63,109 bases of DNA, taken from assembly GCA_021604765.1 (NCBI GenBank), contig BQJP01000014.1, positions 1-63,109 of the forward strand, written 5' to 3'. The notes beneath the pieces are model-generated. The model ran no database searches. It was not told where the DNA came from and saw nothing but the letters and a program-made list of their open reading frames with translations. The translations under genes were made by a program, and so were the position numbers. The stretch is from Thermodesulfobacteriota bacterium. GTDB lineage: Bacteria > Desulfobacterota_D > UBA1144 > Nemesobacterales > UBA2774. This document shows positions 1 to 63,109 of the stretch, piece after piece; positions within the stretch are counted from its first letter, which is position 1; each line of letters begins with the position of its first letter.

Positions 1-61
1 AAGGATGATTTGACTTAAAGCAAGCGTGAATATAGTTTCTGACTTCTTCATCTATACACAT
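1..61 (-). CDS. possible 5' end of a gene cut by the left edge
   Basis: Reading leftward from an ATG at 59-61, an open frame runs off the window edge. It begins Met-Cys-Ile-Asp-Glu-Glu-Val-Arg and continues for 20 codons with ordinary-looking codon use. No Shine-Dalgarno sequence precedes it, and the stretch is too short to recognise a family. It would be divergent from the tRNA gene. It could equally be non-coding spacer. Confidence 0.3.
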   Translation of the reverse strand, partial: MCIDEEVRNYIHACFKSNHP

Positions 62-76
62 TTTAGTTGTTAAGGG

Positions 77-82
77 TATAAT
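77..82 (+). promoter_or_regulatory. -10 box of the tRNA-Ser promoter
   Basis: A perfect TATAAT lies 18 bases before the mature tRNA 5' end, which suits a start near base 89. I see no convincing -35 hexamer at the usual distance, so only the -10 is called. Confidence 0.5.
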
Positions 83-100
83 AGAAAGTCAATCTATTAC

Positions 101-186
101 GGAGAGCTGGCAGAACGGCGATTGCACCGGTCTTGAAAACCGGCGTCCTCACGGACTTGGGGGTTCGAATCCCTCGCTCTCCGCCA
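101..186 (+). tRNA. tRNA-Ser (anticodon UGA)
   Basis: The acceptor arm pairs GGAGAGC (101-107) with GCTCTCC (176-182), followed by G183 and an encoded CCA (184-186). The anticodon stem CCGGT (127-131) pairs with ACCGG (139-143) around the loop CTTGAAA, giving anticodon TGA at 134-136, which reads UCN serine codons. The long variable arm after the anticodon stem and the GGTTCGAAT T-arm loop are typical of class II tRNA-Ser. It is 86 nt with CCA. Confidence 0.97.
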
Positions 187-198
187 CTTATTAATCGG

Positions 199-588
199 TT
201 ATTCCAACTCTACCCCATCTTTATAATAGGTAAGTTCCTTAATAGACCCATCTTTGTTTAATACTTTATGCTCTCCGTTAAGCTTGCCGTTGTTGAAATT
301 ACATACACTTTTTAATTCCCCACCCTCGTACCAGCTAGTTGTGATTTCTTGTCTTTCATTATTTTTATAATTTGATTCTTTGTCGAGCTGACCATTTTCA
401 TAATACATATTGGTAATACCGTTTAAATGACCCTCTTTACATCCCCACTCTGTTTTTAATGCCCCACTCTCATAATAATCCTTAACTACACCGTTAGGAT
501 TGTCTTTGCATACTGGGAAGGGCGAGTCAGCAAGAGCCAAATAGGGTGAAAGAGCAATTAATGACAAAACTAATATATTCCTAATCAT
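199..588 (-). CDS. exported MORN_2 / YwqK-like repeat protein
   Basis: A 129-aa protein with an N-terminal Sec signal peptide (about residues 1-20, cleavage after ALA) and then a run of short repeats built on the 'YYENGQL / WYEGGELKS / NKDGSIKE' theme. This is the MORN_2 pattern seen in YwqK-type proteins. Such repeats form extended beta-sheet hairpins; in some systems they act as antitoxins, but the signal peptide here points to a periplasmic or surface protein. A good AGGAGG lies just upstream of the ATG, so the start is firm. It is convergent with the tRNA and divergent from the RTX gene. The ligand and role are unknown. Confidence 0.8.
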   Translation of the reverse strand: MIRNILVLSLIALSPYLALADSPFPVCKDNPNGVVKDYYESGALKTEWGCKEGHLNGITNMYYENGQLDKESNYKNNERQEITTSWYEGGELKSVCNFNNGKLNGEHKVLNKDGSIKELTYYKDGVELE

Positions 589-689
589 GATAATATCCTC
601 CTGTTTTTTAAGTCTTAATATCTATTAGATGCAGATATATGGAAAAGATTACAGATTTCATTAAAAATTTCATATCTACCTGTTTTTCC

Positions 690-718
690 TTGACTTTTTT
701 TCTTTGAAGTAGTTTAAT
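690..718 (+). promoter_or_regulatory. sigma-70 type promoter of the RTX-repeat gene
   Basis: TTGACT (690-695) and TTTAAT (713-718) are separated by 17 bases; each matches the consensus at five of six positions. Transcription would start near 725, leaving a leader of about 28 nt that contains the AGGGAGG ribosome site before the ATG at 754. Confidence 0.55.
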
Positions 719-753
719 TGAGATTGTGAATAAGACTGATAGGGAGGATTGAT

Positions 754-1260
754 ATGAAAAACAACATTCTAAGAGGATTAATGGTTTTAGTGTTGGTTTT
801 AATAGGTTTTAGCTTTGCTACAGCCCAGCCCACAGATGAAAAAGCTCCAGACAAAGCCCCACCCCCACCAACCTGTGATGGCAAGGTTGCAACGATTGTA
901 GGTACTGACGGTGACGATATACTTACTGGGACGATGGATGATGATGTGATTGTTGGATTAGGTGGAAATGACCAAATAAGCGGTAAAGAGGGTAAAGACT
1001 ATATTTGCGGTGGCGATGGGAATGATGTAATTCAAGGAGACCGAGGCCCGGATCACATTTATGGAGAAGAGGGCGATGACCGTATTACAGGAAACCGAGG
1101 AAATGATATTGTCTATGGAGGCCCTGGAAACGATTATATCGAAGGTAATAAAGGAGAAGATTTCCTTGATGGTGGACCAGGAACCAACAGCATCAACGGC
1201 GGAAAAGGTAAAGATAAATGCCTAAACTACGAGCAGAAGAAGAAGTGTAATACAAATTAA
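754..1260 (+). CDS. small secreted RTX (hemolysin-type Ca-binding) repeat protein
   Basis: A 168-aa protein. Residues 1-25 are a Sec signal peptide ending ATA. After a Pro/Lys-rich linker, residues about 48-150 hold consecutive nonapeptide repeats of the GGxGxDxxx type (for example GGDGNDVIQGD, GGPGNDYIEGN), the HemolysinCabind motif that binds Ca2+ in a parallel beta roll. Nothing but the repeats follows, apart from a short tail with two cysteines. RTX proteins normally leave by type I secretion with a C-terminal signal and no Sec peptide; here the Sec peptide suggests a periplasmic or envelope Ca2+-binding protein. Start supported by AGGGAGGATTGAT-ATG. The specific role is unknown. Confidence 0.88.
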   Translation: MKNNILRGLMVLVLVLIGFSFATAQPTDEKAPDKAPPPPTCDGKVATIVGTDGDDILTGTMDDDVIVGLGGNDQISGKEGKDYICGGDGNDVIQGDRGPDHIYGEEGDDRITGNRGNDIVYGGPGNDYIEGNKGEDFLDGGPGTNSINGGKGKDKCLNYEQKKKCNTN

Positions 1261-1285
1261 CGAAATTATTTTTAATATCTAATAA

Positions 1286-2119
1286 ATGAGTTCAAAGCTC
1301 TATATTGTTTCAACTCCTATTGGGAACCTTGAAGATATTACTTTGCGGGCGCTCAGTGTTTTAAAGGAAGTAGATCTGATAGCTTGTGAGGATACCAGGA
1401 CTTCAAAGAATTTGCTTTCTCGCTATCAGATCCAAAAACCGCTTACAAGCTATCACGAGCACAATGAGACTGAGAAAGCTGAGGAATTGCTGTCTCTGCT
1501 TCAAGAAGGAAAGAGTATTGCTCTAATTACGGATGCGGGTACGCCAGGAGTCTCAGATCCAGGATACCGTATTGTAAAACTTGCCTCTGAAAATGGAGTT
1601 CCAGTTTTGTCTGTTCCCGGAGCTTCTGCGTCCATAGCGGCATTGAGCATATCAGGTCTTCCAACCTCAAGTTTTACATTTCTAGGATTTCCTCCTAGAC
1701 AAAATAAACGGTTAATAGAATATCTGGAAAGAATTAAGGATTATCCCGAAACCCTTATCTTTTATGAGTCACCTAAAAGAGTTATAAAAACAATAACTGT
1801 AATGATTGAGGTCCTTGGAGACAGAAATGCGTCTATAAGTCGAGAAATTACAAAGATGTATGAGGAAACATTAAGAGGTTTACTCTCTGATGTTCTTACT
1901 AATCTTACTTCTAGGGATAGCTTAAAGGGAGAGGTCGTTTTAGTGGTAGAAGGGAATTCTCAGGATAAGCCTCATTTTGATTCTGACACGATTGATGAGT
2001 TGCTGAACTATCTAAAGAAAGAGGGGCATAGTTTAAAAGATGCTGTTAAACAGGTTGCTGCAGATAGTGGGGTCTCAAAGAGTAAAATTTATAAGAAGGC
2101 GCTTCAAATTTGGGGATGA
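1286..2119 (+). CDS. rsmI: 16S rRNA 2'-O-ribose C1402 methyltransferase
   Basis: A 277-aa protein of the usual RsmI/YraL size. It begins with the family hallmark 'LYIVSTPIGNLEDITLRAL', followed by 'ACEDTRTSKNLL', the SAM-pocket segment 'TDAGTPGVSDPG' and 'VPGASASIAALS'. RsmI methylates the ribose of C1402 in 16S rRNA near the P site, together with RsmH, and belongs to the tetrapyrrole (CbiF-like) methyltransferase fold. It lies 25 bases after the RTX gene on the same strand with no obvious ribosome site of its own. Confidence 0.95.
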   Translation: MSSKLYIVSTPIGNLEDITLRALSVLKEVDLIACEDTRTSKNLLSRYQIQKPLTSYHEHNETEKAEELLSLLQEGKSIALITDAGTPGVSDPGYRIVKLASENGVPVLSVPGASASIAALSISGLPTSSFTFLGFPPRQNKRLIEYLERIKDYPETLIFYESPKRVIKTITVMIEVLGDRNASISREITKMYEETLRGLLSDVLTNLTSRDSLKGEVVLVVEGNSQDKPHFDSDTIDELLNYLKKEGHSLKDAVKQVAADSGVSKSKIYKKALQIWG

Positions 2120-2146
2120 AATTTCTTTAATAGAGAATCTTAACTC

Positions 2147-2329
2147 CTAATCATCCATCTGCTTTTTTACAATTTTATCTATCTCTGCCTCAGACTTTGA
2201 CTTGACCTGTTTCTCTATCTTTTGTTTTTTCTGAGCTGCCTCACCGCGGACATTTGATTTGCAGGAATCGCAAATTGAATCATCAGATGGCATCCCACAC
2301 AGCATACATTTTTTTTGTTTCTCACTCAT
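2147..2329 (-). CDS. 60-aa zinc-ribbon-like protein
   Basis: A very small protein with two CxxC knuckles near the N-terminus ('CMLC' and 'CDSC', 11 residues between them) followed by a Lys/Gln-rich, highly charged helix. The four cysteines are arranged as a rubredoxin-like or zinc-ribbon treble; zinc binding is inferred. It lies after gatA on the same strand (55-base gap), so it may be the last gene of the gshB-gatCA transcript or have its own promoter. A small AGTCTT/AAGACT palindrome sits in that gap. No function can be named. Confidence 0.65.
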   Translation of the reverse strand: MSEKQKKCMLCGMPSDDSICDSCKSNVRGEAAQKKQKIEKQVKSKSEAEIDKIVKKQMDD

Positions 2330-2384
2330 TGTTTGTCTCCAGTCTTAAAGACTATAAATGACTTTAGTTTAGGATCATAGATGT

Positions 2385-3845
2385 TTAAACTTCAGGTCTT
2401 TTCTCTCCCCAGTTTGTATTCTGCTCATAAGCATGTGCTACATGAATTACCGTCTCTTCATCAAATGGTTTCGCAAGTACCTGAATTCCTATAGGCAGTC
2501 CATTAGATGAGTACCCACATGGAATTGAGATACCTGGCAGCCCTGCAATGTTGCAAGGTATGGTAAGAACGTCAGATAAATACATTTTAATTGGATCTTG
2601 AGTTTTCTCTCCAATCTTAAATGCAACCTCAGGTGTTGTTGGGGCTACAATCGCATCGACATTTTTAAAAGCCTCATCAAAGTCATTTTTGATAAGAGTT
2701 CTTACTTTTTGAGCTTTTAAATAATAAGCATCATAGTATCCAGAGGAGAGTGCATATGTGCCAAGCATAATTCTTCTCTTGACTTCATCCCCAAAACCCT
2801 GGGCTCTGGTTTTAAAATACATTTCTCTTAAAGTCTGTGTATCTTCGGCGCGGAATCCATATTTGACGCCGTCGTATCTTGCAAGATTTGAGCTTGCCTC
2901 AGATGGCGCGATTATATAGTAAGTCAAAACAGCGTACTGGGTATGTGGAAGTGATATCTCTACAATCTCGGCACCCAGGTTCTCCATTTCAGATATAGCT
3001 TTTTTAGATGCATCTTCAACATCTTTATCCATTCCCTCAACAAAATACTCTTTTGGAATACCGATTTTTAATCCTTTAAGGTCACTTTTAAGACTTTGGG
3101 TATAGTCGGGAACAGGAATATCCAGGCATGTAGAGTCCTTTGGATCTGCCCCTGAAATAGCACTTAGAATTATTGCAGTATCTTCAACAGTGTTAGTAAG
3201 TGGTCCAGCTTGATCCAGCGATGAAGCAAATGCAATCATACCGAACCTGCTTACGCGTCCATATGTCGGCTTCATTCCCACAACTCCGCAAAGAGCAGCA
3301 GGTTGTCTAATTGATCCTCCAGTATCAGTGCCTACTGACCCAAGGCAAAGTGATGCGGCTGTTGCAGACGCAGAGCCGCCACTCGATCCTCCAGGTACCC
3401 TTTTTAGGTCCCAGGGATTTGCTGTAGGGCCAAAGTAAGAAGTCTCTGTAGATGATCCCATAGCAAATTCATCCATATTGTTTTTACCTAGGATAACAGC
3501 GCCAGAATCCAAAAGTTTCTGAGTTACTGTGGCGTTATATGGCGGGATAAAGTTCTCAAGCATCTTAGATCCACATGTTGTAGTTATATCTTTTGTAACA
3601 AAAATATCTTTTAATCCAAGTGGTATTCCGTGAAGAGGTCCTAAATAATTTCCAGACGAAATTTCTTCTTCAGCTTTCTTAGCAGACTCAAGTGCTTTTT
3701 CTGAAAGTACAGTAATATATGTATTAAGCCTTTCATCTTTTTCTTGGATTCTTTCCAATATAGATTTAGTCAGCTCTAGTGGTGATAATTCTTTCTGCTT
3801 TATAAGATTGGACGCTTGTTTAATTGTTAAAAACGGTAATTCCAT
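2385..3845 (-). CDS. gatA: Asp/Glu-tRNA(Asn/Gln) amidotransferase subunit A
   Basis: A 486-aa amidase-signature enzyme, the glutaminase of GatCAB. It releases ammonia from Gln and channels it to GatB, which converts misacylated Glu-tRNA(Gln) or Asp-tRNA(Asn). The catalytic triad is intact: Lys79 (in 'GLKDIFV'), the cis-Ser154 and the nucleophile Ser178 in '[11 protein letters not shown]', the same numbers as in known GatA enzymes. An AAGGAG precedes the start; gatC ends 14 bases upstream, so the two are surely co-transcribed. gatB is apart, about 7.5 kb away. Confidence 0.98.
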
Positions 3846-3859
3846 ATAACTGTGTCTCC

Positions 3860-4150
3860 TTAGTCTTCAATCACTTGAGGTACAACAAAGAAATCATCTT
3901 CGCTCTCAGGAGCATTTTGAAGTACTTCCTCTATGCTCAACCACTTAACAACTTTGTCATCTCTAAGCGGGGTCGAGATATCCAGCACATGGGAGGTCGG
4001 CTCGACATTGTCTGTGTCTAGTTCGTTTAGCTTCTCTATATATTCTAATATGTTGCCTAATTGCTCTGTAAATAGTTGAGTCTCTTGTTCTTTAAATTCT
4101 AGTCTGGCAAGTTCAGCCACTTTAATTACATCTTCTTTGGATATTTTCAT
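3860..4150 (-). CDS. gatC: Asp/Glu-tRNA(Asn/Gln) amidotransferase subunit C
   Basis: A 96-aa protein of normal GatC length. It contains the conserved 'VAELARLEF' helix at residues 10-18 and the C-terminal 'LRDDKV' extended segment that wraps around GatA. GatC is the small belt subunit that stabilises the GatA-GatB interface. It is preceded by AAGGAG and lies 15 bases after gshB and 14 before gatA. Confidence 0.97.
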
Positions 4151-4165
4151 ATTTGCTCCTTCAAA

Positions 4166-5116
4166 TTAAGAACCGCAGAGCTCTTCTGCAAACTCGATAA
4201 CCTGAGTTTCTAACTTTACACTGTTTAATACATTTATTTCTTGTATGCCTGTGGGGCTTGTTGTATTAATTTCAGTGACATACCCGCCAATAACGTCAAT
4301 CCCTACAAAATATAGTCCATCTTTTCTTAATCTAGGTGCGATTACGTTGCATATTTCGAGATCCCTTTCAGTGAGGTCTGATTGAGCCGGGCTTCCCCCA
4401 GAGTGAAAATTGGATCTGAATTCTCCTCCGGGTTTAGGTACTCTGAGCACTGCACCTAGAGGATCTCCGTTTAAAACTATTATACGCTTGTCGCCCTCAG
4501 ATACTTTTTCTATAAATTTCTGACCTATAACATATTCTGTTCCAAATTTTGTGATTGACTCGAGAATTACGTTTGCGTTTCTATCACCTTCACGAACATA
4601 AAAGATTCCTTCTCCTCCGTGGCCATCTAGTGGTTTCACAACCATTTCACCGCCGGCTTCTGAAAGAAATTCTTGTAACTGAAAGATATTTTTAGTCACG
4701 ATACTTTGTGGAATAATTTCAGGGAAAAACAGGGAATAAAGTTTTTCGTTAGATTCTCTAATTCCTGTTGGGTTATTCAGAACTTTCGTTCTACTTTCAT
4801 CAAGCAAGCTGAGTATATAAGTTGCGTATAGGAAATCATTATTAACTGGTGGATCTTTTCTCATCCATACTACATTAAACTCCTCCAGTAATAAGGTTTC
4901 TGTCTGACCTAGATTATAAAAAGATTCACTTCTTTCGAGTGTGATTTGGGTCGCATTACAAAAAGCCTTATCCTCTTTGACGAAAAGGTCTTTTAGTTCT
5001 AAATACCAAATTTCATGTCCTCTAGCTTGAGCTTCGAGCATGAGCACAAAAGTTGTGTCTTTCTCAGTATTTATTGTCTCTACCGGATCCATTACAAAAG
5101 CCATTTTTAGTTTCAT
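4166..5116 (-). CDS. gshB: glutathione synthetase
   Basis: A prokaryotic GshB of 316 aa, the same length as the E. coli enzyme. It joins gamma-glutamylcysteine and glycine with ATP. Seen: N-terminal 'MAFVMDPVETINTEKDTTF', 'VWMRKDPPVN', the ATP-grasp loop 'KPLDGHGGEGIFYVREGD', 'LRVPKPGGEFRSN', and 'INTTSPTGIQEI'. A GTG three codons upstream (5123-5125) gives a slightly longer frame; I chose the ATG at 5114-5116 because it matches the family N-terminus. It heads the gshB-gatC-gatA unit. No gshA is in this window. Confidence 0.96.
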   Translation of the reverse strand: MKLKMAFVMDPVETINTEKDTTFVLMLEAQARGHEIWYLELKDLFVKEDKAFCNATQITLERSESFYNLGQTETLLLEEFNVVWMRKDPPVNNDFLYATYILSLLDESRTKVLNNPTGIRESNEKLYSLFFPEIIPQSIVTKNIFQLQEFLSEAGGEMVVKPLDGHGGEGIFYVREGDRNANVILESITKFGTEYVIGQKFIEKVSEGDKRIIVLNGDPLGAVLRVPKPGGEFRSNFHSGGSPAQSDLTERDLEICNVIAPRLRKDGLYFVGIDVIGGYVTEINTTSPTGIQEINVLNSVKLETQVIEFAEELCGS

Positions 5117-5151
5117 AGTTGCCACATTGGAAAACTTCTATTTGTCGCTTG

Positions 5152-5180
5152 ATTCTACCGAATTTTCTTGGTCTGGACAA
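5152..5180 (-). promoter_or_regulatory. sigma-70 type promoter of the gshB-gatC-gatA operon
   Basis: Reading the minus strand, TTGTCC (5175-5180) and TAGAAT (5152-5157) are 17 bases apart. Transcription would start near 5145, leaving a leader of about 30 nt before the gshB ATG at 5116. Confidence 0.5.
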
Positions 5181-5252
5181 ATATTTTAATCATATCAAGG
5201 ATAAAATTACATAGTGTATAATTCATCTCAAGTTTAAATAGCGGAAAATAAT

Positions 5253-5962
5253 ATGTGTCTAGTAGATAAAGATAGATTAAAAAAATTATACGAGTCGGAT
5301 CCACCTGAATATAGCGAGGCTGTCGCTATTCAAAATGAACTAAGAGATAAAGTGATATCTAAAAACGGATTTGATTCTATTAAAACAGTTGCTGGGGTTG
5401 ATCTGGCTATACTCAAGGATAAAAAAAACTTATATGCGGAATAATTGTCTTTAGCTATCCCGAGTTAGTAGAAATTGAACGTAAATGGGAAGTAGTTGAT
5501 GAGAATTTTCCTTACATCCCTGGATTACTGGCTTTCAGAGAAGGACCAGCAATAGTCAAAACATATAATAAGCTCAAAGAAAAACCTGATGTACTCATTT
5601 TTGACGGTCAGGGTATTGCACATCCAAGAAGATTTGGAATAGCTTGTTACGTTGGTGTATTGCTCGATATTCCAACTATGGGTATTGGAAAATCGAGACT
5701 CTACGGAACTCATAAGGAACCTGAGGATATTGCGGGTTCTTATCAATCACTATTTTCTAAGAATAATGAGCAAATCGGCGTTGTGTTAAAAACCAAGAAA
5801 AAAACCAAACCCGTGTTTGTTTCTATAGGTCATAAGATTGATCTATCATCTTCTGTGGATATTGTATTAAATTGTCACAGGGGATACAGAATTCCTGAAC
5901 CCACAAGACTTGCAGATAAATATGTGGCTGAGCTAAAGAAGGAGTTAAACTCAAACCTCTAG
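5253..5962 (+). pseudogene. nfi: endonuclease V, single-base frameshift
   Basis: Two frames together encode a full endonuclease V (about 236 aa; E. coli Nfi is 223). The first, 5253-5444, contains 'VAGVDLAI' with the first catalytic Asp, then runs into an A8 tract (5421-5428) and stops after 'KKNLYAE'. Shifting by one base restores 'LICGIIVFSYPELVEIE', then 'AFREGPAIV' (catalytic Glu), 'IFDGQGIAHPRR' (catalytic Asp) and the C-terminus ending at 5962. Nine As would give one continuous frame. Nfi nicks DNA near deaminated adenine (inosine). The lesion may be a true mutation, homopolymer slippage, or a sequencing or assembly error; all catalytic residues are kept, which favours a recent event or an error. 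Confidence 0.9.
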
Positions 5963-6144
5963 TTACTTGCAAACAAGAAGAAGCTTTAAGATGATATTCT
6001 TATGTTATTAGAGATACCCCGTTTATCCTGGATAACTAGTTCTTAAATTGCTGTCAATAATAATATTTCTGGAATACGAAACCCATATCTGGTAAATTAT
6101 CTATCAAGTTTTTGATACGGATAGGTGTCCCAAAGGGAGAATTC

Positions 6145-8274
6145 ATGGGTTATTCAAAAGAACTACTAGATCAGTTAAATTTCGGCAAAGGTGAGACACT
6201 ATATGGCGATACGCCTCTTGTTATATTAAAAGCATTTCTTCAATCCGGTGTGTCTTATTTAGGTGGATATCCCGGATCACCCACCGCAAGCTTAATAGAT
6301 GCAATTTCAGATTCCTATGAAACAGTTTTAAAACCAAAAGGCATATATTTTGACTGTTCGGGAAATGAAGCCTCTGCAGCGTCTCTTCTCTCCGCTTCTA
6401 TAAGCTATCCAATAAGAGGTTCCGTGAATTGGAAAATAGTCGGTACCAATGTAGCTTCCGACGCATTATCTCATATTGCTTCATCCGGTGTTACTGGAGG
6501 GGCAATGATCATAGTAGGGGAGGATTATGGTTGTGACAGCACCTGTGTTGCAGAAAGGGCTCTTCCCTTCGCGCTTAAGTCAACGATGGCAGTGATAGAT
6601 CCCAGAGGCGATTTAGACCATGTAGCTAAAATGGTTGAGGCTGGGTTTGAACTCTCAGAGTACTCAAACATGCCTGTTATGTTCTTATTGTCTACCAGGG
6701 TTGCACATATCATGAATAAAATAAAATGTAATGATAACCAGGAAGCCCAAATTAGCATGTTGAATAGGCTCAATGATCTGCCAACAAACGCAGATACTAT
6801 TCCTCTACCGCCTGTTACATTTGAACATGAAAAGCACAAATATAATGAGCGCATACCAGCGGCGCAGAAATTTATTCTAGACAATAAGCTCAATGAGTTT
6901 TTTGATGGGGAAGAGAAATCAATTGGAATCATAACACACGGAATGATTTATAATTCTCTTTTGAGGTGTCTCTACAACTTAGGTGAAGCAAATTTATATG
7001 GAGAGGCGAGACTTCCTATATTAAACCTCAATGTTACTTACCCCTTAGTTGCTGAAGAAATAATTCTGTTCTTAAGGGATAAGAAGGCTGTTCTGATAGT
7101 GGAAGAGGGAATGCCTAACCTTATTGAAGAGCAGATACGCTCTATTGTGCAGAGGGCTAAGTTGAGCCTTGATATTTTTGGAAAGGATATTCTCCCTATG
7201 GCTGGAGAATATACTCCTGATCATATAGCCAAAGGCGTAGGCAGCTTTCTCTTAAAAAATACTTTATCTAATTATGAAAAAGCTCGTATTAAAGAAAAAA
7301 GCGAATACACTGAAAAACATAAGGAAAAAGCGTCAACCTATCTAAAACAGCCAATTGCCAAGAGAAACCCCGTTTTTTGTACTGGATGCCCGGAAAGACC
7401 CATATTTACAGCAATTAAAATTTTAGAAGAGGATTACGGCAGATCTTACTATGCTTCTGATATAGGTTGCTACTCAATGAGCGGGCTTCCGCCTTTTGAT
7501 TTAAGTAATTCAATAACTGGAATGGGTATTGGTCTTGCGTCGGCAGCCGCGCTTTCACGAATGGCCAACAAGCGTGTTATATCTTTTATGGGAGACGGTA
7601 CTTTTTGGCATAGTGGTCTTACCACTAGTATCGCCAACGCAGTCTATAACAATCAAAGTGCGATCTTGATTATTCTTGAGAATTTCTGGACATCGATGAC
7701 AGGACATCATGAAAACCCGGCGTCGGGTCAGAACATGAGACAGGAAGGCGTAGGGATGGATATTGAAAAGGCGCTTAAGGGGACGGGGGTAAAATGGATA
7801 AAAGCGGTGGACCCCTATGATTTAACTGAGTCTTTAGATGTGCTAAGACAAGCCTATGAAGAGGATGAGGGGCTTAAAGTAATTATTTCAAGAGGAGAAT
7901 GTCAGTTAGAAAAGACCAGAAGGGAAAGAGGGCAAATTAAGGAAAAAATAAAGGTCGGAAAGCGTGTTAAGCAGCAAAAATTGGGAGTAGATCCTGAAGT
8001 TTGCACAGGTGATCATTCCTGTATGCGTTACAATGGATGTCCCTCCCTTACTTTAAAGGACAGTCCTACGATACTCAGAGAAGATCCTGTTGCACATATT
8101 GAGCACTCTTGTGTCGGTTGTGGCTTATGCGGAGAAATAGCCCATGCTGCTGTGCTCTGCCCATCATTTTATAAAGTAGAGATTATCGATAACCCTTCAA
8201 TCTTTGACCGCTTAGGAGCTAAGATAAACCGCTCTCTGCTTCATATGATTTCCAAAAATGGGTGGATGGGCTAA
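6145..8274 (+). CDS. iorA: indolepyruvate ferredoxin oxidoreductase, alpha-type subunit (TPP enzyme)
   Basis: About 709 aa. The N-terminal half is the pyrimidine-binding domain of 2-oxoacid:ferredoxin oxidoreductases ('GGYPGSPTASLIDAI', 'NEASAASLLSA'). The second half is the TPP-binding domain ('FCTGCPERPIF', 'DIGCYSM', 'GDGTFWHSGL'). The C-terminus is a ferredoxin-like region with 'CTGDHSCMRYNGCP' and 'CVGCGLC'. The enzyme oxidatively decarboxylates aryl-pyruvates to aryl-acyl-CoA and reduces ferredoxin; the exact substrate is inferred from the family. I place the start at the ATG at 6145, preceded by AAGGGAGA; a TTG at 6112 has no ribosome site. The beta-type partner lies 178 bases downstream. 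Confidence 0.9.
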   Translation: MGYSKELLDQLNFGKGETLYGDTPLVILKAFLQSGVSYLGGYPGSPTASLIDAISDSYETVLKPKGIYFDCSGNEASAASLLSASISYPIRGSVNWKIVGTNVASDALSHIASSGVTGGAMIIVGEDYGCDSTCVAERALPFALKSTMAVIDPRGDLDHVAKMVEAGFELSEYSNMPVMFLLSTRVAHIMNKIKCNDNQEAQISMLNRLNDLPTNADTIPLPPVTFEHEKHKYNERIPAAQKFILDNKLNEFFDGEEKSIGIITHGMIYNSLLRCLYNLGEANLYGEARLPILNLNVTYPLVAEEIILFLRDKKAVLIVEEGMPNLIEEQIRSIVQRAKLSLDIFGKDILPMAGEYTPDHIAKGVGSFLLKNTLSNYEKARIKEKSEYTEKHKEKASTYLKQPIAKRNPVFCTGCPERPIFTAIKILEEDYGRSYYASDIGCYSMSGLPPFDLSNSITGMGIGLASAAALSRMANKRVISFMGDGTFWHSGLTTSIANAVYNNQSAILIILENFWTSMTGHHENPASGQNMRQEGVGMDIEKALKGTGVKWIKAVDPYDLTESLDVLRQAYEEDEGLKVIISRGECQLEKTRRERGQIKEKIKVGKRVKQQKLGVDPEVCTGDHSCMRYNGCPSLTLKDSPTILREDPVAHIEHSCVGCGLCGEIAHAAVLCPSFYKVEIIDNPSIFDRLGAKINRSLLHMISKNGWMG

Positions 8275-8452
8275 ATCAATATCGTTTGGTTGAAGATTTC
8301 TTGATAAATAGTGTTTGATCAAGATTTAATGATTGGATGGTTAACATTATCGTCTCCAAATATAAATTGTATAACTTAGAGCAGTTTACCAAGGAAGCTT
8401 TTACCGTACGAAAATTTGTTGTACTATATTTTTTAGTAACACGATAAAATAA

Positions 8453-10051
8453 ATGCAGAAAAAAAGTGATTTAATAAAGATATTAATCCCCGCTGTAGGC
8501 GGTCAGGGAGGCGGGGTTTTAACTGAATGGGTGGTTCAGGCATTTTTCCTTGAAGATTTTGATGCTCAAGGAATAAGCCTCCCCGGGCTCTCACAGAGGG
8601 GCGGGTCAACAGTTTATTACCTTGAGGCTCACCCAAAGCCAGAAACAGAGGACAAATCAATAATCTTTGCCCAATTCCCTGTGCCTGGAGAAGTCGACAT
8701 TATTCTTGCTCAGGAGTTCTTAGAGTTAGGCAGGGCTCTGGAGCTAGGTTACGGCTCAGATAAAACTACAATTATTACCAGTTCCCACAGAGTATATTCA
8801 ACACTAGAGAAAATGCCTATAGGGAGCGGTATTTATTCCGATGAAAATTTAAGAAAACTAGCTGAGGGTTTCTCCTACAAGTTCATAGAACTAAATGCAT
8901 TAGAGCTTTCTAAACAAAACGACATGGATGAGCTCGCTGTAAATGCAATCCTGCTGGGTGCACTATGCGCGTCTGAGGCGGTTCCAATCGATAAACAGTC
9001 CTTTATAAGATCAATTGAGATGGTTGGAGTTGCGGTTAATGCCAGTTTGAAAGCTTTTGAAGTAGGATGGGAAGATGCTCAAATTGGTCATGATAAAAAA
9101 GCTGGTTCCTTAGCTAAGTGGAGTAGTTTTGTTAGCGAGAGAGCGGATAAATTAGAAGATAAAGAAAAGGAAGAGTATCTTGCTAGAATTTCAAATATTG
9201 AGTCTGAATATCCTGAGAATCTTAGAGAAATCCTTGCTGAGTCGGTATATAGATTAATTGATTACCAAGATATGAACTATACTGACAAATATTTGGCAGA
9301 AGTAAATTCCATTAAGATAATAGACTCAAATACAAGAGGAACAAACTATCTACTAACAGAGCTATTTGCGAAAAATCTCGCACTCTTGATGAGTTTTGAA
9401 GATGGGATTAGGGTTGCTGAGCTTAAAATAAAGTCAGATAGGTTTAAGAGAATTAGAGAGGAAATGAGGTTAAAGGATGATCAGGTATTTCATGTCGTAG
9501 ATTACTTGAAACCGGATGCAGAGGAGATCTACGGGCTTTTACCTAATGTATTAGTTGCCCCTGTGTTGAGTTTTACTCAGACTAGACTCTTTAAAAAAAT
9601 ATGGCGGAGAAAAAAACCTTTAACAATGGGTCAGACTCCGGTCACAAATTCTTTTAGTGGGTACTTTAGAATGTGGATGTTAACAAAGATAAAATTTCTG
9701 AGACCTCACTCTTTTAGATATAAAAAAGAGCACAAATTAATAAAAAGGTATATCGAATCGATTAACAAATATGCTTCATATGATTACAAACTGGCTTGCC
9801 TGGTTGCTAAGAGTGCTCAGGTGGTAAAGGGCTATGGAAGGGTTCGAAGAAGAACAATAGATGCCTTTTATAGATTTCTTGATAATATCATCTCTCCACT
9901 TGCAGAGTATGAAAGTAATAATAGAAAGAATTTTGATATAACATTAGAAATTGGGCAGGAAGCTTATAACCTTATCTCTGGAGAGTCTGTTGAAGGAATA
10001 GATAAAGCTGAAAAACTTGCTCAGGATGTACTTGAGCAAAGAGCTGCATAA
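8453..10051 (+). CDS. iorB: indolepyruvate oxidoreductase beta-family subunit with C-terminal extension
   Basis: 532 aa. Residues about 8-200 form the gamma-type domain of 2-oxoacid oxidoreductases, with 'AVGGQGGGVLTEWVV' and 'GLSQRGGSTVYYLE'. The classical IorB stops there; this protein carries about 320 further, mainly helical and basic residues, the extension seen in the 'indolepyruvate oxidoreductase subunit beta family' (DUF6537-type, from memory). It should partner the preceding alpha subunit. The ATG lacks a visible ribosome site, and the 178-base gap could hold its own promoter (TTTACC and TACTAT, 16 bases apart, end near 8430). Its stop lies 9 bases from that of the convergent carA. 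Confidence 0.87.
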   Translation: MQKKSDLIKILIPAVGGQGGGVLTEWVVQAFFLEDFDAQGISLPGLSQRGGSTVYYLEAHPKPETEDKSIIFAQFPVPGEVDIILAQEFLELGRALELGYGSDKTTIITSSHRVYSTLEKMPIGSGIYSDENLRKLAEGFSYKFIELNALELSKQNDMDELAVNAILLGALCASEAVPIDKQSFIRSIEMVGVAVNASLKAFEVGWEDAQIGHDKKAGSLAKWSSFVSERADKLEDKEKEEYLARISNIESEYPENLREILAESVYRLIDYQDMNYTDKYLAEVNSIKIIDSNTRGTNYLLTELFAKNLALLMSFEDGIRVAELKIKSDRFKRIREEMRLKDDQVFHVVDYLKPDAEEIYGLLPNVLVAPVLSFTQTRLFKKIWRRKKPLTMGQTPVTNSFSGYFRMWMLTKIKFLRPHSFRYKKEHKLIKRYIESINKYASYDYKLACLVAKSAQVVKGYGRVRRRTIDAFYRFLDNIISPLAEYESNNRKNFDITLEIGQEAYNLISGESVEGIDKAEKLAQDVLEQRAA

Positions 10052-10060
10052 TTACCCTTC

Positions 10061-11185
10061 TTAATTACTGCTTTTCATCAAATTCACAAAATCTTGAAAA
10101 AGATATGAAGAATCATGAGGTCCAGGTGATGCCTCGGGATGATATTGAACTGAAAAGGCAGGATATTTCTTATGCTTTATCCCCTCTATAGTGCTGTCGT
10201 TTAAATTAACATGAGTAATTTCAACATCATTGCCTAAAGTTTTCCCGTCTACCGCAAATCCGTGGTTCTGAGATGTGATTTCAACTTTTCCAGATGCAAG
10301 ATTTTTTACCGGCTGATTAGCTCCCCTATGGCCAAACTTTAACTTATAAGTCTCTGCTCCAAGAGCGAGGCTTAATATCTGGTGACCCAGGCATATACCA
10401 AATATCGGCTTTTTACCAACTAAAGTTCTTATACTCTCGACTGCATAAGATACTGCGGCTGGGTCTCCAGGGCCATTTGAAAGAAATATCCCGTCAGGGT
10501 CAAGCGAAAGCACTTCATTCGGAGGAGTTCTGGATGGAACAACTGTGACTTCGCATCCATGATCTTTAAGTTTTCGCAGAATGTTTTGTTTTAGCCCAAA
10601 GTCATAGGCGACGACTTTAAATGTTTCTCTAGTTTCAGAAACCTCTTCATCGAGCGGGCCCCAACAATGTGTCCTCTCACTCCAGCTATAAGGCTCTTCG
10701 CAGCTTACCTCAGTGACAAGGTCTATTCCTACAATACCTTTAGAAGAGTGAACTTTCTTAAGCAGGCTCTTGGGATCCAAGTCTTCTGTTGAAATAACTG
10801 CTTTTTGAGCACCTTTTGATCTAATTAGTTTTGTTAGAGCCCGAGTATCAATTCCTTCAATACCGACGATACCATAATTAGCCAAATAGGACTCTAAATC
10901 ACCTTGAGAGCGCCAATTGCTTGGTGTTCTCCAATATTCTTTTACTACAAAACCCTTAAGGAAAGGTTTTCTAGATTCAACATCCTCTTCATTTACTCCG
11001 TAATTACCTATCTCAGGGTAGGTCATAGTAACGATCTGACCGTTATAAGAGGGGTCTGTTAGGATTTCCTGATATCCAGACATGGAGGTGTTAAAAACTA
11101 CTTCTCCAAAAACTTCGCCGTCTGCTCCAAAACCTGAGCCTTCAAAAACCGTTCCATCTTCTATGACGAGCAGTGCTTTTTTCAT
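10061..11185 (-). CDS. carA: carbamoyl-phosphate synthase small (glutaminase) subunit
   Basis: 374 aa, normal length. The N-terminal CPSase domain has '[17 protein letters not shown]'; the C-terminal class I glutamine amidotransferase domain has nucleophile Cys265 in 'GICLGHQ' and the His349/Glu351 pair in 'YHPEASPGP'. It hydrolyses glutamine and passes ammonia to CarB for pyrimidine and arginine synthesis. carB is not adjacent. No ribosome site is seen in front of the ATG. Confidence 0.97.
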
Positions 11186-11296
11186 AAATTGCGAAGAGAA
11201 AATACATTCTATTTTTACTTATGTCAAAGTGCTTTAAGGTACTTGTTACAATTTACACATCTAGATTGAATGAACTTGCCTGTTATTAATTAATAT

Positions 11297-12724
11297 TTAA
11301 TCCGAAAGTCCCTTTCGTAGAATTTCATTTACTACTTTTGGATTAGCTTTCCCCTGGGTTTCTTTCATAACCTGACCTACAAAAAATCCCATTAATTTTT
11401 GATCCCCTGCTTTGTATTTCGCAATTGCATCAGGATTGTCTGCAAGAATTTGAGACACAATGTTTTCTAGTTCAGATTGATCCGATATTTGTGTCATTCC
11501 TTTTTCTTTTACTATCTCTTCGGCGGTTTTTCCACTTGACAGCATATCTTCAAATACTTCTTTTGCTATCTTCCCGCTAATTGTTCCATTTTCGATTAGA
11601 TTTAAAAGTTCCCCGAGTTTGTCCGGGCTAATTGGGAATGAATCTATATCATCATCGTCTTTCAGTTCTCTGAGCACTTCCGTCATAATCCAGTTGCTAA
11701 CTATTTTTGGATTATTGTGTTTTTTTAGACAGCTTTCAAAGTAATCAGCTATTTCTATAGTAGAAGTAAGCACTCCGGCATCATAATCAGGAAGTTTATA
11801 TTCTTCTTTAAATCTAGCTAATTTCTTATCTGGAAGTTCAGGAAGTGAACGTCTTAACTCTTCAATATGATTTTCTTCCATAACTACCGGGAGCAAATCG
11901 GGATCGGGGAAATACCTGTAGTCATGAGCTTCTTCCTTAGATCTCATAGAAAAGGTTACACCCTTATTTGAGTCAAAAAGTCTTGTTTCCTGCACTATTT
12001 CCTCACCATTCTCAACGGCCATAATTTGTCTCTTAATTTCGTATTCAATTGCTTTTTGGACATATCTGAATGAGTTCACATTTTTTATCTCAGCCTTTGT
12101 CCCGAGCTTGTCACTGCCTTTGGGTCTTACTGACACATTTGCGTCACATCTTAGGCTCCCTTCTTCCATGTTGCCATCACAAACACCAATATATCTGAGA
12201 ATAGAGCGGATATTCTTCATATATTCAACCGCTTCTTCTGCGCTGGCTATTTCAGGTTCGCTTACAATTTCCACAAGCGGCACACCCGCTCGGTTTAGAT
12301 CAACAAAACTTGAATTCCCGTGGTTCTCATGAACTAATTTCCCTGCATCTTCTTCCATATGAATCCTAGTGAGATTTATTCTTTTGGTAGATCCGTTAGT
12401 TCCGATTTCTACCCAGCCACCTGTTGAGAATGGTTCCTCGTACTGAGATATTTGATAACCTTTTGGCAGATCAGGATAGAAATAGTTTTTTCTTGCAAAA
12501 CGTGATCTGAGGTGTAATTCACAGTTTAGGGCAATCGCAGCTTTAAATGCTAAGTTTAATACTTCTTTGTTCAACACAGGAAGCACTCCTGGCAATCCTA
12601 AACAAATTGGGCTTACATGGCTATTAGGGCTTCCGCCAAACTCAGTTGATTCTGGGGCAAATATCTTAGATTTTGTCTTTAGCTGAGCGTGAACTTCAAG
12701 ACCTATAACAGGTTCAAATTCCAT
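11297..12724 (-). CDS. gatB: Asp/Glu-tRNA(Asn/Gln) amidotransferase subunit B
   Basis: 475 aa, typical GatB. It opens with 'FEPVIGLEVHAQLKTKSKIF', followed by 'CLGLPGVLPVLN' and 'MEEDAGKLVHE', and ends with the tail/YqeY-like domain ('AIAKYKAGDQKLMGFFVGQVMK') that contacts tRNA. GatB holds the kinase and transamidase site of GatCAB. AGGAG lies 8 bases before the ATG. It is unlinked from gatCA. A perfect TTGACA lies upstream in the 68-base divergent gap, but no well-spaced -10 is evident. Confidence 0.98.
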   Translation of the reverse strand: MEFEPVIGLEVHAQLKTKSKIFAPESTEFGGSPNSHVSPICLGLPGVLPVLNKEVLNLAFKAAIALNCELHLRSRFARKNYFYPDLPKGYQISQYEEPFSTGGWVEIGTNGSTKRINLTRIHMEEDAGKLVHENHGNSSFVDLNRAGVPLVEIVSEPEIASAEEAVEYMKNIRSILRYIGVCDGNMEEGSLRCDANVSVRPKGSDKLGTKAEIKNVNSFRYVQKAIEYEIKRQIMAVENGEEIVQETRLFDSNKGVTFSMRSKEEAHDYRYFPDPDLLPVVMEENHIEELRRSLPELPDKKLARFKEEYKLPDYDAGVLTSTIEIADYFESCLKKHNNPKIVSNWIMTEVLRELKDDDDIDSFPISPDKLGELLNLIENGTISGKIAKEVFEDMLSSGKTAEEIVKEKGMTQISDQSELENIVSQILADNPDAIAKYKAGDQKLMGFFVGQVMKETQGKANPKVVNEILRKGLSD

Positions 12725-12792
12725 TTCATAAACTCCTTTTTCAGTTAAAGTAATACTGATTAATAGACTAAATTTGTCAAGGAAAATACAAT

Positions 12793-13446
12793 ATGAGTAA
12801 AACTATTTTAGTAGTTTCTCCTCACCCGGATGATCTAGAAATAGGGATGGGAGGCACTGCGGCAAAATTGATAGATGAGGGCACAAATGTAATATCTCTT
12901 ATTGCTACAGATGGAAGTGGTAGTACTACTACAATGGAGCTTAGTGGTGAAGAGATGGCTGAAGTTAGACGACAAGAAGCGAGGGAAGCAGTTTCAGTCC
13001 TCGGTATCCAAACTTTGATTCCTTTAACCATAGAAAACGTTAAGACCGATAAAAATAAGCAGCACTTTAAGAATGATTTTAAAGAGGCTATCCTGCGATT
13101 TAAACCTCAGGAAATTTATATCCCTCATCCCGAGATTGATAAACACCCGACACATAAGGCAATATCAGAGCTAGTAGTGGATGAGTTAAGAGATGGGAAC
13201 TTCAAACCTGAAAAAGTCTGGTGTTATGAAGTATGGACCCCGTTTTCTAGCTACGACAGGATTGAGGATATAACAAAATATATTGATCTAAAGGTTATGG
13301 CTATTGAAACTCACAGAAGTCAGCTTGAATATAAAAACTATACAGAGGGAATAATTGGACTCAACAGGTACAGGGCAGTTTTTGACGAGAGGCATGGAGT
13401 GACAAAAGAGAAATATGCAGAGGTTTTTATACAGTTAGAAATTTAA
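12793..13446 (+). CDS. PIG-L / LmbE-family deacetylase
   Basis: 217 aa. The family zinc motif 'PHPDDLEIGMGG' is at residues 10-21, and a second 'HPEIDKHPTHKA' carries the other metal histidines. These are zinc-dependent N-deacetylases acting on N-acetylglucosaminyl conjugates, including bacillithiol (BshB) and mycothiol (MshB) precursors. With gshB nearby a bacillithiol role is less likely, so the substrate is open. Start supported by AAGGA upstream. Divergent from gatB. Confidence 0.88.
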   Translation: MSKTILVVSPHPDDLEIGMGGTAAKLIDEGTNVISLIATDGSGSTTTMELSGEEMAEVRRQEAREAVSVLGIQTLIPLTIENVKTDKNKQHFKNDFKEAILRFKPQEIYIPHPEIDKHPTHKAISELVVDELRDGNFKPEKVWCYEVWTPFSSYDRIEDITKYIDLKVMAIETHRSQLEYKNYTEGIIGLNRYRAVFDERHGVTKEKYAEVFIQLEI

Positions 13447-13462
13447 GATCAATAGATTGTTG

Positions 13463-14113
13463 TCACTTAGGAATATGACCTGTTTTCATGCTCCAGAGCA
13501 GCATGTCTAATTCTTCAATCTCAATACTTAGCTCACTTGCAAAATCCTTCATTTTTTCCTCAGCTTCTAGATATTTCTTTTTCGTAGTTGGTGGTTTTGG
13601 GTTATCTAAAACTCTTAAGTCATAAAGTGACCTTACAACGTTTCTATCTAAGATTGCATATCCTTTAATGCCGATATTTCTTAAAAAGTGACTTGCCTGA
13701 GTTAATCCGAGTCCTTTTATATCTTTATTAAGCGCAAAGAATTCTCTTCTTTCCAGTGGGTCATTAAATGAATTTACAAGGTCGCTCAATTTAAGGCCAT
13801 ATTCATTCTTTAGATACTCTCTGGTGGGAACTATATAATAAGCTTTCTCAGGATATTTGTGGATTCCTGTAAGTCGTTCTTCTAATTCTTCTGGGCTTGC
13901 TTCAAGCAGAATATCTTTTATTGCCTCAAGAGACTTAGCGCCTACCTTTGGTCCTACGGCGGAAGTTAAGATACAAAAAGCTAACTCCTCAAATATTCTT
14001 CTATCGTCAGCATTTTGATGCACTTGTACAAATTCATTAAGCTGAGCTTTTATGATGTCTTTTCTCTCTGCATAAAGTGCTTGTAACTCTTCAACTTTTT
14101 TAGAACTAGCCAT
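13463..14113 (-). CDS. OGG2-type (archaeal 8-oxoguanine) HhH-GPD DNA glycosylase, catalytic Lys replaced
   Basis: 216 aa, the compact size of OGG2/MjOgg enzymes, which excise 8-oxoguanine and nick the strand. Seen: 'FEELAFCILTS', the helix-hairpin-helix 'DIKGLGLTQASHFLRNIG' and the Asp-bearing 'AILDRNVV'. In characterised members a Lys lies 18 residues before the catalytic Asp (K129/D147 in the Methanocaldococcus enzyme). Here the aligned position is Thr138, exactly 18 before Asp156. Loss of the Schiff-base Lys with retention of Asp predicts a monofunctional glycosylase or an inactive protein. The family assignment is good; the activity change is inference. The ATG has no ribosome site. Confidence 0.85.
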   Translation of the reverse strand: MASSKKVEELQALYAERKDIIKAQLNEFVQVHQNADDRRIFEELAFCILTSAVGPKVGAKSLEAIKDILLEASPEELEERLTGIHKYPEKAYYIVPTREYLKNEYGLKLSDLVNSFNDPLERREFFALNKDIKGLGLTQASHFLRNIGIKGYAILDRNVVRSLYDLRVLDNPKPPTTKKKYLEAEEKMKDFASELSIEIEELDMLLWSMKTGHIPK

Positions 14114-14229
14114 AGGGATTATTTTATCACTGAGATACTCTTAAACAAAGATTTCGAGCACTTTTACAGTTTTTAACAACTTGTTTTTTGAATTTTGGTA
14201 GACGATACTTAGTCATCAGGATTTAAAAA

Positions 14230-15000
14230 ATGACTGTTCTCGAATTCAAAATATTAGCTGTTGTCGTAATTTTCCTAATTGGGGTTTCAAGCGGACTCTT
14301 GCCCTTAAGATTCGGTGTTTCAAAAGGTGAGCAGCTTTTATTCTCCATTGGAAATTCACTCGCAGGCGGTATCTTTTTGGGCGCGGGGCTATTACATCTC
14401 CTTCCAGACGGAATTGAGTTTTTAAGTAGTGTTTCTGATTATCCACTTGCTATGCTCTTAGCTGCAGGTAGTTTGGGTGTTTTGCTATTTTTAGAGAAAG
14501 TAATATTTATTGATAGTGACGCTCATAATTTAGAAAATATAGGCAAATCATCAGCTTTTGAGCCGTATCTACTCGCTTTAATCCTGTCGATTCATTCTTT
14601 TATTGCAGGAGCCGCTCTTGGAATAGAAAAAACGATTCTTGGTTCAGCAGTTTTATTCGTTGCTATTATTGCACATAAGGGCGGGGCAGCGTTTGCTTTA
14701 GGTATTAGTATGGTGAGGGGAGGGGTGTTAAAGAGAAGACATGTAAAAGTCATCCTGCTTTTTAGCATTATGACTCCTCTAGGAATATTTCTGGGTTCGG
14801 CATTATCTAAAGCCTTTGGCAGCAGCACTGGTCAAATCCTGGAAGGAGTTTTTGACTCACTCGCGGCAGGAACTTTTATCTATGTAGCGGTGCTGGATAT
14901 TATTGAGGAAGAGTTCTCAATTCCCGGCAATGAGATACTCAAATTTCTTTCTATTATTGCCGGTTTAAGCCTTATGGCATTACTTGCTATCTGGACCTGA
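14230..15000 (+). CDS. ZIP-family metal ion transporter
   Basis: 256 aa with about eight membrane helices. The two ZIP signature helices are clear: 'SIHSFIAGAALGIE' (residues about 121-134) and 'IIAHKGGAAFALGISM', the paired His/Glu-type metal-site helices of the family. ZIP carriers import Zn2+ or other divalent metals into the cytoplasm. AGGA lies about 8 bases upstream of the ATG. It is convergent with the DUF4396 gene, with 9 bases between the stop codons. Confidence 0.9.
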   Translation: MTVLEFKILAVVVIFLIGVSSGLLPLRFGVSKGEQLLFSIGNSLAGGIFLGAGLLHLLPDGIEFLSSVSDYPLAMLLAAGSLGVLLFLEKVIFIDSDAHNLENIGKSSAFEPYLLALILSIHSFIAGAALGIEKTILGSAVLFVAIIAHKGGAAFALGISMVRGGVLKRRHVKVILLFSIMTPLGIFLGSALSKAFGSSTGQILEGVFDSLAAGTFIYVAVLDIIEEEFSIPGNEILKFLSIIAGLSLMALLAIWT

Positions 15001-15009
15001 TAAGATCTG

Positions 15010-15822
15010 TCATAGCTTAAGCTCAATAAAAAATGTAGTAATCCAAACAGCGATAGCCAAACAAGCTATCGTAAACGCAACAACAGCAAGCTTTTTGGCA
15101 GTCGATACATCCGGCGCTTTATGTTTAGACATATCCATAGGCTTAGTGGCGTCAGTTACTGCAGACATCATGCCGTGCTTGAGCCCACTACCCACAAGCC
15201 ATGAGTTCATAGGATAAGCTGTTATTATTCCCGCCATAGTGGCCACAGAGGATATTCCCCAGAAAATTGGAGTTTTCGGATCGCCGCCATCAGGAATAAC
15301 TCCCCTTAGGATTGCCATAACAGGTATCATGCCCACCATAACCATATTCATCGAGACGGTCTCTGAGAAGAGAGTTTTTCTGATTGCTAAAAAGTAATTA
15401 CCGCCCATCATGGATTTCATAAATAGAGCCTGGAATATTAACAGACCAATAATAAATGCAGTCACATATTCAATAATAAGATCAAGCCCGTTTGGTAATC
15501 CTAAATTAAATGTGACTATAGCAGCAAGAATAATTCCAGTTGCATCCCCAGCCACGCAGTGCATCATCGAGCCTACAGACTGTTTCCAGTGTGCTTCAAT
15601 AAACTGATCATGAGTACCGGCAATAGGTTGCCTACATGATAAGAAGAATATAACAAGGCCTACAGGGCCTGTGTATAACACAATCAATATCCAGGCTAAC
15701 TTCATGACCCATTGAGTGGGTGTATTTGTCTGAAGGTCATGTATTAAGACTACAAGAGATAAACCTGTAAGTATGAACCAGAGAAGTAAAGCGCCGCCAA
15801 GCATCGTGTCTGGAAAAAACAT
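15010..15822 (-). CDS. DUF4396 multi-pass membrane protein
   Basis: About 270 aa with about seven predicted membrane helices. It shows the DUF4396 features: 'HWKQSVGSMMHCVAGDATGII' and a later 'AYPMNSWLVGSGLKHGMM'. Function unknown; the conserved Met/His/Cys-rich segments suggest metal handling, which is speculation. The frame can begin 12 bases earlier (ATG at 15834), but GGAGGA inside those codons sits perfectly before the ATG at 15822, so I take that one. A promoter fits the upstream gap. Confidence 0.8.
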   Translation of the reverse strand: MFFPDTMLGGALLLWFILTGLSLVVLIHDLQTNTPTQWVMKLAWILIVLYTGPVGLVIFFLSCRQPIAGTHDQFIEAHWKQSVGSMMHCVAGDATGIILAAIVTFNLGLPNGLDLIIEYVTAFIIGLLIFQALFMKSMMGGNYFLAIRKTLFSETVSMNMVMVGMIPVMAILRGVIPDGGDPKTPIFWGISSVATMAGIITAYPMNSWLVGSGLKHGMMSAVTDATKPMDMSKHKAPDVSTAKKLAVVAFTIACLAIAVWITTFFIELKL

Positions 15823-15856
15823 TTGTTCCTCCATGCCTTAAGTGTGTTATTATTGC

Positions 15857-15886
15857 ATTATCTCATCTTATGGGAGTATATGTCAA
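15857..15886 (-). promoter_or_regulatory. sigma-70 type promoter of the DUF4396 gene
   Basis: On the minus strand, a perfect TTGACA (15881-15886) is followed 18 bases later by GATAAT (15857-15862, five of six). Transcription would start near 15850, a short leader before the GGAGGA-ATG at 15822. Confidence 0.5.
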
Positions 15887-15939
15887 TCTCTACCTATATC
15901 GCGGCTTTGCTAAATTAATGAATCTTAAATAAATGACAT

Positions 15940-18180
15940 ATGAATAAACTCACATTAAAAGAACACTTCGATGCTTTTAGAGTAGAGACATCTCTAAAGT
16001 TAACACTCGCTGGAATAATATGCATTTTAATTAATAATATTTTTCATTTTGATCTTGGATATCTTTCCACTTTATTTGTATTCCTGATTTTGATAGTAGC
16101 TCACGGTGAAATCTTCAAAGTGGGTGCTCAAACTCTATTTGGGGTAATAATTAGCTGTGCGGTAACAATAATTATTACGTATATATTCGTTGAAGCTAAA
16201 GTCCTATATCTATTTTTAACAGGGGTTTGGATCTTCTTCTGTATGACTTTTATTTATAAGTATTTTTTGCCTACCCTTTTGAGTGCTATTGCTGCAACTA
16301 TAACCGTCTACAGTTCAATATACGTATCGGTCTCGGATGCAACAAGCACTGTTGAGAGCTATATCGTTCAACTATTCATAGCGGTAGTTGTTTGCTGGGT
16401 TATAGATGGACTTGTCTGGCCCCACAAGAGCAGAGGCTCTTTTCAGCTTACATTAAAAACGGTATATGAAGAATTCTCAGAACTCTTTGCCAATTATACT
16501 CAAGGAGAAGTCGCTGATAGGAAAAGCCACAAGAATATATCAACTTCATTGTCTACATTCGGTAATCTAGCAACCTATATAAAGAGAATGCAGAATGAGG
16601 AACGTAGTCCTGGTTTCCCCATAGATCTTTACATGAAAATTGTTACTTTCAGCCGGGGCATTTTTATCAAAACCGAAGTCTTAGAAGAGTTTGTATTAAA
16701 AGAGCATTCTTTTTTGAAAAGTGAAGAGGTAAAGCAGAAGATAAATCAAATACTCGCATTAATTTCTGACAATTTTTCGACTTTATCTGCTTCTGTTGGA
16801 ACTAACAAAATTGTGGATGTTCAAGGAAAAGAACTACAGGTTTTAATCTCTTCACTCCATGAGTTGTACAGAAACAAGCATGAAGTTGAGGGTATGGAAG
16901 ATCAATATTATGAAGATTTACTCGCCTTTGGAGCAATGCTTCCTGTGCTCGATGACATCTCATTAAAGATACAAAGAATTGCTGAAGCTATAAACATTTT
17001 TCACAGAAATGATTATCAAAAGATGATGGAAAATCGGGTTACTCATATAAATGAGACAGAAAGAATGGAGTCAAGTTCCTTTTTTAGTTTCAATAAGGAG
17101 ACCGCAATAGTAGGAATAAAAACTGTAATTATTTTCCTGTTATTGGTTTTTGGTGAGTTTGTTATTGGTCTTCCCGGGCAGGGTCAAGTGGCATTTTATG
17201 CCATACTCTTTGGAGTAATCCCTAATTTGGGCCAGGAATATATGAAGAGCCGGTATGGAATCTTAGGTATATTCTCAGGGTTATTATTTGGTCTTGTTAG
17301 CTTAATAATAATTTCTCAAATTCAGCATTTCCTCCTATTCTTGGCTCTATATAGTCTAGGGACATTCATAGCCGCGTATATTGCAGGCAGTAGTAAAGAC
17401 ATTTCTTTTGCCGGGCTCCAGGCGGGTCTTGTTATTCCATATAGTATGTTGTTTAATACTGGGCCTCAAGGTGATCTTGATACTGCATTTACAAGATGCA
17501 TGGCACTGATATCTGCGGCTTTTGTTGCTGCAATAGTTCATATCCTGCTCTGGCCAAATGACCCCTTTAACATGTTAAAACAAAAGATATCAAAAGCAGT
17601 CGCAATTTCAGGTCAGATTTTTTCAAAGCTTTTAACCATAGATATTAAGGAAAAAGAAAAAGTAGAAAAGCTTGTTCTTCCATTGGCCGCGACTCTGCCG
17701 ACAAGCACATCACTTCTTCATGATGCAGAATATATAACTCGTCAAGATGATCTTCACGCTGAGCAATTTGTTCACTTAATCGAGTCAATCGAAAGAATTT
17801 ATGTAGATATGGAGACATTAAAGAGAACTATCTATGATAATAAAGACAGCGAGGTCTTTCCTTTATATTTAGACAATATGGAACCATTTTACGAAAAAAT
17901 ATCTGCTGCATTTGATGAAGTATCAAATCAATTTAGTACTGATAATGCCAATTCAGAGGAAATATCATCTATCATTGAGGGAATTGAAGAATATAGGATC
18001 AAGTTTAGAGATTCTGGGGTCTGGCGTTCTTTTAAACCTGAAGATATTGAGCAATCAGTATTAGTAGCAACAAGTATAGATAGCTTGCTTGATACCTTAA
18101 ACCAAATATCTAAAGCTATAAGTGAAATTAATCGGTCTTCACTGGATACAAAACCTGTATTACAAACAAAAGAAGCTTAA
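15940..18180 (+). CDS. FUSC-family inner-membrane protein (AaeB/YccS-like exporter)
   Basis: 746 aa. Two membrane bundles (residues about 20-165 and 385-545) each precede a long helical cytoplasmic region, the duplicated layout of FUSC/AaeB/MdtO proteins. 'VCWVIDGLVWPHKSRGSF' and 'VHILLWPNDPFN' are the characteristic ends of the two bundles. Relatives such as AaeB work with an HlyD-type periplasmic adaptor to expel aromatic acids; an adaptor gene follows about 2 kb downstream, so a two- or three-part export system is likely. Substrate unknown. No ribosome site is visible before the ATG. Confidence 0.85.
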   Translation: MNKLTLKEHFDAFRVETSLKLTLAGIICILINNIFHFDLGYLSTLFVFLILIVAHGEIFKVGAQTLFGVIISCAVTIIITYIFVEAKVLYLFLTGVWIFFCMTFIYKYFLPTLLSAIAATITVYSSIYVSVSDATSTVESYIVQLFIAVVVCWVIDGLVWPHKSRGSFQLTLKTVYEEFSELFANYTQGEVADRKSHKNISTSLSTFGNLATYIKRMQNEERSPGFPIDLYMKIVTFSRGIFIKTEVLEEFVLKEHSFLKSEEVKQKINQILALISDNFSTLSASVGTNKIVDVQGKELQVLISSLHELYRNKHEVEGMEDQYYEDLLAFGAMLPVLDDISLKIQRIAEAINIFHRNDYQKMMENRVTHINETERMESSSFFSFNKETAIVGIKTVIIFLLLVFGEFVIGLPGQGQVAFYAILFGVIPNLGQEYMKSRYGILGIFSGLLFGLVSLIIISQIQHFLLFLALYSLGTFIAAYIAGSSKDISFAGLQAGLVIPYSMLFNTGPQGDLDTAFTRCMALISAAFVAAIVHILLWPNDPFNMLKQKISKAVAISGQIFSKLLTIDIKEKEKVEKLVLPLAATLPTSTSLLHDAEYITRQDDLHAEQFVHLIESIERIYVDMETLKRTIYDNKDSEVFPLYLDNMEPFYEKISAAFDEVSNQFSTDNANSEEISSIIEGIEEYRIKFRDSGVWRSFKPEDIEQSVLVATSIDSLLDTLNQISKAISEINRSSLDTKPVLQTKEA

Positions 18181-18187
18181 AAGTGTC

Positions 18188-18216
18188 TGTACATTAGAAC
18201 TTGGCTTCTATATAAT
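18188..18216 (+). promoter_or_regulatory. possible promoter of the CPA1 antiporter gene
   Basis: TGTACA (18188-18193, four of six) and a perfect TATAAT (18211-18216) are 17 bases apart, starting 8 bases after the FUSC stop. Transcripts would begin near 18223 and carry the hairpin at 18244-18261 in the leader. Confidence 0.4.
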
Positions 18217-18243
18217 GCTTTTTTATCTATTAATAAGGTGGTA

Positions 18244-18261
18244 AGGAATCACCCGATTCCT
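18244..18261 (+). promoter_or_regulatory. leader hairpin before the CPA1 antiporter gene
   Basis: AGGAATC (18244-18250), loop ACCC, GATTCCT (18255-18261) form a perfect 7-bp stem with a tetraloop, ending 10 bases before the ATG. Its 5' arm includes the only AAGGA-like ribosome-site sequence nearby, so folding could hide it. No T-run follows, so it is not a plain intrinsic terminator. Regulation is inference. Confidence 0.4.
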
Positions 18262-18271
18262 AATTTAATAT

Positions 18272-19537
18272 ATGAGTCTTTTTACAGTATTTGCAATTGT
18301 CATAACTCTTACAGCTATTTTTAGTTATATAAATGAGATTTATATAAAGCTCCCCGGTACAATCGGGATAATGCTTGCGTCTCTTATTTCCTCTATTGTC
18401 TTTTTGGTGCTTGGATCAATAGGTTTTGGCCATACAGAGTGGGCTACAGATCTTGTAATAGCTGCCGATTTCAACCATCTATTTATGAATGGTATGCTGA
18501 GCTTTCTGCTATTTGCTGCAGCTTTAAGAGTAAATGTAACTAAGTTAAAAGAATTTGCTTTGACCATTGCCTACTTGGCTACTTTTGGGATTGTTATCTC
18601 ATCCTTGTTTATTGGCTTTGCAATGTACTGGATTGTATCTCATTTCGGAGTTGATCTGCCAATCCTTTATGCAATTCTATTTGGGGCGATTATCTCTCCA
18701 ATTGATGCGGTTGTTGTATTAAAAATATTAAAACGCGTTAATGCCGATAACACGATGGAAACTATAATAACCGGTGAATCACTCTTTAATGATGCTGCGG
18801 CAGTAGTACTTTTTGTTCTCTTGCTGGGTTTAGCTTCAGGTACTACATCGATGACGGCTGTGGGTATTGGAGAGTTTTTCTTAAGAGAAGCCTTAGGGGG
18901 TTTAGGCCTTGGGCTTGTTCTGGGTTATGTGGCTCACTTAATGATACTTCAGATAGTTTATAAGGGCTCTGATAACCATATTGTTATAATCTTGTTAACT
19001 CTAGCTCTAGTCTCGGGTGGATACACACTTGCTGAGCTCTTAGATGTCTCAGGTCCTTTAACCAGTGTGGTTTCAGGATTGTTCCTTGCTAAGAGTAGGC
19101 ATGATTCCATAGGTACGGAGTATGAACATAGACATTATGTTAGGGATTTTTGGGAAGTAATAGATGAAGTCTTAAATGCTGTGTTGTTTGTATTGATCGG
19201 TCTTGAAGTTCTGATTCTGAATTTTAAACAGACATATTTCCTCGGCTGCAGCTTGGTAATACCAGTTATTATAATAGCCCGATATATTAGCGTTGAGTTT
19301 CCATTAGTATTTCTCAGATTATTTAGACCCATACCAAGAATCAAAGGACTCATTATGACTTGGACTGGAATTCGGGGCGGAGTTTCAATCGCTCTTGCTC
19401 TTTCTCTTCCTGATGATTCTCCCCGAAATATTTTATTGGTTCTTACTTATATAGTAGTAGTCTTTTCAATTATCGTTCAAGGCCTAACATTAGGGCCGGC
19501 TGTAAAATGGTACAAAAAACGATTGGGAATAGAGTAG
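18272..19537 (+). CDS. CPA1-family Na+(K+)/H+ antiporter (NhaP-like)
   Basis: 421 aa, about 12 membrane helices. The CPA1 core is clear: 'ILFGAIISPIDAVVVL' and 'TGESLFNDAAAVVLFVLLL', with the paired Asn-Asp of the ion site, and a late 'WTGIRGGVSIALALSLP'. Such carriers exchange Na+ or K+ for protons and set pH and salt tolerance. It lacks the long C-terminal regulatory domain of some NhaP proteins. It lies between the FUSC protein and an HlyD-type adaptor, so it may be a passenger in that cluster or supply ion balance to it. Confidence 0.92.
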   Translation: MSLFTVFAIVITLTAIFSYINEIYIKLPGTIGIMLASLISSIVFLVLGSIGFGHTEWATDLVIAADFNHLFMNGMLSFLLFAAALRVNVTKLKEFALTIAYLATFGIVISSLFIGFAMYWIVSHFGVDLPILYAILFGAIISPIDAVVVLKILKRVNADNTMETIITGESLFNDAAAVVLFVLLLGLASGTTSMTAVGIGEFFLREALGGLGLGLVLGYVAHLMILQIVYKGSDNHIVIILLTLALVSGGYTLAELLDVSGPLTSVVSGLFLAKSRHDSIGTEYEHRHYVRDFWEVIDEVLNAVLFVLIGLEVLILNFKQTYFLGCSLVIPVIIIARYISVEFPLVFLRLFRPIPRIKGLIMTWTGIRGGVSIALALSLPDDSPRNILLVLTYIVVVFSIIVQGLTLGPAVKWYKKRLGIE

Positions 19538-19632
19538 GTGTTTTATTCCCTTCATTTAAATGATACGTTATCATATTAAGCGAATGACCTTGGATTAAAA
19601 ACTAATTTTGTACAATAACGGAGGGTGTTAAT

Positions 19633-20031
19633 ATGAAGAAATTAAAAGTAATCCTAGTTTTGTTTTTTTTAATTCCAATTGTAGGTTGTGCAGCTATTCA
19701 ATCTAACAAAACTCAAAAACAAGAGCAGCTCTTAAGTGCTGCAGGTTTTGTAATGGTTCCCGCTACTACACAAGCCGAACTTGAAAACCTAAATACTCTC
19801 ACTCCACATAAAGTTCTCTTTAGTGTAAAGGATAACAAACCACTCTATTGGTATGCTGATCCCACAGAATGTAGGTGTGTTTATACCGGGGATCAGGAGG
19901 CATATCAGCGCTACGAAAAGCTATTGACTGAATCGCAAATAGCTGATGAAGTAGAAGATGCCGCACTTAGTAATGAAGTTGCAGCGGATAACATGTGGGG
20001 TTGGATGGGCGGACCTTGGGGTTGGTACTAG
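19633..20031 (+). CDS. lipoprotein, unknown function
   Basis: 132 aa. Residues 1-19 are a lipoprotein signal with lipobox 'IVGC'. The mature part includes 'PLYWYADPTECRCVYTGDQEAYQRY', with a CxC pair, and ends in a striking Trp/Gly tail 'MWGWMGGPWGWY'. An ideal GGAGGG site precedes the ATG, and TACAAT at 19611-19616 is a plausible -10. It lies between the antiporter and the HlyD-like gene, 33 bases before the latter, so it probably belongs to the export cluster. No function is claimed. Confidence 0.8.
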   Translation: MKKLKVILVLFFLIPIVGCAAIQSNKTQKQEQLLSAAGFVMVPATTQAELENLNTLTPHKVLFSVKDNKPLYWYADPTECRCVYTGDQEAYQRYEKLLTESQIADEVEDAALSNEVAADNMWGWMGGPWGWY

Positions 20032-20064
20032 GTTCTCTATTGTTTAGATATCTTACAATAAGCT

Positions 20065-21162
20065 ATGAGCAGCCTGAAATCTAAGTTCAGCAAGATACAG
20101 TACACAGCAAAATTTTGGATAATCTTCATCATTTCGCTGATTGTTCTATTGATTTTCTACTACGCTCTGCTTGATAGATATACGCCATATACTGATGATG
20201 CATATATTCAAACCTATGTTGTTCAAGTAGCGCCTCAGGTTGAGGGCAGAGTAATTGGTGTTTATGTTGAGAACAACCAATTTATTGAAGAGGGGCAAAA
20301 ACTCTTTAGCCTCGATCCAAGACCATATGAATATACTGTTGAGCAATTAAAGGCAAATCTGGTCCAGACACAGCAAGAGGTTGATCAACTTAAGAGCGCT
20401 ATCGTTATTGCAGAGCAAGGCGTCAAAGAAGCAGAGGCTAATTTGGTTTTTGCGCAAAGACAATATAACGATTTGGTACCTCTGGCAGAGAAGAATTATA
20501 TAGCTCAGTTAGAACTTGACTCAGCCAGAGACCAATTAAAATCTAGTGAGGCCTTACTAGGGCAATCTAAAGCTGAACTTGTGAGTGCAGAGCAAGCCCT
20601 TGAGTACACAATAGACGGTGAATTTGCGATAATACGGGATATTCAATCTCAACTTGATTATGCTGAATATAATCTTGCTCAGACAACTGTTTATGCCCCC
20701 AGCGACGGTTACATAACCAATTTGCAACTAGTAAACGGCTCTTACATTGATATTGGCGATGCGGTGCTTACATTTGTGGATGATGAGAGCTGGTGGGTAG
20801 TCGCAAACTTTAGAGAGAACAGCATCGGTAGAATTCGAGAAGGCCAAAGCGCTGAGATCTCAATTTCAATGTACCCGGGGAAAATATTTAAAGCGGTAGT
20901 TGAAAATGCTGATTGGGGAGTAAGCGCAGGTCAGGGAGTACCATCTGGTGATTTGCCTGATGTCGAAAATCCCGAAAATTGGTTTAATTTGTCACAGCGT
21001 TTCCCAGTGAGGCTAAAGATTACAAATTTAGATGAGGAGAAATATCCGCTCAGGGTAGGGGGTACAGTGAGTGTCGCCGTTTTTACTGATGGAGGGTTCA
21101 TTCTAAACGGACTTGCAGGACTATGGCTTCGAATTGGAAGTCTAGTAAATTATGTTTACTAA
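20065..21162 (+). CDS. HlyD/EmrA/AaeA-family membrane fusion protein
   Basis: 365 aa. One N-terminal membrane anchor (about 17-36), then the family entry 'TPYTDDAYIQTYVVQVAPQ', a lipoyl-type half, a long alpha-hairpin with coiled coil (about 85-190), the second lipoyl half 'VYAPSDGYITNLQLVNGS', and a beta-barrel domain ('WWVVANFRENSIGRI'). Such adaptors link an inner-membrane pump to a TolC-type channel. The likely pump here is the FUSC protein 2 kb upstream, as in AaeA/AaeB. No outer-membrane channel gene is present. Its end overlaps the convergent GT2 gene by 4 bases. Confidence 0.92.
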   Translation: MSSLKSKFSKIQYTAKFWIIFIISLIVLLIFYYALLDRYTPYTDDAYIQTYVVQVAPQVEGRVIGVYVENNQFIEEGQKLFSLDPRPYEYTVEQLKANLVQTQQEVDQLKSAIVIAEQGVKEAEANLVFAQRQYNDLVPLAEKNYIAQLELDSARDQLKSSEALLGQSKAELVSAEQALEYTIDGEFAIIRDIQSQLDYAEYNLAQTTVYAPSDGYITNLQLVNGSYIDIGDAVLTFVDDESWWVVANFRENSIGRIREGQSAEISISMYPGKIFKAVVENADWGVSAGQGVPSGDLPDVENPENWFNLSQRFPVRLKITNLDEEKYPLRVGGTVSVAVFTDGGFILNGLAGLWLRIGSLVNYVY

Positions 21163-21854
21163 AGATATTTAAAAATTGTCCATAAAATCATGTAACCAGC
21201 TTTAAAACTTCCGCTCAGAGTTCCCGTAATTTTAGAGACTCCAATACGTTTTCGATAATTTACTGGGATCTCGGTACATTTGAACTTCTGCTTTGCCGCT
21301 TTTACCTGCATTTCAACAGTCCATCCGTATGTTTTATCAACCATGTTTAACTCTAAAAGTTTATCAAACTTGATTGCTCTAAATGGTCCAAGATCAGTAA
21401 ATTTCATTCCATATAAGAATCTAATTAAGGTTGTAGCTAGCCAGTTTCCAAATACCTGCTGAGGCATTAGGGCTCCTTCTTCGGCATTCCCCAAATTTCT
21501 TGATCCGATAACCAGATCTATATCATTTTCAATAATTGGTAATACGAGCTTTCTCATCTCTTCAGGATAGTCAGAGTAATCACCATCTAAAAAAACAATT
21601 ATATTAGGACGGTCATTATCAATTTTGTTCGCAGCGTATTCAATTCCTTTTAGACAAGCGTGCCCATAGCCCATTTTAGTCTCGTTGAGAACTGTAGCTC
21701 CTTCATTCTGCGCTATCGAAGAAGTATTATCACTGGAATTATTGTTAACAACTACAACCTCACTCGCTAAGTCTTTAGGAATATCCTGGACCACTTTTCC
21801 TATAGACTCTTCTTCGTTATATGCAGGTATTATGACTAGTATTATAGGTTTCAT
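21159..21854 (-). CDS. GT2 glycosyltransferase, polyprenyl-phosphate sugar synthase type
   Basis: 231 aa, a GT-A fold without membrane helices. Seen: 'IPAYNEEESIGKVVQDIP', 'VVVNNNSSDNT', 'VFLDGDYSDYP' with the DxD metal site, 'VIGSRNLG' and 'FTDLGPFRAI'. It resembles DPM1-like enzymes that move a sugar from a nucleotide donor to undecaprenyl phosphate. It follows the flavin/polyferredoxin gene by 48 bases on the same strand, but no functional link is apparent. Its ribosome site is weak. Confidence 0.9.
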   Translation of the reverse strand: MKPIILVIIPAYNEEESIGKVVQDIPKDLASEVVVVNNNSSDNTSSIAQNEGATVLNETKMGYGHACLKGIEYAANKIDNDRPNIIVFLDGDYSDYPEEMRKLVLPIIENDIDLVIGSRNLGNAEEGALMPQQVFGNWLATTLIRFLYGMKFTDLGPFRAIKFDKLLELNMVDKTYGWTVEMQVKAAKQKFKCTEIPVNYRKRIGVSKITGTLSGSFKAGYMILWTIFKYL

Positions 21855-21902
21855 AGATAGATTAGAATTAATAGTACCTGCAGGGCTACTTGTCTTGAAT
21901 AG

Positions 21903-24263
21903 CTACTTTGAAATGTACTCTCTCATAATTACAGGAGATGCTTGCAGCTTATCTATACTAATAACCTCACCAGTCTTTCTATCCACCTGACCAAATTGAA
22001 GTACACCTGTTGGACAGGACTGCACGCATGCGCTGCATCTAACACACTCAGGATCGTTCATTGGCAAACCCTTGTTTGCAAAGTTCATTATATCAATTCC
22101 CTGGTGGCAGACAGATGTGCAAACGTTACAGGAAATACATTTCTTTTTGTTTGGTATTATTCTAAAACGACTGAACCTAGAGTAAATATGCATAAGTGCG
22201 GCTAGCGGGCACATAAATCTGCACCACACTCTGCCGCTATACCAAAAATACAGACCGTATCCTAAAATCCCTGCTAATAATAAATCTACTACCCATTTGT
22301 AATTGAGCTGGATCCCAAAGGGTTTCCAATCATAAAGTAAGCCCGCATATATTCCGTTTATAGTTTGTCCTATTCCCGTGTCAGGCACTGCCCAGCTTAT
22401 GACTCTAGTAATGAGAAGAAAAAATACTATAAGCAAAATTGCCTGTCCTATCATATTAACCCTGTTCCACTTTGCGCCATGGGGCATTTTGTGCCGGTAG
22501 GTGTCTCCAAGGGTTTCTGCCATAGCTCCGCATGAGCATATCCATCCGCAGTAAGCACCCTTACCCCAGTAATAGATCATTGCAGGAATTATGACAAATG
22601 TTTGTATTGCACTAATTACAAGCCATCCCCAAAGTGGTTCATTAGTAAATACGTTCCAAATGAACAATGGCCAGGCTAGAATGAAACCAAATGCTCTCCA
22701 ATATTCACGGCCATGGCCGTAATTGGCTTCAGGAAATAGAGAATCTGCAATAGTATTCATTACTCCTGAATCAAAGAAACCGTAACTGCCAAGTATAGGC
22801 AGAACAAAATAAGGCAGTAGGAAAAGCGGAATAATTTGTATTAATGCTAGTGATGTTGTTTGTAAAGTTATATAGGGCGTTTTTCGTCTTTTGATCCTTA
22901 AGTAGCCAAAAATAATAATAATTACAGTATAAAGAAGAGAGTAATAAAAGCCTGGTTCTTCTAACGTTATTGAAAGAGTTTCTGCTAGATTGGAAGTGCC
23001 TAGACTATTAAAGAAAGGTACAAGATTGTACGGAAACCAGTTGTTGGACTGAAAGAGCTTGGTTAAAGATCCTCCCGCTTTCCAGTTATAAACAAATGTA
23101 AAGAAGATCAAGGAAATTATTAAAGCTGTAAGCCCACTTATTCCAAGCTCTCCGCTTATTCTGACCTTGCTTCTTCTAAAGAAATCAAGAGGCGCCTCAC
23201 GGCCGATCATTGTGAAAACGGCATCATTTGGTATTGTGAGCTCGTTTCCATCTTTGTCTATTAAGGTTGCTTCACTGTCTTCAATCTCTTTTACCTGACT
23301 TTTCATAAGCAGGTTTATTTTCCCGGGCATATGATCTTCTGGCATAAAGTCACCAGTAGAAGTTGTTACACGTTCGGAAGACGGAGTTTCAATAGAAACA
23401 TCTGCCATGGGGTCAGCCATAAGCATATTAATGGCTTCCACATTATCAGGTTTGGGTCTTGAAAAGTCTTCTTTTCTGTAGGAATGTGTTACCGAGCCCC
23501 CGGCACTTGCTATTGCAATGGATGTTTCAAGAGCGCTGTCACCACCGCCCACAACTAAAACATCTTTTCCTTCAAAATCAGTAGGGTCATGCAATCTGTT
23601 AAAGACCTTATCTTTATCTTCCCCAGGAACCCCCAATTTTCTGAAGTTTCCAGAGCGTCCAATTCCAACTATGACCCTTCTTGCTTTTAAATTCTCTTCC
23701 TTGGGAATGATAATTTCAAAGTAGTCGCCTTTCTTCTCGATCTTCTCAACTCGTGCCATTTTAGGCACAATCCCTTTTCCAAGAGTTTGTGTTTTGATTT
23801 CCTCTACAAGCGGTTCTTTAATCTCTTGAGTAAATTGGAGATCTCCAAGTGGGACCATATCTGTCGGGTATGTGTAGATAGGCTTCCCCTTGGGGAAGTT
23901 AACTATTGTTGAAAAAGGTTCTGTCGCTTCTAATATCTCAAAGTGTAGGTCGTCTTTTTTTGCTTCAAGAGCTGCCGCCATCCCAGAAACACCTGCTCCC
24001 ACTATAACCAGATCAAGTATCTCAGAGGTCTTATCCTTGGCACGCTGACTTAGGAAAGTTTTGTCCATGCGAATTGATTCTACAGCTCTGGCTCCAGAGT
24101 CTGATGAGAATTTTAATAACGGGATCCCTGTTAAGTCTCCAACAACATAAAGGCCAGGTATATTGGTTGAATAATCGCTATTTACTTCAGGGAGTTTCTC
24201 TACAACCCCCGCAGGCCATTGCGTATGAAGCCATTTTGTATATTGTGAGATCAATCCAAACAC
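21903..24263 (-). CDS. flavin pyridine-nucleotide oxidoreductase fused to a NapH/CcoG-like polyferredoxin membrane domain
   Basis: 786 aa from a GTG start with AGGAGG upstream. Residues 1-75 resemble the END of an FAD oxidoreductase ('IPGLYVVGDLTG', 'GARAVESI'). Residues 84-365 are a thioredoxin-reductase-like body with FAD site 'VIVGAGVSGMAA' and NAD(P) site 'VLVVGGGDSALE', but no GD motif follows it. Membrane helices (about 375-670) follow, including the NapH/NosR-type 'CGWICSCGAMAE' and 'CRFMCPLAAL'. Two 4Fe-4S sites finish it: C709/C712/C715/C719 and C740/C743/C746/C750. It probably moves electrons between NAD(P)H, flavin, membrane and Fe-S centres; direction and partner are unknown. The order of the flavin parts suggests circular permutation. 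Confidence 0.85.
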   Translation of the reverse strand: MFGLISQYTKWLHTQWPAGVVEKLPEVNSDYSTNIPGLYVVGDLTGIPLLKFSSDSGARAVESIRMDKTFLSQRAKDKTSEILDLVIVGAGVSGMAAALEAKKDDLHFEILEATEPFSTIVNFPKGKPIYTYPTDMVPLGDLQFTQEIKEPLVEEIKTQTLGKGIVPKMARVEKIEKKGDYFEIIIPKEENLKARRVIVGIGRSGNFRKLGVPGEDKDKVFNRLHDPTDFEGKDVLVVGGGDSALETSIAIASAGGSVTHSYRKEDFSRPKPDNVEAINMLMADPMADVSIETPSSERVTTSTGDFMPEDHMPGKINLLMKSQVKEIEDSEATLIDKDGNELTIPNDAVFTMIGREAPLDFFRRSKVRISGELGISGLTALIISLIFFTFVYNWKAGGSLTKLFQSNNWFPYNLVPFFNSLGTSNLAETLSITLEEPGFYYSLLYTVIIIIFGYLRIKRRKTPYITLQTTSLALIQIIPLFLLPYFVLPILGSYGFFDSGVMNTIADSLFPEANYGHGREYWRAFGFILAWPLFIWNVFTNEPLWGWLVISAIQTFVIIPAMIYYWGKGAYCGWICSCGAMAETLGDTYRHKMPHGAKWNRVNMIGQAILLIVFFLLITRVISWAVPDTGIGQTINGIYAGLLYDWKPFGIQLNYKWVVDLLLAGILGYGLYFWYSGRVWCRFMCPLAALMHIYSRFSRFRIIPNKKKCISCNVCTSVCHQGIDIMNFANKGLPMNDPECVRCSACVQSCPTGVLQFGQVDRKTGEVISIDKLQASPVIMREYISK

Positions 24264-24340
24264 TATGTGTTTCCTCCTGAGCAGCTATTTAGGGCTAGAA
24301 ATCTGTTGTTTCTCAATATGTAATCATATCACATGTGCAA

Positions 24341-25111
24341 TTATTTTTTTGTTGATTTTAAGTCGTTTAATGACCAGTCGTAATTTGTATATTGAATCTC
24401 AAAGCCGCTATTTGCCTGGTTATTAAAGTATGGGTTAACAAACTCAATAACAGAACCGGATTTTGCTATAAAATCTTTCTTATACCAGTTAAATATAGGT
24501 GAAAGCCTGAGTATTTGCTGCTCACTATCTATAGAGTTCTTGTCCGGGTCCAGAAGAAATGCTTTTGTTTGCTGATCTAGTTGATTTTCTAGTGTTGCTG
24601 TTTGATATGGTGTATTTAATAAAGCAGGGCATCCTAGAGCAGCACATACTAACGCAAAATGTACTCTGGGATCAGGATAGTTTTTTCTAATAACCTCATG
24701 CTCAAGAGCATTTAATGTGATTTTATCTCCAAAGAGGGCTACAATCGGCTGTTCCCAAGGTCCTCCTGAATCGCTGGAAATATCTTTAATACTTTTTACT
24801 GGGTAATTGTTTGCTACTAGATCAAGAGTTTGTGCATTATAGAGATTTATTAGGAATGCTAGCTGTTCGTTTTTGTTCCATTCATCAAAAGTTTGTTTGG
24901 AAGTGGAGGATATTTGATCTAAATATTTATTTAGAATTTTTGGATTTGATTTTAATCCGGAATAATCAACTAAACCATCTTTTTCATAACTCTTTAAGAC
25001 TTTCTCGTATAGTTGGTTTGAGTTATTTGGTGGGTTTGCAATTGAGCTTTGATTGGCAAATAGTAAAACCAGGAAAATTAGGGTGAAAATTCGACTAAAG
25101 CAGGCTTTCAT
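24341..25111 (-). CDS. exported DUF547 protein
   Basis: 256 aa with a signal peptide (about 1-25). The DUF547 signatures are present: 'QLAFLINLYNAQTLDLV' and 'HFALVCAALGCPALLN', and a late 'FNWYKKDFI'. The family is found in many aerobic bacteria and plants; its activity is not established. An upstream ATG would add 45 residues but hides the signal peptide and runs into the GH15 gene; the ATG at 25111 has AAGGAGA 8 bases before it, so I chose it. It sits within a co-directional run from the sigma-K-like factor to GT2. Confidence 0.88.
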   Translation of the reverse strand: MKACFSRIFTLIFLVLLFANQSSIANPPNNSNQLYEKVLKSYEKDGLVDYSGLKSNPKILNKYLDQISSTSKQTFDEWNKNEQLAFLINLYNAQTLDLVANNYPVKSIKDISSDSGGPWEQPIVALFGDKITLNALEHEVIRKNYPDPRVHFALVCAALGCPALLNTPYQTATLENQLDQQTKAFLLDPDKNSIDSEQQILRLSPIFNWYKKDFIAKSGSVIEFVNPYFNNQANSGFEIQYTNYDWSLNDLKSTKK

Positions 25112-25178
25112 AAAACCCGTCTCCTTAAAGATTAAGTAACTACTTATTACCCTATACGCAGGGTTTGGGCCTTTAGTT

Positions 25179-26528
25179 TCATTCTTCGCGATGTATTTTC
25201 CACCAATCACCGGCTCTAAGAAGCAGTGCTCTGGCATATTCAGCATGAGACCACATTAGAGGAGCAGCGAACTGTATATAGCCGCCCTCAGAGCTCGTAT
25301 GATCTCTGATTATACAGTGACTGCCAGTTTCTTCGTAGGATTTATGCATATTGTTTGCTTCTTCTAGAATCTTATCAAAATCTACATTATCTAATAATAT
25401 GGGTTTGTAGAACTCTTTCTGGAAATCAATACCTGTGTTCCATTCTCGCTCCATAAACTCCTCGAACCTTCTGCATGTTGAGAGATGTTCAGGTATTTCA
25501 CCTTTCTCGTTCTTATAGGAGTCAATCATTTTGAGTAATTCATCTCCTCTTGATATATTGCCATTCCAGTAATGAAATTGGGCAAGAACTGCTGTGTATT
25601 GAAGCCATGGACCATTCCCCGCATGGACATGGGTGGAGAAATCTTTATAAAACGGCAGATAGCGCATTATCATTCCCAGCTCCGGATCCCACAACTGTTT
25701 TTCAATATAATTAACACTGTTTTCCATCTGTGTCTTGTAATGCAAAAATCCAAAATAAAACGGACTGAGTAGGGTAAAATCAGGTCTCATATCTCTAGTA
25801 CCGTCAGGAGCTGTTCTTCTGATATACCTACTATCACCAATAAATAATTCACTTACAGAATATAGAAACTGATGTCTGAAGTTAAGAAAATCGGCCTTAA
25901 TGATATTCTTTTTGTCTTTTTTATCCGCAACTTCATTTGCCAGAGAGTATGCATAAAGGAATGAGAAATTAACCCAACAGGTGTAGCCTTCTTCCATTGC
26001 TGATTCATGAATTGAAGTTGTTGAATAAAAGAGATTTAGTTCTTTTTCATAGAGTTTTGTATAGCTGTGATCAAGCGCTTTATTTATACAGACGAAAAAA
26101 TCATCCATATCTTTAACTTCTCTTTTTAAAAACCTTGCAGTGAGAAGATAGTTGCAAATTATTGCAATACCATGCGCTACGTTGTCTTCTTGCTTATAAA
26201 TACTTTTGTCTTCTCCATCTAAGCTATAACGCTGTCCCCAGCTTCCTTCGGGGGAAATGCAGTCTTTCATGAAATGAGCCATTGACTCCATTATTTTAAA
26301 AGCCTGCTCTCTGCAGTCGTAGTCGTTAGTGGATCCTGCAAGCCTTCTCATTAGCTGTGTGGCACAGTTAGTATCTCTTGGATATACATATGGGTATCTC
26401 GATTTGGGAGGGGAAGCTAAAAGAAGCCTTCCATACTTCTTGTTCTCAATTGTGCATTTTAGGATTATCTCCATATGCTCATTGAGTTGGTCATTGAGTT
26501 TAGTTAACTCTTTAGTCCGTTTTGCCAT
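25179..26528 (-). CDS. GH15-family glycoside hydrolase (glucoamylase-like)
   Basis: 449 aa, cytoplasmic by appearance (no signal peptide). It shows an (alpha/alpha)6-barrel pattern typical of GH15 catalytic domains: 'YPYVYPRDTN' near residue 50, 'SPEGSWGQRYSLDG', 'ESAMEEGYTCWVNFSFLYAYSLA' and a late 'APLMWSHAEYARALLLRAG'. GH15 enzymes release glucose from the ends of alpha-glucans or act on trehalose and dextran; the catalytic glutamates were not assigned with certainty. GGGAGGG precedes the ATG. It starts 27 bases after the anti-sigma gene, suggesting co-transcription. Confidence 0.82.
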   Translation of the reverse strand: MAKRTKELTKLNDQLNEHMEIILKCTIENKKYGRLLLASPPKSRYPYVYPRDTNCATQLMRRLAGSTNDYDCREQAFKIMESMAHFMKDCISPEGSWGQRYSLDGEDKSIYKQEDNVAHGIAIICNYLLTARFLKREVKDMDDFFVCINKALDHSYTKLYEKELNLFYSTTSIHESAMEEGYTCWVNFSFLYAYSLANEVADKKDKKNIIKADFLNFRHQFLYSVSELFIGDSRYIRRTAPDGTRDMRPDFTLLSPFYFGFLHYKTQMENSVNYIEKQLWDPELGMIMRYLPFYKDFSTHVHAGNGPWLQYTAVLAQFHYWNGNISRGDELLKMIDSYKNEKGEIPEHLSTCRRFEEFMEREWNTGIDFQKEFYKPILLDNVDFDKILEEANNMHKSYEETGSHCIIRDHTSSEGGYIQFAAPLMWSHAEYARALLLRAGDWWKIHREE

Positions 26529-26555
26529 AATTAGTACCCTCCCTAACTATTTGTT

Positions 26556-27332
26556 CTATATAGATCCAGCTAAATAAGTTGCTCCCGTTGGATGAGGCAT
26601 GCCTCCATCAGGTTCTAGTGTAATGAGTACCTCCATTTCTTTTGAAGGTCTAGGCATGGATTTTATTTCCATCATTTCCTCACCATTTTCATTTACTTTA
26701 AATGTGCCCAAGCTAACAGGTATCCCCTTCTCCATACACCATACTTGATATGTCATTCCTTCTTCAAGAGTTGGTATGTTGGATACTAATAGTAAAGCTT
26801 TGGTTGAATCTTCATCCCAAAGAAGCTTCCCAGAGGAGTTTAGCTCAGACATTGTTCCTGCTAGTTTTACAGTCTGCACGTTAGGTTTCATAACGTAATT
26901 CATGACTTCGGTATCTTTTCCGAGACTCGCCTGCAAGTTCTTTATGTCTTGTTTCTGCACAGACAGCTCATTTCTTAAAGACATATTGTTCGCAAAAAGA
27001 AATACTAATAATCCTACAGCTACAGCGCTTCCTAGATTTAGCCATATAGGTTTAATACTGTTCCAGAAGCCCAACCTCGGGGATCTTGAAGGTGTGGATT
27101 CCTGGGCCTCTATTTTGTCGAATATCTTGGCCTCAATTTCCGGATTGAGAGGGCTATCCTCCAGGGAGTATGCTATTGAGTTCAATGCTAACTCATTTTC
27201 TCTAATCAACTGTTCGCATATCTCACAACCAGTGTCTAAATGCTCTTCTAGCTGTCTGAGCTCGTAGCCTTTTAAAATACCAAGAGCAAAAAGTGTTATC
27301 TGGTCTTCATATTTTTCTTTATTGTGGCCCAT
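26556..27332 (-). CDS. RskA-like transmembrane anti-sigma factor
   Basis: 258 aa. An N-terminal anti-sigma domain has the zinc-type motif 'HLDTGCEICEQLI'. One membrane helix (about 98-113) follows, then a periplasmic domain with 'LWDEDSTKALLLVSNIPTLEEGMTYQVW' in part, the RskA (anti-sigma-K) signature. It should hold the adjacent sigma factor at the membrane until a signal triggers release or proteolysis. Its ATG directly abuts the sigma stop codon, and GAGGA within the last sigma codons is the ribosome site, so the two are translationally coupled. Confidence 0.92.
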   Translation of the reverse strand: MGHNKEKYEDQITLFALGILKGYELRQLEEHLDTGCEICEQLIRENELALNSIAYSLEDSPLNPEIEAKIFDKIEAQESTPSRSPRLGFWNSIKPIWLNLGSAVAVGLLVFLFANNMSLRNELSVQKQDIKNLQASLGKDTEVMNYVMKPNVQTVKLAGTMSELNSSGKLLWDEDSTKALLLVSNIPTLEEGMTYQVWCMEKGIPVSLGTFKVNENGEEMMEIKSMPRPSKEMEVLITLEPDGGMPHPTGATYLAGSI

Positions 27333-27905
27333 CTAATTAAATTCCTCAATATATGGCATGATTTTATCTTTTAATTTCATTACCCCTAAGCGGATCCTCG
27401 TTTTAATGGTTCCGACAGGCTCTTCAAGTTCTTCCGCTGCCTCTATATGCGTAAGGCCTCCAAAATAAACCAACTCTATGGCAATACGCTGTTTTTCCGG
27501 CAATGAATTTAGCGCCTGTCTAATTACATTCTTGCTTTCATCTTTGTCTTCGATAGTACGAGACAAATCAACATTTGAGTTCAATCTTTCTTCGTCAATT
27601 TCTACATTTTTATCTCTATATCCTATAGTTCTTAATTTATCAATTGATCTGCTTCTTGCAATATTCAGTACCCAAGTGGACACAGCCCCTCTATCAGGAT
27701 CATAGGAATACGCTTTGTTCCAAACTTGCAAGAATATTTCCTGTACCACTTCCTCAGCATCTTCTTTATCTCTGAGAATTCTGAGCGCTAGGTTATATGT
27801 TACTTGGGAGAAACGGGAGTAAATCTCTTTAAATGCAGTTTTATCGCCCTGTTTTACTTGGTCAATTAGTTCCCTATCTAGTTCGCGATTAGATTTTTGC
27901 TGCAT
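27333..27905 (-). CDS. ECF sigma factor, sigma-K-like
   Basis: About 190 aa. Region 2 is 'AFKEIYSRFSQVTYNLALRI' followed by 'DAEEVVQEIFLQVW'; region 4 is 'LPEKQRIAIELVYFGGLTH' followed by 'IEAAEELEEPVGTIKTRIR'. Paired with an RskA-like anti-sigma, this is the sigma-K pattern. A longer frame begins at 28055, but a good promoter (27934-27961) overlaps that extension, so I start at the ATG at 27905, which gives a normal ECF length. The ribosome site there is weak. Confidence 0.9.
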   Translation of the reverse strand: MQQKSNRELDRELIDQVKQGDKTAFKEIYSRFSQVTYNLALRILRDKEDAEEVVQEIFLQVWNKAYSYDPDRGAVSTWVLNIARSRSIDKLRTIGYRDKNVEIDEERLNSNVDLSRTIEDKDESKNVIRQALNSLPEKQRIAIELVYFGGLTHIEAAEELEEPVGTIKTRIRLGVMKLKDKIMPYIEEFN

Positions 27906-27933
27906 ATTTAGAGTACCAACCAATCTTTGAACC

Positions 27934-27961
27934 ATTGTAGTTAAATCATAGTTTTTGTCAA
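27934..27961 (-). promoter_or_regulatory. sigma-70 type promoter of the sigma-K/anti-sigma operon
   Basis: On the minus strand, a perfect TTGACA (27956-27961) and TACAAT (27934-27939, five of six) are 16 bases apart. Expected transcript start is near 27927. It lies within the N-terminal extension of the longest sigma frame and so argues for the shorter start. Confidence 0.55.
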
Positions 27962-28124
27962 TTAGGAATTTGGTCTTTAGCTCTAATATTATGCACAGTA
28001 AAGCGAGTACAGGTTTAAGAAGACTTATATGATAAGTTTCATATCTAGCAAGCATAATTATTTTTACTAATTCTGGTTTCCTTTCTTGTTTGTTATTTGG
28101 CTATCTGCACACAACGCAGTCATA

Positions 28125-28823
28125 TTATCCAGAAAAATAGTCTGATATCTTCTCTTTTAACGAAAGTCTGGTCCTTAGAACTCTTGATTTAACTGCAGAG
28201 AGTGAGAGTCCAGTGAGTTTTCCAATTTCTGCGTTTGAAAAACCGTGAATATCTTTAAGGCTAAAAATTTCTCTATTGCTTTGTGTCAACTCATTAACTG
28301 CACCGTCAATTACTTTCATTCTTTCTTGATATTCCACAATCTCATCCGGTTTTGTTTTCCATTGCGGACACAAAGTAGCTTGGCTAAGAAGAGTTTCATC
28401 CAGATTAACTTCTTTGTTTGTTCTTTTTTTTGTATGGTTTAGATATTTATAACAGGTGTTAAGCGTAACTCTATAGAGCCAGGTTGAGAATTTCGAATTT
28501 CCTTTATAAGTATGGAGCTTTGTTATCAGGATTAAAAAAACATCTTGTCTAATTTCTTCAGCGTCTTGCATATTTCTAATGAGTTTCATAGAAAACCCCA
28601 TGATTATGTCCTTGTACTTTTCGACAATTTGATTAAAGGCTTCCTCATCTTGGTTATTAACATACAGACTCACAAGGGCTTCATCCGTAGCTTCTTTGTA
28701 TTTAAATGGCAGAGAATAAAGATTGTGTGCTGTAGTGTTGTTTGAAGATTCATTAACATCATGTTTGTGTCTTGAATCATACGACTCTTCTATTTCCAAA
28801 AGTGCTGTATTTGATTCTTTCAT
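28125..28823 (-). CDS. ECF-type RNA polymerase sigma factor
   Basis: 232 aa. An N-terminal stretch of about 40 polar residues is followed by region 2 ('FNQIVEKYKDIIMGFSMKLI', 'DAEEIRQDVFLILITKL', 'FSTWLYRVTLNTCYKYL') and region 4 ('LTQSNREIFSLKDIHGFSN', 'LSLSAVKSRVLRTRLSL'). No anti-sigma gene is adjacent. AGGAGA lies 10 bases upstream of the ATG. A TAGAAC-17-CGTATA element upstream may mean self-regulation. It is separate from the sigma-K-like operon. Confidence 0.93.
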   Translation of the reverse strand: MKESNTALLEIEESYDSRHKHDVNESSNNTTAHNLYSLPFKYKEATDEALVSLYVNNQDEEAFNQIVEKYKDIIMGFSMKLIRNMQDAEEIRQDVFLILITKLHTYKGNSKFSTWLYRVTLNTCYKYLNHTKKRTNKEVNLDETLLSQATLCPQWKTKPDEIVEYQERMKVIDGAVNELTQSNREIFSLKDIHGFSNAEIGKLTGLSLSAVKSRVLRTRLSLKEKISDYFSG

Positions 28824-28872
28824 ATATTTAGCATCTCCTGTCTATAAGATTGCGAAACTTGCTATGTCTAAA

Positions 28873-28901
28873 TATACGAAGTACAGCCCTTTTTAGTTCT
28901 A
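28873..28901 (-). promoter_or_regulatory. candidate ECF-type promoter
   Basis: On the minus strand, TAGAAC (28896-28901) and CGTATA (28873-28878) are 17 bases apart, upstream of the ECF sigma gene. An AAC-bearing -35 and a CGT-bearing -10 are typical of ECF sigma factors (for example sigma-W TGAAAC/CGTA). Nearly the same element precedes the other ECF gene at 62.5 kb. Confidence 0.4.
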
Positions 28902-28965
28902 TTTAATAGATTATGAAGAGATACAGCCATTTTTTGAAAAGTAATTTTGATGATCGGGGAGGGTG

Positions 28966-29595
28966 TTAAGCAAGTCCAGGAAAGAGAGCTCTAAAACCAC
29001 TTGCCATCATTCCAAAAGCAATTGCGGTAAGAATTATTCCCATTATTCTGGTTACGATATTAATCCCTGAGACTCCTAATAATTTACTAACAGGAGCTGA
29101 GAAATAAAATGCTATCCAGAGAATTAAACCGATTGCTATTGATATAATACTAATAATAACTTTGTCATCTATAGTTGAGTATGTGTGGGTATTTACCACA
29201 ATTGTTGTTATAGCACCCGGACCAGCAACTAAGGGAATTGCAATAGGCACCACTGCGACTGAGGTTTTGGTTTTGGCGTCTTCTGCTTCATCAGAAGAGT
29301 GATGGATAGAACTAGTCTTAGCATGCAACATAGAAAGTCCCATAAGCGCTATAATAAGACCTCCGGCTGTTTCAAAAGACGCTATGTCAATCCCGAATGC
29401 TCTGAGAATCAGATCTCCTGACCAGGTAACTATTATAAGAATAATCAGGATGGCAATTCCAGCGATAAGAGCTGAGTGCTTCTTTTCTTGAAGAGTTTTG
29501 TCTCCAGTAAGACTAGCAAATATGGCCATATTCCCAATAGGGTTGGTGATTGCTAGCATGGCTATTATAAAAGTAATAATTTCAGCTTTACTCAT
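28966..29595 (-). CDS. MarC-family integral membrane protein
   Basis: 209 aa, six membrane helices. The MarC/UPF0056 pattern is present: 'FIIAMLAITNPIGNMAIF' in helix 1, 'GIDIASFETAGGLIIALMGLSML', and 'AIPLVAGPGAITTIVV' in the middle. Function unsettled; earlier links to multiple antibiotic resistance were not supported, and some relatives have been proposed as small neutral amino-acid transporters. It is divergent from htrA. Confidence 0.92.
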   Translation of the reverse strand: MSKAEIITFIIAMLAITNPIGNMAIFASLTGDKTLQEKKHSALIAGIAILIILIIVTWSGDLILRAFGIDIASFETAGGLIIALMGLSMLHAKTSSIHHSSDEAEDAKTKTSVAVVPIAIPLVAGPGAITTIVVNTHTYSTIDDKVIISIISIAIGLILWIAFYFSAPVSKLLGVSGINIVTRIMGIILTAIAFGMMASGFRALFPGLA

Positions 29596-29744
29596 ATAAA
29601 TCTGATTATTACCGCTAAATTTTTAAAGGTCAAACTTCAAAAGTGACTATTATAATATAGGCAAATCGGTTTTCTAATGATTACAAAAGCTAAGTTTGAA
29701 CGAATTAAAATTACAGGGAGCATATTACATATAAATTATTTTCC

Positions 29745-29772
29745 TTGCCTATGAATTATTCATAGCTATATT
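29745..29772 (+). promoter_or_regulatory. candidate htrA promoter with palindrome in the spacer
   Basis: TTGCCT (29745-29750) and TATATT (29767-29772) are 16 bases apart. Between them sits ATGAAT-T-ATTCAT (29751-29763), a perfect 6-bp inverted repeat, a natural place for a regulator to bind. The gene's AAGGAGG ribosome site follows. Confidence 0.35.
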
Positions 29773-29803
29773 ATTTCTATTAGAAAAATAAAAAGGAGGC
29801 TTT

Positions 29804-31372
29804 ATGAAACGCCCATCAGCAATATTTTTTATAATCCCACTACTATTATTTCTGGTTGTATCAGTTGCATGCGAAAGACCAGATAGCGTTAGTGTATCCA
29901 AAGACAGTCCCGATAAAAAACAGGAAACCACAAGTACTGAGAAAACCGCTCCTACAACTAAGACTGATAAAACACCTGATACGTCAAATAAAAAAGAAGT
30001 AAAATTAAATCTTGAAGGTACAGAGCAGTTTCCGTCATTTGCAGATCTCGTAGAGAAACTTCAACCTTCAGTTGTTAATATTAGTACTACTAATGTAGTG
30101 CGTCAACAAAGCCCTTTTCGAAGAGGTCCTAATTCTCCTGGCGGTAATGATCCTTTTAATGAATTTTTTGAAAAGTTCTTCGGGGGAAGAGATGGTCCTC
30201 AGAAAGAATATAAGCGTCAAGGACTGGGATCTGGTTTTATTATGACTGAAGACGGTTATGTGGTTACCAATAATCATGTTATTGATAAAGCAGATGACAT
30301 AGAAGTTGTTTTACAAAATGGCAATAAATATGAAGCAAAGGTCGTTGGTAAGGATCCTAAGACCGATCTTGCAGTCTTAAAGTTTGAACCTGACCAAGAT
30401 ATCCAACCTGTGAAATTTGGAGATTCAGATTCGGATAGTCTTAGGATTGGAGACTGGGTTATTGCTATAGGTAATCCGTTTGGATTAGGTTATACGGTGA
30501 CTGCTGGAATCGTTAGTGCGAAAGGTCGTTCTTTAGGACTTGGTGCATATGATGATTTTATCCAGACTGATGCATCTCTTAATCCGGGAAATAGTGGTGG
30601 CCCTCTTTTTAACTTAAAAGGCGAAGTCGTCGGAGTTAACACAGCCATAGTCGCCCGTGGGCAGGGAATTGGTTTTGCCATACCTATAGATTTGGCTGAA
30701 TTTGTAATAGATCAGTTAAAGTCTGACGGAAAAGTGGTTAGAGGTTGGCTCGGAGTATATGTGCAGAAAGTAACACCTGAAATCGCATCAAGTTTTGGTT
30801 TGAAAGAAGATGAAGGTGCTTTAGTTAGTGACCTCGCTCCTGATGGACCCGCTGAGAAAGCAGGCATAAAGAGAGGTGATGTGGTTATTGAATTTGACGG
30901 GAAAAAAGTTAAAGATGTCTCTGATCTTACAAGTTTGGCAGCTGAAACTAAACCCGGGACTGAAGTTGATGTTGAAATTATAGAAGATGGTAAGACTAAA
31001 ACTATCAAAGTTAAGCTTGAAGAGTTCCCCGATCCAAAAGCTCAAATGACTACTGAAATTAGAGAAAATTTAGGGATAAGAGTAAAACAGTTGACCCCTG
31101 AAATTGCTCAGAGACTCAAGTTAGATAAGGATAATGGAGTTATAATCTCAAATGTCCAGCAAGGAAGTGCTGCCGGGGAAGCAGGGCTTAAACCTGGTGA
31201 CATTATCCTTGAAATCGATAAAAAGCCTATAAATAGTTTGGACGACTATTCACAAGCACTAGAGAATGTAAAATCCGGTGATACAGCTCTATTTCTAGTT
31301 AAACGTGGAGCCAATACAATCTATTCCGCTCTTAGAGTTAGTAAGGACGAGAATGAAGATAAAACAGAATAA
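29804..31372 (+). CDS. htrA: DegP/HtrA-family periplasmic serine protease (lipoprotein)
   Basis: 522 aa. A lipoprotein signal with lipobox 'VSVAC' (Cys23) is followed by a Thr/Lys/Asp-rich linker (about 25-65). The trypsin-like domain carries His158 ('TNNHVID'), Asp188 ('TDLAVL') and Ser264 ('GNSGGPL'), all intact. Two PDZ domains follow (about 310-405 and 425-515). It degrades or refolds damaged envelope proteins. Lipid anchoring is less usual, since DegP/DegQ are soluble. AAAGGAGG lies upstream of the ATG. It is monocistronic, divergent from marC. Confidence 0.96.
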   Translation: MKRPSAIFFIIPLLLFLVVSVACERPDSVSVSKDSPDKKQETTSTEKTAPTTKTDKTPDTSNKKEVKLNLEGTEQFPSFADLVEKLQPSVVNISTTNVVRQQSPFRRGPNSPGGNDPFNEFFEKFFGGRDGPQKEYKRQGLGSGFIMTEDGYVVTNNHVIDKADDIEVVLQNGNKYEAKVVGKDPKTDLAVLKFEPDQDIQPVKFGDSDSDSLRIGDWVIAIGNPFGLGYTVTAGIVSAKGRSLGLGAYDDFIQTDASLNPGNSGGPLFNLKGEVVGVNTAIVARGQGIGFAIPIDLAEFVIDQLKSDGKVVRGWLGVYVQKVTPEIASSFGLKEDEGALVSDLAPDGPAEKAGIKRGDVVIEFDGKKVKDVSDLTSLAAETKPGTEVDVEIIEDGKTKTIKVKLEEFPDPKAQMTTEIRENLGIRVKQLTPEIAQRLKLDKDNGVIISNVQQGSAAGEAGLKPGDIILEIDKKPINSLDDYSQALENVKSGDTALFLVKRGANTIYSALRVSKDENEDKTE

Positions 31373-31427
31373 TCAAGTCCATTTATTCTAGTACAGACTA
31401 ATTATTCAACTTTACTTGGTCCTTTTA

Positions 31428-31457
31428 TTGACAACGGATAACGTTTCATGTGACAAT
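31428..31457 (+). promoter_or_regulatory. possible promoter of the NDH-2 gene
   Basis: A perfect TTGACA (31428-31433) is followed after 18 bases by GACAAT (31452-31457, four of six). It lies about 90 bases upstream of the NDH-2 ATG. Confidence 0.35.
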
Positions 31458-31544
31458 GAAAGGGTGTGTTTATCTGACAGATCTGCAGAGGGATTTTTGC
31501 CAGCTAACTATAGTCTCTAGATAACTAAGGAGGGCTAAGCCCAG

Positions 31545-32858
31545 ATGGCTGATACAACTTCTAAGCGTGTCCTAATACTTGGCGGAGGGTTCGCAGGATT
31601 AGAGGCGGCTGAGACTCTTGAGAAAATATTTGCGGAAAAAGACGACGTAGAGATAACTTTGGTTAGTAAGGATAACTATCTGGTTTTTACCTCAATGCTT
31701 GCCGAAGTAGTTTCAAGCAGTATTGAAGCTAAGCACGTTGTTATACCGCTTAGAGAATGTCTAAAGAGAGCCACATTTAAAGAACTCGAAGTTCAGAGCC
31801 TTGATCTAAAGAAAAAAGTAGTTGGCTGTTATCACTTCCATACATGTGAAACTTTTGATCTTGAGTACGATTATCTCATTTTGGCGATGGGATCTATAAC
31901 AGGCTATCACAATATTACCGGAGCCGAAGAGTATTCTTTCCCTCTAAAGAACCTTGCAGACGCCATGGTTCTAAGAAGCCATATCATCGACATGTTTGAA
32001 CGAGCTGATCTAGAACAGGATCCTGATGTAAGAAAACGCCTGCTTACTTTCGCAGTAGTCGGTGGAGGTTATACTGGGATTGAAGTCGCAGCAGAGCTTA
32101 ACGATTTTGTTTCATTCAGCAAGAGGTATTATAAGCATGTTAAAGCCGATGAAGTGAAGGTAATCGTAGTAGACCCTGGCGATAGAATCATGCATGAGAT
32201 GAGTGAAGGACTTGCAGAATATGGCCTTAAGTTACTTAAGAAACGGGGTATGGAATTTCGTCTGCAGACTAGAGTTGCTGGAGTTACAGCGGATTCTGTT
32301 GAAATTCAAGATGGGGATAAGATAGAAACCCATACTGCAATATGGGCTGCCGGAACAGCTCCTCAGCCTGTCATTGCGGCACTCCCAATTGCTGATAAGC
32401 ATGGAAGAATTGAAGTTAACGAATACATGGAAGTAGCGGATTATCCAGGAGTATGGGCACTTGGTGATTGCGCTTTGATACCTGATCCTCACTCTGGGAA
32501 GCCCTATCCACCCACGGCCCAACATGCGATTCGTGAAGGGGCTCGAGTGGGCCACAATGTAGCTGCTGCAATTAGAGAAAAGGATGATGAAAAAAGACCA
32601 TTTGTGTTTCAAACTCAGGGAATGCTTGCTCCATTGGGGCATAAATCTGCTGTAGCTGATATAAAAGGTATTAAGTTTTCAGGATTCTTTGCCTGGTTAA
32701 TGTGGAGGGCTATTTATCTTGGTAAGCTCCCAGGATGGGACAGAAAGATCAGAGTCTCCATTGACTGGTTTTTAGATATGTTCCTTCCAAAAGATATTAT
32801 TCAACTTAAATTCTTAATGAAGGGCCGTCAATCTCCGCCTAAAGACGATGCTTCCTGA
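31545..32858 (+). CDS. type II NADH dehydrogenase (NDH-2-like FAD oxidoreductase)
   Basis: 437 aa. FAD site 'ILGGGFAGLEAAETL' at about 10-24, NAD(P)H site 'AVVGGGYTGIEVAAEL' at about 168-183, 'IWAAGTAPQP', and the FAD-closing 'GVWALGDCALIP'. The C-terminal 60-70 residues have the amphipathic, basic character used by NDH-2 to bind the membrane. It passes electrons from NADH to quinone without pumping protons, feeding the bc-type complex encoded next to it. AAGGAGGG lies about 10 bases before the ATG. Its 3' end overlaps the convergent cytochrome b gene by 31 bases. A sulfide:quinone role is less likely. Confidence 0.88.
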   Translation: MADTTSKRVLILGGGFAGLEAAETLEKIFAEKDDVEITLVSKDNYLVFTSMLAEVVSSSIEAKHVVIPLRECLKRATFKELEVQSLDLKKKVVGCYHFHTCETFDLEYDYLILAMGSITGYHNITGAEEYSFPLKNLADAMVLRSHIIDMFERADLEQDPDVRKRLLTFAVVGGGYTGIEVAAELNDFVSFSKRYYKHVKADEVKVIVVDPGDRIMHEMSEGLAEYGLKLLKKRGMEFRLQTRVAGVTADSVEIQDGDKIETHTAIWAAGTAPQPVIAALPIADKHGRIEVNEYMEVADYPGVWALGDCALIPDPHSGKPYPPTAQHAIREGARVGHNVAAAIREKDDEKRPFVFQTQGMLAPLGHKSAVADIKGIKFSGFFAWLMWRAIYLGKLPGWDRKIRVSIDWFLDMFLPKDIIQLKFLMKGRQSPPKDDAS

Positions 32859-34258
32859 TTTTGTTTCGTTCGAGATTTAAGGAAGACAACTAAATCGCCT
32901 AACTCTTCATTTGTCAGAGTTCCGCCGAATCCCGGCATATTTAAACCACCGTTCATTATTCGCCATGTAAGCTCATCTGGTGAAAGTCTATCCCCAATGT
33001 ACGTTAAATCTGGGCCTCTTAGACCCCCATGGCCAGAAATTGTATGGCAATATAGACATCCCTTTTCGTTGAAGTCCATACCACCTCTATATATTGGTCC
33101 ACTATCAGCGCCGATTATTTCAACAGTTAAAGGCTTTGCATCAAAATGAGGTGACCAGGGGGAAGTAATGCCAATTGCCCATAGTCCGGATATGCTTGCA
33201 ATGGTGAGCGCCACGATTGCTACTGCCCATGGTCTGCGCAGTGGGCTCCTTTCTCCCTTGTTTGAAATAAATGGCAAGAAAAATAGAAGCGCTCCAACTA
33301 ATAAAGGCCCAAATACCATCAAGTATGTTTCCATTTGTGGCGGCATCAAAGCTAGGAATGCAAAATAGAAAACAAAGTACCAATCAGGTACCGGCAGAGC
33401 GTCAATGTTGGCCGGATTAGGAGGAGGACCAAGAGCAGGCGGTCCAATTATTAAAGCTATCAATAAAATCGTTGTAATTACAATAAATCCAAAGACCATA
33501 TCCCTCCAGGCAGCGTCGGGCCAGAATGGGATACCTTTTTTCTTAACTAATGCTTCGTATTCTTCTCTATAAGTCTTAGGGTCTACAGGTTTCCCTGCTT
33601 TTGGAAACTCAGATATGCCGTTTTTGATAACAAGATAAAGGTGCAGACCTATAAATATGAATAGTAGCGCCGGGACTATAAAGACATGGTATGCAAACAT
33701 ACGGCTTAAGGTCGCGCCGCCTATAGTTTCCCCGCCTATCAAGAATTGAGCGACCCACTGCCCAATGAAGGGTATTCGACCAGCTTGTTCAGATGCCACA
33801 ATGGTTGACCAGACAGCTGTCTGGTCCCATCTAATGACCTGACCTGAGAACGCCATAATTACTACGAGTGCCCAAAGCACAACACCCGATATCCAATGCA
33901 TTTCACGGGGATATTTATATGAAGCTGTTAGATAAACACGTACCATGTGTACACCAACAAGAAGTATCATCGCAGAGGCGCCCCAGTTGTGCATACCTCT
34001 TACAATTCTTCCAAACGTAGTCTGATCCGTAATATATTGAAGGCTTTGATAAGCCTCTCCTGCGGATGGTACATACATAAATGCGAGAGCCACACCAGTT
34101 GCTACTTGGAGCATGAATGCAAACAAAGTTGCGCTTCCAAAAACATAAAACCAGGAAGCTGAATTTGGGGGCACGGGGTGTTTTATTACAGGACCGAGCG
34201 CACTCCCAAGCCCAGTACGGTCGTCAAACCATAACCAAGCGCGTTTTAAAGATTCCAT
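32828..34258 (-). CDS. cytochrome b (full length) fused to a C-terminal cytochrome c domain
   Basis: 476 aa. Eight membrane helices cover both the b6-like and subunit-IV-like halves in one chain. Heme ligands form two pairs on helices B and D, with 13 and 14 residues between the histidines, the latter b6-like. The Qo motif is PDWY, a variant of PEWY. A heme-c domain follows (CLYCH near residue 401, Met ligand probably in 'NMPGFGG'). It is the quinol-oxidising core of complex III; no separate cytochrome c1 is encoded. A TTG at 34261 would add one codon; the ATG at 34258 has GGGAG upstream. Last gene of the oxidase operon. Confidence 0.94.
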   Translation of the reverse strand: MESLKRAWLWFDDRTGLGSALGPVIKHPVPPNSASWFYVFGSATLFAFMLQVATGVALAFMYVPSAGEAYQSLQYITDQTTFGRIVRGMHNWGASAMILLVGVHMVRVYLTASYKYPREMHWISGVVLWALVVIMAFSGQVIRWDQTAVWSTIVASEQAGRIPFIGQWVAQFLIGGETIGGATLSRMFAYHVFIVPALLFIFIGLHLYLVIKNGISEFPKAGKPVDPKTYREEYEALVKKKGIPFWPDAAWRDMVFGFIVITTILLIALIIGPPALGPPPNPANIDALPVPDWYFVFYFAFLALMPPQMETYLMVFGPLLVGALLFFLPFISNKGERSPLRRPWAVAIVALTIASISGLWAIGITSPWSPHFDAKPLTVEIIGADSGPIYRGGMDFNEKGCLYCHTISGHGGLRGPDLTYIGDRLSPDELTWRIMNGGLNMPGFGGTLTNEELGDLVVFLKSRTKQNQEASSLGGD

Positions 34259-34305
34259 CAAGCAAACTCCCTATTCAATTTGATTCGAAACTTGTTCATT
34301 TTCAT

Positions 34306-34815
34306 TTACACGGTAGTAATTGGTATTGGGCTTGTTAATATTTCTACCTGTCCATTATTAATTCTTACCGGGTAATCATACAAACCTCTTGGAGGCGGTC
34401 CTGCCGCTACCGTTCCGTCTTCATAATAAACCCCCCCATGACAAGGGCACATGAAGAGTCTAGCTCCAGCTACCCATCTAACCGGGCAGCCCAGATGAGC
34501 ACAGTTAACAGAAAAACAAGTGAATTCATCCTCACCTTTACGATGAAGCCACGCTGCCGTTTCAGCCGTAACACCAGCCCAGGGAAGCGGAGATGAATCT
34601 ATAAATGACACTTTTACGATATCCCCAACGGTGAAAGTCTTAAGCTCTCCAACTGGTCTCCAAATTGGTTTGGGCTTTTTAACTATAGGAGCCAATACAG
34701 AGCCAACTATAGGTATGCCGACCATAAGAGCTGCTAAGCCTCCGAGCGTATAACTTATATGCGTGAAAAATTGTCTTCTACTGCAATCTTCACTCGTTTT
34801 GGTCTTTTCGTTCAT
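34306..34815 (-). CDS. Rieske iron-sulfur protein of the bc-type complex
   Basis: 169 aa. The twin-arginine sequence 'SRRQFF' precedes a membrane anchor (about 25-44), so Tat export is expected. The Rieske 2Fe-2S ligands are complete: C105-A-H107 with C110, and C123-P-C125-H126 ('CAHLGC', 'CPCHGG'). It shuttles electrons from quinol to the heme-c domain. Its start overlaps the end of the preceding small gene by 26 bases and cytochrome b follows after 47, so the genes form one transcript. Confidence 0.96.
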   Translation of the reverse strand: MNEKTKTSEDCSRRQFFTHISYTLGGLAALMVGIPIVGSVLAPIVKKPKPIWRPVGELKTFTVGDIVKVSFIDSSPLPWAGVTAETAAWLHRKGEDEFTCFSVNCAHLGCPVRWVAGARLFMCPCHGGVYYEDGTVAAGPPPRGLYDYPVRINNGQVEILTSPIPITTV

Positions 34816-35119
34816 TTCTTAAATCTCCTATCCATCCTGCCAATGCTAAAGAGAACAATATTAATCCTATAAGAACCAAAATTACAATGGTGCTGACAAT
34901 CTCATTAAACCCTACTGCCAGTCCCCAGAGCATAAAGGTTATTCCTAAGGCCATGATAGCAGGCCAATATCCAGCTTTGGGTAAATGCTCGGGCAGAGGT
35001 CTGTGCCACCCCGGCGGAATGTTCCCATCGGTGAAGCTAGTATTTTCGCTGGTAGACTCCTGCTGATCCCTTGCTGGCGTTAGTGTGCCAGGTGTGCTGA
35101 ATTCGCTGCCATTATTCAA
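34790..35119 (-). CDS. small two-helix membrane protein of the oxidase operon (subunit IV-like?)
   Basis: 109 aa from a TTG start with AAGGAG 10 bases upstream; no ATG is available in the N-terminal half. Residues 1-45 are polar, followed by 'PKAGYWPAIMALGITFMLWGL' in part and a second helix (about 76-98), ending in charged residues. Position between ctaG and the Rieske gene, and the Trp/Pro-rich lead into helix 1, suggest an accessory subunit resembling bacterial cytochrome c oxidase subunit IV. This is context-based; sequence alone does not prove it. Confidence 0.7.
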   Translation of the reverse strand: MNNGSEFSTPGTLTPARDQQESTSENTSFTDGNIPPGWHRPLPEHLPKAGYWPAIMALGITFMLWGLAVGFNEIVSTIVILVLIGLILFSLALAGWIGDLRNERKDQNE

Positions 35120-35157
35120 ATTATTCTATCTCCTTAGTTTTATTACTTGTTTTCATA

Positions 35158-36000
35158 CTATTTATTTCCTTGTGAAGCGGTTACGAGCTCATTTGTACTA
35201 GAATTAGATAATTCATAATCCTCCTCTGCTCCATACCATCTCGCGATTGTCACCATGCTTGCGGCAAGATAGATAAGACATCCCGGTACCCACATTGTAA
35301 GCCCGCCAATTTGCTGGTCTACACCAGGAGTTAAACATAACTCTCCTCTTATTAAAGGGAGTATTCCGATTGTGTCTACAGGGTTGAGATAAGCCGCATA
35401 AAGCCCGGCGCCTGCAAATGTTATTAACATTCCTAAAATAGTGCATCCCAGACAAGCTGAAGCTAGATAGAGGGTTGAAACCAGTGGAGAAAGTCTCTTT
35501 GTCTCGACAGGAGCAAATACAGGCCACCAGAAGATTGTTCCTATTAACACAAAGCTTATTTGCTGAGCTATATATAGATTGTCACTTGCCAGGACAGAAT
35601 CATGCAATGATGGTAAGTGCCAAACCCACATTGCGCCTACGCCTAAGAACCACGCAACTATTGGATTCCCAAGCACTTTCATAACATATCCAATCGGCTC
35701 TATTTTTAATGCTTTTTCTGCCAAAGCTTTGGGAATACCTAAAAGCAGTAATAAAGGTACTACAAGTAAAAGAAGTATGTGCTGTATCATATGAGCGCTA
35801 AATAGATAGGTTCTGCCTAAGTAATCAAGTGGAGATACCAGGGCTAAAACATATAGTATAATTCCTGAAATGAATAAAGCGGATAATTTTGTGAATTTGA
35901 AACCTGTTCCTAGTCCATAGGCCACTAATAAAAGCAGTGCTGAAACTAAAACCCAAGGCTCCATATTCCATGTTGAACTAAGTACTTGCCATATATTCAT
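35158..36000 (-). CDS. ctaG: cytochrome c oxidase assembly protein, CtaG/caa3 type
   Basis: About 281 aa with seven membrane helices. Typical caa3_CtaG features: 'YLFSAHMIQHILLLLVVPLLLLLG' in part, 'VWHLPSLHDSVLASDNLY' and 'CLGCTILGMLITFAGAGLY'. The family helps insert copper or assemble caa3-type oxidases. A longer frame begins at 36111 but overlaps coxC; the ATG at 36000 has AGAGGA 7 bases before it. It follows coxC by 29 bases. Confidence 0.9.
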   Translation of the reverse strand: MNIWQVLSSTWNMEPWVLVSALLLLVAYGLGTGFKFTKLSALFISGIILYVLALVSPLDYLGRTYLFSAHMIQHILLLLVVPLLLLLGIPKALAEKALKIEPIGYVMKVLGNPIVAWFLGVGAMWVWHLPSLHDSVLASDNLYIAQQISFVLIGTIFWWPVFAPVETKRLSPLVSTLYLASACLGCTILGMLITFAGAGLYAAYLNPVDTIGILPLIRGELCLTPGVDQQIGGLTMWVPGCLIYLAASMVTIARWYGAEEDYELSNSSTNELVTASQGNK

Positions 36001-36029
36001 AATCTTATCCTCTTTTTCATCTCTATTTT

Positions 36030-36581
36030 TTAGAAAAAGGCCCAGAGATAAATAACTGAATAAACCACTATCCAAACTCCATCTACAAAATGCCAGTAGA
36101 TAGAAACGCACTCCACTCCGTCAGATTTAGGTCCTTTAAAATCGCCGAACATTGCCAGTACCAATAATATCGAAAGCATTAACAGACCCACACACACGTG
36201 AAAACCGTGAAAGCCTGTTAGGGTAAAGAATGTAGTTCCGAATACGTTTCTACTTATCGTTATGTTTTGAGCAAATAATCCAAACCACTCTGTGGCCTGG
36301 CCGTATATAAATAGCGCGCCTAGTATAATAGTTACAAACAACCATATCTTAAGCATAAAGTGATTTTTAGTTGACAGGCTTCTTCCTGCTAGCCATACAG
36401 TGAAACTGCTAGCTAATAGAAAGAGGCTAAAAATTCCTGTTCTCAAAGGATCCAGGCTGTTTACTGCTGTAGGTCCGTCAGTAACTGTCCCATGAAAATT
36501 TACATAGGCAAGAATCAACATAACAAAAAATATTGATTCTGAGGCTACGAAAAAACCTACGAGCATTTTATTGTTAGCCAT
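36030..36581 (-). CDS. ctaE: cytochrome c oxidase subunit III
   Basis: 183 aa, the short five-helix form of subunit III. It retains the 'FFVASESIFFVMLILAY' helix with the conserved Glu, 'GTTFFTLTGFHGFHVCVGL' with its His residues, and the final 'YWHFVDGVWIVVYSVIYL'. It stabilises subunit I and its proton uptake. AGGAG lies 8 bases before the ATG; ctaD ends 11 bases upstream. Confidence 0.95.
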   Translation of the reverse strand: MANNKMLVGFFVASESIFFVMLILAYVNFHGTVTDGPTAVNSLDPLRTGIFSLFLLASSFTVWLAGRSLSTKNHFMLKIWLFVTIILGALFIYGQATEWFGLFAQNITISRNVFGTTFFTLTGFHGFHVCVGLLMLSILLVLAMFGDFKGPKSDGVECVSIYWHFVDGVWIVVYSVIYLWAFF

Positions 36582-36592
36582 TCAAAATTCTC

Positions 36593-38263
36593 CTAAACTA
36601 CTTTGGAATTAGGCTCATCAAGTTGGTCTGGATGAGCGAGATCCCAAAGAGGACGTCTTCCTCTTACAGGCGGTACAAGATCAAAGTTGTGTACTGCCGG
36701 AGGCGAGGTTGTATACCACTCAAGAGTCCATGCGTTCCATGGATTATCTGGTGCTTTTTCTCCGTGTTTTAAACTGCGTCTTATATTCCAAGCAAATACA
36801 ATCACTGATAGTGCTAAAATAATTGCCCCGATTGTAGATATTAGATTCATTGATCCCCAGTAAGGGAAGTCATGATATGTGTAAGTGCGTCGCGGCATTC
36901 CCATTACACCAAGAAAATGCTGAATGAAGAATGTCATGTTAAATCCTATGACTGTGAGCCAGAAGTGCCATTTGCCAAGCGTCTCCGACATCATGCGCCC
37001 TGTCATTTTGGGGAACCAGTAATAGATGCCGGCGAATATCGCAAATAAAGAACCGCCAAATAGTGCATAGTGGAAGTGTGCCACTACAAAGTAACTATCT
37101 GTCACAACCCAGTCGATTGGAACTGAAGCTACGGCCACGCCTGTAAGTCCTGCTATAACAAATTCAATTATAAAAGCAGTTGCAAATAGCATAGGGGTTG
37201 CAAACCATATCTTGCCGCCCCACATAGTGGCGACCCAGTTCAACACCTTAACCCCAGTTGGTATAGCTATAAGCATACTTGCAAGAGAAAAGTACAAGTT
37301 TGCAACATTACCGAGCCCTACAGCAAACATATGATGTGCCCATACTCCGAGGCTTAAAAGTCCAATGGCGACAGTTGAGCCGGCTACAAAGGAGTACCCA
37401 AAAATCGGTTTCCGGGAAAATACTGGAATTACTTCAGATATTATGCCAAATGCGGGCAAGACCAGAATGTATACTTCTGGATGACCAAATCCCCAGAAGA
37501 AGTGCTGCCAAAGTATTGCTGAGCCACCGTGTGCCGGGGTGAAAAATGTAGCTTCTAAAAGACGGTCAAGAAGCATCATTGCAAATGCAGAAGCAATTAT
37601 TGGGATTACGAAAACTAGCAAAAAGGATGTTACAAGTATCATCCAGACAAAAAGAGGAAGCCTTCTCATTGTCATACCCTTGGCACGCATTGTTAATATA
37701 GTAACAATGTTATTCAAACCAGAAGCTACAGAGCTAATTCCAGTTGCTAGTAGACCCAGTGCCCAGTATGTAGGCCCTTTATTTAAAGAGAAAGGTTTTT
37801 CACTTAAAGGAGCATATGCAAACCATCCTACCTCAGAAGGTCCGCTCTGAGTTAGGAAGCTATAGTATAGAAGTATTCCTCCGAAAATGACTAGCCAGAA
37901 GCTTAGAGCATTAAGCCTAGGGAAAGCCATATCTCTAGCACCAATCATAAGCGGTACAAGATAGACACCTAGTCCAATCAGAAACGGCATGACTACAAAA
38001 AATATCATAGTCGTTCCGTGCATGGTGAACATCTGGTTATATACCTCAGGTGAAATAAAATCAAACTCGGGCTGTGCGAGCTGTATACGTATAACAAGTG
38101 CTTCAAGTCCGCCAATTATAAAGAAGACTAAAGTGGAAATAAGGTACATAATACCTATTTGTTTGTGGTCAACTGATGCTACCCAACTTAACATTCCTTC
38201 GTTTTCTTTAAGCCTTGGCAGAGGCTTTAAGTTCTCAGGGACTAAAGGGATCTTCATACTCAT
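36593..38263 (-). CDS. ctaD: cytochrome c oxidase subunit I
   Basis: 556 aa, 12 membrane helices. Heme-copper ligands are visible: His in 'MFTMHGTTMIFF', the CuB/Tyr segment 'FGHPEVYILVLPAFG' and 'AHHMFAVG', and the late pair in 'VAHFHYALFGG'. The Glu in GHPEVY marks an A1-type oxidase with a D-channel. It reduces O2 to water and pumps protons. Its ATGA overlaps the coxB stop, and GGAGGG lies just upstream. Confidence 0.98.
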   Translation of the reverse strand: MSMKIPLVPENLKPLPRLKENEGMLSWVASVDHKQIGIMYLISTLVFFIIGGLEALVIRIQLAQPEFDFISPEVYNQMFTMHGTTMIFFVVMPFLIGLGVYLVPLMIGARDMAFPRLNALSFWLVIFGGILLYYSFLTQSGPSEVGWFAYAPLSEKPFSLNKGPTYWALGLLATGISSVASGLNNIVTILTMRAKGMTMRRLPLFVWMILVTSFLLVFVIPIIASAFAMMLLDRLLEATFFTPAHGGSAILWQHFFWGFGHPEVYILVLPAFGIISEVIPVFSRKPIFGYSFVAGSTVAIGLLSLGVWAHHMFAVGLGNVANLYFSLASMLIAIPTGVKVLNWVATMWGGKIWFATPMLFATAFIIEFVIAGLTGVAVASVPIDWVVTDSYFVVAHFHYALFGGSLFAIFAGIYYWFPKMTGRMMSETLGKWHFWLTVIGFNMTFFIQHFLGVMGMPRRTYTYHDFPYWGSMNLISTIGAIILALSVIVFAWNIRRSLKHGEKAPDNPWNAWTLEWYTTSPPAVHNFDLVPPVRGRRPLWDLAHPDQLDEPNSKVV

Positions 38264-39198
38264 TTTAGTCCCTCCAGGTACGCAACTATTGCTTCGACTT
38301 CTGAATCGCTGAGTTTCATATTAGGCATTAGAGACCCCTGCTTATATTTTTGTGGATTATAAAGCCATTTCGTCAGATTCTCGGGGCTATTTGTTAGTAC
38401 ACCAGCTCCTATAGTTTGACGTTTGTTTAGATGAGTCAAATCCGGACCAATCCTTGCTGCTGCTGGGGTACCCTTGATAGTATGGCAGTTCATGCAAGCT
38501 TTGGTTTGAAATAACTCAGCTCCTTTTCCGGCTATCCCAGATCTTGGAGTTCTTGGGACTACAAGTTCTTGTTTTTGCCATTCATTAAATTCTTCCTCTG
38601 TTTCAGCAATAACCCTAATTCTCATATTAGCGTGTTGAGTACCACAAAACTCGGCACATGCGCCCAGATATACACCGGGTTCACTAGCACCCATCCATAA
38701 ATGGTTAGTGTGTCCGGGAATAGCATCTATTTTCGGTCCTAGCTCGGGAACCCAAAAATCATGTATTACATCAATAGATTCAATACGTAGAAGAAGTTTT
38801 TTCCCTACTGGAATATGCATTTCATTGGCAGTCAATACTCCTGACTTTGGATAGTAAAACTCCCACCACCATTGATGGCCGATCACCACAATGTCTGGTT
38901 CTTCATTTCCTATAGGGGGGTCGATAGTTTTCATTGTACTACAAGTAAGCTGAAAGAGTACCGCTATTATTGCTACTGGTATTAATGTCCAGACTATTTC
39001 TAAGCGTAAATCACCAAAATTTTGATATGGCTCGCTTGAGTCTTTAGAGCCTTTTCTGTAGCGGATAATGATATAGGCCACTGCGACTACTATAATTGCC
39101 AAAATCCCAATAGATATAGCTATAACATAGTAAGTTAAATCTGCCATTGCCTCCATTTCTGGAGAACTTGGATTAAAGATTCCGCCTAGCTTTTCCAT
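38260..39198 (-). CDS. ctaC: cytochrome c oxidase subunit II with fused cytochrome c domain
   Basis: 312 aa. Two membrane helices (about 22-45 and 66-87) are followed by the cupredoxin domain with the full CuA set: H146, C181, E183, C185, H189 and M192 ('CAEFCGTQHANM'). A heme-c domain follows with C235-C238-H239 ('CMNCH') and a Met in 'LMPNMKLSD', the caa3 architecture. Electrons enter through the heme c, pass to CuA, then to subunit I. No clear ribosome site precedes the ATG. First gene of the seven-gene operon. Confidence 0.97.
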   Translation of the reverse strand: MEKLGGIFNPSSPEMEAMADLTYYVIAISIGILAIIVVAVAYIIIRYRKGSKDSSEPYQNFGDLRLEIVWTLIPVAIIAVLFQLTCSTMKTIDPPIGNEEPDIVVIGHQWWWEFYYPKSGVLTANEMHIPVGKKLLLRIESIDVIHDFWVPELGPKIDAIPGHTNHLWMGASEPGVYLGACAEFCGTQHANMRIRVIAETEEEFNEWQKQELVVPRTPRSGIAGKGAELFQTKACMNCHTIKGTPAAARIGPDLTHLNKRQTIGAGVLTNSPENLTKWLYNPQKYKQGSLMPNMKLSDSEVEAIVAYLEGLK

Positions 39199-39267
39199 AG
39201 TCGCTTCTATTACTATATTTCTATATTACAGCACATTTGTCAATCAAGGTTCCCTAACCGTTATTGC

Positions 39268-39297
39268 AGTATAAAGAGTTTCTTCACTTATTGTCAA
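39268..39297 (-). promoter_or_regulatory. promoter of the oxidase-bc operon
   Basis: On the minus strand, a perfect TTGACA (39292-39297) and TATACT (39268-39273, five of six) are 18 bases apart; transcription would start about 60 bases before the ctaC ATG. A second perfect TTGACA (39238-39243) sits downstream but lacks a well-placed -10. Confidence 0.5.
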
Positions 39298-39378
39298 CTC
39301 TTAGCTAAATTTAATTGCTAATTCTCCTAAATTGTTAGATATATAGATTAAAAATTTGTGGTATTATGTTGAATATTA

Positions 39379-39406
39379 AGTTAAGCTCAGCATAATTAAC
39401 TTAACT
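39379..39406 (+). promoter_or_regulatory. inverted repeat upstream of the TamA-like gene
   Basis: AGTTAAG (39379-39385) and CTTAACT (39400-39406) form a perfect 7-bp inverted repeat around 14 bases that include CATAAT (39391-39396), a possible -10 with TTGAAT 16 bases upstream. It could be an operator or a leader hairpin; not proven. Confidence 0.3.
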
Positions 39407-39449
39407 CTCAGTATTAAAAACAGGGAAAAATCATAAATTTTATTTGTAT

Positions 39450-41489
39450 ATGAAGAAATTTCTCCTCACATCCTTATTTTCTATCCTTATATGTCTATTT
39501 CTGGTTAATTTCTCGCCTGAGGTTTTGTCTCAAGATATTGGGGATGATGAACAGCAGTCTGAAGAAGGTGCATCGGAGGGTCAGCAAGTAGATGATTCTC
39601 CGCCTGCTCTGGATGAAATTATTGGCGAAGACGAGACTCAAAAACAAGGTGCTTCAGAAAATGTGCCAGAGGCCTCTTCAGGAAAAACACAATCAGATGA
39701 TAATTCCGAGACCAGTGCTGAAGACGATTCGGTTGTTCGTATTTCTAAAGTAAAAATTAAAGGAGCCAAAGTAGTAACTAAACAGCAGATTGAGCAGGTG
39801 ATCGGCACAGAATTTCCTTCTATTAAGTTCTGGGTTAAAAAGCCTGTTTTTGATGAGGAAGTTTTAAAAGACGACATGGTGAGGATTCAGAGGCTCTATG
39901 CTAATAATGGTTACTATGATGCAAAGGCTACATATGAGCCTAAATATAATAAGGATGAAACCCGAGTTGAAATTAAAATTAATATAGAAGAGGGAGAACC
40001 CGTAATAGTCACAGACATTGATCTCAGAATAGAGGGGGAGCTTAGTGAAGAGATCAAAAAGCAGATCAATAAGTCGATACCTCTTAAGAAAGATGAGATT
40101 TTTTCTCCCAATGCCTATCAACAAACAAAAGGAATCATATCTGAAATCCTTTCTAACAACGGGTATCCAAAATCAGAGATTGAAGGTGAAGCGCTTGTAA
40201 ATAGAAGGGAAAAATGGGCCAGAGCAAAGTTTGTCGTCAAACCCGGGCAAATATATAAATTCGGTGTAATTAAAGTTGAGGGAAATGAGGATGTGGCAAA
40301 CTACATTATAGAAAGGGAAGCGGAATTTAAACAATGTACAGTAGAGCAACAAGTGGAAATTGATAAATGTGAGACATTCTCATTAAGCAAAGTTAACCAA
40401 ACACAAGCAAATATATTTCAGCTCGGTCTTTTTAGATCAGTAGTTATTGACCCCATCTATGATGATGAAAAATTAATTGCTAATATCGCAATTGTGGTAA
40501 AAGAGAGGAAGCAGGGATCAGTAAAAATCGGCGGCGGATTTGGAACAGAGGATAAGCTCAGGGGTCAGGTGATTTGGACACAGAGAAACTTCTTTGGGGG
40601 AGGTAGGAGGCTTGAGGTTTCAGGTAAATTCTCTTTTATTACACAGAGATTTGAGACCTCAGTGATCCAGCCTTTTATAGCCGGTAAAAATTCTGAACTT
40701 TCCGGAACTCTAAATTTTCAAAGAGACGATGTGCCTTCTTTTAAGGGCAGAAGTTTTCTAACAACAGCCGCTCTAACTAAAGATTTTTGGAAATATTATT
40801 CTGTCTTTGGCTCTTTAAATGTGCAGTTCTCTAAAATTGAAGACAGTGCAACTCGAACTCCTGAAGAGAGGAGTCGCGAGAATTTCTTTCTTACTTTCAT
40901 AAATTTGGGACTTGAAAGGGATACTACTGACAACGTCCTAAATCCTACTCGTGGAACAGTCGTATCAACTGGTCTTGAATCTTCGTTTGAAGCATTGGGT
41001 TCTGATGTGAACTATTTGAAAGGGACTATAGAACTCAGAGGTTATAGGGAATACCGAGATATTGTTTTTGCAAAGAAATTCACAATTGGTGTTATACAGC
41101 CCTTTGGAAATACACAAACTTTGGATGTTCCAATCTTTAAAAGGTTCTTTGCGGGTGGAAGCACCAGCATGAGAGGTTTTCCCTTCCAGAAGTTAGGACC
41201 TCTTGATGAGAATAATGACCCTCTGGGGGGTAACTCGCTTTTGGTGGGCAGCTTTGAAGTCAGGTATCCGATATATGGAGATTTCGGCGGGGTAGCATTT
41301 TTCGATTATGGTAACGTCTATACCGAGGAGTGGAGTTATGACCTGGCGGACCTAAAATATGCCCCGGGGTTAGGGCTTAGGTATGACACCCTGATTGGCC
41401 CGGTGAGGTTTGATGTGGGTTATGCGCTCAACCCTGAACCCGGCATTAGACGAATACAGTTCTTCATTAGCATAGGTCAGGCTTTCTAA
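39450..41489 (+). CDS. Omp85-family outer-membrane protein (TamA/BamA-like)
   Basis: About 679 aa. Signal peptide (about 1-28), a long acidic low-complexity linker (about 30-90), then about three POTRA domains (about 90-345), of which the last has 'KFGVIKVEGNEDVANYIIERE' in part. The 16-strand barrel domain carries 'GGSTSMRGFPFQKLGP', the conserved RGF loop. Three POTRAs favour TamA over BamA (usually five). TamA works with TamB, an AsmA-like protein; an AsmA-family gene lies at 59.6 kb. A TTG at 39444 would add two codons; ATG preferred. No ribosome site visible. Confidence 0.9.
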   Translation: MKKFLLTSLFSILICLFLVNFSPEVLSQDIGDDEQQSEEGASEGQQVDDSPPALDEIIGEDETQKQGASENVPEASSGKTQSDDNSETSAEDDSVVRISKVKIKGAKVVTKQQIEQVIGTEFPSIKFWVKKPVFDEEVLKDDMVRIQRLYANNGYYDAKATYEPKYNKDETRVEIKINIEEGEPVIVTDIDLRIEGELSEEIKKQINKSIPLKKDEIFSPNAYQQTKGIISEILSNNGYPKSEIEGEALVNRREKWARAKFVVKPGQIYKFGVIKVEGNEDVANYIIEREAEFKQCTVEQQVEIDKCETFSLSKVNQTQANIFQLGLFRSVVIDPIYDDEKLIANIAIVVKERKQGSVKIGGGFGTEDKLRGQVIWTQRNFFGGGRRLEVSGKFSFITQRFETSVIQPFIAGKNSELSGTLNFQRDDVPSFKGRSFLTTAALTKDFWKYYSVFGSLNVQFSKIEDSATRTPEERSRENFFLTFINLGLERDTTDNVLNPTRGTVVSTGLESSFEALGSDVNYLKGTIELRGYREYRDIVFAKKFTIGVIQPFGNTQTLDVPIFKRFFAGGSTSMRGFPFQKLGPLDENNDPLGGNSLLVGSFEVRYPIYGDFGGVAFFDYGNVYTEEWSYDLADLKYAPGLGLRYDTLIGPVRFDVGYALNPEPGIRRIQFFISIGQAF

Positions 41490-41526
41490 TCTCAAGTTTG
41501 AGATTATTAACAACTGAGCTGAGAAA

Positions 41527-42111
41527 CTATTGCTTAAAAACTAAAGCCACCCATTCTTTTTCTTTGTATTCCTTTTCCAGTATATAACCAAGCTCAGTGA
41601 ACTTCTCAATTGCGCGGTTTTTCTGTTCGTTTTTGATGCCGGAAAGAAGTAATGTGCCCACGGGGGTAGTTCTTTCAGTCAGCTCGCTTGCGATAGTTAT
41701 TATAGAATCAATCAAGATGTTGGCTACGACCAGGTCAAATTTTCCGGATATATCCTCTATTGATCCTAATATTATATTTATTTGAGAAGAGAACCCGTTT
41801 ATGTCTTTGTTGGAATCAGCTTCGCGGGTAATTGTATAGTCTATATCCACCCCGACTATATCTCCTGCTCCAAGCGCAGCTGAAGCAATAGAAAGCACTC
41901 CGCTCCCGCAGCCTATGTCGAGAACACTATCAATTTGCTTATTCTTAAATAATTCCTCAAGAGCCTGAATGCAAAGCTTGGTAGTAGGATGATTTCCTTT
42001 TCCAAATGACCAGCCGGGATTTATCTCTATGCTTGTCTCTTCTCCATTTGGGAGATTTAACTTGATTATGGAAATTTCAGGATAATATTCAAAAATTGCA
42101 ACTTTACTCAT
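41527..42111 (-). CDS. short PrmA-like (ribosomal protein L11) methyltransferase
   Basis: 194 aa. The PrmA core is clear: 'NPGWSFGKGNHPTTKLCIQAL', in part, matches the family loop, then SAM motif 'VLDIGCGSGVLSIAS', 'GVDID' and 'VVANIL'. PrmA is usually near 290 aa; the N-terminal domain that grips L11 is nearly all missing here, so either L11 is held differently or another protein is the target. It follows tatA by 18 bases on the same strand. The stop faces the TamA-like gene. Confidence 0.85.
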   Translation of the reverse strand: MSKVAIFEYYPEISIIKLNLPNGEETSIEINPGWSFGKGNHPTTKLCIQALEELFKNKQIDSVLDIGCGSGVLSIASAALGAGDIVGVDIDYTITREADSNKDINGFSSQINIILGSIEDISGKFDLVVANILIDSIITIASELTERTTPVGTLLLSGIKNEQKNRAIEKFTELGYILEKEYKEKEWVALVFKQ

Positions 42112-42129
42112 AATCTGCGGTTTTGATTC

Positions 42130-42399
42130 TTAGATATGCTTTGAAGGGAGGTTCCCTAAATCGTCAGGTTTGCCGGAATCTTGATCCTTAGTTTCGTCTT
42201 TCTCTGAACTTTTAGCAGTAGTATCATCATCTTTATCTGCTTCAAACTCAATGGACTCTTTTAACTCGTCTTTAGCCCTTTCAAGCTCCCTCATTCCCCT
42301 ACCAATAGTTCTGGCAATCTTCGGTATTTCTTTGGGGCCAAGGAGTAACAAGGCAATGACCAGGACTATGAGTATTTCAGTTGTTCCAATTCCAAACAT
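42130..42399 (-). CDS. tatA: Tat translocase subunit, TatA/TatB family
   Basis: 89 aa. Membrane helix (about 6-20), the hinge 'LLGPKEIPKIARTIGRGMRE', then an amphipathic helix and a charged Asp/Lys-rich tail. It forms the pore or receptor part of Sec-independent export; the Rieske protein in this window bears a twin-arginine signal. Whether it acts as TatA or TatB is unclear. An upstream ATG at 42417 is rejected because AAGGAG sits correctly before the ATG at 42399. Confidence 0.92.
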   Translation of the reverse strand: MFGIGTTEILIVLVIALLLLGPKEIPKIARTIGRGMRELERAKDELKESIEFEADKDDDTTAKSSEKDETKDQDSGKPDDLGNLPSKHI

Positions 42400-42567
42400 A
42401 GGGCTCCTTAAATGCAAACTAACTAGTTTGAAAGGCTACCTCATTAACTTTGCATCTTCAACCATGCTCAATACAGCATAAATTGACAGGATAGACTACC
42501 GTTTTTATTTAGATGTAGTAAAATTGTTCCCTACTAAATATAAATCTGATTAATATAGGAGCAGGAA

Positions 42568-43563
42568 ATGAAAGCCATAATTTACCATGAAGTTGGAGAA
42601 GTCGATGTTCTTAAATTCGAAGATGTGGATACACCTGAAATAGGCGATGATGAAGTCCTAGTTCGTGTTAAGGCGGCATCATTAAATCACCTGGATTTAA
42701 GACTCAGAGCAGGAAAATCTCCAAGACCTGTAGAGCTGCCACATATAGGTGGCGTAGATGTAGCTGGTGATGTTGAAGCAGTAGGAAAAAATTTGACTGA
42801 TCTAAGTCCTGGTACACGGGTTGTCATAGATCCTACGGTCAAAACACCAAAGGGCCCCTCAGTTATTGGAGTTAACTTTCATGGTGGTTTTGCAGAGTAT
42901 ATGAAAGTGCCGGCATCAAATGTCGTTCCCATACCCGATGAAGTGTCTTATGATGATGCAAGCACTCTGCCTATTTGTTATGTTACAGCATGGTACGGAT
43001 TATATGATAGAGGCGCTATGCAGAAGGGCGAAACTGTTCTCATTCACGCTGCGGGAAGTGGAACTGGCAGTGCTGCGGTTCAAGTCGCAAAGGAAGGCGG
43101 TGCATATGTAATTGCGACAGCTGGGAGTGATGAGAAACTAGAGAAGGTAAAAGAACTAGGTGCTGACGCTACTATAAACTACAACACTTCTGATTTTGCT
43201 GAAGAAGTTAAAAATATTACAGAGGGAAAGGGTGTTGATCTTATTTTTGACCAGGTTGGGGCATCTGCTTGGGATAACAATCTCAAATCACTTAAAGCGA
43301 CAGGAAGGATTCTACTTATTGGTGTAGTAGGCGGAGGACAGACAACTTTTAATTTCGGTCCAGTAATAATGAGAGACTTATCAGTTCTTGGTGTTACGGT
43401 GTTTAATGCGCCTAGACAAAATTTAATTAATGTAATCAATCTTGTTTCTTTAAATCGATTCAAACCAGTCATTGATAGGACATTTCCTTTATCTGAAGCG
43501 GCTCAAGCTCAAAAAATGCTTGAGGACAGGAGTCAGTTTGGGAAGGTAATATTAAATCCATAG
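42568..43563 (+). CDS. MDR-family NADPH:quinone reductase / zinc-independent alcohol dehydrogenase
   Basis: 331 aa of the medium-chain dehydrogenase/reductase fold. N-terminal GroES-like domain 'MKAIIYHEVGEVDVLKFEDV', then Rossmann fold with 'VLIHAAGSGTGSAAVQVAK'. The catalytic-zinc GHE motif is replaced by 'HIGGVDVAG', pointing to a zinc-free quinone reductase or enoyl reductase type. Substrate unknown. AGGAGCAGGAA-ATG supports the start; a perfect TTGACA stands near 42483, with no clear -10. Confidence 0.88.
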   Translation: MKAIIYHEVGEVDVLKFEDVDTPEIGDDEVLVRVKAASLNHLDLRLRAGKSPRPVELPHIGGVDVAGDVEAVGKNLTDLSPGTRVVIDPTVKTPKGPSVIGVNFHGGFAEYMKVPASNVVPIPDEVSYDDASTLPICYVTAWYGLYDRGAMQKGETVLIHAAGSGTGSAAVQVAKEGGAYVIATAGSDEKLEKVKELGADATINYNTSDFAEEVKNITEGKGVDLIFDQVGASAWDNNLKSLKATGRILLIGVVGGGQTTFNFGPVIMRDLSVLGVTVFNAPRQNLINVINLVSLNRFKPVIDRTFPLSEAAQAQKMLEDRSQFGKVILNP

Positions 43564-43615
43564 AATCACATAGGCAATGATAGATTGGGTTTGGTGTTGT
43601 TACCTCTTTGAAGTA

Positions 43616-45091
43616 TTAACCTAAAACTTCCTCGAAAGTTTGAAGCAAATTGTTTGAACTGTAATTACCAAACCCACATTTATCTGATAAATTGCTTACA
43701 GACATTCTGCCCCCCGTTTCCCATATCTTGCATAAAAAATCGTTTGCTTCTTGTTCTCTCCACCATTGTTCATCGTAATTTTCTAATAAGAATGCCCTTA
43801 GCTTAGTTTCTGACATATTTGCTTTAAAAGAATCAAGAGAACTAAGATGTGGCTGAATATCGTAAAGGTATTCATATTTGTTCGGCTTACAGTGGGTAGC
43901 AATCTCCATTATTTCTCTATACATTTCGGATTTGTCGTCTTGTCTTTGATATAGAGCAACTTCAAAAATTACCTTGGCACAAAGAATTCTGAGTTGAATT
44001 AGTCTTCTTAGATATATGAGTTTGAGAAAATCACTCTCAGCATCAAATCGAAAGTGTTTTTTTAACCATGTCGGTTCAAATATAAGGTTTTTTAATAAAA
44101 TAGAAAATGTCATTACAAAAGATCTTTCTCTTAAGTACGCATATTCGAAATGATCGTCTCGATCCGTAAATCCGTAACAAAGGCTCTCTCCAAAGGATTC
44201 TAAAAACGATTCATAATCTAAAATCCCTCCTTGAAGATTAGTTGAAATTAGCATTTCGACTCCAGGATTTGAGAGGTGAGATATGCTCCCACTGATATGC
44301 CCCTTTCTTATCTGTGTATCGAATTTTATCTCCGCCGGAAGTAATATTCCCGTTTCCTTTAAAATAGCTTTAGCCAAAGAATGGGGATTTAGTTTTGCAA
44401 AGGCTTCTGTTAACTCAAATGAATTTAGAAGATAGAACATTTCTTTATAGCCTGCATTGTTAAGCTTAATGTCCATTCGCTTTGACATAAACCAACTAAG
44501 CAAATCTCGCGAAATATATTCTGTATCTCTAATAAGTTCTTTCGCTTTTTCTGCAAGATCTACGGAGTTGTGGTTTTCCAAGAGTTCATACAAATTTAAG
44601 TAGCTTCTATATCCAAGGTCATGAGAGTCTTTTTGGCGATATGCGTATTGTCTTAAATAAAGTTGATTTAGCTTCGCTAAAACTGATTCTCTCTTGTTTT
44701 CAATGTTTTCCGTTTCTTCTTTTTTTGATTTAGTAAGTAATGCAGATTTGGATTTCCTAAAAGATATTTTAGATTTTCCTACAGCAAAAATTGAAGATGC
44801 TTCAATATCTAGAATAGAGTCTTCTATTTGAGGAGATTTGCTAATGAGAATAGTTTCTGCAAGAAAAGCTCTAATTAGTTTTATGCCATTGCTCTTTTCT
44901 TCGGTATTAGGTTTTGCATCTAATAACGATTGAAAGACCTCAGGTTCTAATAGGTCTCTGAATGATTTTAGTGTTTGTGTTAACGCAGTCTTATTTTTTA
45001 ACCCCGCATGGTTTAAATAGAGTTCTTCGTTTAAGCTCTGGTAAAGTTTTTTGCCCTCTTCTCGTATTAACTTGATGGTATTTATACACAT
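43616..45091 (-). CDS. M3-like oligopeptidase-fold protein lacking the HExxH zinc site
   Basis: 491 aa, helical. The C-terminal half follows the M3 (oligopeptidase F) pattern: 'FEPTWLKKHFRF', 'IYLRRLIQLRILCAKVIFEV', 'MYREIMEIATHCKP', 'FLLENYDEQWWREQEANDFL' and 'CKIWETGG'. Where active members have HELGHALH, this protein has 'ESFGESLC' (298-305): both zinc histidines and the catalytic Glu are replaced. The downstream third-ligand Glu (SVTEG) aligns with Met in 'RSFVMTFS'. I therefore call it a pseudopeptidase; binding or scaffold roles are possible. No ribosome site is visible. It lies 34 bases after the MFS gene. Confidence 0.7.
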   Translation of the reverse strand: MCINTIKLIREEGKKLYQSLNEELYLNHAGLKNKTALTQTLKSFRDLLEPEVFQSLLDAKPNTEEKSNGIKLIRAFLAETILISKSPQIEDSILDIEASSIFAVGKSKISFRKSKSALLTKSKKEETENIENKRESVLAKLNQLYLRQYAYRQKDSHDLGYRSYLNLYELLENHNSVDLAEKAKELIRDTEYISRDLLSWFMSKRMDIKLNNAGYKEMFYLLNSFELTEAFAKLNPHSLAKAILKETGILLPAEIKFDTQIRKGHISGSISHLSNPGVEMLISTNLQGGILDYESFLESFGESLCYGFTDRDDHFEYAYLRERSFVMTFSILLKNLIFEPTWLKKHFRFDAESDFLKLIYLRRLIQLRILCAKVIFEVALYQRQDDKSEMYREIMEIATHCKPNKYEYLYDIQPHLSSLDSFKANMSETKLRAFLLENYDEQWWREQEANDFLCKIWETGGRMSVSNLSDKCGFGNYSSNNLLQTFEEVLG

Positions 45092-45125
45092 TGTCTTAGT
45101 TGTTCAATATATAATTGTAATGATT

Positions 45126-46394
45126 CTAACCTGAGGACTCAATTTGGGTCGGTTTTTTAGTAGGCGCCTTTATAAAGAATGCTCCTAATGCAGCTAGATA
45201 GCAACAGATAATAGCAAAAAGGAATGGATAGAAATAACTTCCGGTAATATCAAAAACATAACCTGCTAAAACTGGAGCTCCAATTGCAGCTATAGAGTAA
45301 GATGTGCCGAATATTCCATAGATGGTTCCTAACGATCTGAGCCCATAGAATCTTGCCAAAAGGGTTGGGAAGATCGGAACGCAGGCACTGTAGAAAAATC
45401 CGAATAGTAGTCCAAATAGATAAAATGCCCAAATGTCAGCAGCGTCATCGAATACTAGTAGTAGTATGATTGAGCTGCCTTGTGCTAATAAGCATACCAG
45501 TAATACCTTTCGATATTCTAAGACTTCTGCAAGTAAAGCAGTGAGTACGGTTCTTCCTATAATGCTGCCAAGTCCGATTGCCGCAGGTGGTCCCGCTGCT
45601 GCTAAAGCAGAAATTTTAAGATCAATCTCAAAGTTGTAAAACTGAGTGACAATTATTAAAAAGGTAATAAATGCTAGGACGTACATTAAGTACATTATCC
45701 AATAATTTGGAGTTGAGATTGCCTCCATAGTAGTCCAGTCCTTACTGCCATTGTTAGAGGCAGCGGTATTCGCAGTTGTTTTGTCCTGGCTGTCATCTTC
45801 CCCATAAGGTTTTAGGCCTAGGTTTTCAGGATATGCTCTCATTACAAAAGCCCCAAGAAGTGTGATCGCCATCATACAGCCCAGCGCTATAAGTGCGTTT
45901 CGGAACCCAAAATTGTTAATCAGTGATGCGGCAAGAGGGTTTGTGAGTAAGCCGCTCAAGGGAACGCCTGTTGTAATAATTCCTATCGCGAATGCTCTTT
46001 TAACCGTAAACCATCTGCTTACGACTGCAACACAAGTAATATATAAGACCGTATCGCCTAATCCGACCATGACGCTATAGGTCAATATCAACTGCCATGT
46101 GTTTTGAGCAAAACCCGAAAGGATCATTCCTAAAGCAGCAATTAATCCACCGCCAAATATTACAATTCTCGGATCGTATTTGTCTATAAGCCTCCCAGCT
46201 ATTATGAATCCTGGAGCTAATATTAGTGATCTGAAAGAAAATAGAGATGAGCCCTCTGCTCTACTTAATCCGAACTCTTCGTTTATATAAGGTAAGAATA
46301 CTCCAAAAGAGTATAGCAATAACCCATCCAGAATTATAATTAACAGTGAAGCTGCTACTATGTACCAGCCGTAATATATCTTTTTGCCGAACAT
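45126..46394 (-). CDS. MFS transporter, OFA/monocarboxylate-type
   Basis: 422 aa, 12 membrane helices. The N-terminus 'YGWYIVAASLLIIILDGLL' and 'YSFGVFLPYINEEFGLSRAE' match the oxalate:formate antiporter/MCT-like group; the inter-domain loop is polar (about 198-225). Likely carries a small carboxylate, but the substrate is not predictable. AGGA lies about 7 bases before the ATG. It precedes the pseudopeptidase gene by 34 bases on the same strand. Confidence 0.9.
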   Translation of the reverse strand: MFGKKIYYGWYIVAASLLIIILDGLLLYSFGVFLPYINEEFGLSRAEGSSLFSFRSLILAPGFIIAGRLIDKYDPRIVIFGGGLIAALGMILSGFAQNTWQLILTYSVMVGLGDTVLYITCVAVVSRWFTVKRAFAIGIITTGVPLSGLLTNPLAASLINNFGFRNALIALGCMMAITLLGAFVMRAYPENLGLKPYGEDDSQDKTTANTAASNNGSKDWTTMEAISTPNYWIMYLMYVLAFITFLIIVTQFYNFEIDLKISALAAAGPPAAIGLGSIIGRTVLTALLAEVLEYRKVLLVCLLAQGSSIILLLVFDDAADIWAFYLFGLLFGFFYSACVPIFPTLLARFYGLRSLGTIYGIFGTSYSIAAIGAPVLAGYVFDITGSYFYPFLFAIICCYLAALGAFFIKAPTKKPTQIESSG

Positions 46395-46547
46395 ATATTA
46401 TCCTGAAACTGCTTGGGCTAATGAACTGATCCTGAAAATATAAAAGATTTGTTCAATTAGACACATTGATCCTATGGGTTATATAAGCTGGGGTATGATA
46501 CCTGAAAAAGTAATATTGTTTTATAAGGTCCTTTATAAAGAGAGTGG

Positions 46548-48998
46548 TTATTCGCTAATCTCTTTAATCTTTAGAGTTGTTTGATCGGATTGCTCTGTAT
46601 ATCCATTTGATTTGAAACCTTCGGATACTAGTTTGAGTGTAGCAATATTATCTTTGGTCCAGTTACCGTTCTTGATTGTTTCAGATATTGCAATGACGAG
46701 GTCTTCTCTCATCTCTTTGTGTGGTTCAGTGAAATCCCAACTTTCTATTAAAACATTTAAAGTTTTAGCACTATTTTCAATATCTTTTTTAGAGGAGGTT
46801 TTTTTATCGCTTTTTCCAAGCCATGAGATTAATATTTCAGAATCCCCATCCCCATTTGCAATTTGATGAGCAAGAAGCCTAGCCTCATTAGAATTGTAAG
46901 AGTGTGCATAAGTTGACGCAAGAACATTTAATACAGTTTTTCTATCTAGAGGCGCCATTTGTAGAAGTGTATTTGTGGCATTTGAACGAACTATGCGGTT
47001 TGGTCCCAAAAGAAGCTGAGAGGCAGTTGAACCTTGTTCTTTTGCCGTATTACCCATTATGCCCAATGTTTCTAATCCTGCTACAATTTTGACTCTGTTC
47101 GTTTTTTGATCATTGCTGAGCCCCTTAATATATAAGCCAATGTTTTCTGCTTGACTCCTATCGTTGGGAGCTACAGTGGCTAAGGCTTTCGCTGCGCTTG
47201 TACTGATAAGTTCGTCGGGGTCATTTAATAGTTCTGCAACTTGAGGTGCGTATTTGTTTGCTTGAGCGCCAATTTCTCCAATGGCTTGAACTGTTTTATA
47301 ACGGACTTTTGTATCTTGGTCATTTAATAATGATGCAAGCTGTGTTACTTGATTATCGCTTAATGAGCCTATTTGGCCCAAAGCGTATGCTGCATCAGCT
47401 CTGACATCACGATCTGGGTCGCTTAGTAGCACTACTATATTGTCGGCCTGATCCGAAGCATTGGGCCCCATTTTGCCTAATGTTTTTATACTTGAAGACC
47501 GGATTACAGGATTATCATCTTTGAGGAGTTCTTCTAACCTTGGTAGTGCCGGTTTTGCATGTTCACCCAATTCTCCTAATGTGTAAGCTGCTGTTCCGCG
47601 TATTTTGGCATTGTTGTTTGCAAGCAAGTCAACTATTTGAGGGATTTGTGGGCTTGTACTTTCTCCAGCAGCTCCCAATGCTTGAGAGGCTCTAATGCGA
47701 ACAATATCATTTTGGCTATTGAGTAATTCTGTTAATATGTCCGTATATTCTCCTAGAGGATCCCCCATTCTTTTCATTACACTTATTGCTTTAAGACTCA
47801 CTGCTTGATCAGGATCTTGGAATAATTTTGCAATTTTTGGAGCTTGTTCAATCCCGGAGTCTCCCATTTCCAAAAGTGCATTTAATGCCGCTATTCTAAC
47901 GCTAGGATTGGGGTTTTCTAACAATAATGATATTTCTGAAGCTTTGCCTTGAGCTGGCGCACCAATTTTTGCAAGACAGTATAGAGCACCAATTTTTACC
48001 CCGGTTTCAGGATTTCTGAGTTCTAATGCTACAAGGTCAATAACGTCTTTATCTGTAGCACTAAGTTCTGCAAGTGCTATTATAGCCGCATTCTTTATTG
48101 ATTTGTTTTTGCTTTTTAGAGAACTAATTATGAGTGACATTTGTTCTTTATTTAGCCCACCAATTTTACCAAGAGATGTGATTGCTGCAGTTTTAACGAA
48201 TGAGTTTTGATCACTAAGAAATTTTGCTACTTCGTTTGTGTATTTGGCAGATGATGGACCAAAATCACCTATGGCCATCAAAGCGTTAGTTTGGACTGAG
48301 CTATCTGTATCAGAGAAAAGTTGGAGGATGGCATTAATATTTTTTTGACTGGATGCTCCTGTTTTTCCTAATGCTGCTACTGATGCTGCACGAACTTCAG
48401 GCTTTTCATCCTTCATTAGCTTTAATATTTGTGGTATCTGTTTTTTCGAAACTTCCGCGTTGTTATTGATAATTGTTATAGCCGCCATTCTGGTTTTGTT
48501 ATCTTCATTACTTAAGAGTTGAATTATTTGAGCAATCTGATTGGCGTCTAAATTCTTGTATTCAGAAAGTGCTTGAGCTGATGGATATATTACTCTACTG
48601 TCTTTATCATTCAGGTTGTCAATTATGAGATTAATACTTTCTGGTGTTAACTGATCCATGTCGGTTACAGCAAGTGTAGCTGCGGTTTTGGTATATATGT
48701 TGTCTGACTCAATGAATTTAACTATTTCAGGTAAGGCAGGCTCATAGTTTACTTCTGCTAAGCTATTTATTGCTTTTGCCCTAACAATGGGGTTAGGGTC
48801 ACCAAGTGCTCTTATAAGCCCTGTGATAAGTTCATTGTTTTGGGATTGATTGGGCTCTTTGTCTACTTCATCCGAAAAGCAATAATGGTTTAAGGATGAT
48901 AGATTTAATAATATAGCCAGGAGACATATTGCCGATATTAAATTGAACCTTATTAGATAGTAAGTTCTATTATGTAGGGATCTGATTATGTGATGCAT
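46548..48998 (-). CDS. large exported HEAT-repeat protein
   Basis: 816 aa. A hydrophobic N-terminal segment (about 15-40) acts as signal or anchor, then about 18 HEAT-type repeats of roughly 38 residues run from residue 57 to 640, each with the pattern 'NPSVRIAALNALLEMGD' or 'DVRADAAYALGQIG'. The last 150 residues lack repeats. HEAT solenoids are binding scaffolds; such exported arrays have no assigned role here. GGAGA lies right before the ATG. Repeat units are similar but not identical at DNA level, so recent expansion is not obvious. Confidence 0.88.
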   Translation of the reverse strand: MHHIIRSLHNRTYYLIRFNLISAICLLAILLNLSSLNHYCFSDEVDKEPNQSQNNELITGLIRALGDPNPIVRAKAINSLAEVNYEPALPEIVKFIESDNIYTKTAATLAVTDMDQLTPESINLIIDNLNDKDSRVIYPSAQALSEYKNLDANQIAQIIQLLSNEDNKTRMAAITIINNNAEVSKKQIPQILKLMKDEKPEVRAASVAALGKTGASSQKNINAILQLFSDTDSSVQTNALMAIGDFGPSSAKYTNEVAKFLSDQNSFVKTAAITSLGKIGGLNKEQMSLIISSLKSKNKSIKNAAIIALAELSATDKDVIDLVALELRNPETGVKIGALYCLAKIGAPAQGKASEISLLLENPNPSVRIAALNALLEMGDSGIEQAPKIAKLFQDPDQAVSLKAISVMKRMGDPLGEYTDILTELLNSQNDIVRIRASQALGAAGESTSPQIPQIVDLLANNNAKIRGTAAYTLGELGEHAKPALPRLEELLKDDNPVIRSSSIKTLGKMGPNASDQADNIVVLLSDPDRDVRADAAYALGQIGSLSDNQVTQLASLLNDQDTKVRYKTVQAIGEIGAQANKYAPQVAELLNDPDELISTSAAKALATVAPNDRSQAENIGLYIKGLSNDQKTNRVKIVAGLETLGIMGNTAKEQGSTASQLLLGPNRIVRSNATNTLLQMAPLDRKTVLNVLASTYAHSYNSNEARLLAHQIANGDGDSEILISWLGKSDKKTSSKKDIENSAKTLNVLIESWDFTEPHKEMREDLVIAISETIKNGNWTKDNIATLKLVSEGFKSNGYTEQSDQTTLKIKEISE

Positions 48999-49309
48999 TT
49001 ATTCTCCGTTTGTCAGTATTTTATATTAATAACAATTACTTTTTAGAAATTATATTAAGCGGGTAATTGGAATCTCAAGGTTAAGAAATAGGCTTTGTAC
49101 CTTTCTTAGCTTATCGCTATTAACTCCTGAATATATTATATGTTAACTTTTTATTGAATGATACTGATTAAGAATAATTAATCTCAATGCTCAGTCAACA
49201 AGTTTTGATGATTTTTAGTATTTAGTGGTTTTGTCTTTATTGATATTTAAGTATCTTATTTTTTGATAATTCACGCTGAGCATTTATAAGCTAATTAAGG
49301 AGATCGGTA
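48999..49309. other. 311-base divergent intergenic region
   Basis: Very AT-rich spacer between the divergent HEAT-repeat gene and the coiled-coil/zinc-ribbon gene. On the plus strand, TTGATA (49240-49245) and GATAAT (49265-49270) are 19 bases apart and may drive the latter gene, whose AAGGAG ribosome site lies just after. I see no tRNA, repeat array or convincing small gene. Confidence 0.5.
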
Positions 49310-49741
49310 ATGTCTGAAATGTCTGAAGCCAAATATCTATTTAACAAATTCAAAGCAGGAGTTAATAGAGGGCTCAGGATTTTAAATGTTAGGTCAAAAG
49401 AGGCTTACGACGCAGTAGTTATAAGAAACCGTATTCGAAGTCTCAGAAAAAGAAGATCAGATAGTGTTTTAGAAATGGGCAATATGCTCTATAGAACCTT
49501 TAAATATAAAGGAATTATAAATAGTGAGATTGTTGAAACTAAGTGTAAAGATATAGAAAGTATAGAAAAAGAGATTGAAAAGTGTGAGCAGGAATTAGAG
49601 TTTATTCATATAAATGCAGATAAAGCTCTGGGAAGTGTAAAAGCTTTAGTTAAACCAAATGTAATTTCTATATGTGAGTGTGGCGCTGAGATTTACGAAG
49701 GATCTGCATATTGTGCACAATGCTCTAAAAAAGTTGAGTAA
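49310..49741 (+). CDS. coiled-coil protein with C-terminal zinc ribbon
   Basis: 143 aa, not recognised. Residues about 1-60 are basic with Arg/Lys runs ('RIRSLRKRRSD'), residues 65-100 form a likely coiled coil ('KDIESIEKEIEKCEQELEFI'), and the C-terminus has two CxC/CxxC knuckles ('CECG' and 'CAQC', 12 residues apart), a zinc-ribbon pattern. No signal peptide, so cytoplasmic. A good AAGGAG precedes the ATG. Convergent with hisS. A nucleic-acid or protein-binding role is a guess. Confidence 0.75.
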   Translation: MSEMSEAKYLFNKFKAGVNRGLRILNVRSKEAYDAVVIRNRIRSLRKRRSDSVLEMGNMLYRTFKYKGIINSEIVETKCKDIESIEKEIEKCEQELEFIHINADKALGSVKALVKPNVISICECGAEIYEGSAYCAQCSKKVE

Positions 49742-49775
49742 ATATTTGGCCCGCCCGCTTAGGATTAAATGACAA

Positions 49776-51038
49776 TTAGGATTTAAATTTGTCTGATGAG
49801 TTTATAATATCTTCAAGCTTTATATCTTCTTCGCTACTTTCTTTCATATCTCGGACTTTAATAACAGCTTTTTTTAATTCATCTTCACCGATAATGAATG
49901 TATAGCTTGCACCTAGTTTGTCAGCTCTTTTCATTTGGCTTTTTAAACTTTTCGTCGCATAATCTGTCTCAACAGATATTCCTTTGTTTCTAAGATTAAA
50001 AGCTAGAGTAAATGCTGCTTGCCTGGCTTCATCACCAAGGTGTGCAATGAATACATTGACATCTTTTCCAAAACCTTCGGGCAGGGCTATTTCCTGAAGA
50101 AGGATTATTCTTTCGATTCCCATTGCAAATCCGACAGCTGCAGTAGCTGGTCCGCCCAGCTCATTTACAAGTCCGTCATACCTTCCACCTGCAGCAACAG
50201 CATTTTGTGAGCCGAGTTGATCCGTTGTAATTTCAAAAACTGTTCGAGTGTAGTAATCAAGCCCCCTTACAATTTTAGGATTAATCTTGTAAGGAATTCC
50301 TACGCTGTCTAAATTTTCTTTTACGCTATCGAAATGATTTTCACAATCTTCGCATAAATTATCCAGCATTGAAGGGGCATCTGCGGCTATTTCTTTACAT
50401 CTTTTTTGCTTGCAGTCGAGTATTCTAAGGGGATTTGTTTCAAGTCTCCTCTGACAGTCTTCACAAAGTTCGTTTTTTTGAGGAGAGAAATATCCAACTA
50501 GTTTTTCTTTGTACTGTGGTCTGCAGTTCTGATCCCCTAAAGAGCTTATCTCAAGTTCCAAAAACTGTGTTAAATCAATTTCTTCAAAAAATCTCCACAG
50601 CATTGCAACTAGCTCTGCATCTGAGGCCGGTTCTTCGGGTCCAATTAGCTCAGCACCGATCTGATAAAAACCACGAAAGCGGCCTTTTTGAGGTCTTTCG
50701 TGTCTGAACATCATTCCCGTATAGTATAGTTTTGAGATCGAAGATTTAGCATGCATTGAATCTTCTATATATGCTCTTACAACTCCCGCCGTGCCTTCAG
50801 GGCGCAAAGTGAGAGATGAACCATCCCGATCAGTAAATGTGTACATTTCTTTCTCTACTATGTCGGTAGTTGTACCTAGACTGCGAGCGAATACATCGGT
50901 GAACTCAAGCACCGGTATTCTGATTTCAGAAAATCCATATAGTTCAAATATATACTTCGCAGCATCTTCAATTAAGTGCCATCTCTTTATGTTTTCAGGC
51001 AGTATGTCGTGAAACCCTCTAATTGATTTTACTTTCAT
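49776..51038 (-). CDS. hisS: histidyl-tRNA synthetase
   Basis: 420 aa, class II synthetase of standard length. 'IRGFHDILPENIKRWHLIE' at the start, 'LTLRPEGTAGVVRAY', motif 2 'MFRHERPQKGRFRGFYQIG', the histidine loop 'RGLDYYTRTVFEI', 'GGRYDGLV' and motif 3 'GFAMGIERIILL'. An anticodon-binding domain follows (about 325-410). It charges tRNA-His. It stands alone on the minus strand. Confidence 0.98.
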   Translation of the reverse strand: MKVKSIRGFHDILPENIKRWHLIEDAAKYIFELYGFSEIRIPVLEFTDVFARSLGTTTDIVEKEMYTFTDRDGSSLTLRPEGTAGVVRAYIEDSMHAKSSISKLYYTGMMFRHERPQKGRFRGFYQIGAELIGPEEPASDAELVAMLWRFFEEIDLTQFLELEISSLGDQNCRPQYKEKLVGYFSPQKNELCEDCQRRLETNPLRILDCKQKRCKEIAADAPSMLDNLCEDCENHFDSVKENLDSVGIPYKINPKIVRGLDYYTRTVFEITTDQLGSQNAVAAGGRYDGLVNELGGPATAAVGFAMGIERIILLQEIALPEGFGKDVNVFIAHLGDEARQAAFTLAFNLRNKGISVETDYATKSLKSQMKRADKLGASYTFIIGEDELKKAVIKVRDMKESSEEDIKLEDIINSSDKFKS

Positions 51039-51266
51039 AAACTAAACCTAGTCCTTCTAACAGATTTATGTCGTCAACTGATGTGGTTGGTAAAATTCTC
51101 TAAACTATTTAGAATAATGGCTAATTATATCTTAGAGTGAAAACTATTTCTAATTTATGTCTGAAAAGAAAATAGAGTTTACTGATTAAAATTTCTCTAA
51201 TATTATATACACAGCCTCAAACTAGAATCATATATTCAAATAAAATTAAACGATAATGATAATATT

Positions 51267-52412
51267 GTGACTAACGATAAAAAATTAAGAGCTATATACG
51301 TTGGCAGCCCTGAGCTCTTCTCAAAGGGCGCAAGCGCCATTCATATAATGAAGATGTGTCAGGCGATGGATAGGCTTGGAATTGAAACTGAATTGATAAT
51401 TCCTTCTAACAGAAATAGGACTCAGTTATTCAAATATTATGGGATTGATTCTACTTTCAGGCTTACATCTTTTCCTTATTTTGAGAACACTTCTTTAAGA
51501 AATATCATTCACGGCTTTTTAGCTTCTATATATATTAAATTTTTCAGAAGTAAGAGGTATGACATTGTTGTAACCAGGAATATTGTATTTGCATATTTCG
51601 CCACTAAATTTTTTAATATCCCAACTGTGTACGATGCACATCATCCGCTAGTGAAAGGCGGAGGTGCTCTTTTTAATTCATTTAAGGACTCTGAGTATTT
51701 GATCAGATTTTCCACTAATTCCAAAGGACTGTCTCAAATATACCTCAATCAGGGATTGCCAAAAGATAAATTGGTTGTAGCGCATAATGGAGTTGAGCTT
51801 GAGAGGTTCCAAAATATTCCTTCTAAGATAGAATGCCGGAATAATTTAGGGCTGCCTTTAGATAAGAAAATTGTTTGTTATGCAGGCAATATATATGAGG
51901 GCAGGGGAGTTGAACAATTAATAGATGTTGCTGAGAGATTAAGTGACATAATATTCTTGATTGTTGGCGGTCTAGATGAGGATGTGGATAGGTATAGAAG
52001 AATAGCAGAATCAAAGGGCACTCAAAACTTTGAATTAACGGGTTTTGTTCCACATAGAAGTGTGCCGCTATATCTCAACGCCTCAGATATCCTTGTAATG
52101 CCGTACACAAGTAAGATGACTATAAAGGGAGGGACAAAAGCGCAGGAATTTACCTCTCCTATAAAATTATTTGAATATATGGCAGCAGCGCGTCCTATAG
52201 TAGCAACATCTATCTCATCAGTTAAAGAAGTTTTGGAGGATGGGATAAATGCTATTCTTGTTGAGCCTGACAGCTCAGAGGCACTTTGTCACGGCATAGA
52301 GAAAGTGCTTAGAGAAGATGCTCTAGCTCAAAGTATTGCTAGTGAGGCAGTATCTAATATTAAAAAATATACTTGGGAAGTGCGGGCAAAAAAATTACTT
52401 GGTATAAAGTAA
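51267..52412 (+). CDS. GT4-family glycosyltransferase
   Basis: 381 aa with a GT-B fold. Donor-binding features: 'VCYAGNIYEGRGVEQLIDVA', 'LTGFVPHRSVPLYLNASDIL' and the E-x7-E-like 'SPIKLFEYMAAARPIVAT'. It transfers a sugar from a nucleotide donor, probably in lipopolysaccharide or exopolysaccharide synthesis; substrates unknown. It starts at GTG without a visible ribosome site; the ATG at 51256 is out of frame. The DUF3943 gene follows 86 bases later. Confidence 0.88.
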   Translation: MTNDKKLRAIYVGSPELFSKGASAIHIMKMCQAMDRLGIETELIIPSNRNRTQLFKYYGIDSTFRLTSFPYFENTSLRNIIHGFLASIYIKFFRSKRYDIVVTRNIVFAYFATKFFNIPTVYDAHHPLVKGGGALFNSFKDSEYLIRFSTNSKGLSQIYLNQGLPKDKLVVAHNGVELERFQNIPSKIECRNNLGLPLDKKIVCYAGNIYEGRGVEQLIDVAERLSDIIFLIVGGLDEDVDRYRRIAESKGTQNFELTGFVPHRSVPLYLNASDILVMPYTSKMTIKGGTKAQEFTSPIKLFEYMAAARPIVATSISSVKEVLEDGINAILVEPDSSEALCHGIEKVLREDALAQSIASEAVSNIKKYTWEVRAKKLLGIK

Positions 52413-52498
52413 CGCCTTTAAATTTTTTAGTCTTGTGTGTATCTTATCTCCTCAAAATTATATTTGCACTATTTATAGTAGCTTTGACCAGAAATCTT

Positions 52499-54010
52499 AT
52501 GACTAGAATAGTTATCTCTATACTAATTGCCTTGTTTCTTCTAGGATTATCCAATCAATCCCAGGCTGATGATATATTGGCTCGGGACCTCTATTATGAT
52601 GAGTACAGAGAAAGTCTATTACTCGACAGTTTTAATAGCCAGACAAAGCAAGATGAAGTTGATGAACCTATTGTTAGAAAACAAAAATTAGGGACGAATG
52701 AATTTCTACGGGACACTGCAATTGCTTATGGAGCCCAATGGGCGGGAAGGTGGTTCTACGTCAGGAATAAAAATAGCCGAATATTCGACACCTCCTTTTC
52801 TAAATGGTGGGACAACATATCCCAATGGCCAGAGTGGGATGATGGCGATAACTTTTTTACTAACCTTGTAACTCACCCCATAATTGGTTCTATGAACTAT
52901 TTGTATTACAGACAAATGGGGCATAGCTTTTGGGTTTCTGCTTTGGGTTCAGCTGTGCAGAGTACTCTCTTTGAGTACACGATTGAAGGTCTTGTTGAAA
53001 CCCCTTCAGGTTCTGATCTTATATTTACTCCACTACTTGGTGTTCCTCTTGGATATGGAATGGAAGTTACTTCCGACTGGCTTGAAGATACAGGTTTTAT
53101 ACCAGCAAAAATCTTGGCATATATTATAAACCCAATGAAAAATTTTGTACACGACCGCCAGGTTGGTGTAATAAACCCGTTTTCAAGTCAATTTATGTCT
53201 GTTAGCGGTCCTATTAACTTTACTCCCAACAAAACCGAGGCAATAGACCTGGCTTATTCCTATAATCTTGAGTCTCCAATACCAACGGGAAGATTTCTAG
53301 CCAATATGCAGATAGTAAATGTGAAAGAAGATTTAGGCGGAGAGTTTATCTTTTATTCACTTCGAGTTGACGTGCCTTCAGCGGATAATGTTTGGGGTGT
53401 TTATGTTCAGATTGCTCAATCGGGCGTGAATGAGGTCAAAGTTGGAGATGACAATGTTAGCGATGGATTTGAATTTGCTAATGTTTTAGTAGGAGGAAAA
53501 CATGTTCTTTTTGATGGAAGAGATTCTGTCCTTACTGCAGGAATGAACTTGGTGCTTCCTACAGCATTTAAAGATAATATCGAGCGTCTTCGAACAGTTT
53601 TGATGTATAGAAAAAACTTTCCCATCAATCTGCAATCAGCTTGGACTATAACACCTTATCTCTCAGGAGCTGCATGGAAGGGAATATTTAATGTCATGGG
53701 AAATGTTTCAACCGATTATGTATTAAATGCGAGCAAACTTGAAGGTAATGATTTTGAGTTCAGAGTAAATTATGGAGCTTCTGTGGGAGCAAACATCCCT
53801 GTCGTGGGTTCACCCGTGATATATGCCGAGTTTGACGGATATTCTCTATTAACTTCGGATACAGTAGGTAAGACAAGCACATTTGTTTCCTCCGGCGTTC
53901 GTTTGGGTAGAAAATTCAGCCCGGGTTTTGGAATACAAGTTCCTGTATCAGGGCCTGATAGTGATGTGTCCAAGCTTAGCTTTCTTATGGACTTCCAGGT
54001 TCGTTTCTAG
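52499..54010 (+). CDS. DUF3943 family outer-membrane/envelope protein, copy 1
   Basis: About 503 aa. Signal peptide (about 1-23, ending SQA), then the DUF3943 core 'FDTSFSKWWDNISQWPEWDD' with 'GDNFFTNLVTHPIIGS', 'ALGSAVQSTLFEYTIEGLVE' and 'PLLGVPLGYGMEV'. The second half is rich in alternating beta strands and ends in Phe ('FLMDFQVRF'), typical of an outer-membrane barrel. Function unknown. A frame open from 52373 overlaps the GT4 gene; the ATG at 52499 gives a proper signal peptide, though its ribosome site is weak. It has a tandem paralogue. Confidence 0.85.
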   Translation: MTRIVISILIALFLLGLSNQSQADDILARDLYYDEYRESLLLDSFNSQTKQDEVDEPIVRKQKLGTNEFLRDTAIAYGAQWAGRWFYVRNKNSRIFDTSFSKWWDNISQWPEWDDGDNFFTNLVTHPIIGSMNYLYYRQMGHSFWVSALGSAVQSTLFEYTIEGLVETPSGSDLIFTPLLGVPLGYGMEVTSDWLEDTGFIPAKILAYIINPMKNFVHDRQVGVINPFSSQFMSVSGPINFTPNKTEAIDLAYSYNLESPIPTGRFLANMQIVNVKEDLGGEFIFYSLRVDVPSADNVWGVYVQIAQSGVNEVKVGDDNVSDGFEFANVLVGGKHVLFDGRDSVLTAGMNLVLPTAFKDNIERLRTVLMYRKNFPINLQSAWTITPYLSGAAWKGIFNVMGNVSTDYVLNASKLEGNDFEFRVNYGASVGANIPVVGSPVIYAEFDGYSLLTSDTVGKTSTFVSSGVRLGRKFSPGFGIQVPVSGPDSDVSKLSFLMDFQVRF

Positions 54011-54134
54011 TAGCAAATATTTCTCTGGCTTTAATCAGTCTTCCTAAAGTTATTTCTGTGTTAACAAAAAACTTCTTTTAATTTAGTTTGATTGTTGTTA
54101 GAATTGCAAGCAAGGGTGGAGTTATTTTGGTTTT

Positions 54135-55649
54135 ATGAGAGGATGGAGATTGAGAGCAGCAGGGGTTTATTTAATATTCTTTCTTCTGATCAATACGGTT
54201 TCCTTTAATCAGGCTTTTGCTGATGAAGATGATTTTAACCTTTTTGCCTCTGATCAAAGTACCGAATCCTATCAAGTGGGCGATACTGTCCTAAATCCTG
54301 AACCCGATATCATAGAACCTCGTGTGAATTTGCGACCAGCGGGTTTTAAAGAATATATGTACGACACCGGAATTTGGTACGGTGTTCAGTGGGGTGCTAG
54401 GCTCTACTGGGTTAGGGATAAGACCACTAAAATTTTCGACACATCATTCTCTAGATGGTGGGATAATGTTACAGAAAAACCGGAATGGGATGATGGGGAT
54501 ACATTTCTTGTAAACTGGATTGCTCATCCGTTTTTCGGGATGCTGTCATATCAGTTTTACAGAGAAAGAGGGCACGACAGGTGGTCATCTGCACTTGGAT
54601 CTGTGATTCAGAGCTTCTTGTTTGAATATGGTATAGAAGCCCTAACAGTTCAGCCCTCAATGGTAGACCTGGTTGTTACACCAGGCCTTGGTGTTCCTAT
54701 CGGTATGGCTATGGAAGAGTTGTCTGCATGGTTAATCGAGCAGGACAACTCTGCTGCTACGGTTGGGGCATATCTTACAAACCCAATGCGATTATTCGTT
54801 AAAGACCGTCAAATTGGGATATTAAATCCAGTCGCGGGAAGTTTTGAGTTCAGCGGGCCTTTTACCATAGGAGCAACAAAAGAGAAAGCCTTGGATCTGG
54901 GATACCCTCTATTTCTTGAAGCACCACTCCCGCTCGGAAGAGTTATGGCGGATCTTGAGGTAGTTGTGCTAGATAAAGATTTTGGGGATCAGATGTTCTT
55001 CTATTCGATTAGATTGGATCTCCCTTCAGAAAGCGGTTTCTTCGGTCTCTACATAGATGCTCCTTACGGAGGTGTTAATAATGTGGAAGGTGCGAGAAAT
55101 GGTTATGAGTTCTCTAATATAACTATAGGTGCCAAACAGGTAGTTATGAAATCAACTAATTTTGTTGTTTCTGGTGGATTAGAGTTTGCAGTGCCCACAG
55201 CTTTTACAGACGGGCAAGGCAGGCTTGCCGTAGTAACCAGTTATCGAAGAGATCTTCCCACCTATATATACGAGGCATTTACCGCCACTCCGTATCTTGC
55301 AGGGGCATTTTGGAAAGGAGCTTTCAGCCTACAAGCAAATCTTGGAACCGATTATATTTTTAATGCTAAAAACTTCCAAGGGGATGACTTCGAATTTAGA
55401 ATTAATTATGGGGCTGCAGCAGGCGTTAATGTTCCAATAAAGATAATCGCTCCAACTATTTTTGTTGAATTCGACGGTTATACACTAACTTCGGATGATG
55501 CTAATCGGAATACTGATCTGTTTCTCACACCTGGGATTAGGTTTGGCAAAAGGATAAGCCCTGGCTTTGCTGTACAGATACCTGTAGAAGGTCCGACGAG
55601 TGAAATTGCTGAGGTCGATTTTATTTTTGATTTTCAGATTAGATTCTAA
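54135..55649 (+). CDS. DUF3943 family outer-membrane/envelope protein, copy 2
   Basis: 504 aa, a tandem paralogue of the preceding gene. Signal peptide (about 1-29, ending AFA), the same core 'FDTSFSRWWDNVTEKPEWDD', 'SALGSVIQSFLFEYGIEAL' and 'TPGLGVPIGMAMEEL', a beta-rich second half and a C-terminal Phe ('IFDFQIRF'). The copies agree strongly in the core and C-terminus but differ elsewhere, so the duplication is old. The C-terminal aromatic residue fits recognition by the BAM/TAM machinery. Confidence 0.86.
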   Translation: MRGWRLRAAGVYLIFFLLINTVSFNQAFADEDDFNLFASDQSTESYQVGDTVLNPEPDIIEPRVNLRPAGFKEYMYDTGIWYGVQWGARLYWVRDKTTKIFDTSFSRWWDNVTEKPEWDDGDTFLVNWIAHPFFGMLSYQFYRERGHDRWSSALGSVIQSFLFEYGIEALTVQPSMVDLVVTPGLGVPIGMAMEELSAWLIEQDNSAATVGAYLTNPMRLFVKDRQIGILNPVAGSFEFSGPFTIGATKEKALDLGYPLFLEAPLPLGRVMADLEVVVLDKDFGDQMFFYSIRLDLPSESGFFGLYIDAPYGGVNNVEGARNGYEFSNITIGAKQVVMKSTNFVVSGGLEFAVPTAFTDGQGRLAVVTSYRRDLPTYIYEAFTATPYLAGAFWKGAFSLQANLGTDYIFNAKNFQGDDFEFRINYGAAAGVNVPIKIIAPTIFVEFDGYTLTSDDANRNTDLFLTPGIRFGKRISPGFAVQIPVEGPTSEIAEVDFIFDFQIRF

Positions 55650-55694
55650 ATCTATCAGACGAAGGGTTGAGCTCTGCTTATTTATTGAAATGTA

Positions 55695-56018
55695 CTAATT
55701 CATCTGCTTTTTCTTTGGCTTTTTCTTAGGTTTTTTTGCTAATTGCTTTTCAAAATCTGAGACTGGAATTGCAGCAAGTGTCATAATCTGAACAGTGCCG
55801 CGTGCACCTAATTCTGTGGATACCCTAGTAATAGTCTCATTGTCCGGGGCTTCAACTATGTTGATAAAATCGTATGGCCCGATTACAGCATACTGAGTAA
55901 TAACTTTTACACCCATTTTTTCCATCTCTTTATTAACTTCTTGTATACGCTCAGGCCTCATTTTCATAGTTTTTCGGCCTTCATCTGTTAAAGTGCTCAT
56001 CATAATATATTTAGCCAT
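55695..56018 (-). CDS. GYD-domain protein
   Basis: 107 aa. The fold family is recognised by 'YIMMSTLTDEGRKTMKMRPER', in part, and the GYD-type core 'TQYAVIGPYDFINIVEAPDN'. These small ferredoxin-like proteins are common and uncharacterised. A Lys/Pro-rich tail ends the protein ('KKPKKKPKKKQ'). A weak ribosome site precedes the ATG. It is convergent with the second DUF3943 gene. Confidence 0.88.
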   Translation of the reverse strand: MAKYIMMSTLTDEGRKTMKMRPERIQEVNKEMEKMGVKVITQYAVIGPYDFINIVEAPDNETITRVSTELGARGTVQIMTLAAIPVSDFEKQLAKKPKKKPKKKQMN

Positions 56019-56078
56019 GGTCTATATACCTGTAATTTGTTGTTGAACTATTTTTTCTGAGTTTCATTCTAGTTCTCA

Positions 56079-56354
56079 CTAATTTGTCTGGTAAGAAACA
56101 TATTCTTCTACTGCCTCATCATAGTTTTCTTTTTGTCTGGTGCATTTAGTTTCATCACCGGAATAACTTGTCAGACAGCTATCTAATTCTCTTCTTGTTC
56201 TCTCAACTTCTTGCCTTGATTCACTTAAAGATTGATTTGTGCGAGATTTTTTTAGAGGTGAATCTATCGCGATGTCTTTCCCCGATTTAATACTGCTGCA
56301 CGCAAATAAAGGGAGTATAAAGATCAAAGTTATTAAAATAGAGCGGTAAAGCAT
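56079..56354 (-). CDS. small lipoprotein with coiled-coil segment
   Basis: 91 aa. Lipoprotein signal with lipobox 'LFAC' at about residue 18, then a polar region and a helix 'SLSESRQEVERTRRELDSCL' likely to coil. The mature part has two extra cysteines. The ATG at 56354 has AGGAGG 7 bases before it; the longer frame from 56387 adds 11 residues that spoil the signal and is rejected. Function unknown; the GYD gene follows after 60 bases. Confidence 0.78.
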   Translation of the reverse strand: MLYRSILITLIFILPLFACSSIKSGKDIAIDSPLKKSRTNQSLSESRQEVERTRRELDSCLTSYSGDETKCTRQKENYDEAVEEYVSYQTN

Positions 56355-56513
56355 TATATGTCCTCCTAATGCATTTATAGTCAGCAATTAATGAAGCTCT
56401 AGCATACATCATAAAACTAGATATTTACAGGATTTTTATAAAATGTTCAGTATTGTGAATCAGATAAATTTTTCTTGATCTTAAGAATATAAAGATGTTT
56501 ACTATTCTAAATT

Positions 56514-57197
56514 ATGGGCCGTATTCAGCTATTAGATAATAATATTTGGACTGTAGGATCCACTCATAAATTTTTGGGAATAGATTTTGGCGGACGAATG
56601 ACGGTGATCCGTTTAAAGTCGGGTAATCTCATTCTTCATTCCCCCGTTATTTTTGAAAGTATTCTTGTGGAAGAATTAAATGAGATTGGGATTGTTAAAT
56701 ATATTGTTGCACCCAATAAATTTCATCATCTACATATTGATGAATATATCTCTTGCTATCCTGAAGCAGAAGTTTGGTGTGCTCCAGGTCTGTCAAAGAA
56801 GCGAAAAGATATTAGTTTTCATGCTGAGCTAAGAGATGAATCTCCACCAGAATGGGTCGGAGAAATTGAGACTGTTTTTGTTGAAGGGATTCCGTTTTTT
56901 AATGAAATAGTTTTTTATCACCCTAAGTCCCAAACTGTAATTTTTACGGACCTTATATTTAATTACAATACTTATAAATCGATAGGAATTAAATTCTTTG
57001 CCTGGCTTGAGGGCATTTACAGGCGCCCCGATGTTTCAAGATTAATAAAATGGTTCATGATACGTGACAAAAATGCGACTAGAAAGTCTTTAAAAAAGAT
57101 ACTAGCTTGGGATTTTGACAGAGTAAGTCTGACTCATAAAGACATAATTGAGAGCGGTGGAAAAGAAATTGTAGCTAAGGCATTTGAAAGTATATAG
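56514..57197 (+). CDS. DUF4336 protein (metallo-beta-lactamase-like fold)
   Basis: 227 aa. It follows the DUF4336 pattern: 'GIDFGGRMTVIRLKSGNLIL', 'IVAPNKFHHLHIDEYISCYP' (a reduced HxHxD-like site) and 'TVIFTDLIFNYN'. Members resemble metallo-hydrolases but lack the full canonical zinc motif. Function unknown. No ribosome site is visible. It is convergent with fumC, 39 bases between ends. Confidence 0.85.
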   Translation: MGRIQLLDNNIWTVGSTHKFLGIDFGGRMTVIRLKSGNLILHSPVIFESILVEELNEIGIVKYIVAPNKFHHLHIDEYISCYPEAEVWCAPGLSKKRKDISFHAELRDESPPEWVGEIETVFVEGIPFFNEIVFYHPKSQTVIFTDLIFNYNTYKSIGIKFFAWLEGIYRRPDVSRLIKWFMIRDKNATRKSLKKILAWDFDRVSLTHKDIIESGGKEIVAKAFESI

Positions 57198-57236
57198 GGA
57201 ACGCTAATGTTTCGTCCCCTATATTTTGAAATCAAT

Positions 57237-58643
57237 TTATTTTTTTGTTCCTGGTTCCGTCATTGACCAAGGGTCAAGAAGCTCGTTCAGTTTAGCTGCT
57301 GGCAAAACTTTTTTCTCAAGTGCAACTTCACGTACGGTCTTGCCTGTAGCATATGCTTCTTTAGCTATAGCGGCTGCGTTGTCATATCCGATTACAGGCG
57401 CCAAACTTGTGCACATAGCCAAGCTCTTCTCGATCATTTCCTCACAGCGTTGTTTGTCTGCCTTAATTCCTTTTATACACTTGTCTGCAAAAACATTTGA
57501 TGATCTTGCAATAAGTTCAATGGATTGAAGGAGGTTGTGTCCCTTCACAGGCATCATGACGTTTAGCTCGAAATTCCCAAACGTGCCACCAACGGTGATA
57601 GTTAGGTCATTACCAATAACTTGAGCCGCTACCTGGCAAACAGCTTCAGGAATTACAGGGTTCACTTTGCCAGGCATGATTGAAGAACCTGGTTGTACTG
57701 GTGGTATTAAAATTTCACCTATTCCGCATCTGGGCCCGCTTCCAAGCCATCTGATATCATTTGCTATTTTCATAAGACTTACTGCGAGAGTTTTAAGAGA
57801 TCCACTAGCTTGAACAACTGCGTCTTTTGATCCTTGCGCTTCAAAATGATTGTCAGCCTCTCTTAATTTGGCCTTGGTCATTTTGCTAAGTCTTTTTGCT
57901 ACTAATCTAGCAAATTTGGGATGTGTATTTATTCCAGTACCCACAGCTGTGCCACCAATCGCAAGCTCTGATAATTCTTCTTTAGCACTCTCAACTCTTT
58001 TAATACCGTGCTCTATCATGCTTGCATAACCACTGAACTCCTGTCCTAATCTCACAGGTGTGGCATCCTGAAGGTGGGTTCTACCAATTTTTACAATCTT
58101 ATCAAATTGTCTCGCTTTTGATGCAAGAGATTTGTGTAGGTTCTTAAGTCCAGGGATGAGGAATTGGTCAATCGCTAGTATTGCAGATACATGAATAGCT
58201 GTAGGGTATACATCGTTACTGGACTGACCATAATTCACATGGTCATTGGGGTGGACTCCGGATTTGTTACCCTTTTTCAACCCTAGGATTTCGTTAGCGC
58301 GGTTAGCAATTACTTCATTTGTATTCATATTTGTTGATGTGCCGGATCCTGTCTGAAACACATCAAGAACAAAATGATCATCTAATTTGCCGTCTATAAC
58401 CTCTTGTGCTGCTTTTACAATTGCGCGTCCCTGCTTCTTGGAAATAAGCCCAAGCTCCATATTGGACTCTGCGGCTGCCTGTTTTATCATTCCCATAGCC
58501 TGAACTAAAAGTCCATGTTTTTTGATTCCGCTTATAGGAAAATTCTCTATTGCCCTTGCGGTTTGAGCGCCATAGTATGCATGGGAAGGTACAGTCATCT
58601 CTCCCATTGAATCACTTTCAATTCTTAAACCTTTACTAGCCAT
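57237..58643 (-). CDS. fumC: fumarate hydratase class II
   Basis: 468 aa, normal for the iron-free FumC. 'FQTGSGTSTNMNTNEVIANR' marks the substrate region, and 'GSSIMPGKVNP' is the fumarase/aspartase signature with the catalytic Ser. It interconverts fumarate and malate in the TCA cycle. An excellent AAGGAGGAG precedes the ATG. Aspartase shares this fold, but the overall N-terminal pattern ('MTVPSHAYYGAQTARAIENF') fits FumC. Confidence 0.96.
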   Translation of the reverse strand: MASKGLRIESDSMGEMTVPSHAYYGAQTARAIENFPISGIKKHGLLVQAMGMIKQAAAESNMELGLISKKQGRAIVKAAQEVIDGKLDDHFVLDVFQTGSGTSTNMNTNEVIANRANEILGLKKGNKSGVHPNDHVNYGQSSNDVYPTAIHVSAILAIDQFLIPGLKNLHKSLASKARQFDKIVKIGRTHLQDATPVRLGQEFSGYASMIEHGIKRVESAKEELSELAIGGTAVGTGINTHPKFARLVAKRLSKMTKAKLREADNHFEAQGSKDAVVQASGSLKTLAVSLMKIANDIRWLGSGPRCGIGEILIPPVQPGSSIMPGKVNPVIPEAVCQVAAQVIGNDLTITVGGTFGNFELNVMMPVKGHNLLQSIELIARSSNVFADKCIKGIKADKQRCEEMIEKSLAMCTSLAPVIGYDNAAAIAKEAYATGKTVREVALEKKVLPAAKLNELLDPWSMTEPGTKK

Positions 58644-58709
58644 AACTATACTCCTCCTTATACGTACTTGTTTTGGGAGTTTTAATTATGCCATAATAGG
58701 GGAATTTTT

Positions 58710-59498
58710 CTATTTTGCAATATGAGAGTCGTCTACCACGGCACCTTCGGGTTTTTGGAAGGTTGCTGCATCAGGGGTTTCCTTCTTAAAAGAAACATTC
58801 TCATAACGAATAGAACCTAGAGCTGTACCACCTAATTTGTCATCCGACCATACATAAAAACTTAACTTTTTAGGAACTATGAGCCCGTCTACTTCTTGCC
58901 ACTCGTCATATACAGCAGCATGGCGCTCAAGCTCGTCAATGGTCTTGCCCTGCATAAGTGGAGGGTAGGTAACAATGTAATGTACAAGCTTCAATTGGTT
59001 TGTGTCTTTATCAATATATGCCACGTAGTCATCATCGGGGGTGTCTCCGATTTCTTTGTCATAAGTAACTTTGATAACGTTATACTCTTTCCCACTGAGT
59101 TCCTTTGTTCCCAGAGATTCTAGATTAGTCCCAGGGTCAGCAAACAAAAAAGGGAGTCCGAAGAAATAAAATGGTGTGGATGAGTAAAACCTCGGAGGTA
59201 TTCCAAGAGCCTCCATATTTGGAGTAATCCAAGCTTCTGTGCCATCAAAGCCAATTTTATAAGTGTCACTTGTAATCAGAATGCGCCGTGAGTTAAGATC
59301 AATTAGTTGATGATCATTTAGAATCCCAACTGGACTGAAGGGTAGGTCCTTTAAATCATACTCGACAACATTGAATTGCTTAAATGTTTCAAGCCCTCCA
59401 TGAGCATCGTAAGATTCATCTAACTGAGCATTAGAAGATATTGGAATTTGAGCCAGGAAAATTATTGATAAGATAGTTGTGAGTATTAATGTCTTCAT
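58710..59498 (-). CDS. exported protein with LolA-like features
   Basis: 262 aa. Signal peptide (about 1-24), then a beta-strand-rich protein starting 'YDAHGGLETFKQFNVVEYDL' and ending with 'EVDGLIVPKKLSFYVW'. This 'AHGG...W' and late 'DGLIVPKK' pattern occurs in exported proteins of LolA/LppX-like fold (DUF6503-type); family not certain. Such folds hold lipid or lipoprotein acyl chains in the periplasm. AAGGGAG supports the ATG. It follows an AsmA-type gene on the same strand (98-base gap). Confidence 0.75.
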   Translation of the reverse strand: MKTLILTTILSIIFLAQIPISSNAQLDESYDAHGGLETFKQFNVVEYDLKDLPFSPVGILNDHQLIDLNSRRILITSDTYKIGFDGTEAWITPNMEALGIPPRFYSSTPFYFFGLPFLFADPGTNLESLGTKELSGKEYNVIKVTYDKEIGDTPDDDYVAYIDKDTNQLKLVHYIVTYPPLMQGKTIDELERHAAVYDEWQEVDGLIVPKKLSFYVWSDDKLGGTALGSIRYENVSFKKETPDAATFQKPEGAVVDDSHIAK

Positions 59499-59596
59499 TT
59501 TGGTGCTCCCTTAATTTGAAATTAAAAACGATTGATTATAAACCACAATTATTAACTGTAAATTAAGGCTCTATTTGGTTTATAATTCTTTTATGT

Positions 59597-62296
59597 TTAA
59601 AACAGATCCTTAATCTCATCAAGAATTTTTTTATCAAGACGTTTTTCTTTTTTCTTAGGAATAGGTTCTGATTTTGCTTCTTCATTTTGCTCTTGAGGTT
59701 CTTCTGAGTCTGATGTGAGTCCTTCTATGACATCACGAATGCCTGCACGCTGAACGAGTTTTGCCAGATAGGGTATGTCAGGTCTTGCTTTTGCTTTGGG
59801 AAGTGTTCCTGTGATTGAAAATGGTATTTCCACACGTTTGTCACTGTTGGTTATATATTTGGCGTCAGGTATGTCCGTCTCCAAATCCTCTGAAAATTCT
59901 TGAGATAAAATAAGTCTGGATTTTAAGTCTATCTTTCCGTCAAGATTCATCCAACCTTTTCCTCTTATTGAATAATCTTTTGAAGTAATTTTGAGATTTT
60001 TTGTGTCCATTTTACCTTTTTCGATAATGAACGAAGATTTGAATTCATCGAATTCTGTGTCCTGAGCAGTAAAAATTTGTGGATATTTATCTTTAGTTGC
60101 GGGTGAAATCAAAAAGGTCAATCCCGGAACCCCAGTGACTCCTTTTAACACTTCATCCGTGAGATTAATGTCTAATACTGCACCATCTATTATTTCAGTT
60201 TTGGCTGTGCCTTTTAATGAGGTTTTAATTTCATCCCAATTGTCCCCACTGCCAAATATGTTGATATCTAGATTCGCTTTGCCGCGGATCTTCTCTGCGT
60301 TCTCTGAATTTAGTGAGCTTAAAAAGTTGTTTAGATTTAGTCCCTTAATATTTGAAATAATAGAAAAGTTGGAATCCTGACCAAGGCCGTAACTTGCCTT
60401 GCCTTTTATCAAGCCTTCATATGCTTTTACCGTGAAGTCTTCAACCTTCAAGATTTTTCCAATGAGATTGAATTTGGTTTTAATATCTTCCAGCTTATAA
60501 TCGGAGAGGGTCGCTTCAGACGATGACAAATTACCCTTAACAGTTAGAGAATCATGCTTCTTTGATACTTTCCCCTCACTGATAAGTTCTTTTAATACCT
60601 CAGGTTTATTAGTTTGAGATTTTTCTTTTTTTATATCGGATAGATGAAGTTCAGGGGAACTAACTTTATAGCTTAATACCAAAGGTGAAAAGTTATCAAT
60701 CTTAGTAGAAATATTTAAATTAGATTTCCCTAGATTAAGGGACATTTCCTTAATATCCGCTGATTTACCAGTGAAATTAATTCTTGTATTCATGTTGCTT
60801 ATCGGCTTAGGAAACGATGGAGGACCTATCGTTAAATCTGTTAGTAGTAGTGAACCATTTATTTGGGGCGTCTGTCCTTTCCCCAACTCTCCAGTAAGGT
60901 TGGTTTGAAGTAGTTCAAGTCGTCCACTAGGATTATATTCTTTGATAGACGGAAATGTTTCGCTCATAATTGCTAAATCTATTTTATTAGAACGAACAGA
61001 AAGATTTATTAAGTTTGTTGTGCCTATGATAATTTTTCCGCTCGAGTTTAATTGTAAGGTGTTTAGTTTTATTTCTGAGTTTTTTAATTTGATAACTGAA
61101 TCTGATATTCCACCCCCTGCTGTAATTACAAAGGGGACGTTTTTTGGTTTTAAGAATTTTCCTATTACTGCGAGACGGCTGTCGGTTGCATCTAATTTCA
61201 CCGCATCAAATTTCAGATCCTTTGGTGTACCGCTGACATTTCCACTAATATCTAATGTGCCTTGAGTAGACAGGCTATTGGTGAAGGAGCCTTTTATTAA
61301 TGAAAAGTTTCTCAACTTGCTCAGATTTGCGCTCTCTAGCTTGAACTCTGTATCCAATGAAAATTTTTCTTTATTTTCTGCTATAGGACCAATGGTTCCA
61401 GATAGCTCAAAATTAGGAACTGTCGCTCCAAATACAGCTGCATTCATCTTAATATCTGAAAGCGTTAGTGAATCCAATGCGCCCGAGAACTTCAATTTCG
61501 CGTTAAGAGGCCCGGATATGTCCAATCCGAGAGGTATGTGCTTTTTAATAATAGGTACAAATTTCTTTAAAGTGTTGATGTTGAGGTCAATTATATTTAG
61601 GTTGCCATTGAGAGGCATCTTCAATAAATCTGATTTAGTAGTGACAGGACCGAATACACCCTTTATTTTTATATTAGGTTCACTAGATAAAATGGCGGCT
61701 TCTAGATTTACTGGAACTTTATTCTCAAGGCTCAAGTCCTTTATCGCTAACTGTATTTTCTGTATTTGAAACTCTGTTTCATCCTTTTCATCCAGATAGC
61801 TAATTTGACCCTGCTTAATTACAATGCTTGATGCTAAAAGTGGAAGTTCTTTGGCTTTATTAGATGTATTAGATCTGTTTTCTTTTTTGGTAGATTTTAA
61901 GTTTGAGCCTATAGATTCGAAATTGAACTTGCCTTCTTTATTTTTAATAATATTTATTATGGGGCCATTGAGTATTAACTTGGTGATATTAATTTTTTTG
62001 TTAAGTAGTGGGATAATTTCTACATTGATCTGTATATCTGCAGCGCTTATAAATTCGCTATCTGAAAAAGATTTGTCATCACTTACAGATACATTCTTAA
62101 GACGTATCCCTAGACCATCCCTAAATCCAGTATTTATTTCATCTACAGTAATTTCCCTGCCCAAAGATTGTTCGATTTGGGAGATGAAAAAGCCCTTGTT
62201 GCCATTGATGAAAAAGTTTAGGTTTAGTACAGCGAGTCCACCGACTATAAAAAATAGTACTATTATTATTCCTATAGCAGTGATTATTTTTCTCAT
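59597..62296 (-). CDS. large AsmA-family envelope protein
   Basis: About 900 aa. One N-terminal anchor (about 5-25) leads to the AsmA start 'NGNKGFFISQIEQSLGREIT', then a very long chain of short beta strands, 'AKLKFSGALDSLTLSDIKMN' and similar, and the AsmA C-terminal region 'LDINIFGSGDNWDEIKTSLK', 'GTAKTEIIDGAVLDINL' and 'SITGTLPKAKARPDIPYLAK'. It ends in a Lys/Glu-rich tail. AsmA-like proteins form hydrophobic-groove bridges that move phospholipids between membranes. The frame can begin at a TTG (62371), but the ATG at 62296 gives the proper anchor. A weak ribosome site only. Confidence 0.9.
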   Translation of the reverse strand: MRKIITAIGIIIVLFFIVGGLAVLNLNFFINGNKGFFISQIEQSLGREITVDEINTGFRDGLGIRLKNVSVSDDKSFSDSEFISAADIQINVEIIPLLNKKINITKLILNGPIINIIKNKEGKFNFESIGSNLKSTKKENRSNTSNKAKELPLLASSIVIKQGQISYLDEKDETEFQIQKIQLAIKDLSLENKVPVNLEAAILSSEPNIKIKGVFGPVTTKSDLLKMPLNGNLNIIDLNINTLKKFVPIIKKHIPLGLDISGPLNAKLKFSGALDSLTLSDIKMNAAVFGATVPNFELSGTIGPIAENKEKFSLDTEFKLESANLSKLRNFSLIKGSFTNSLSTQGTLDISGNVSGTPKDLKFDAVKLDATDSRLAVIGKFLKPKNVPFVITAGGGISDSVIKLKNSEIKLNTLQLNSSGKIIIGTTNLINLSVRSNKIDLAIMSETFPSIKEYNPSGRLELLQTNLTGELGKGQTPQINGSLLLTDLTIGPPSFPKPISNMNTRINFTGKSADIKEMSLNLGKSNLNISTKIDNFSPLVLSYKVSSPELHLSDIKKEKSQTNKPEVLKELISEGKVSKKHDSLTVKGNLSSSEATLSDYKLEDIKTKFNLIGKILKVEDFTVKAYEGLIKGKASYGLGQDSNFSIISNIKGLNLNNFLSSLNSENAEKIRGKANLDINIFGSGDNWDEIKTSLKGTAKTEIIDGAVLDINLTDEVLKGVTGVPGLTFLISPATKDKYPQIFTAQDTEFDEFKSSFIIEKGKMDTKNLKITSKDYSIRGKGWMNLDGKIDLKSRLILSQEFSEDLETDIPDAKYITNSDKRVEIPFSITGTLPKAKARPDIPYLAKLVQRAGIRDVIEGLTSDSEEPQEQNEEAKSEPIPKKKEKRLDKKILDEIKDLF

Positions 62297-62481
62297 AGAG
62301 ATGTAACCTAAGTACTTTGTGCTTTGAAATCTCCTTGAGCTAAAGGATAATTGATAAGAATTTCGATACAATGAAAATTTTATTAATTCTATAAATGATC
62401 TTCTCTTCGATAAACAGCATCAATTTATTTAACTTTGCCATTTAATAATGGATGGAGTTAGTATCTATATGTAATCGGGAT

Positions 62482-62509
62482 TAGAACTTTTTATGTTGTC
62501 ATTCGTATT
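62482..62509 (+). promoter_or_regulatory. candidate ECF-type promoter
   Basis: TAGAAC (62482-62487) and CGTATT (62504-62509) are 16 bases apart. The same TAGAACT and TTCGTAT strings precede the ECF sigma gene ending at 28823, at nearly the same spacing. It lies 73 bases before the proposed GTG start of the third sigma gene. Confidence 0.4.
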
Positions 62510-62582
62510 AGTATTTGTAACACTTATAGACAAGAATTTAGCGCCCGGAAAATCTACAAATTGAGATTGGATCAAATCTAAA

Positions 62583-63109
62583 GTGCTTGGATTATTTATT
62601 AAAAAAGAGATTTCAGATGAAAGAGCCATGAAGAAGTTTCAAGATGGTGATACCGGTAGTTTTGATGTTTTGCTGAAACGTCATAGCGCAGGAGTTTTAA
62701 GATTTATAATGAAGATGACGGGCGGTAATAAAGTTGTTACAGAAGATTTGCTTCAGGAAATATTCTTGAAAGTGATTGAGCAAAGAAACAGATACGACGC
62801 AGAACAGAAGTTTACAACTTGGATTTACAGTATTGCTCGGAATCATTGTGTTGATTATTTAAGATCAGAGAGTTATAGAAGACACAGTTCGCTTGATGCG
62901 CCTTTGTCCGAAACACAAGAGGGAGGGGCTGTAGTGCTTGAGATTGTAAAGAGTGAGGATAGGGGGCAGGAAGATAAGCTCTATGATAAAGAGCTTGGAC
63001 AGTTGATCAATGCCGGCCTAAATACTTTAAAAGAAGAGTTTAAAGAGGTTTTTATTCTTAAGGAAATACAGGGGCTTTCGCTTAAAGAGATTGCGGATAT
63101 TACAGAGTC
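62583..63109 (+). CDS. ECF sigma factor, 3' end beyond the window
   Basis: About 175 codons are visible. Region 2: 'FQDGDTGSFDVLLKRHSAGV', 'TEDLLQEIFLKVIEQRNRYD', 'FTTWIYSIARNHCVDYLRSE'; region 4 begins 'GLNTLKEEFKEVFILKEIQG' and 'LSLKEIADITE', cut at the edge. I choose GTG at 62583, since relatives begin a few residues before 'KKEISDERAM'; an ATG at 62628 is the alternative. The ribosome site is poor. It is divergent from the AsmA gene. Confidence 0.88.
   Translation, partial: MLGLFIKKEISDERAMKKFQDGDTGSFDVLLKRHSAGVLRFIMKMTGGNKVVTEDLLQEIFLKVIEQRNRYDAEQKFTTWIYSIARNHCVDYLRSESYRRHSSLDAPLSETQEGGAVVLEIVKSEDRGQEDKLYDKELGQLINAGLNTLKEEFKEVFILKEIQGLSLKEIADITE

Follow-up and report, generated by a model that had tools for sequence, protein, structure and literature searches.

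The window, i.e. the whole stretch of DNA analysed here (63,109 nucleotides), carries on its minus strand a gene that begins with a GTG codon at 24263 and ends at 21903. The open frame around it comprises 793 codons, with 7 further codons ahead of the start, so that no in-frame upstream domain is possible. The gene, its parts and its two neighbours are as follows (residues are those of the 786-residue product):

24341..25246, minus strand (same strand as the gene): upstream neighbour, DUF547 (PF04784), gap of 77 bp
21903..24263, minus strand: whole gene, a putatively permuted FAD/NAD(P) core followed by a membrane NapH-like polyferredoxin, 786 aa
24060..24206, minus strand: putative relocated closing segment of the FAD domain, residues 20-68, corresponding to the C-terminal ~50 residues of YpdA/TrxR
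24126..24155, minus strand: GD motif GLYVVGDLTG, residues 37-46, with a predicted strand at 38-40
23148..24026, minus strand: flavoprotein body, residues 80-372 (FAD and NAD(P) sub-domains), ending at canonical YpdA position ~273
23982..23999, minus strand: FAD motif GxGxxG, residues 89-94, invariant
23532..23549, minus strand: NAD(P) motif GGGDSA, residues 239-244, followed by conserved R263, R269 and K271 (probably NADPH-type)
22254..23141, minus strand: membrane domain, residues 375-670, about six predicted membrane helices
22530..22550, minus strand: motif C572xxxC576xC578
22209..22223, minus strand: motif C681xxxC685P (NapH/NosR-like)
22014..22139, minus strand: 2[4Fe-4S] ferredoxin domain, residues 709-750
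21159..21854, minus strand (same strand as the gene): downstream neighbour, GT2 glycosyltransferase, AglJ-like (below cut-off)

Pfam and NCBIfam matches were obtained for the flavoprotein body (residues 84-369), the NapH-like membrane domain and the 2[4Fe-4S] ferredoxin with its two cysteine sets, C709/712/715/719 and C740/743/746/750. The FAD (GxGxxG) and NAD(P) (GxGxxA/G) Rossmann sites of the TrxR/YpdA fold are both present. Residues 1-80 had no match in these databases, except that residues 26-66 weakly matched the GD region of lipoamide dehydrogenase (positions 290-331). The membrane and ferredoxin part contains 13 conserved cysteines. An earlier, sequence-only reading of this DNA had listed the motifs GLYVVGDLTG (37-46), GARAV, GxGxxG (89-94) and GGG (239-241), and all of these were confirmed, with GARAV at 57-61. 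Its description of the second half as a NapH/CcoG-like membrane domain with two 4Fe-4S sites also stands, and the C572xxxCxC and C681xxxC motifs can be added to it.

The same reading had interpreted the position of the GD motif ahead of the FAD site as a circular permutation. Pfam is blind beyond the body and gave no additional score for the un-permuted chain; the permutation was therefore tested with NCBIfam and hhalign instead. In permuted relatives, the match to the NCBIfam YpdA model ends at position ~264-272 of 316. In hhalign comparisons with an alignment of 30 canonical YpdA proteins, the body was aligned to positions 6-273 (E 6e-57) and the N-terminal segment to positions 276-330 (E 4.5e-6). 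The two matches are thus complementary, with zero overlap. Re-ordering the profile into the un-permuted form yielded a single alignment of 313 columns (E 6.7e-63) with a score of 448.6, versus 403.6 for the native order. These profile comparisons, together with the structure models and the covariation described below, support the reading of residues 20-68 as the relocated closing segment, and circular permutation is the best explanation of the domain order, as had been proposed.

A scan of GTDB genomes revealed 118 relatives, 80 of which were kept. They belong to Planctomycetota, Verrucomicrobiota, Gemmatimonadota, Latescibacterota, Myxococcota, Acidobacteriota and others. Complete relatives share the N-terminus WLHxxWPAGxVExLP…GLYxVGDLTGxPLLKFS…GARAV. 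The order is retained in ~80 homologues with 48-92% identity from many phyla, which is far beyond chance. Residues G42, G46, G89, G91 and G94 are invariant in an alignment of 112 members that extends down to 28% identity, and the N-terminal segment is conserved as strongly as the body. Wider genome searches enlarged the set to 318 cores. A hidden Markov model of residues 20-68 placed the GD segment before the body in 318 of 318 testable cores and after it in none; the canonical order, with a closing GD segment behind the NAD(P) domain, was thus found in 0 of the 318 homologues. This agrees with the earlier observation on the single protein that no GD motif follows the NAD(P) domain, and with the expectation that homologues share the order.

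Relatives were detected in 55 of 199 Planctomycetota genomes sampled with the full protein as a query and, with the core as a query and slightly different thresholds, in 89 of 284 Myxococcota and 49 of 395 Bacteroidota genomes. The permuted core is therefore widespread, occurring in about a quarter to a third of the sampled Planctomycetota and Myxococcota genomes. In a quick tree constructed from the body only, every permuted core fell on one side of a branch with 77% support. This topology is compatible with, but no proof of, one origin of the permuted cores.

The template-free AlphaFold2 model of the protein has a pLDDT of 92.7 and a pTM of 0.87, with values of 88-97 for residues 1-75. In this model, DSSP assigns a strand (38-40) and a helix (50-66) to the N-terminal segment. 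No second strand of at least 3 residues occurs within residues 1-75, so that strand 38-40 should pair with the body. The same picture was obtained in a template-free model of a ferredoxin-type relative (L129; pTM 0.87; strand 135-137, helix 147-164). The closest folds of the models in Foldseek were YpdA, TrxR and TrxR-type FNR; these alignments are sequential and by themselves unable to show a permutation.

Covariation analysis of 270 cores ranked V61-L85 first in the entire domain. This pair links the helix of the N-terminal segment to the FAD strand β1, and is followed by D43-F123, E62-E100, R65-D104, L38-V367, V41-S93 and V40-A357. The couplings L38-V367, L24-I369 and N34-R368 place the new chain ends next to each other. 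Couplings between segment and body accounted for 27 of the top 100 pairs and for 0 of 100 after random re-pairing of the N-segments, a control that also destroys shared ancestry. For this reason, the recurrence of V61-L85 in two disjoint subfamilies analysed separately (rank 1 in the NapH class and rank 3 in the ferredoxin class) is the stronger argument. Taken with the DSSP assignments, these couplings support a model in which the closing segment would pack on the FAD domain, as the sequence-only reading had anticipated. The opposite arrangement, in which residues 1-75 form a separate unit, is contradicted by both the AlphaFold2 model and the covariation with the body.

The segment might, in principle, be the remnant of a second flavoprotein domain lost from the upstream side, in which case the body would be an incomplete flavoprotein. 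Taken alone, the segment indeed scores best against lipoamide dehydrogenase-type models rather than TrxR. An upstream domain of this kind was, however, present in no homologue. The segment equals the body in conservation, supplies precisely those canonical positions that the body lacks, and covaries with it. We rejected this explanation as extremely improbable in view of the 7 upstream codons, the order in 318 of 318 cores and the complementary hhalign matches. It is also conceivable that the segment closes the FAD site of the other subunit of a dimer instead of that of its own chain, since covariation and conservation are blind to the difference between intra- and inter-chain contacts. Single-chain AlphaFold2 models, however, place the segment confidently in two architectures, and only ~14 residues separate it from the body, which makes local packing in cis the natural arrangement. 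A swap in trans is therefore considered unlikely.

The permuted core is nearly always accompanied by Fe-S modules. In the class represented by the window gene, it is followed by a C-terminal NapH-like membrane polyferredoxin. The second architecture (~430-500 aa) consists of an N-terminal TM anchor, a 2[4Fe-4S] ferredoxin and the core, with nothing at the C-terminus. In the third (e.g. L134), the TM anchor, 2[4Fe-4S] module and core are supplemented by an extra membrane domain. With the new chain ends side by side, Fe-S partners can attach at either end. The earlier proposal that permutation frees the C-terminus for fusion thus fits the class of the window gene but not the second large architecture, where the Fe-S module is N-terminal. 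Two divergent NapH-class paralogues (~30% identical) are arranged in tandem or nearly so in Phycisphaerae (L019 / L181:5601-11060, L031). Also, the genome from which the window derives encodes a stand-alone NapH-like protein without a flavin domain (L002; G000:C11:4874-5872), which is 33% identical to the membrane half and widespread in the same phylum.

The protein is probably a membrane-bound, NAD(P)H-dependent enzyme of electron transfer whose core is a circularly permuted FAD-NAD(P) domain of the YpdA/TrxR type, and we infer the following electron route for it. Residues 20-68 would turn back to supply the strand and helix that are needed to close the FAD site. FAD would be reduced by NADPH, as the conservation of R263, R269 and K271 suggests; R263 and R269 are 96% conserved, and K127 is ~100% conserved. 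Single electrons would then pass from FAD to the two cytosolic [4Fe-4S] clusters and, via the membrane-side cysteine motifs, to quinone (probably) or another membrane acceptor. Because the membrane helices are predicted to be even in number, flavin and ferredoxin would lie on the same side. A working analogy may be a ferredoxin-NADP+ reductase of the TrxR type that is wired to a ferredoxin of its own. Some relatives may supply reductant to the ArsM/ArsS organoarsenic (arsenosugar-type) pathway.

Since profiles and folds match YpdA and TrxR best, the protein could also be read as a thiol/disulfide reductase of the bacillithiol or thioredoxin type with a membrane domain fused to it. YpdA has a redox cysteine of its own. 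The core conservation check revealed neither a CxxC motif nor any conserved cysteine in the flavoprotein core, which argues against a disulfide reductase and makes this function very improbable; the thiol partner suggested earlier is unlikely for the same reason. Redox work would be done by FAD and Fe-S rather than by a redox disulfide. The same permuted fold could also operate in reverse, with a quinol or periplasmic donor reducing NADP+ through the Fe-S chain. NapH and NosR relatives are usually described as quinol-side components, and the sequence gives no direction. Reversed flow would, however, be uphill unless coupled to a gradient, and the linkage to ArsM/ArsS clusters suggests a reductive need. 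We therefore regard this direction as a minor possibility and the NADPH-driven one as the preferred reading.

DUF547 and the AglJ-like GT2 glycosyltransferase, which flank the window gene, are both recurrent neighbours of the family. DUF547 was the immediate neighbour in 16 of about 80 loci, and also in close relatives of the window gene. Upstream, the window contains a same-strand run (25179-28823) with a 449-aa protein that has no Pfam/NCBIfam match, an anti-sigma-like gene (just under cut-off) and two genes that look sigma-like by sequence inspection only; this run is perhaps a regulator of the operon. At other loci, DUF547/GT2 are accompanied by ArsS, ArsM, a phosphorylase resembling MTAP and glycosyltransferases of TIGR04282/TIGR04283; ArsM and MTAP were assigned from sub-cut-off scores. 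One locus (L174) displays the same-strand run DUF547-ArsS-ArsM-permuted flavoprotein gene-MTAP-like-TIGR04282.

By coordinates alone, ArsS was linked to the permuted gene in ~9 of 50 searched genomes; several of these pairs were located on different contigs and were dropped, which left 5 of 50 with ArsS within ~2 kb, compared to a rough chance estimate of ~0.1. Adjacent ArsS genes were recorded at L028, L064, L066, L067, L072 and L190, the last being additional to this count. The genome of the window gene encodes ArsS on another contig, not adjacent to the gene, so that an arsenic role of the latter is a lead only, and its link to arsenosugar clusters is suggestive. At the genome level, ArsS was found in 37 of 50 genomes; this co-occurrence was set aside as evidence, ArsS being common also in relatives without the permuted gene. 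Probable ArsM-ArsS fusion proteins were noticed at L176:1539-3689 and in three genomes (G279, G287, G301) whose ArsS matches lie in frames of 715-797 aa.

A different conserved neighbourhood was observed for the ferredoxin-type class (L383:4216-12377, L384, L390, L392, L397, L400). It includes a short membrane protein, large multihaem cytochromes (~20 and 22-37 CxxCH), a protein of ~540 aa that has no Pfam match and may be a barrel, and in many cases a TPR protein. Multihaem neighbours were present in 17 of 20 ferredoxin-type loci, and the arrangement looks like an electron conduit.

A broader scenario, which we offer tentatively and consider possible rather than probable, is that a single ancient permutation of a YpdA/TrxR protein gave rise to a superfamily of membrane Fe-S reductases driven by NADPH. 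Of its classes, the one with the window gene would be an unrecognised reductase of organoarsenic (arsenosugar) biosynthesis, and another would feed multihaem-cytochrome conduits. The neighbourhoods provide testable leads to electron supply for two poorly understood processes, organoarsenic biosynthesis and multihaem cytochrome conduits. The permuted core is common (hundreds of bacteria) and evidently functional, and it illustrates how re-cutting a flavin domain allows Fe-S electron wires to be joined to either terminus. Because automated annotation recognises the body alone, the domain looks incomplete in every protein that carries it.

Large two-domain redox enzymes are rarely circularly permuted in nature, and we know of no case described in the thioredoxin-reductase/disulfide-reductase family. 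Searches of the open literature for a circularly permuted TrxR, flavoprotein or disulfide oxidoreductase retrieved only biosensor or unrelated papers, and no name for the permuted arrangement was found in the databases or open literature searched.

Several members of the permuted family lie inside oxo-arsenosugar clusters with the radical SAM protein ArsS (TIGR04167) and ArsM. The ArsS reaction has been reviewed (PMC12159101), and a reductase of the permuted type is not mentioned in the parts of that review considered here. The NapH / NosR / CcoG membrane ferredoxins (TIGR02163, NF007013) likewise possess membrane helices, two CxxxC motifs and a C-terminal 2[4Fe-4S] domain, but lack a fused NAD(P)H-flavin domain, and the first motif of the window protein is CxxxCxC. 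Its score against the NapH model (61.5) is below the whole-protein cut-off of 213, and we therefore use the label NapH-like, not NapH. The closest profile and fold for the body is the bacillithiol disulfide reductase YpdA/Bdr (TIGR04018; PDB 7a76, 7a7b, 7apr), with which it shares an NFPKGKP-like loop and the NAD(P) site; the whole protein scores 123 bits, below the curated cut-off of 339.9. YpdA/Bdr differs in its canonical order and in being soluble and free of Fe-S. The TrxR-type ferredoxin-NADP+ reductases (PDB 3ab1, 5ygq, 6gar) are likewise FAD/NADPH enzymes without CxxC that deliver electrons to Fe-S clusters, but they are soluble, display the canonical order and use a separate ferredoxin protein.
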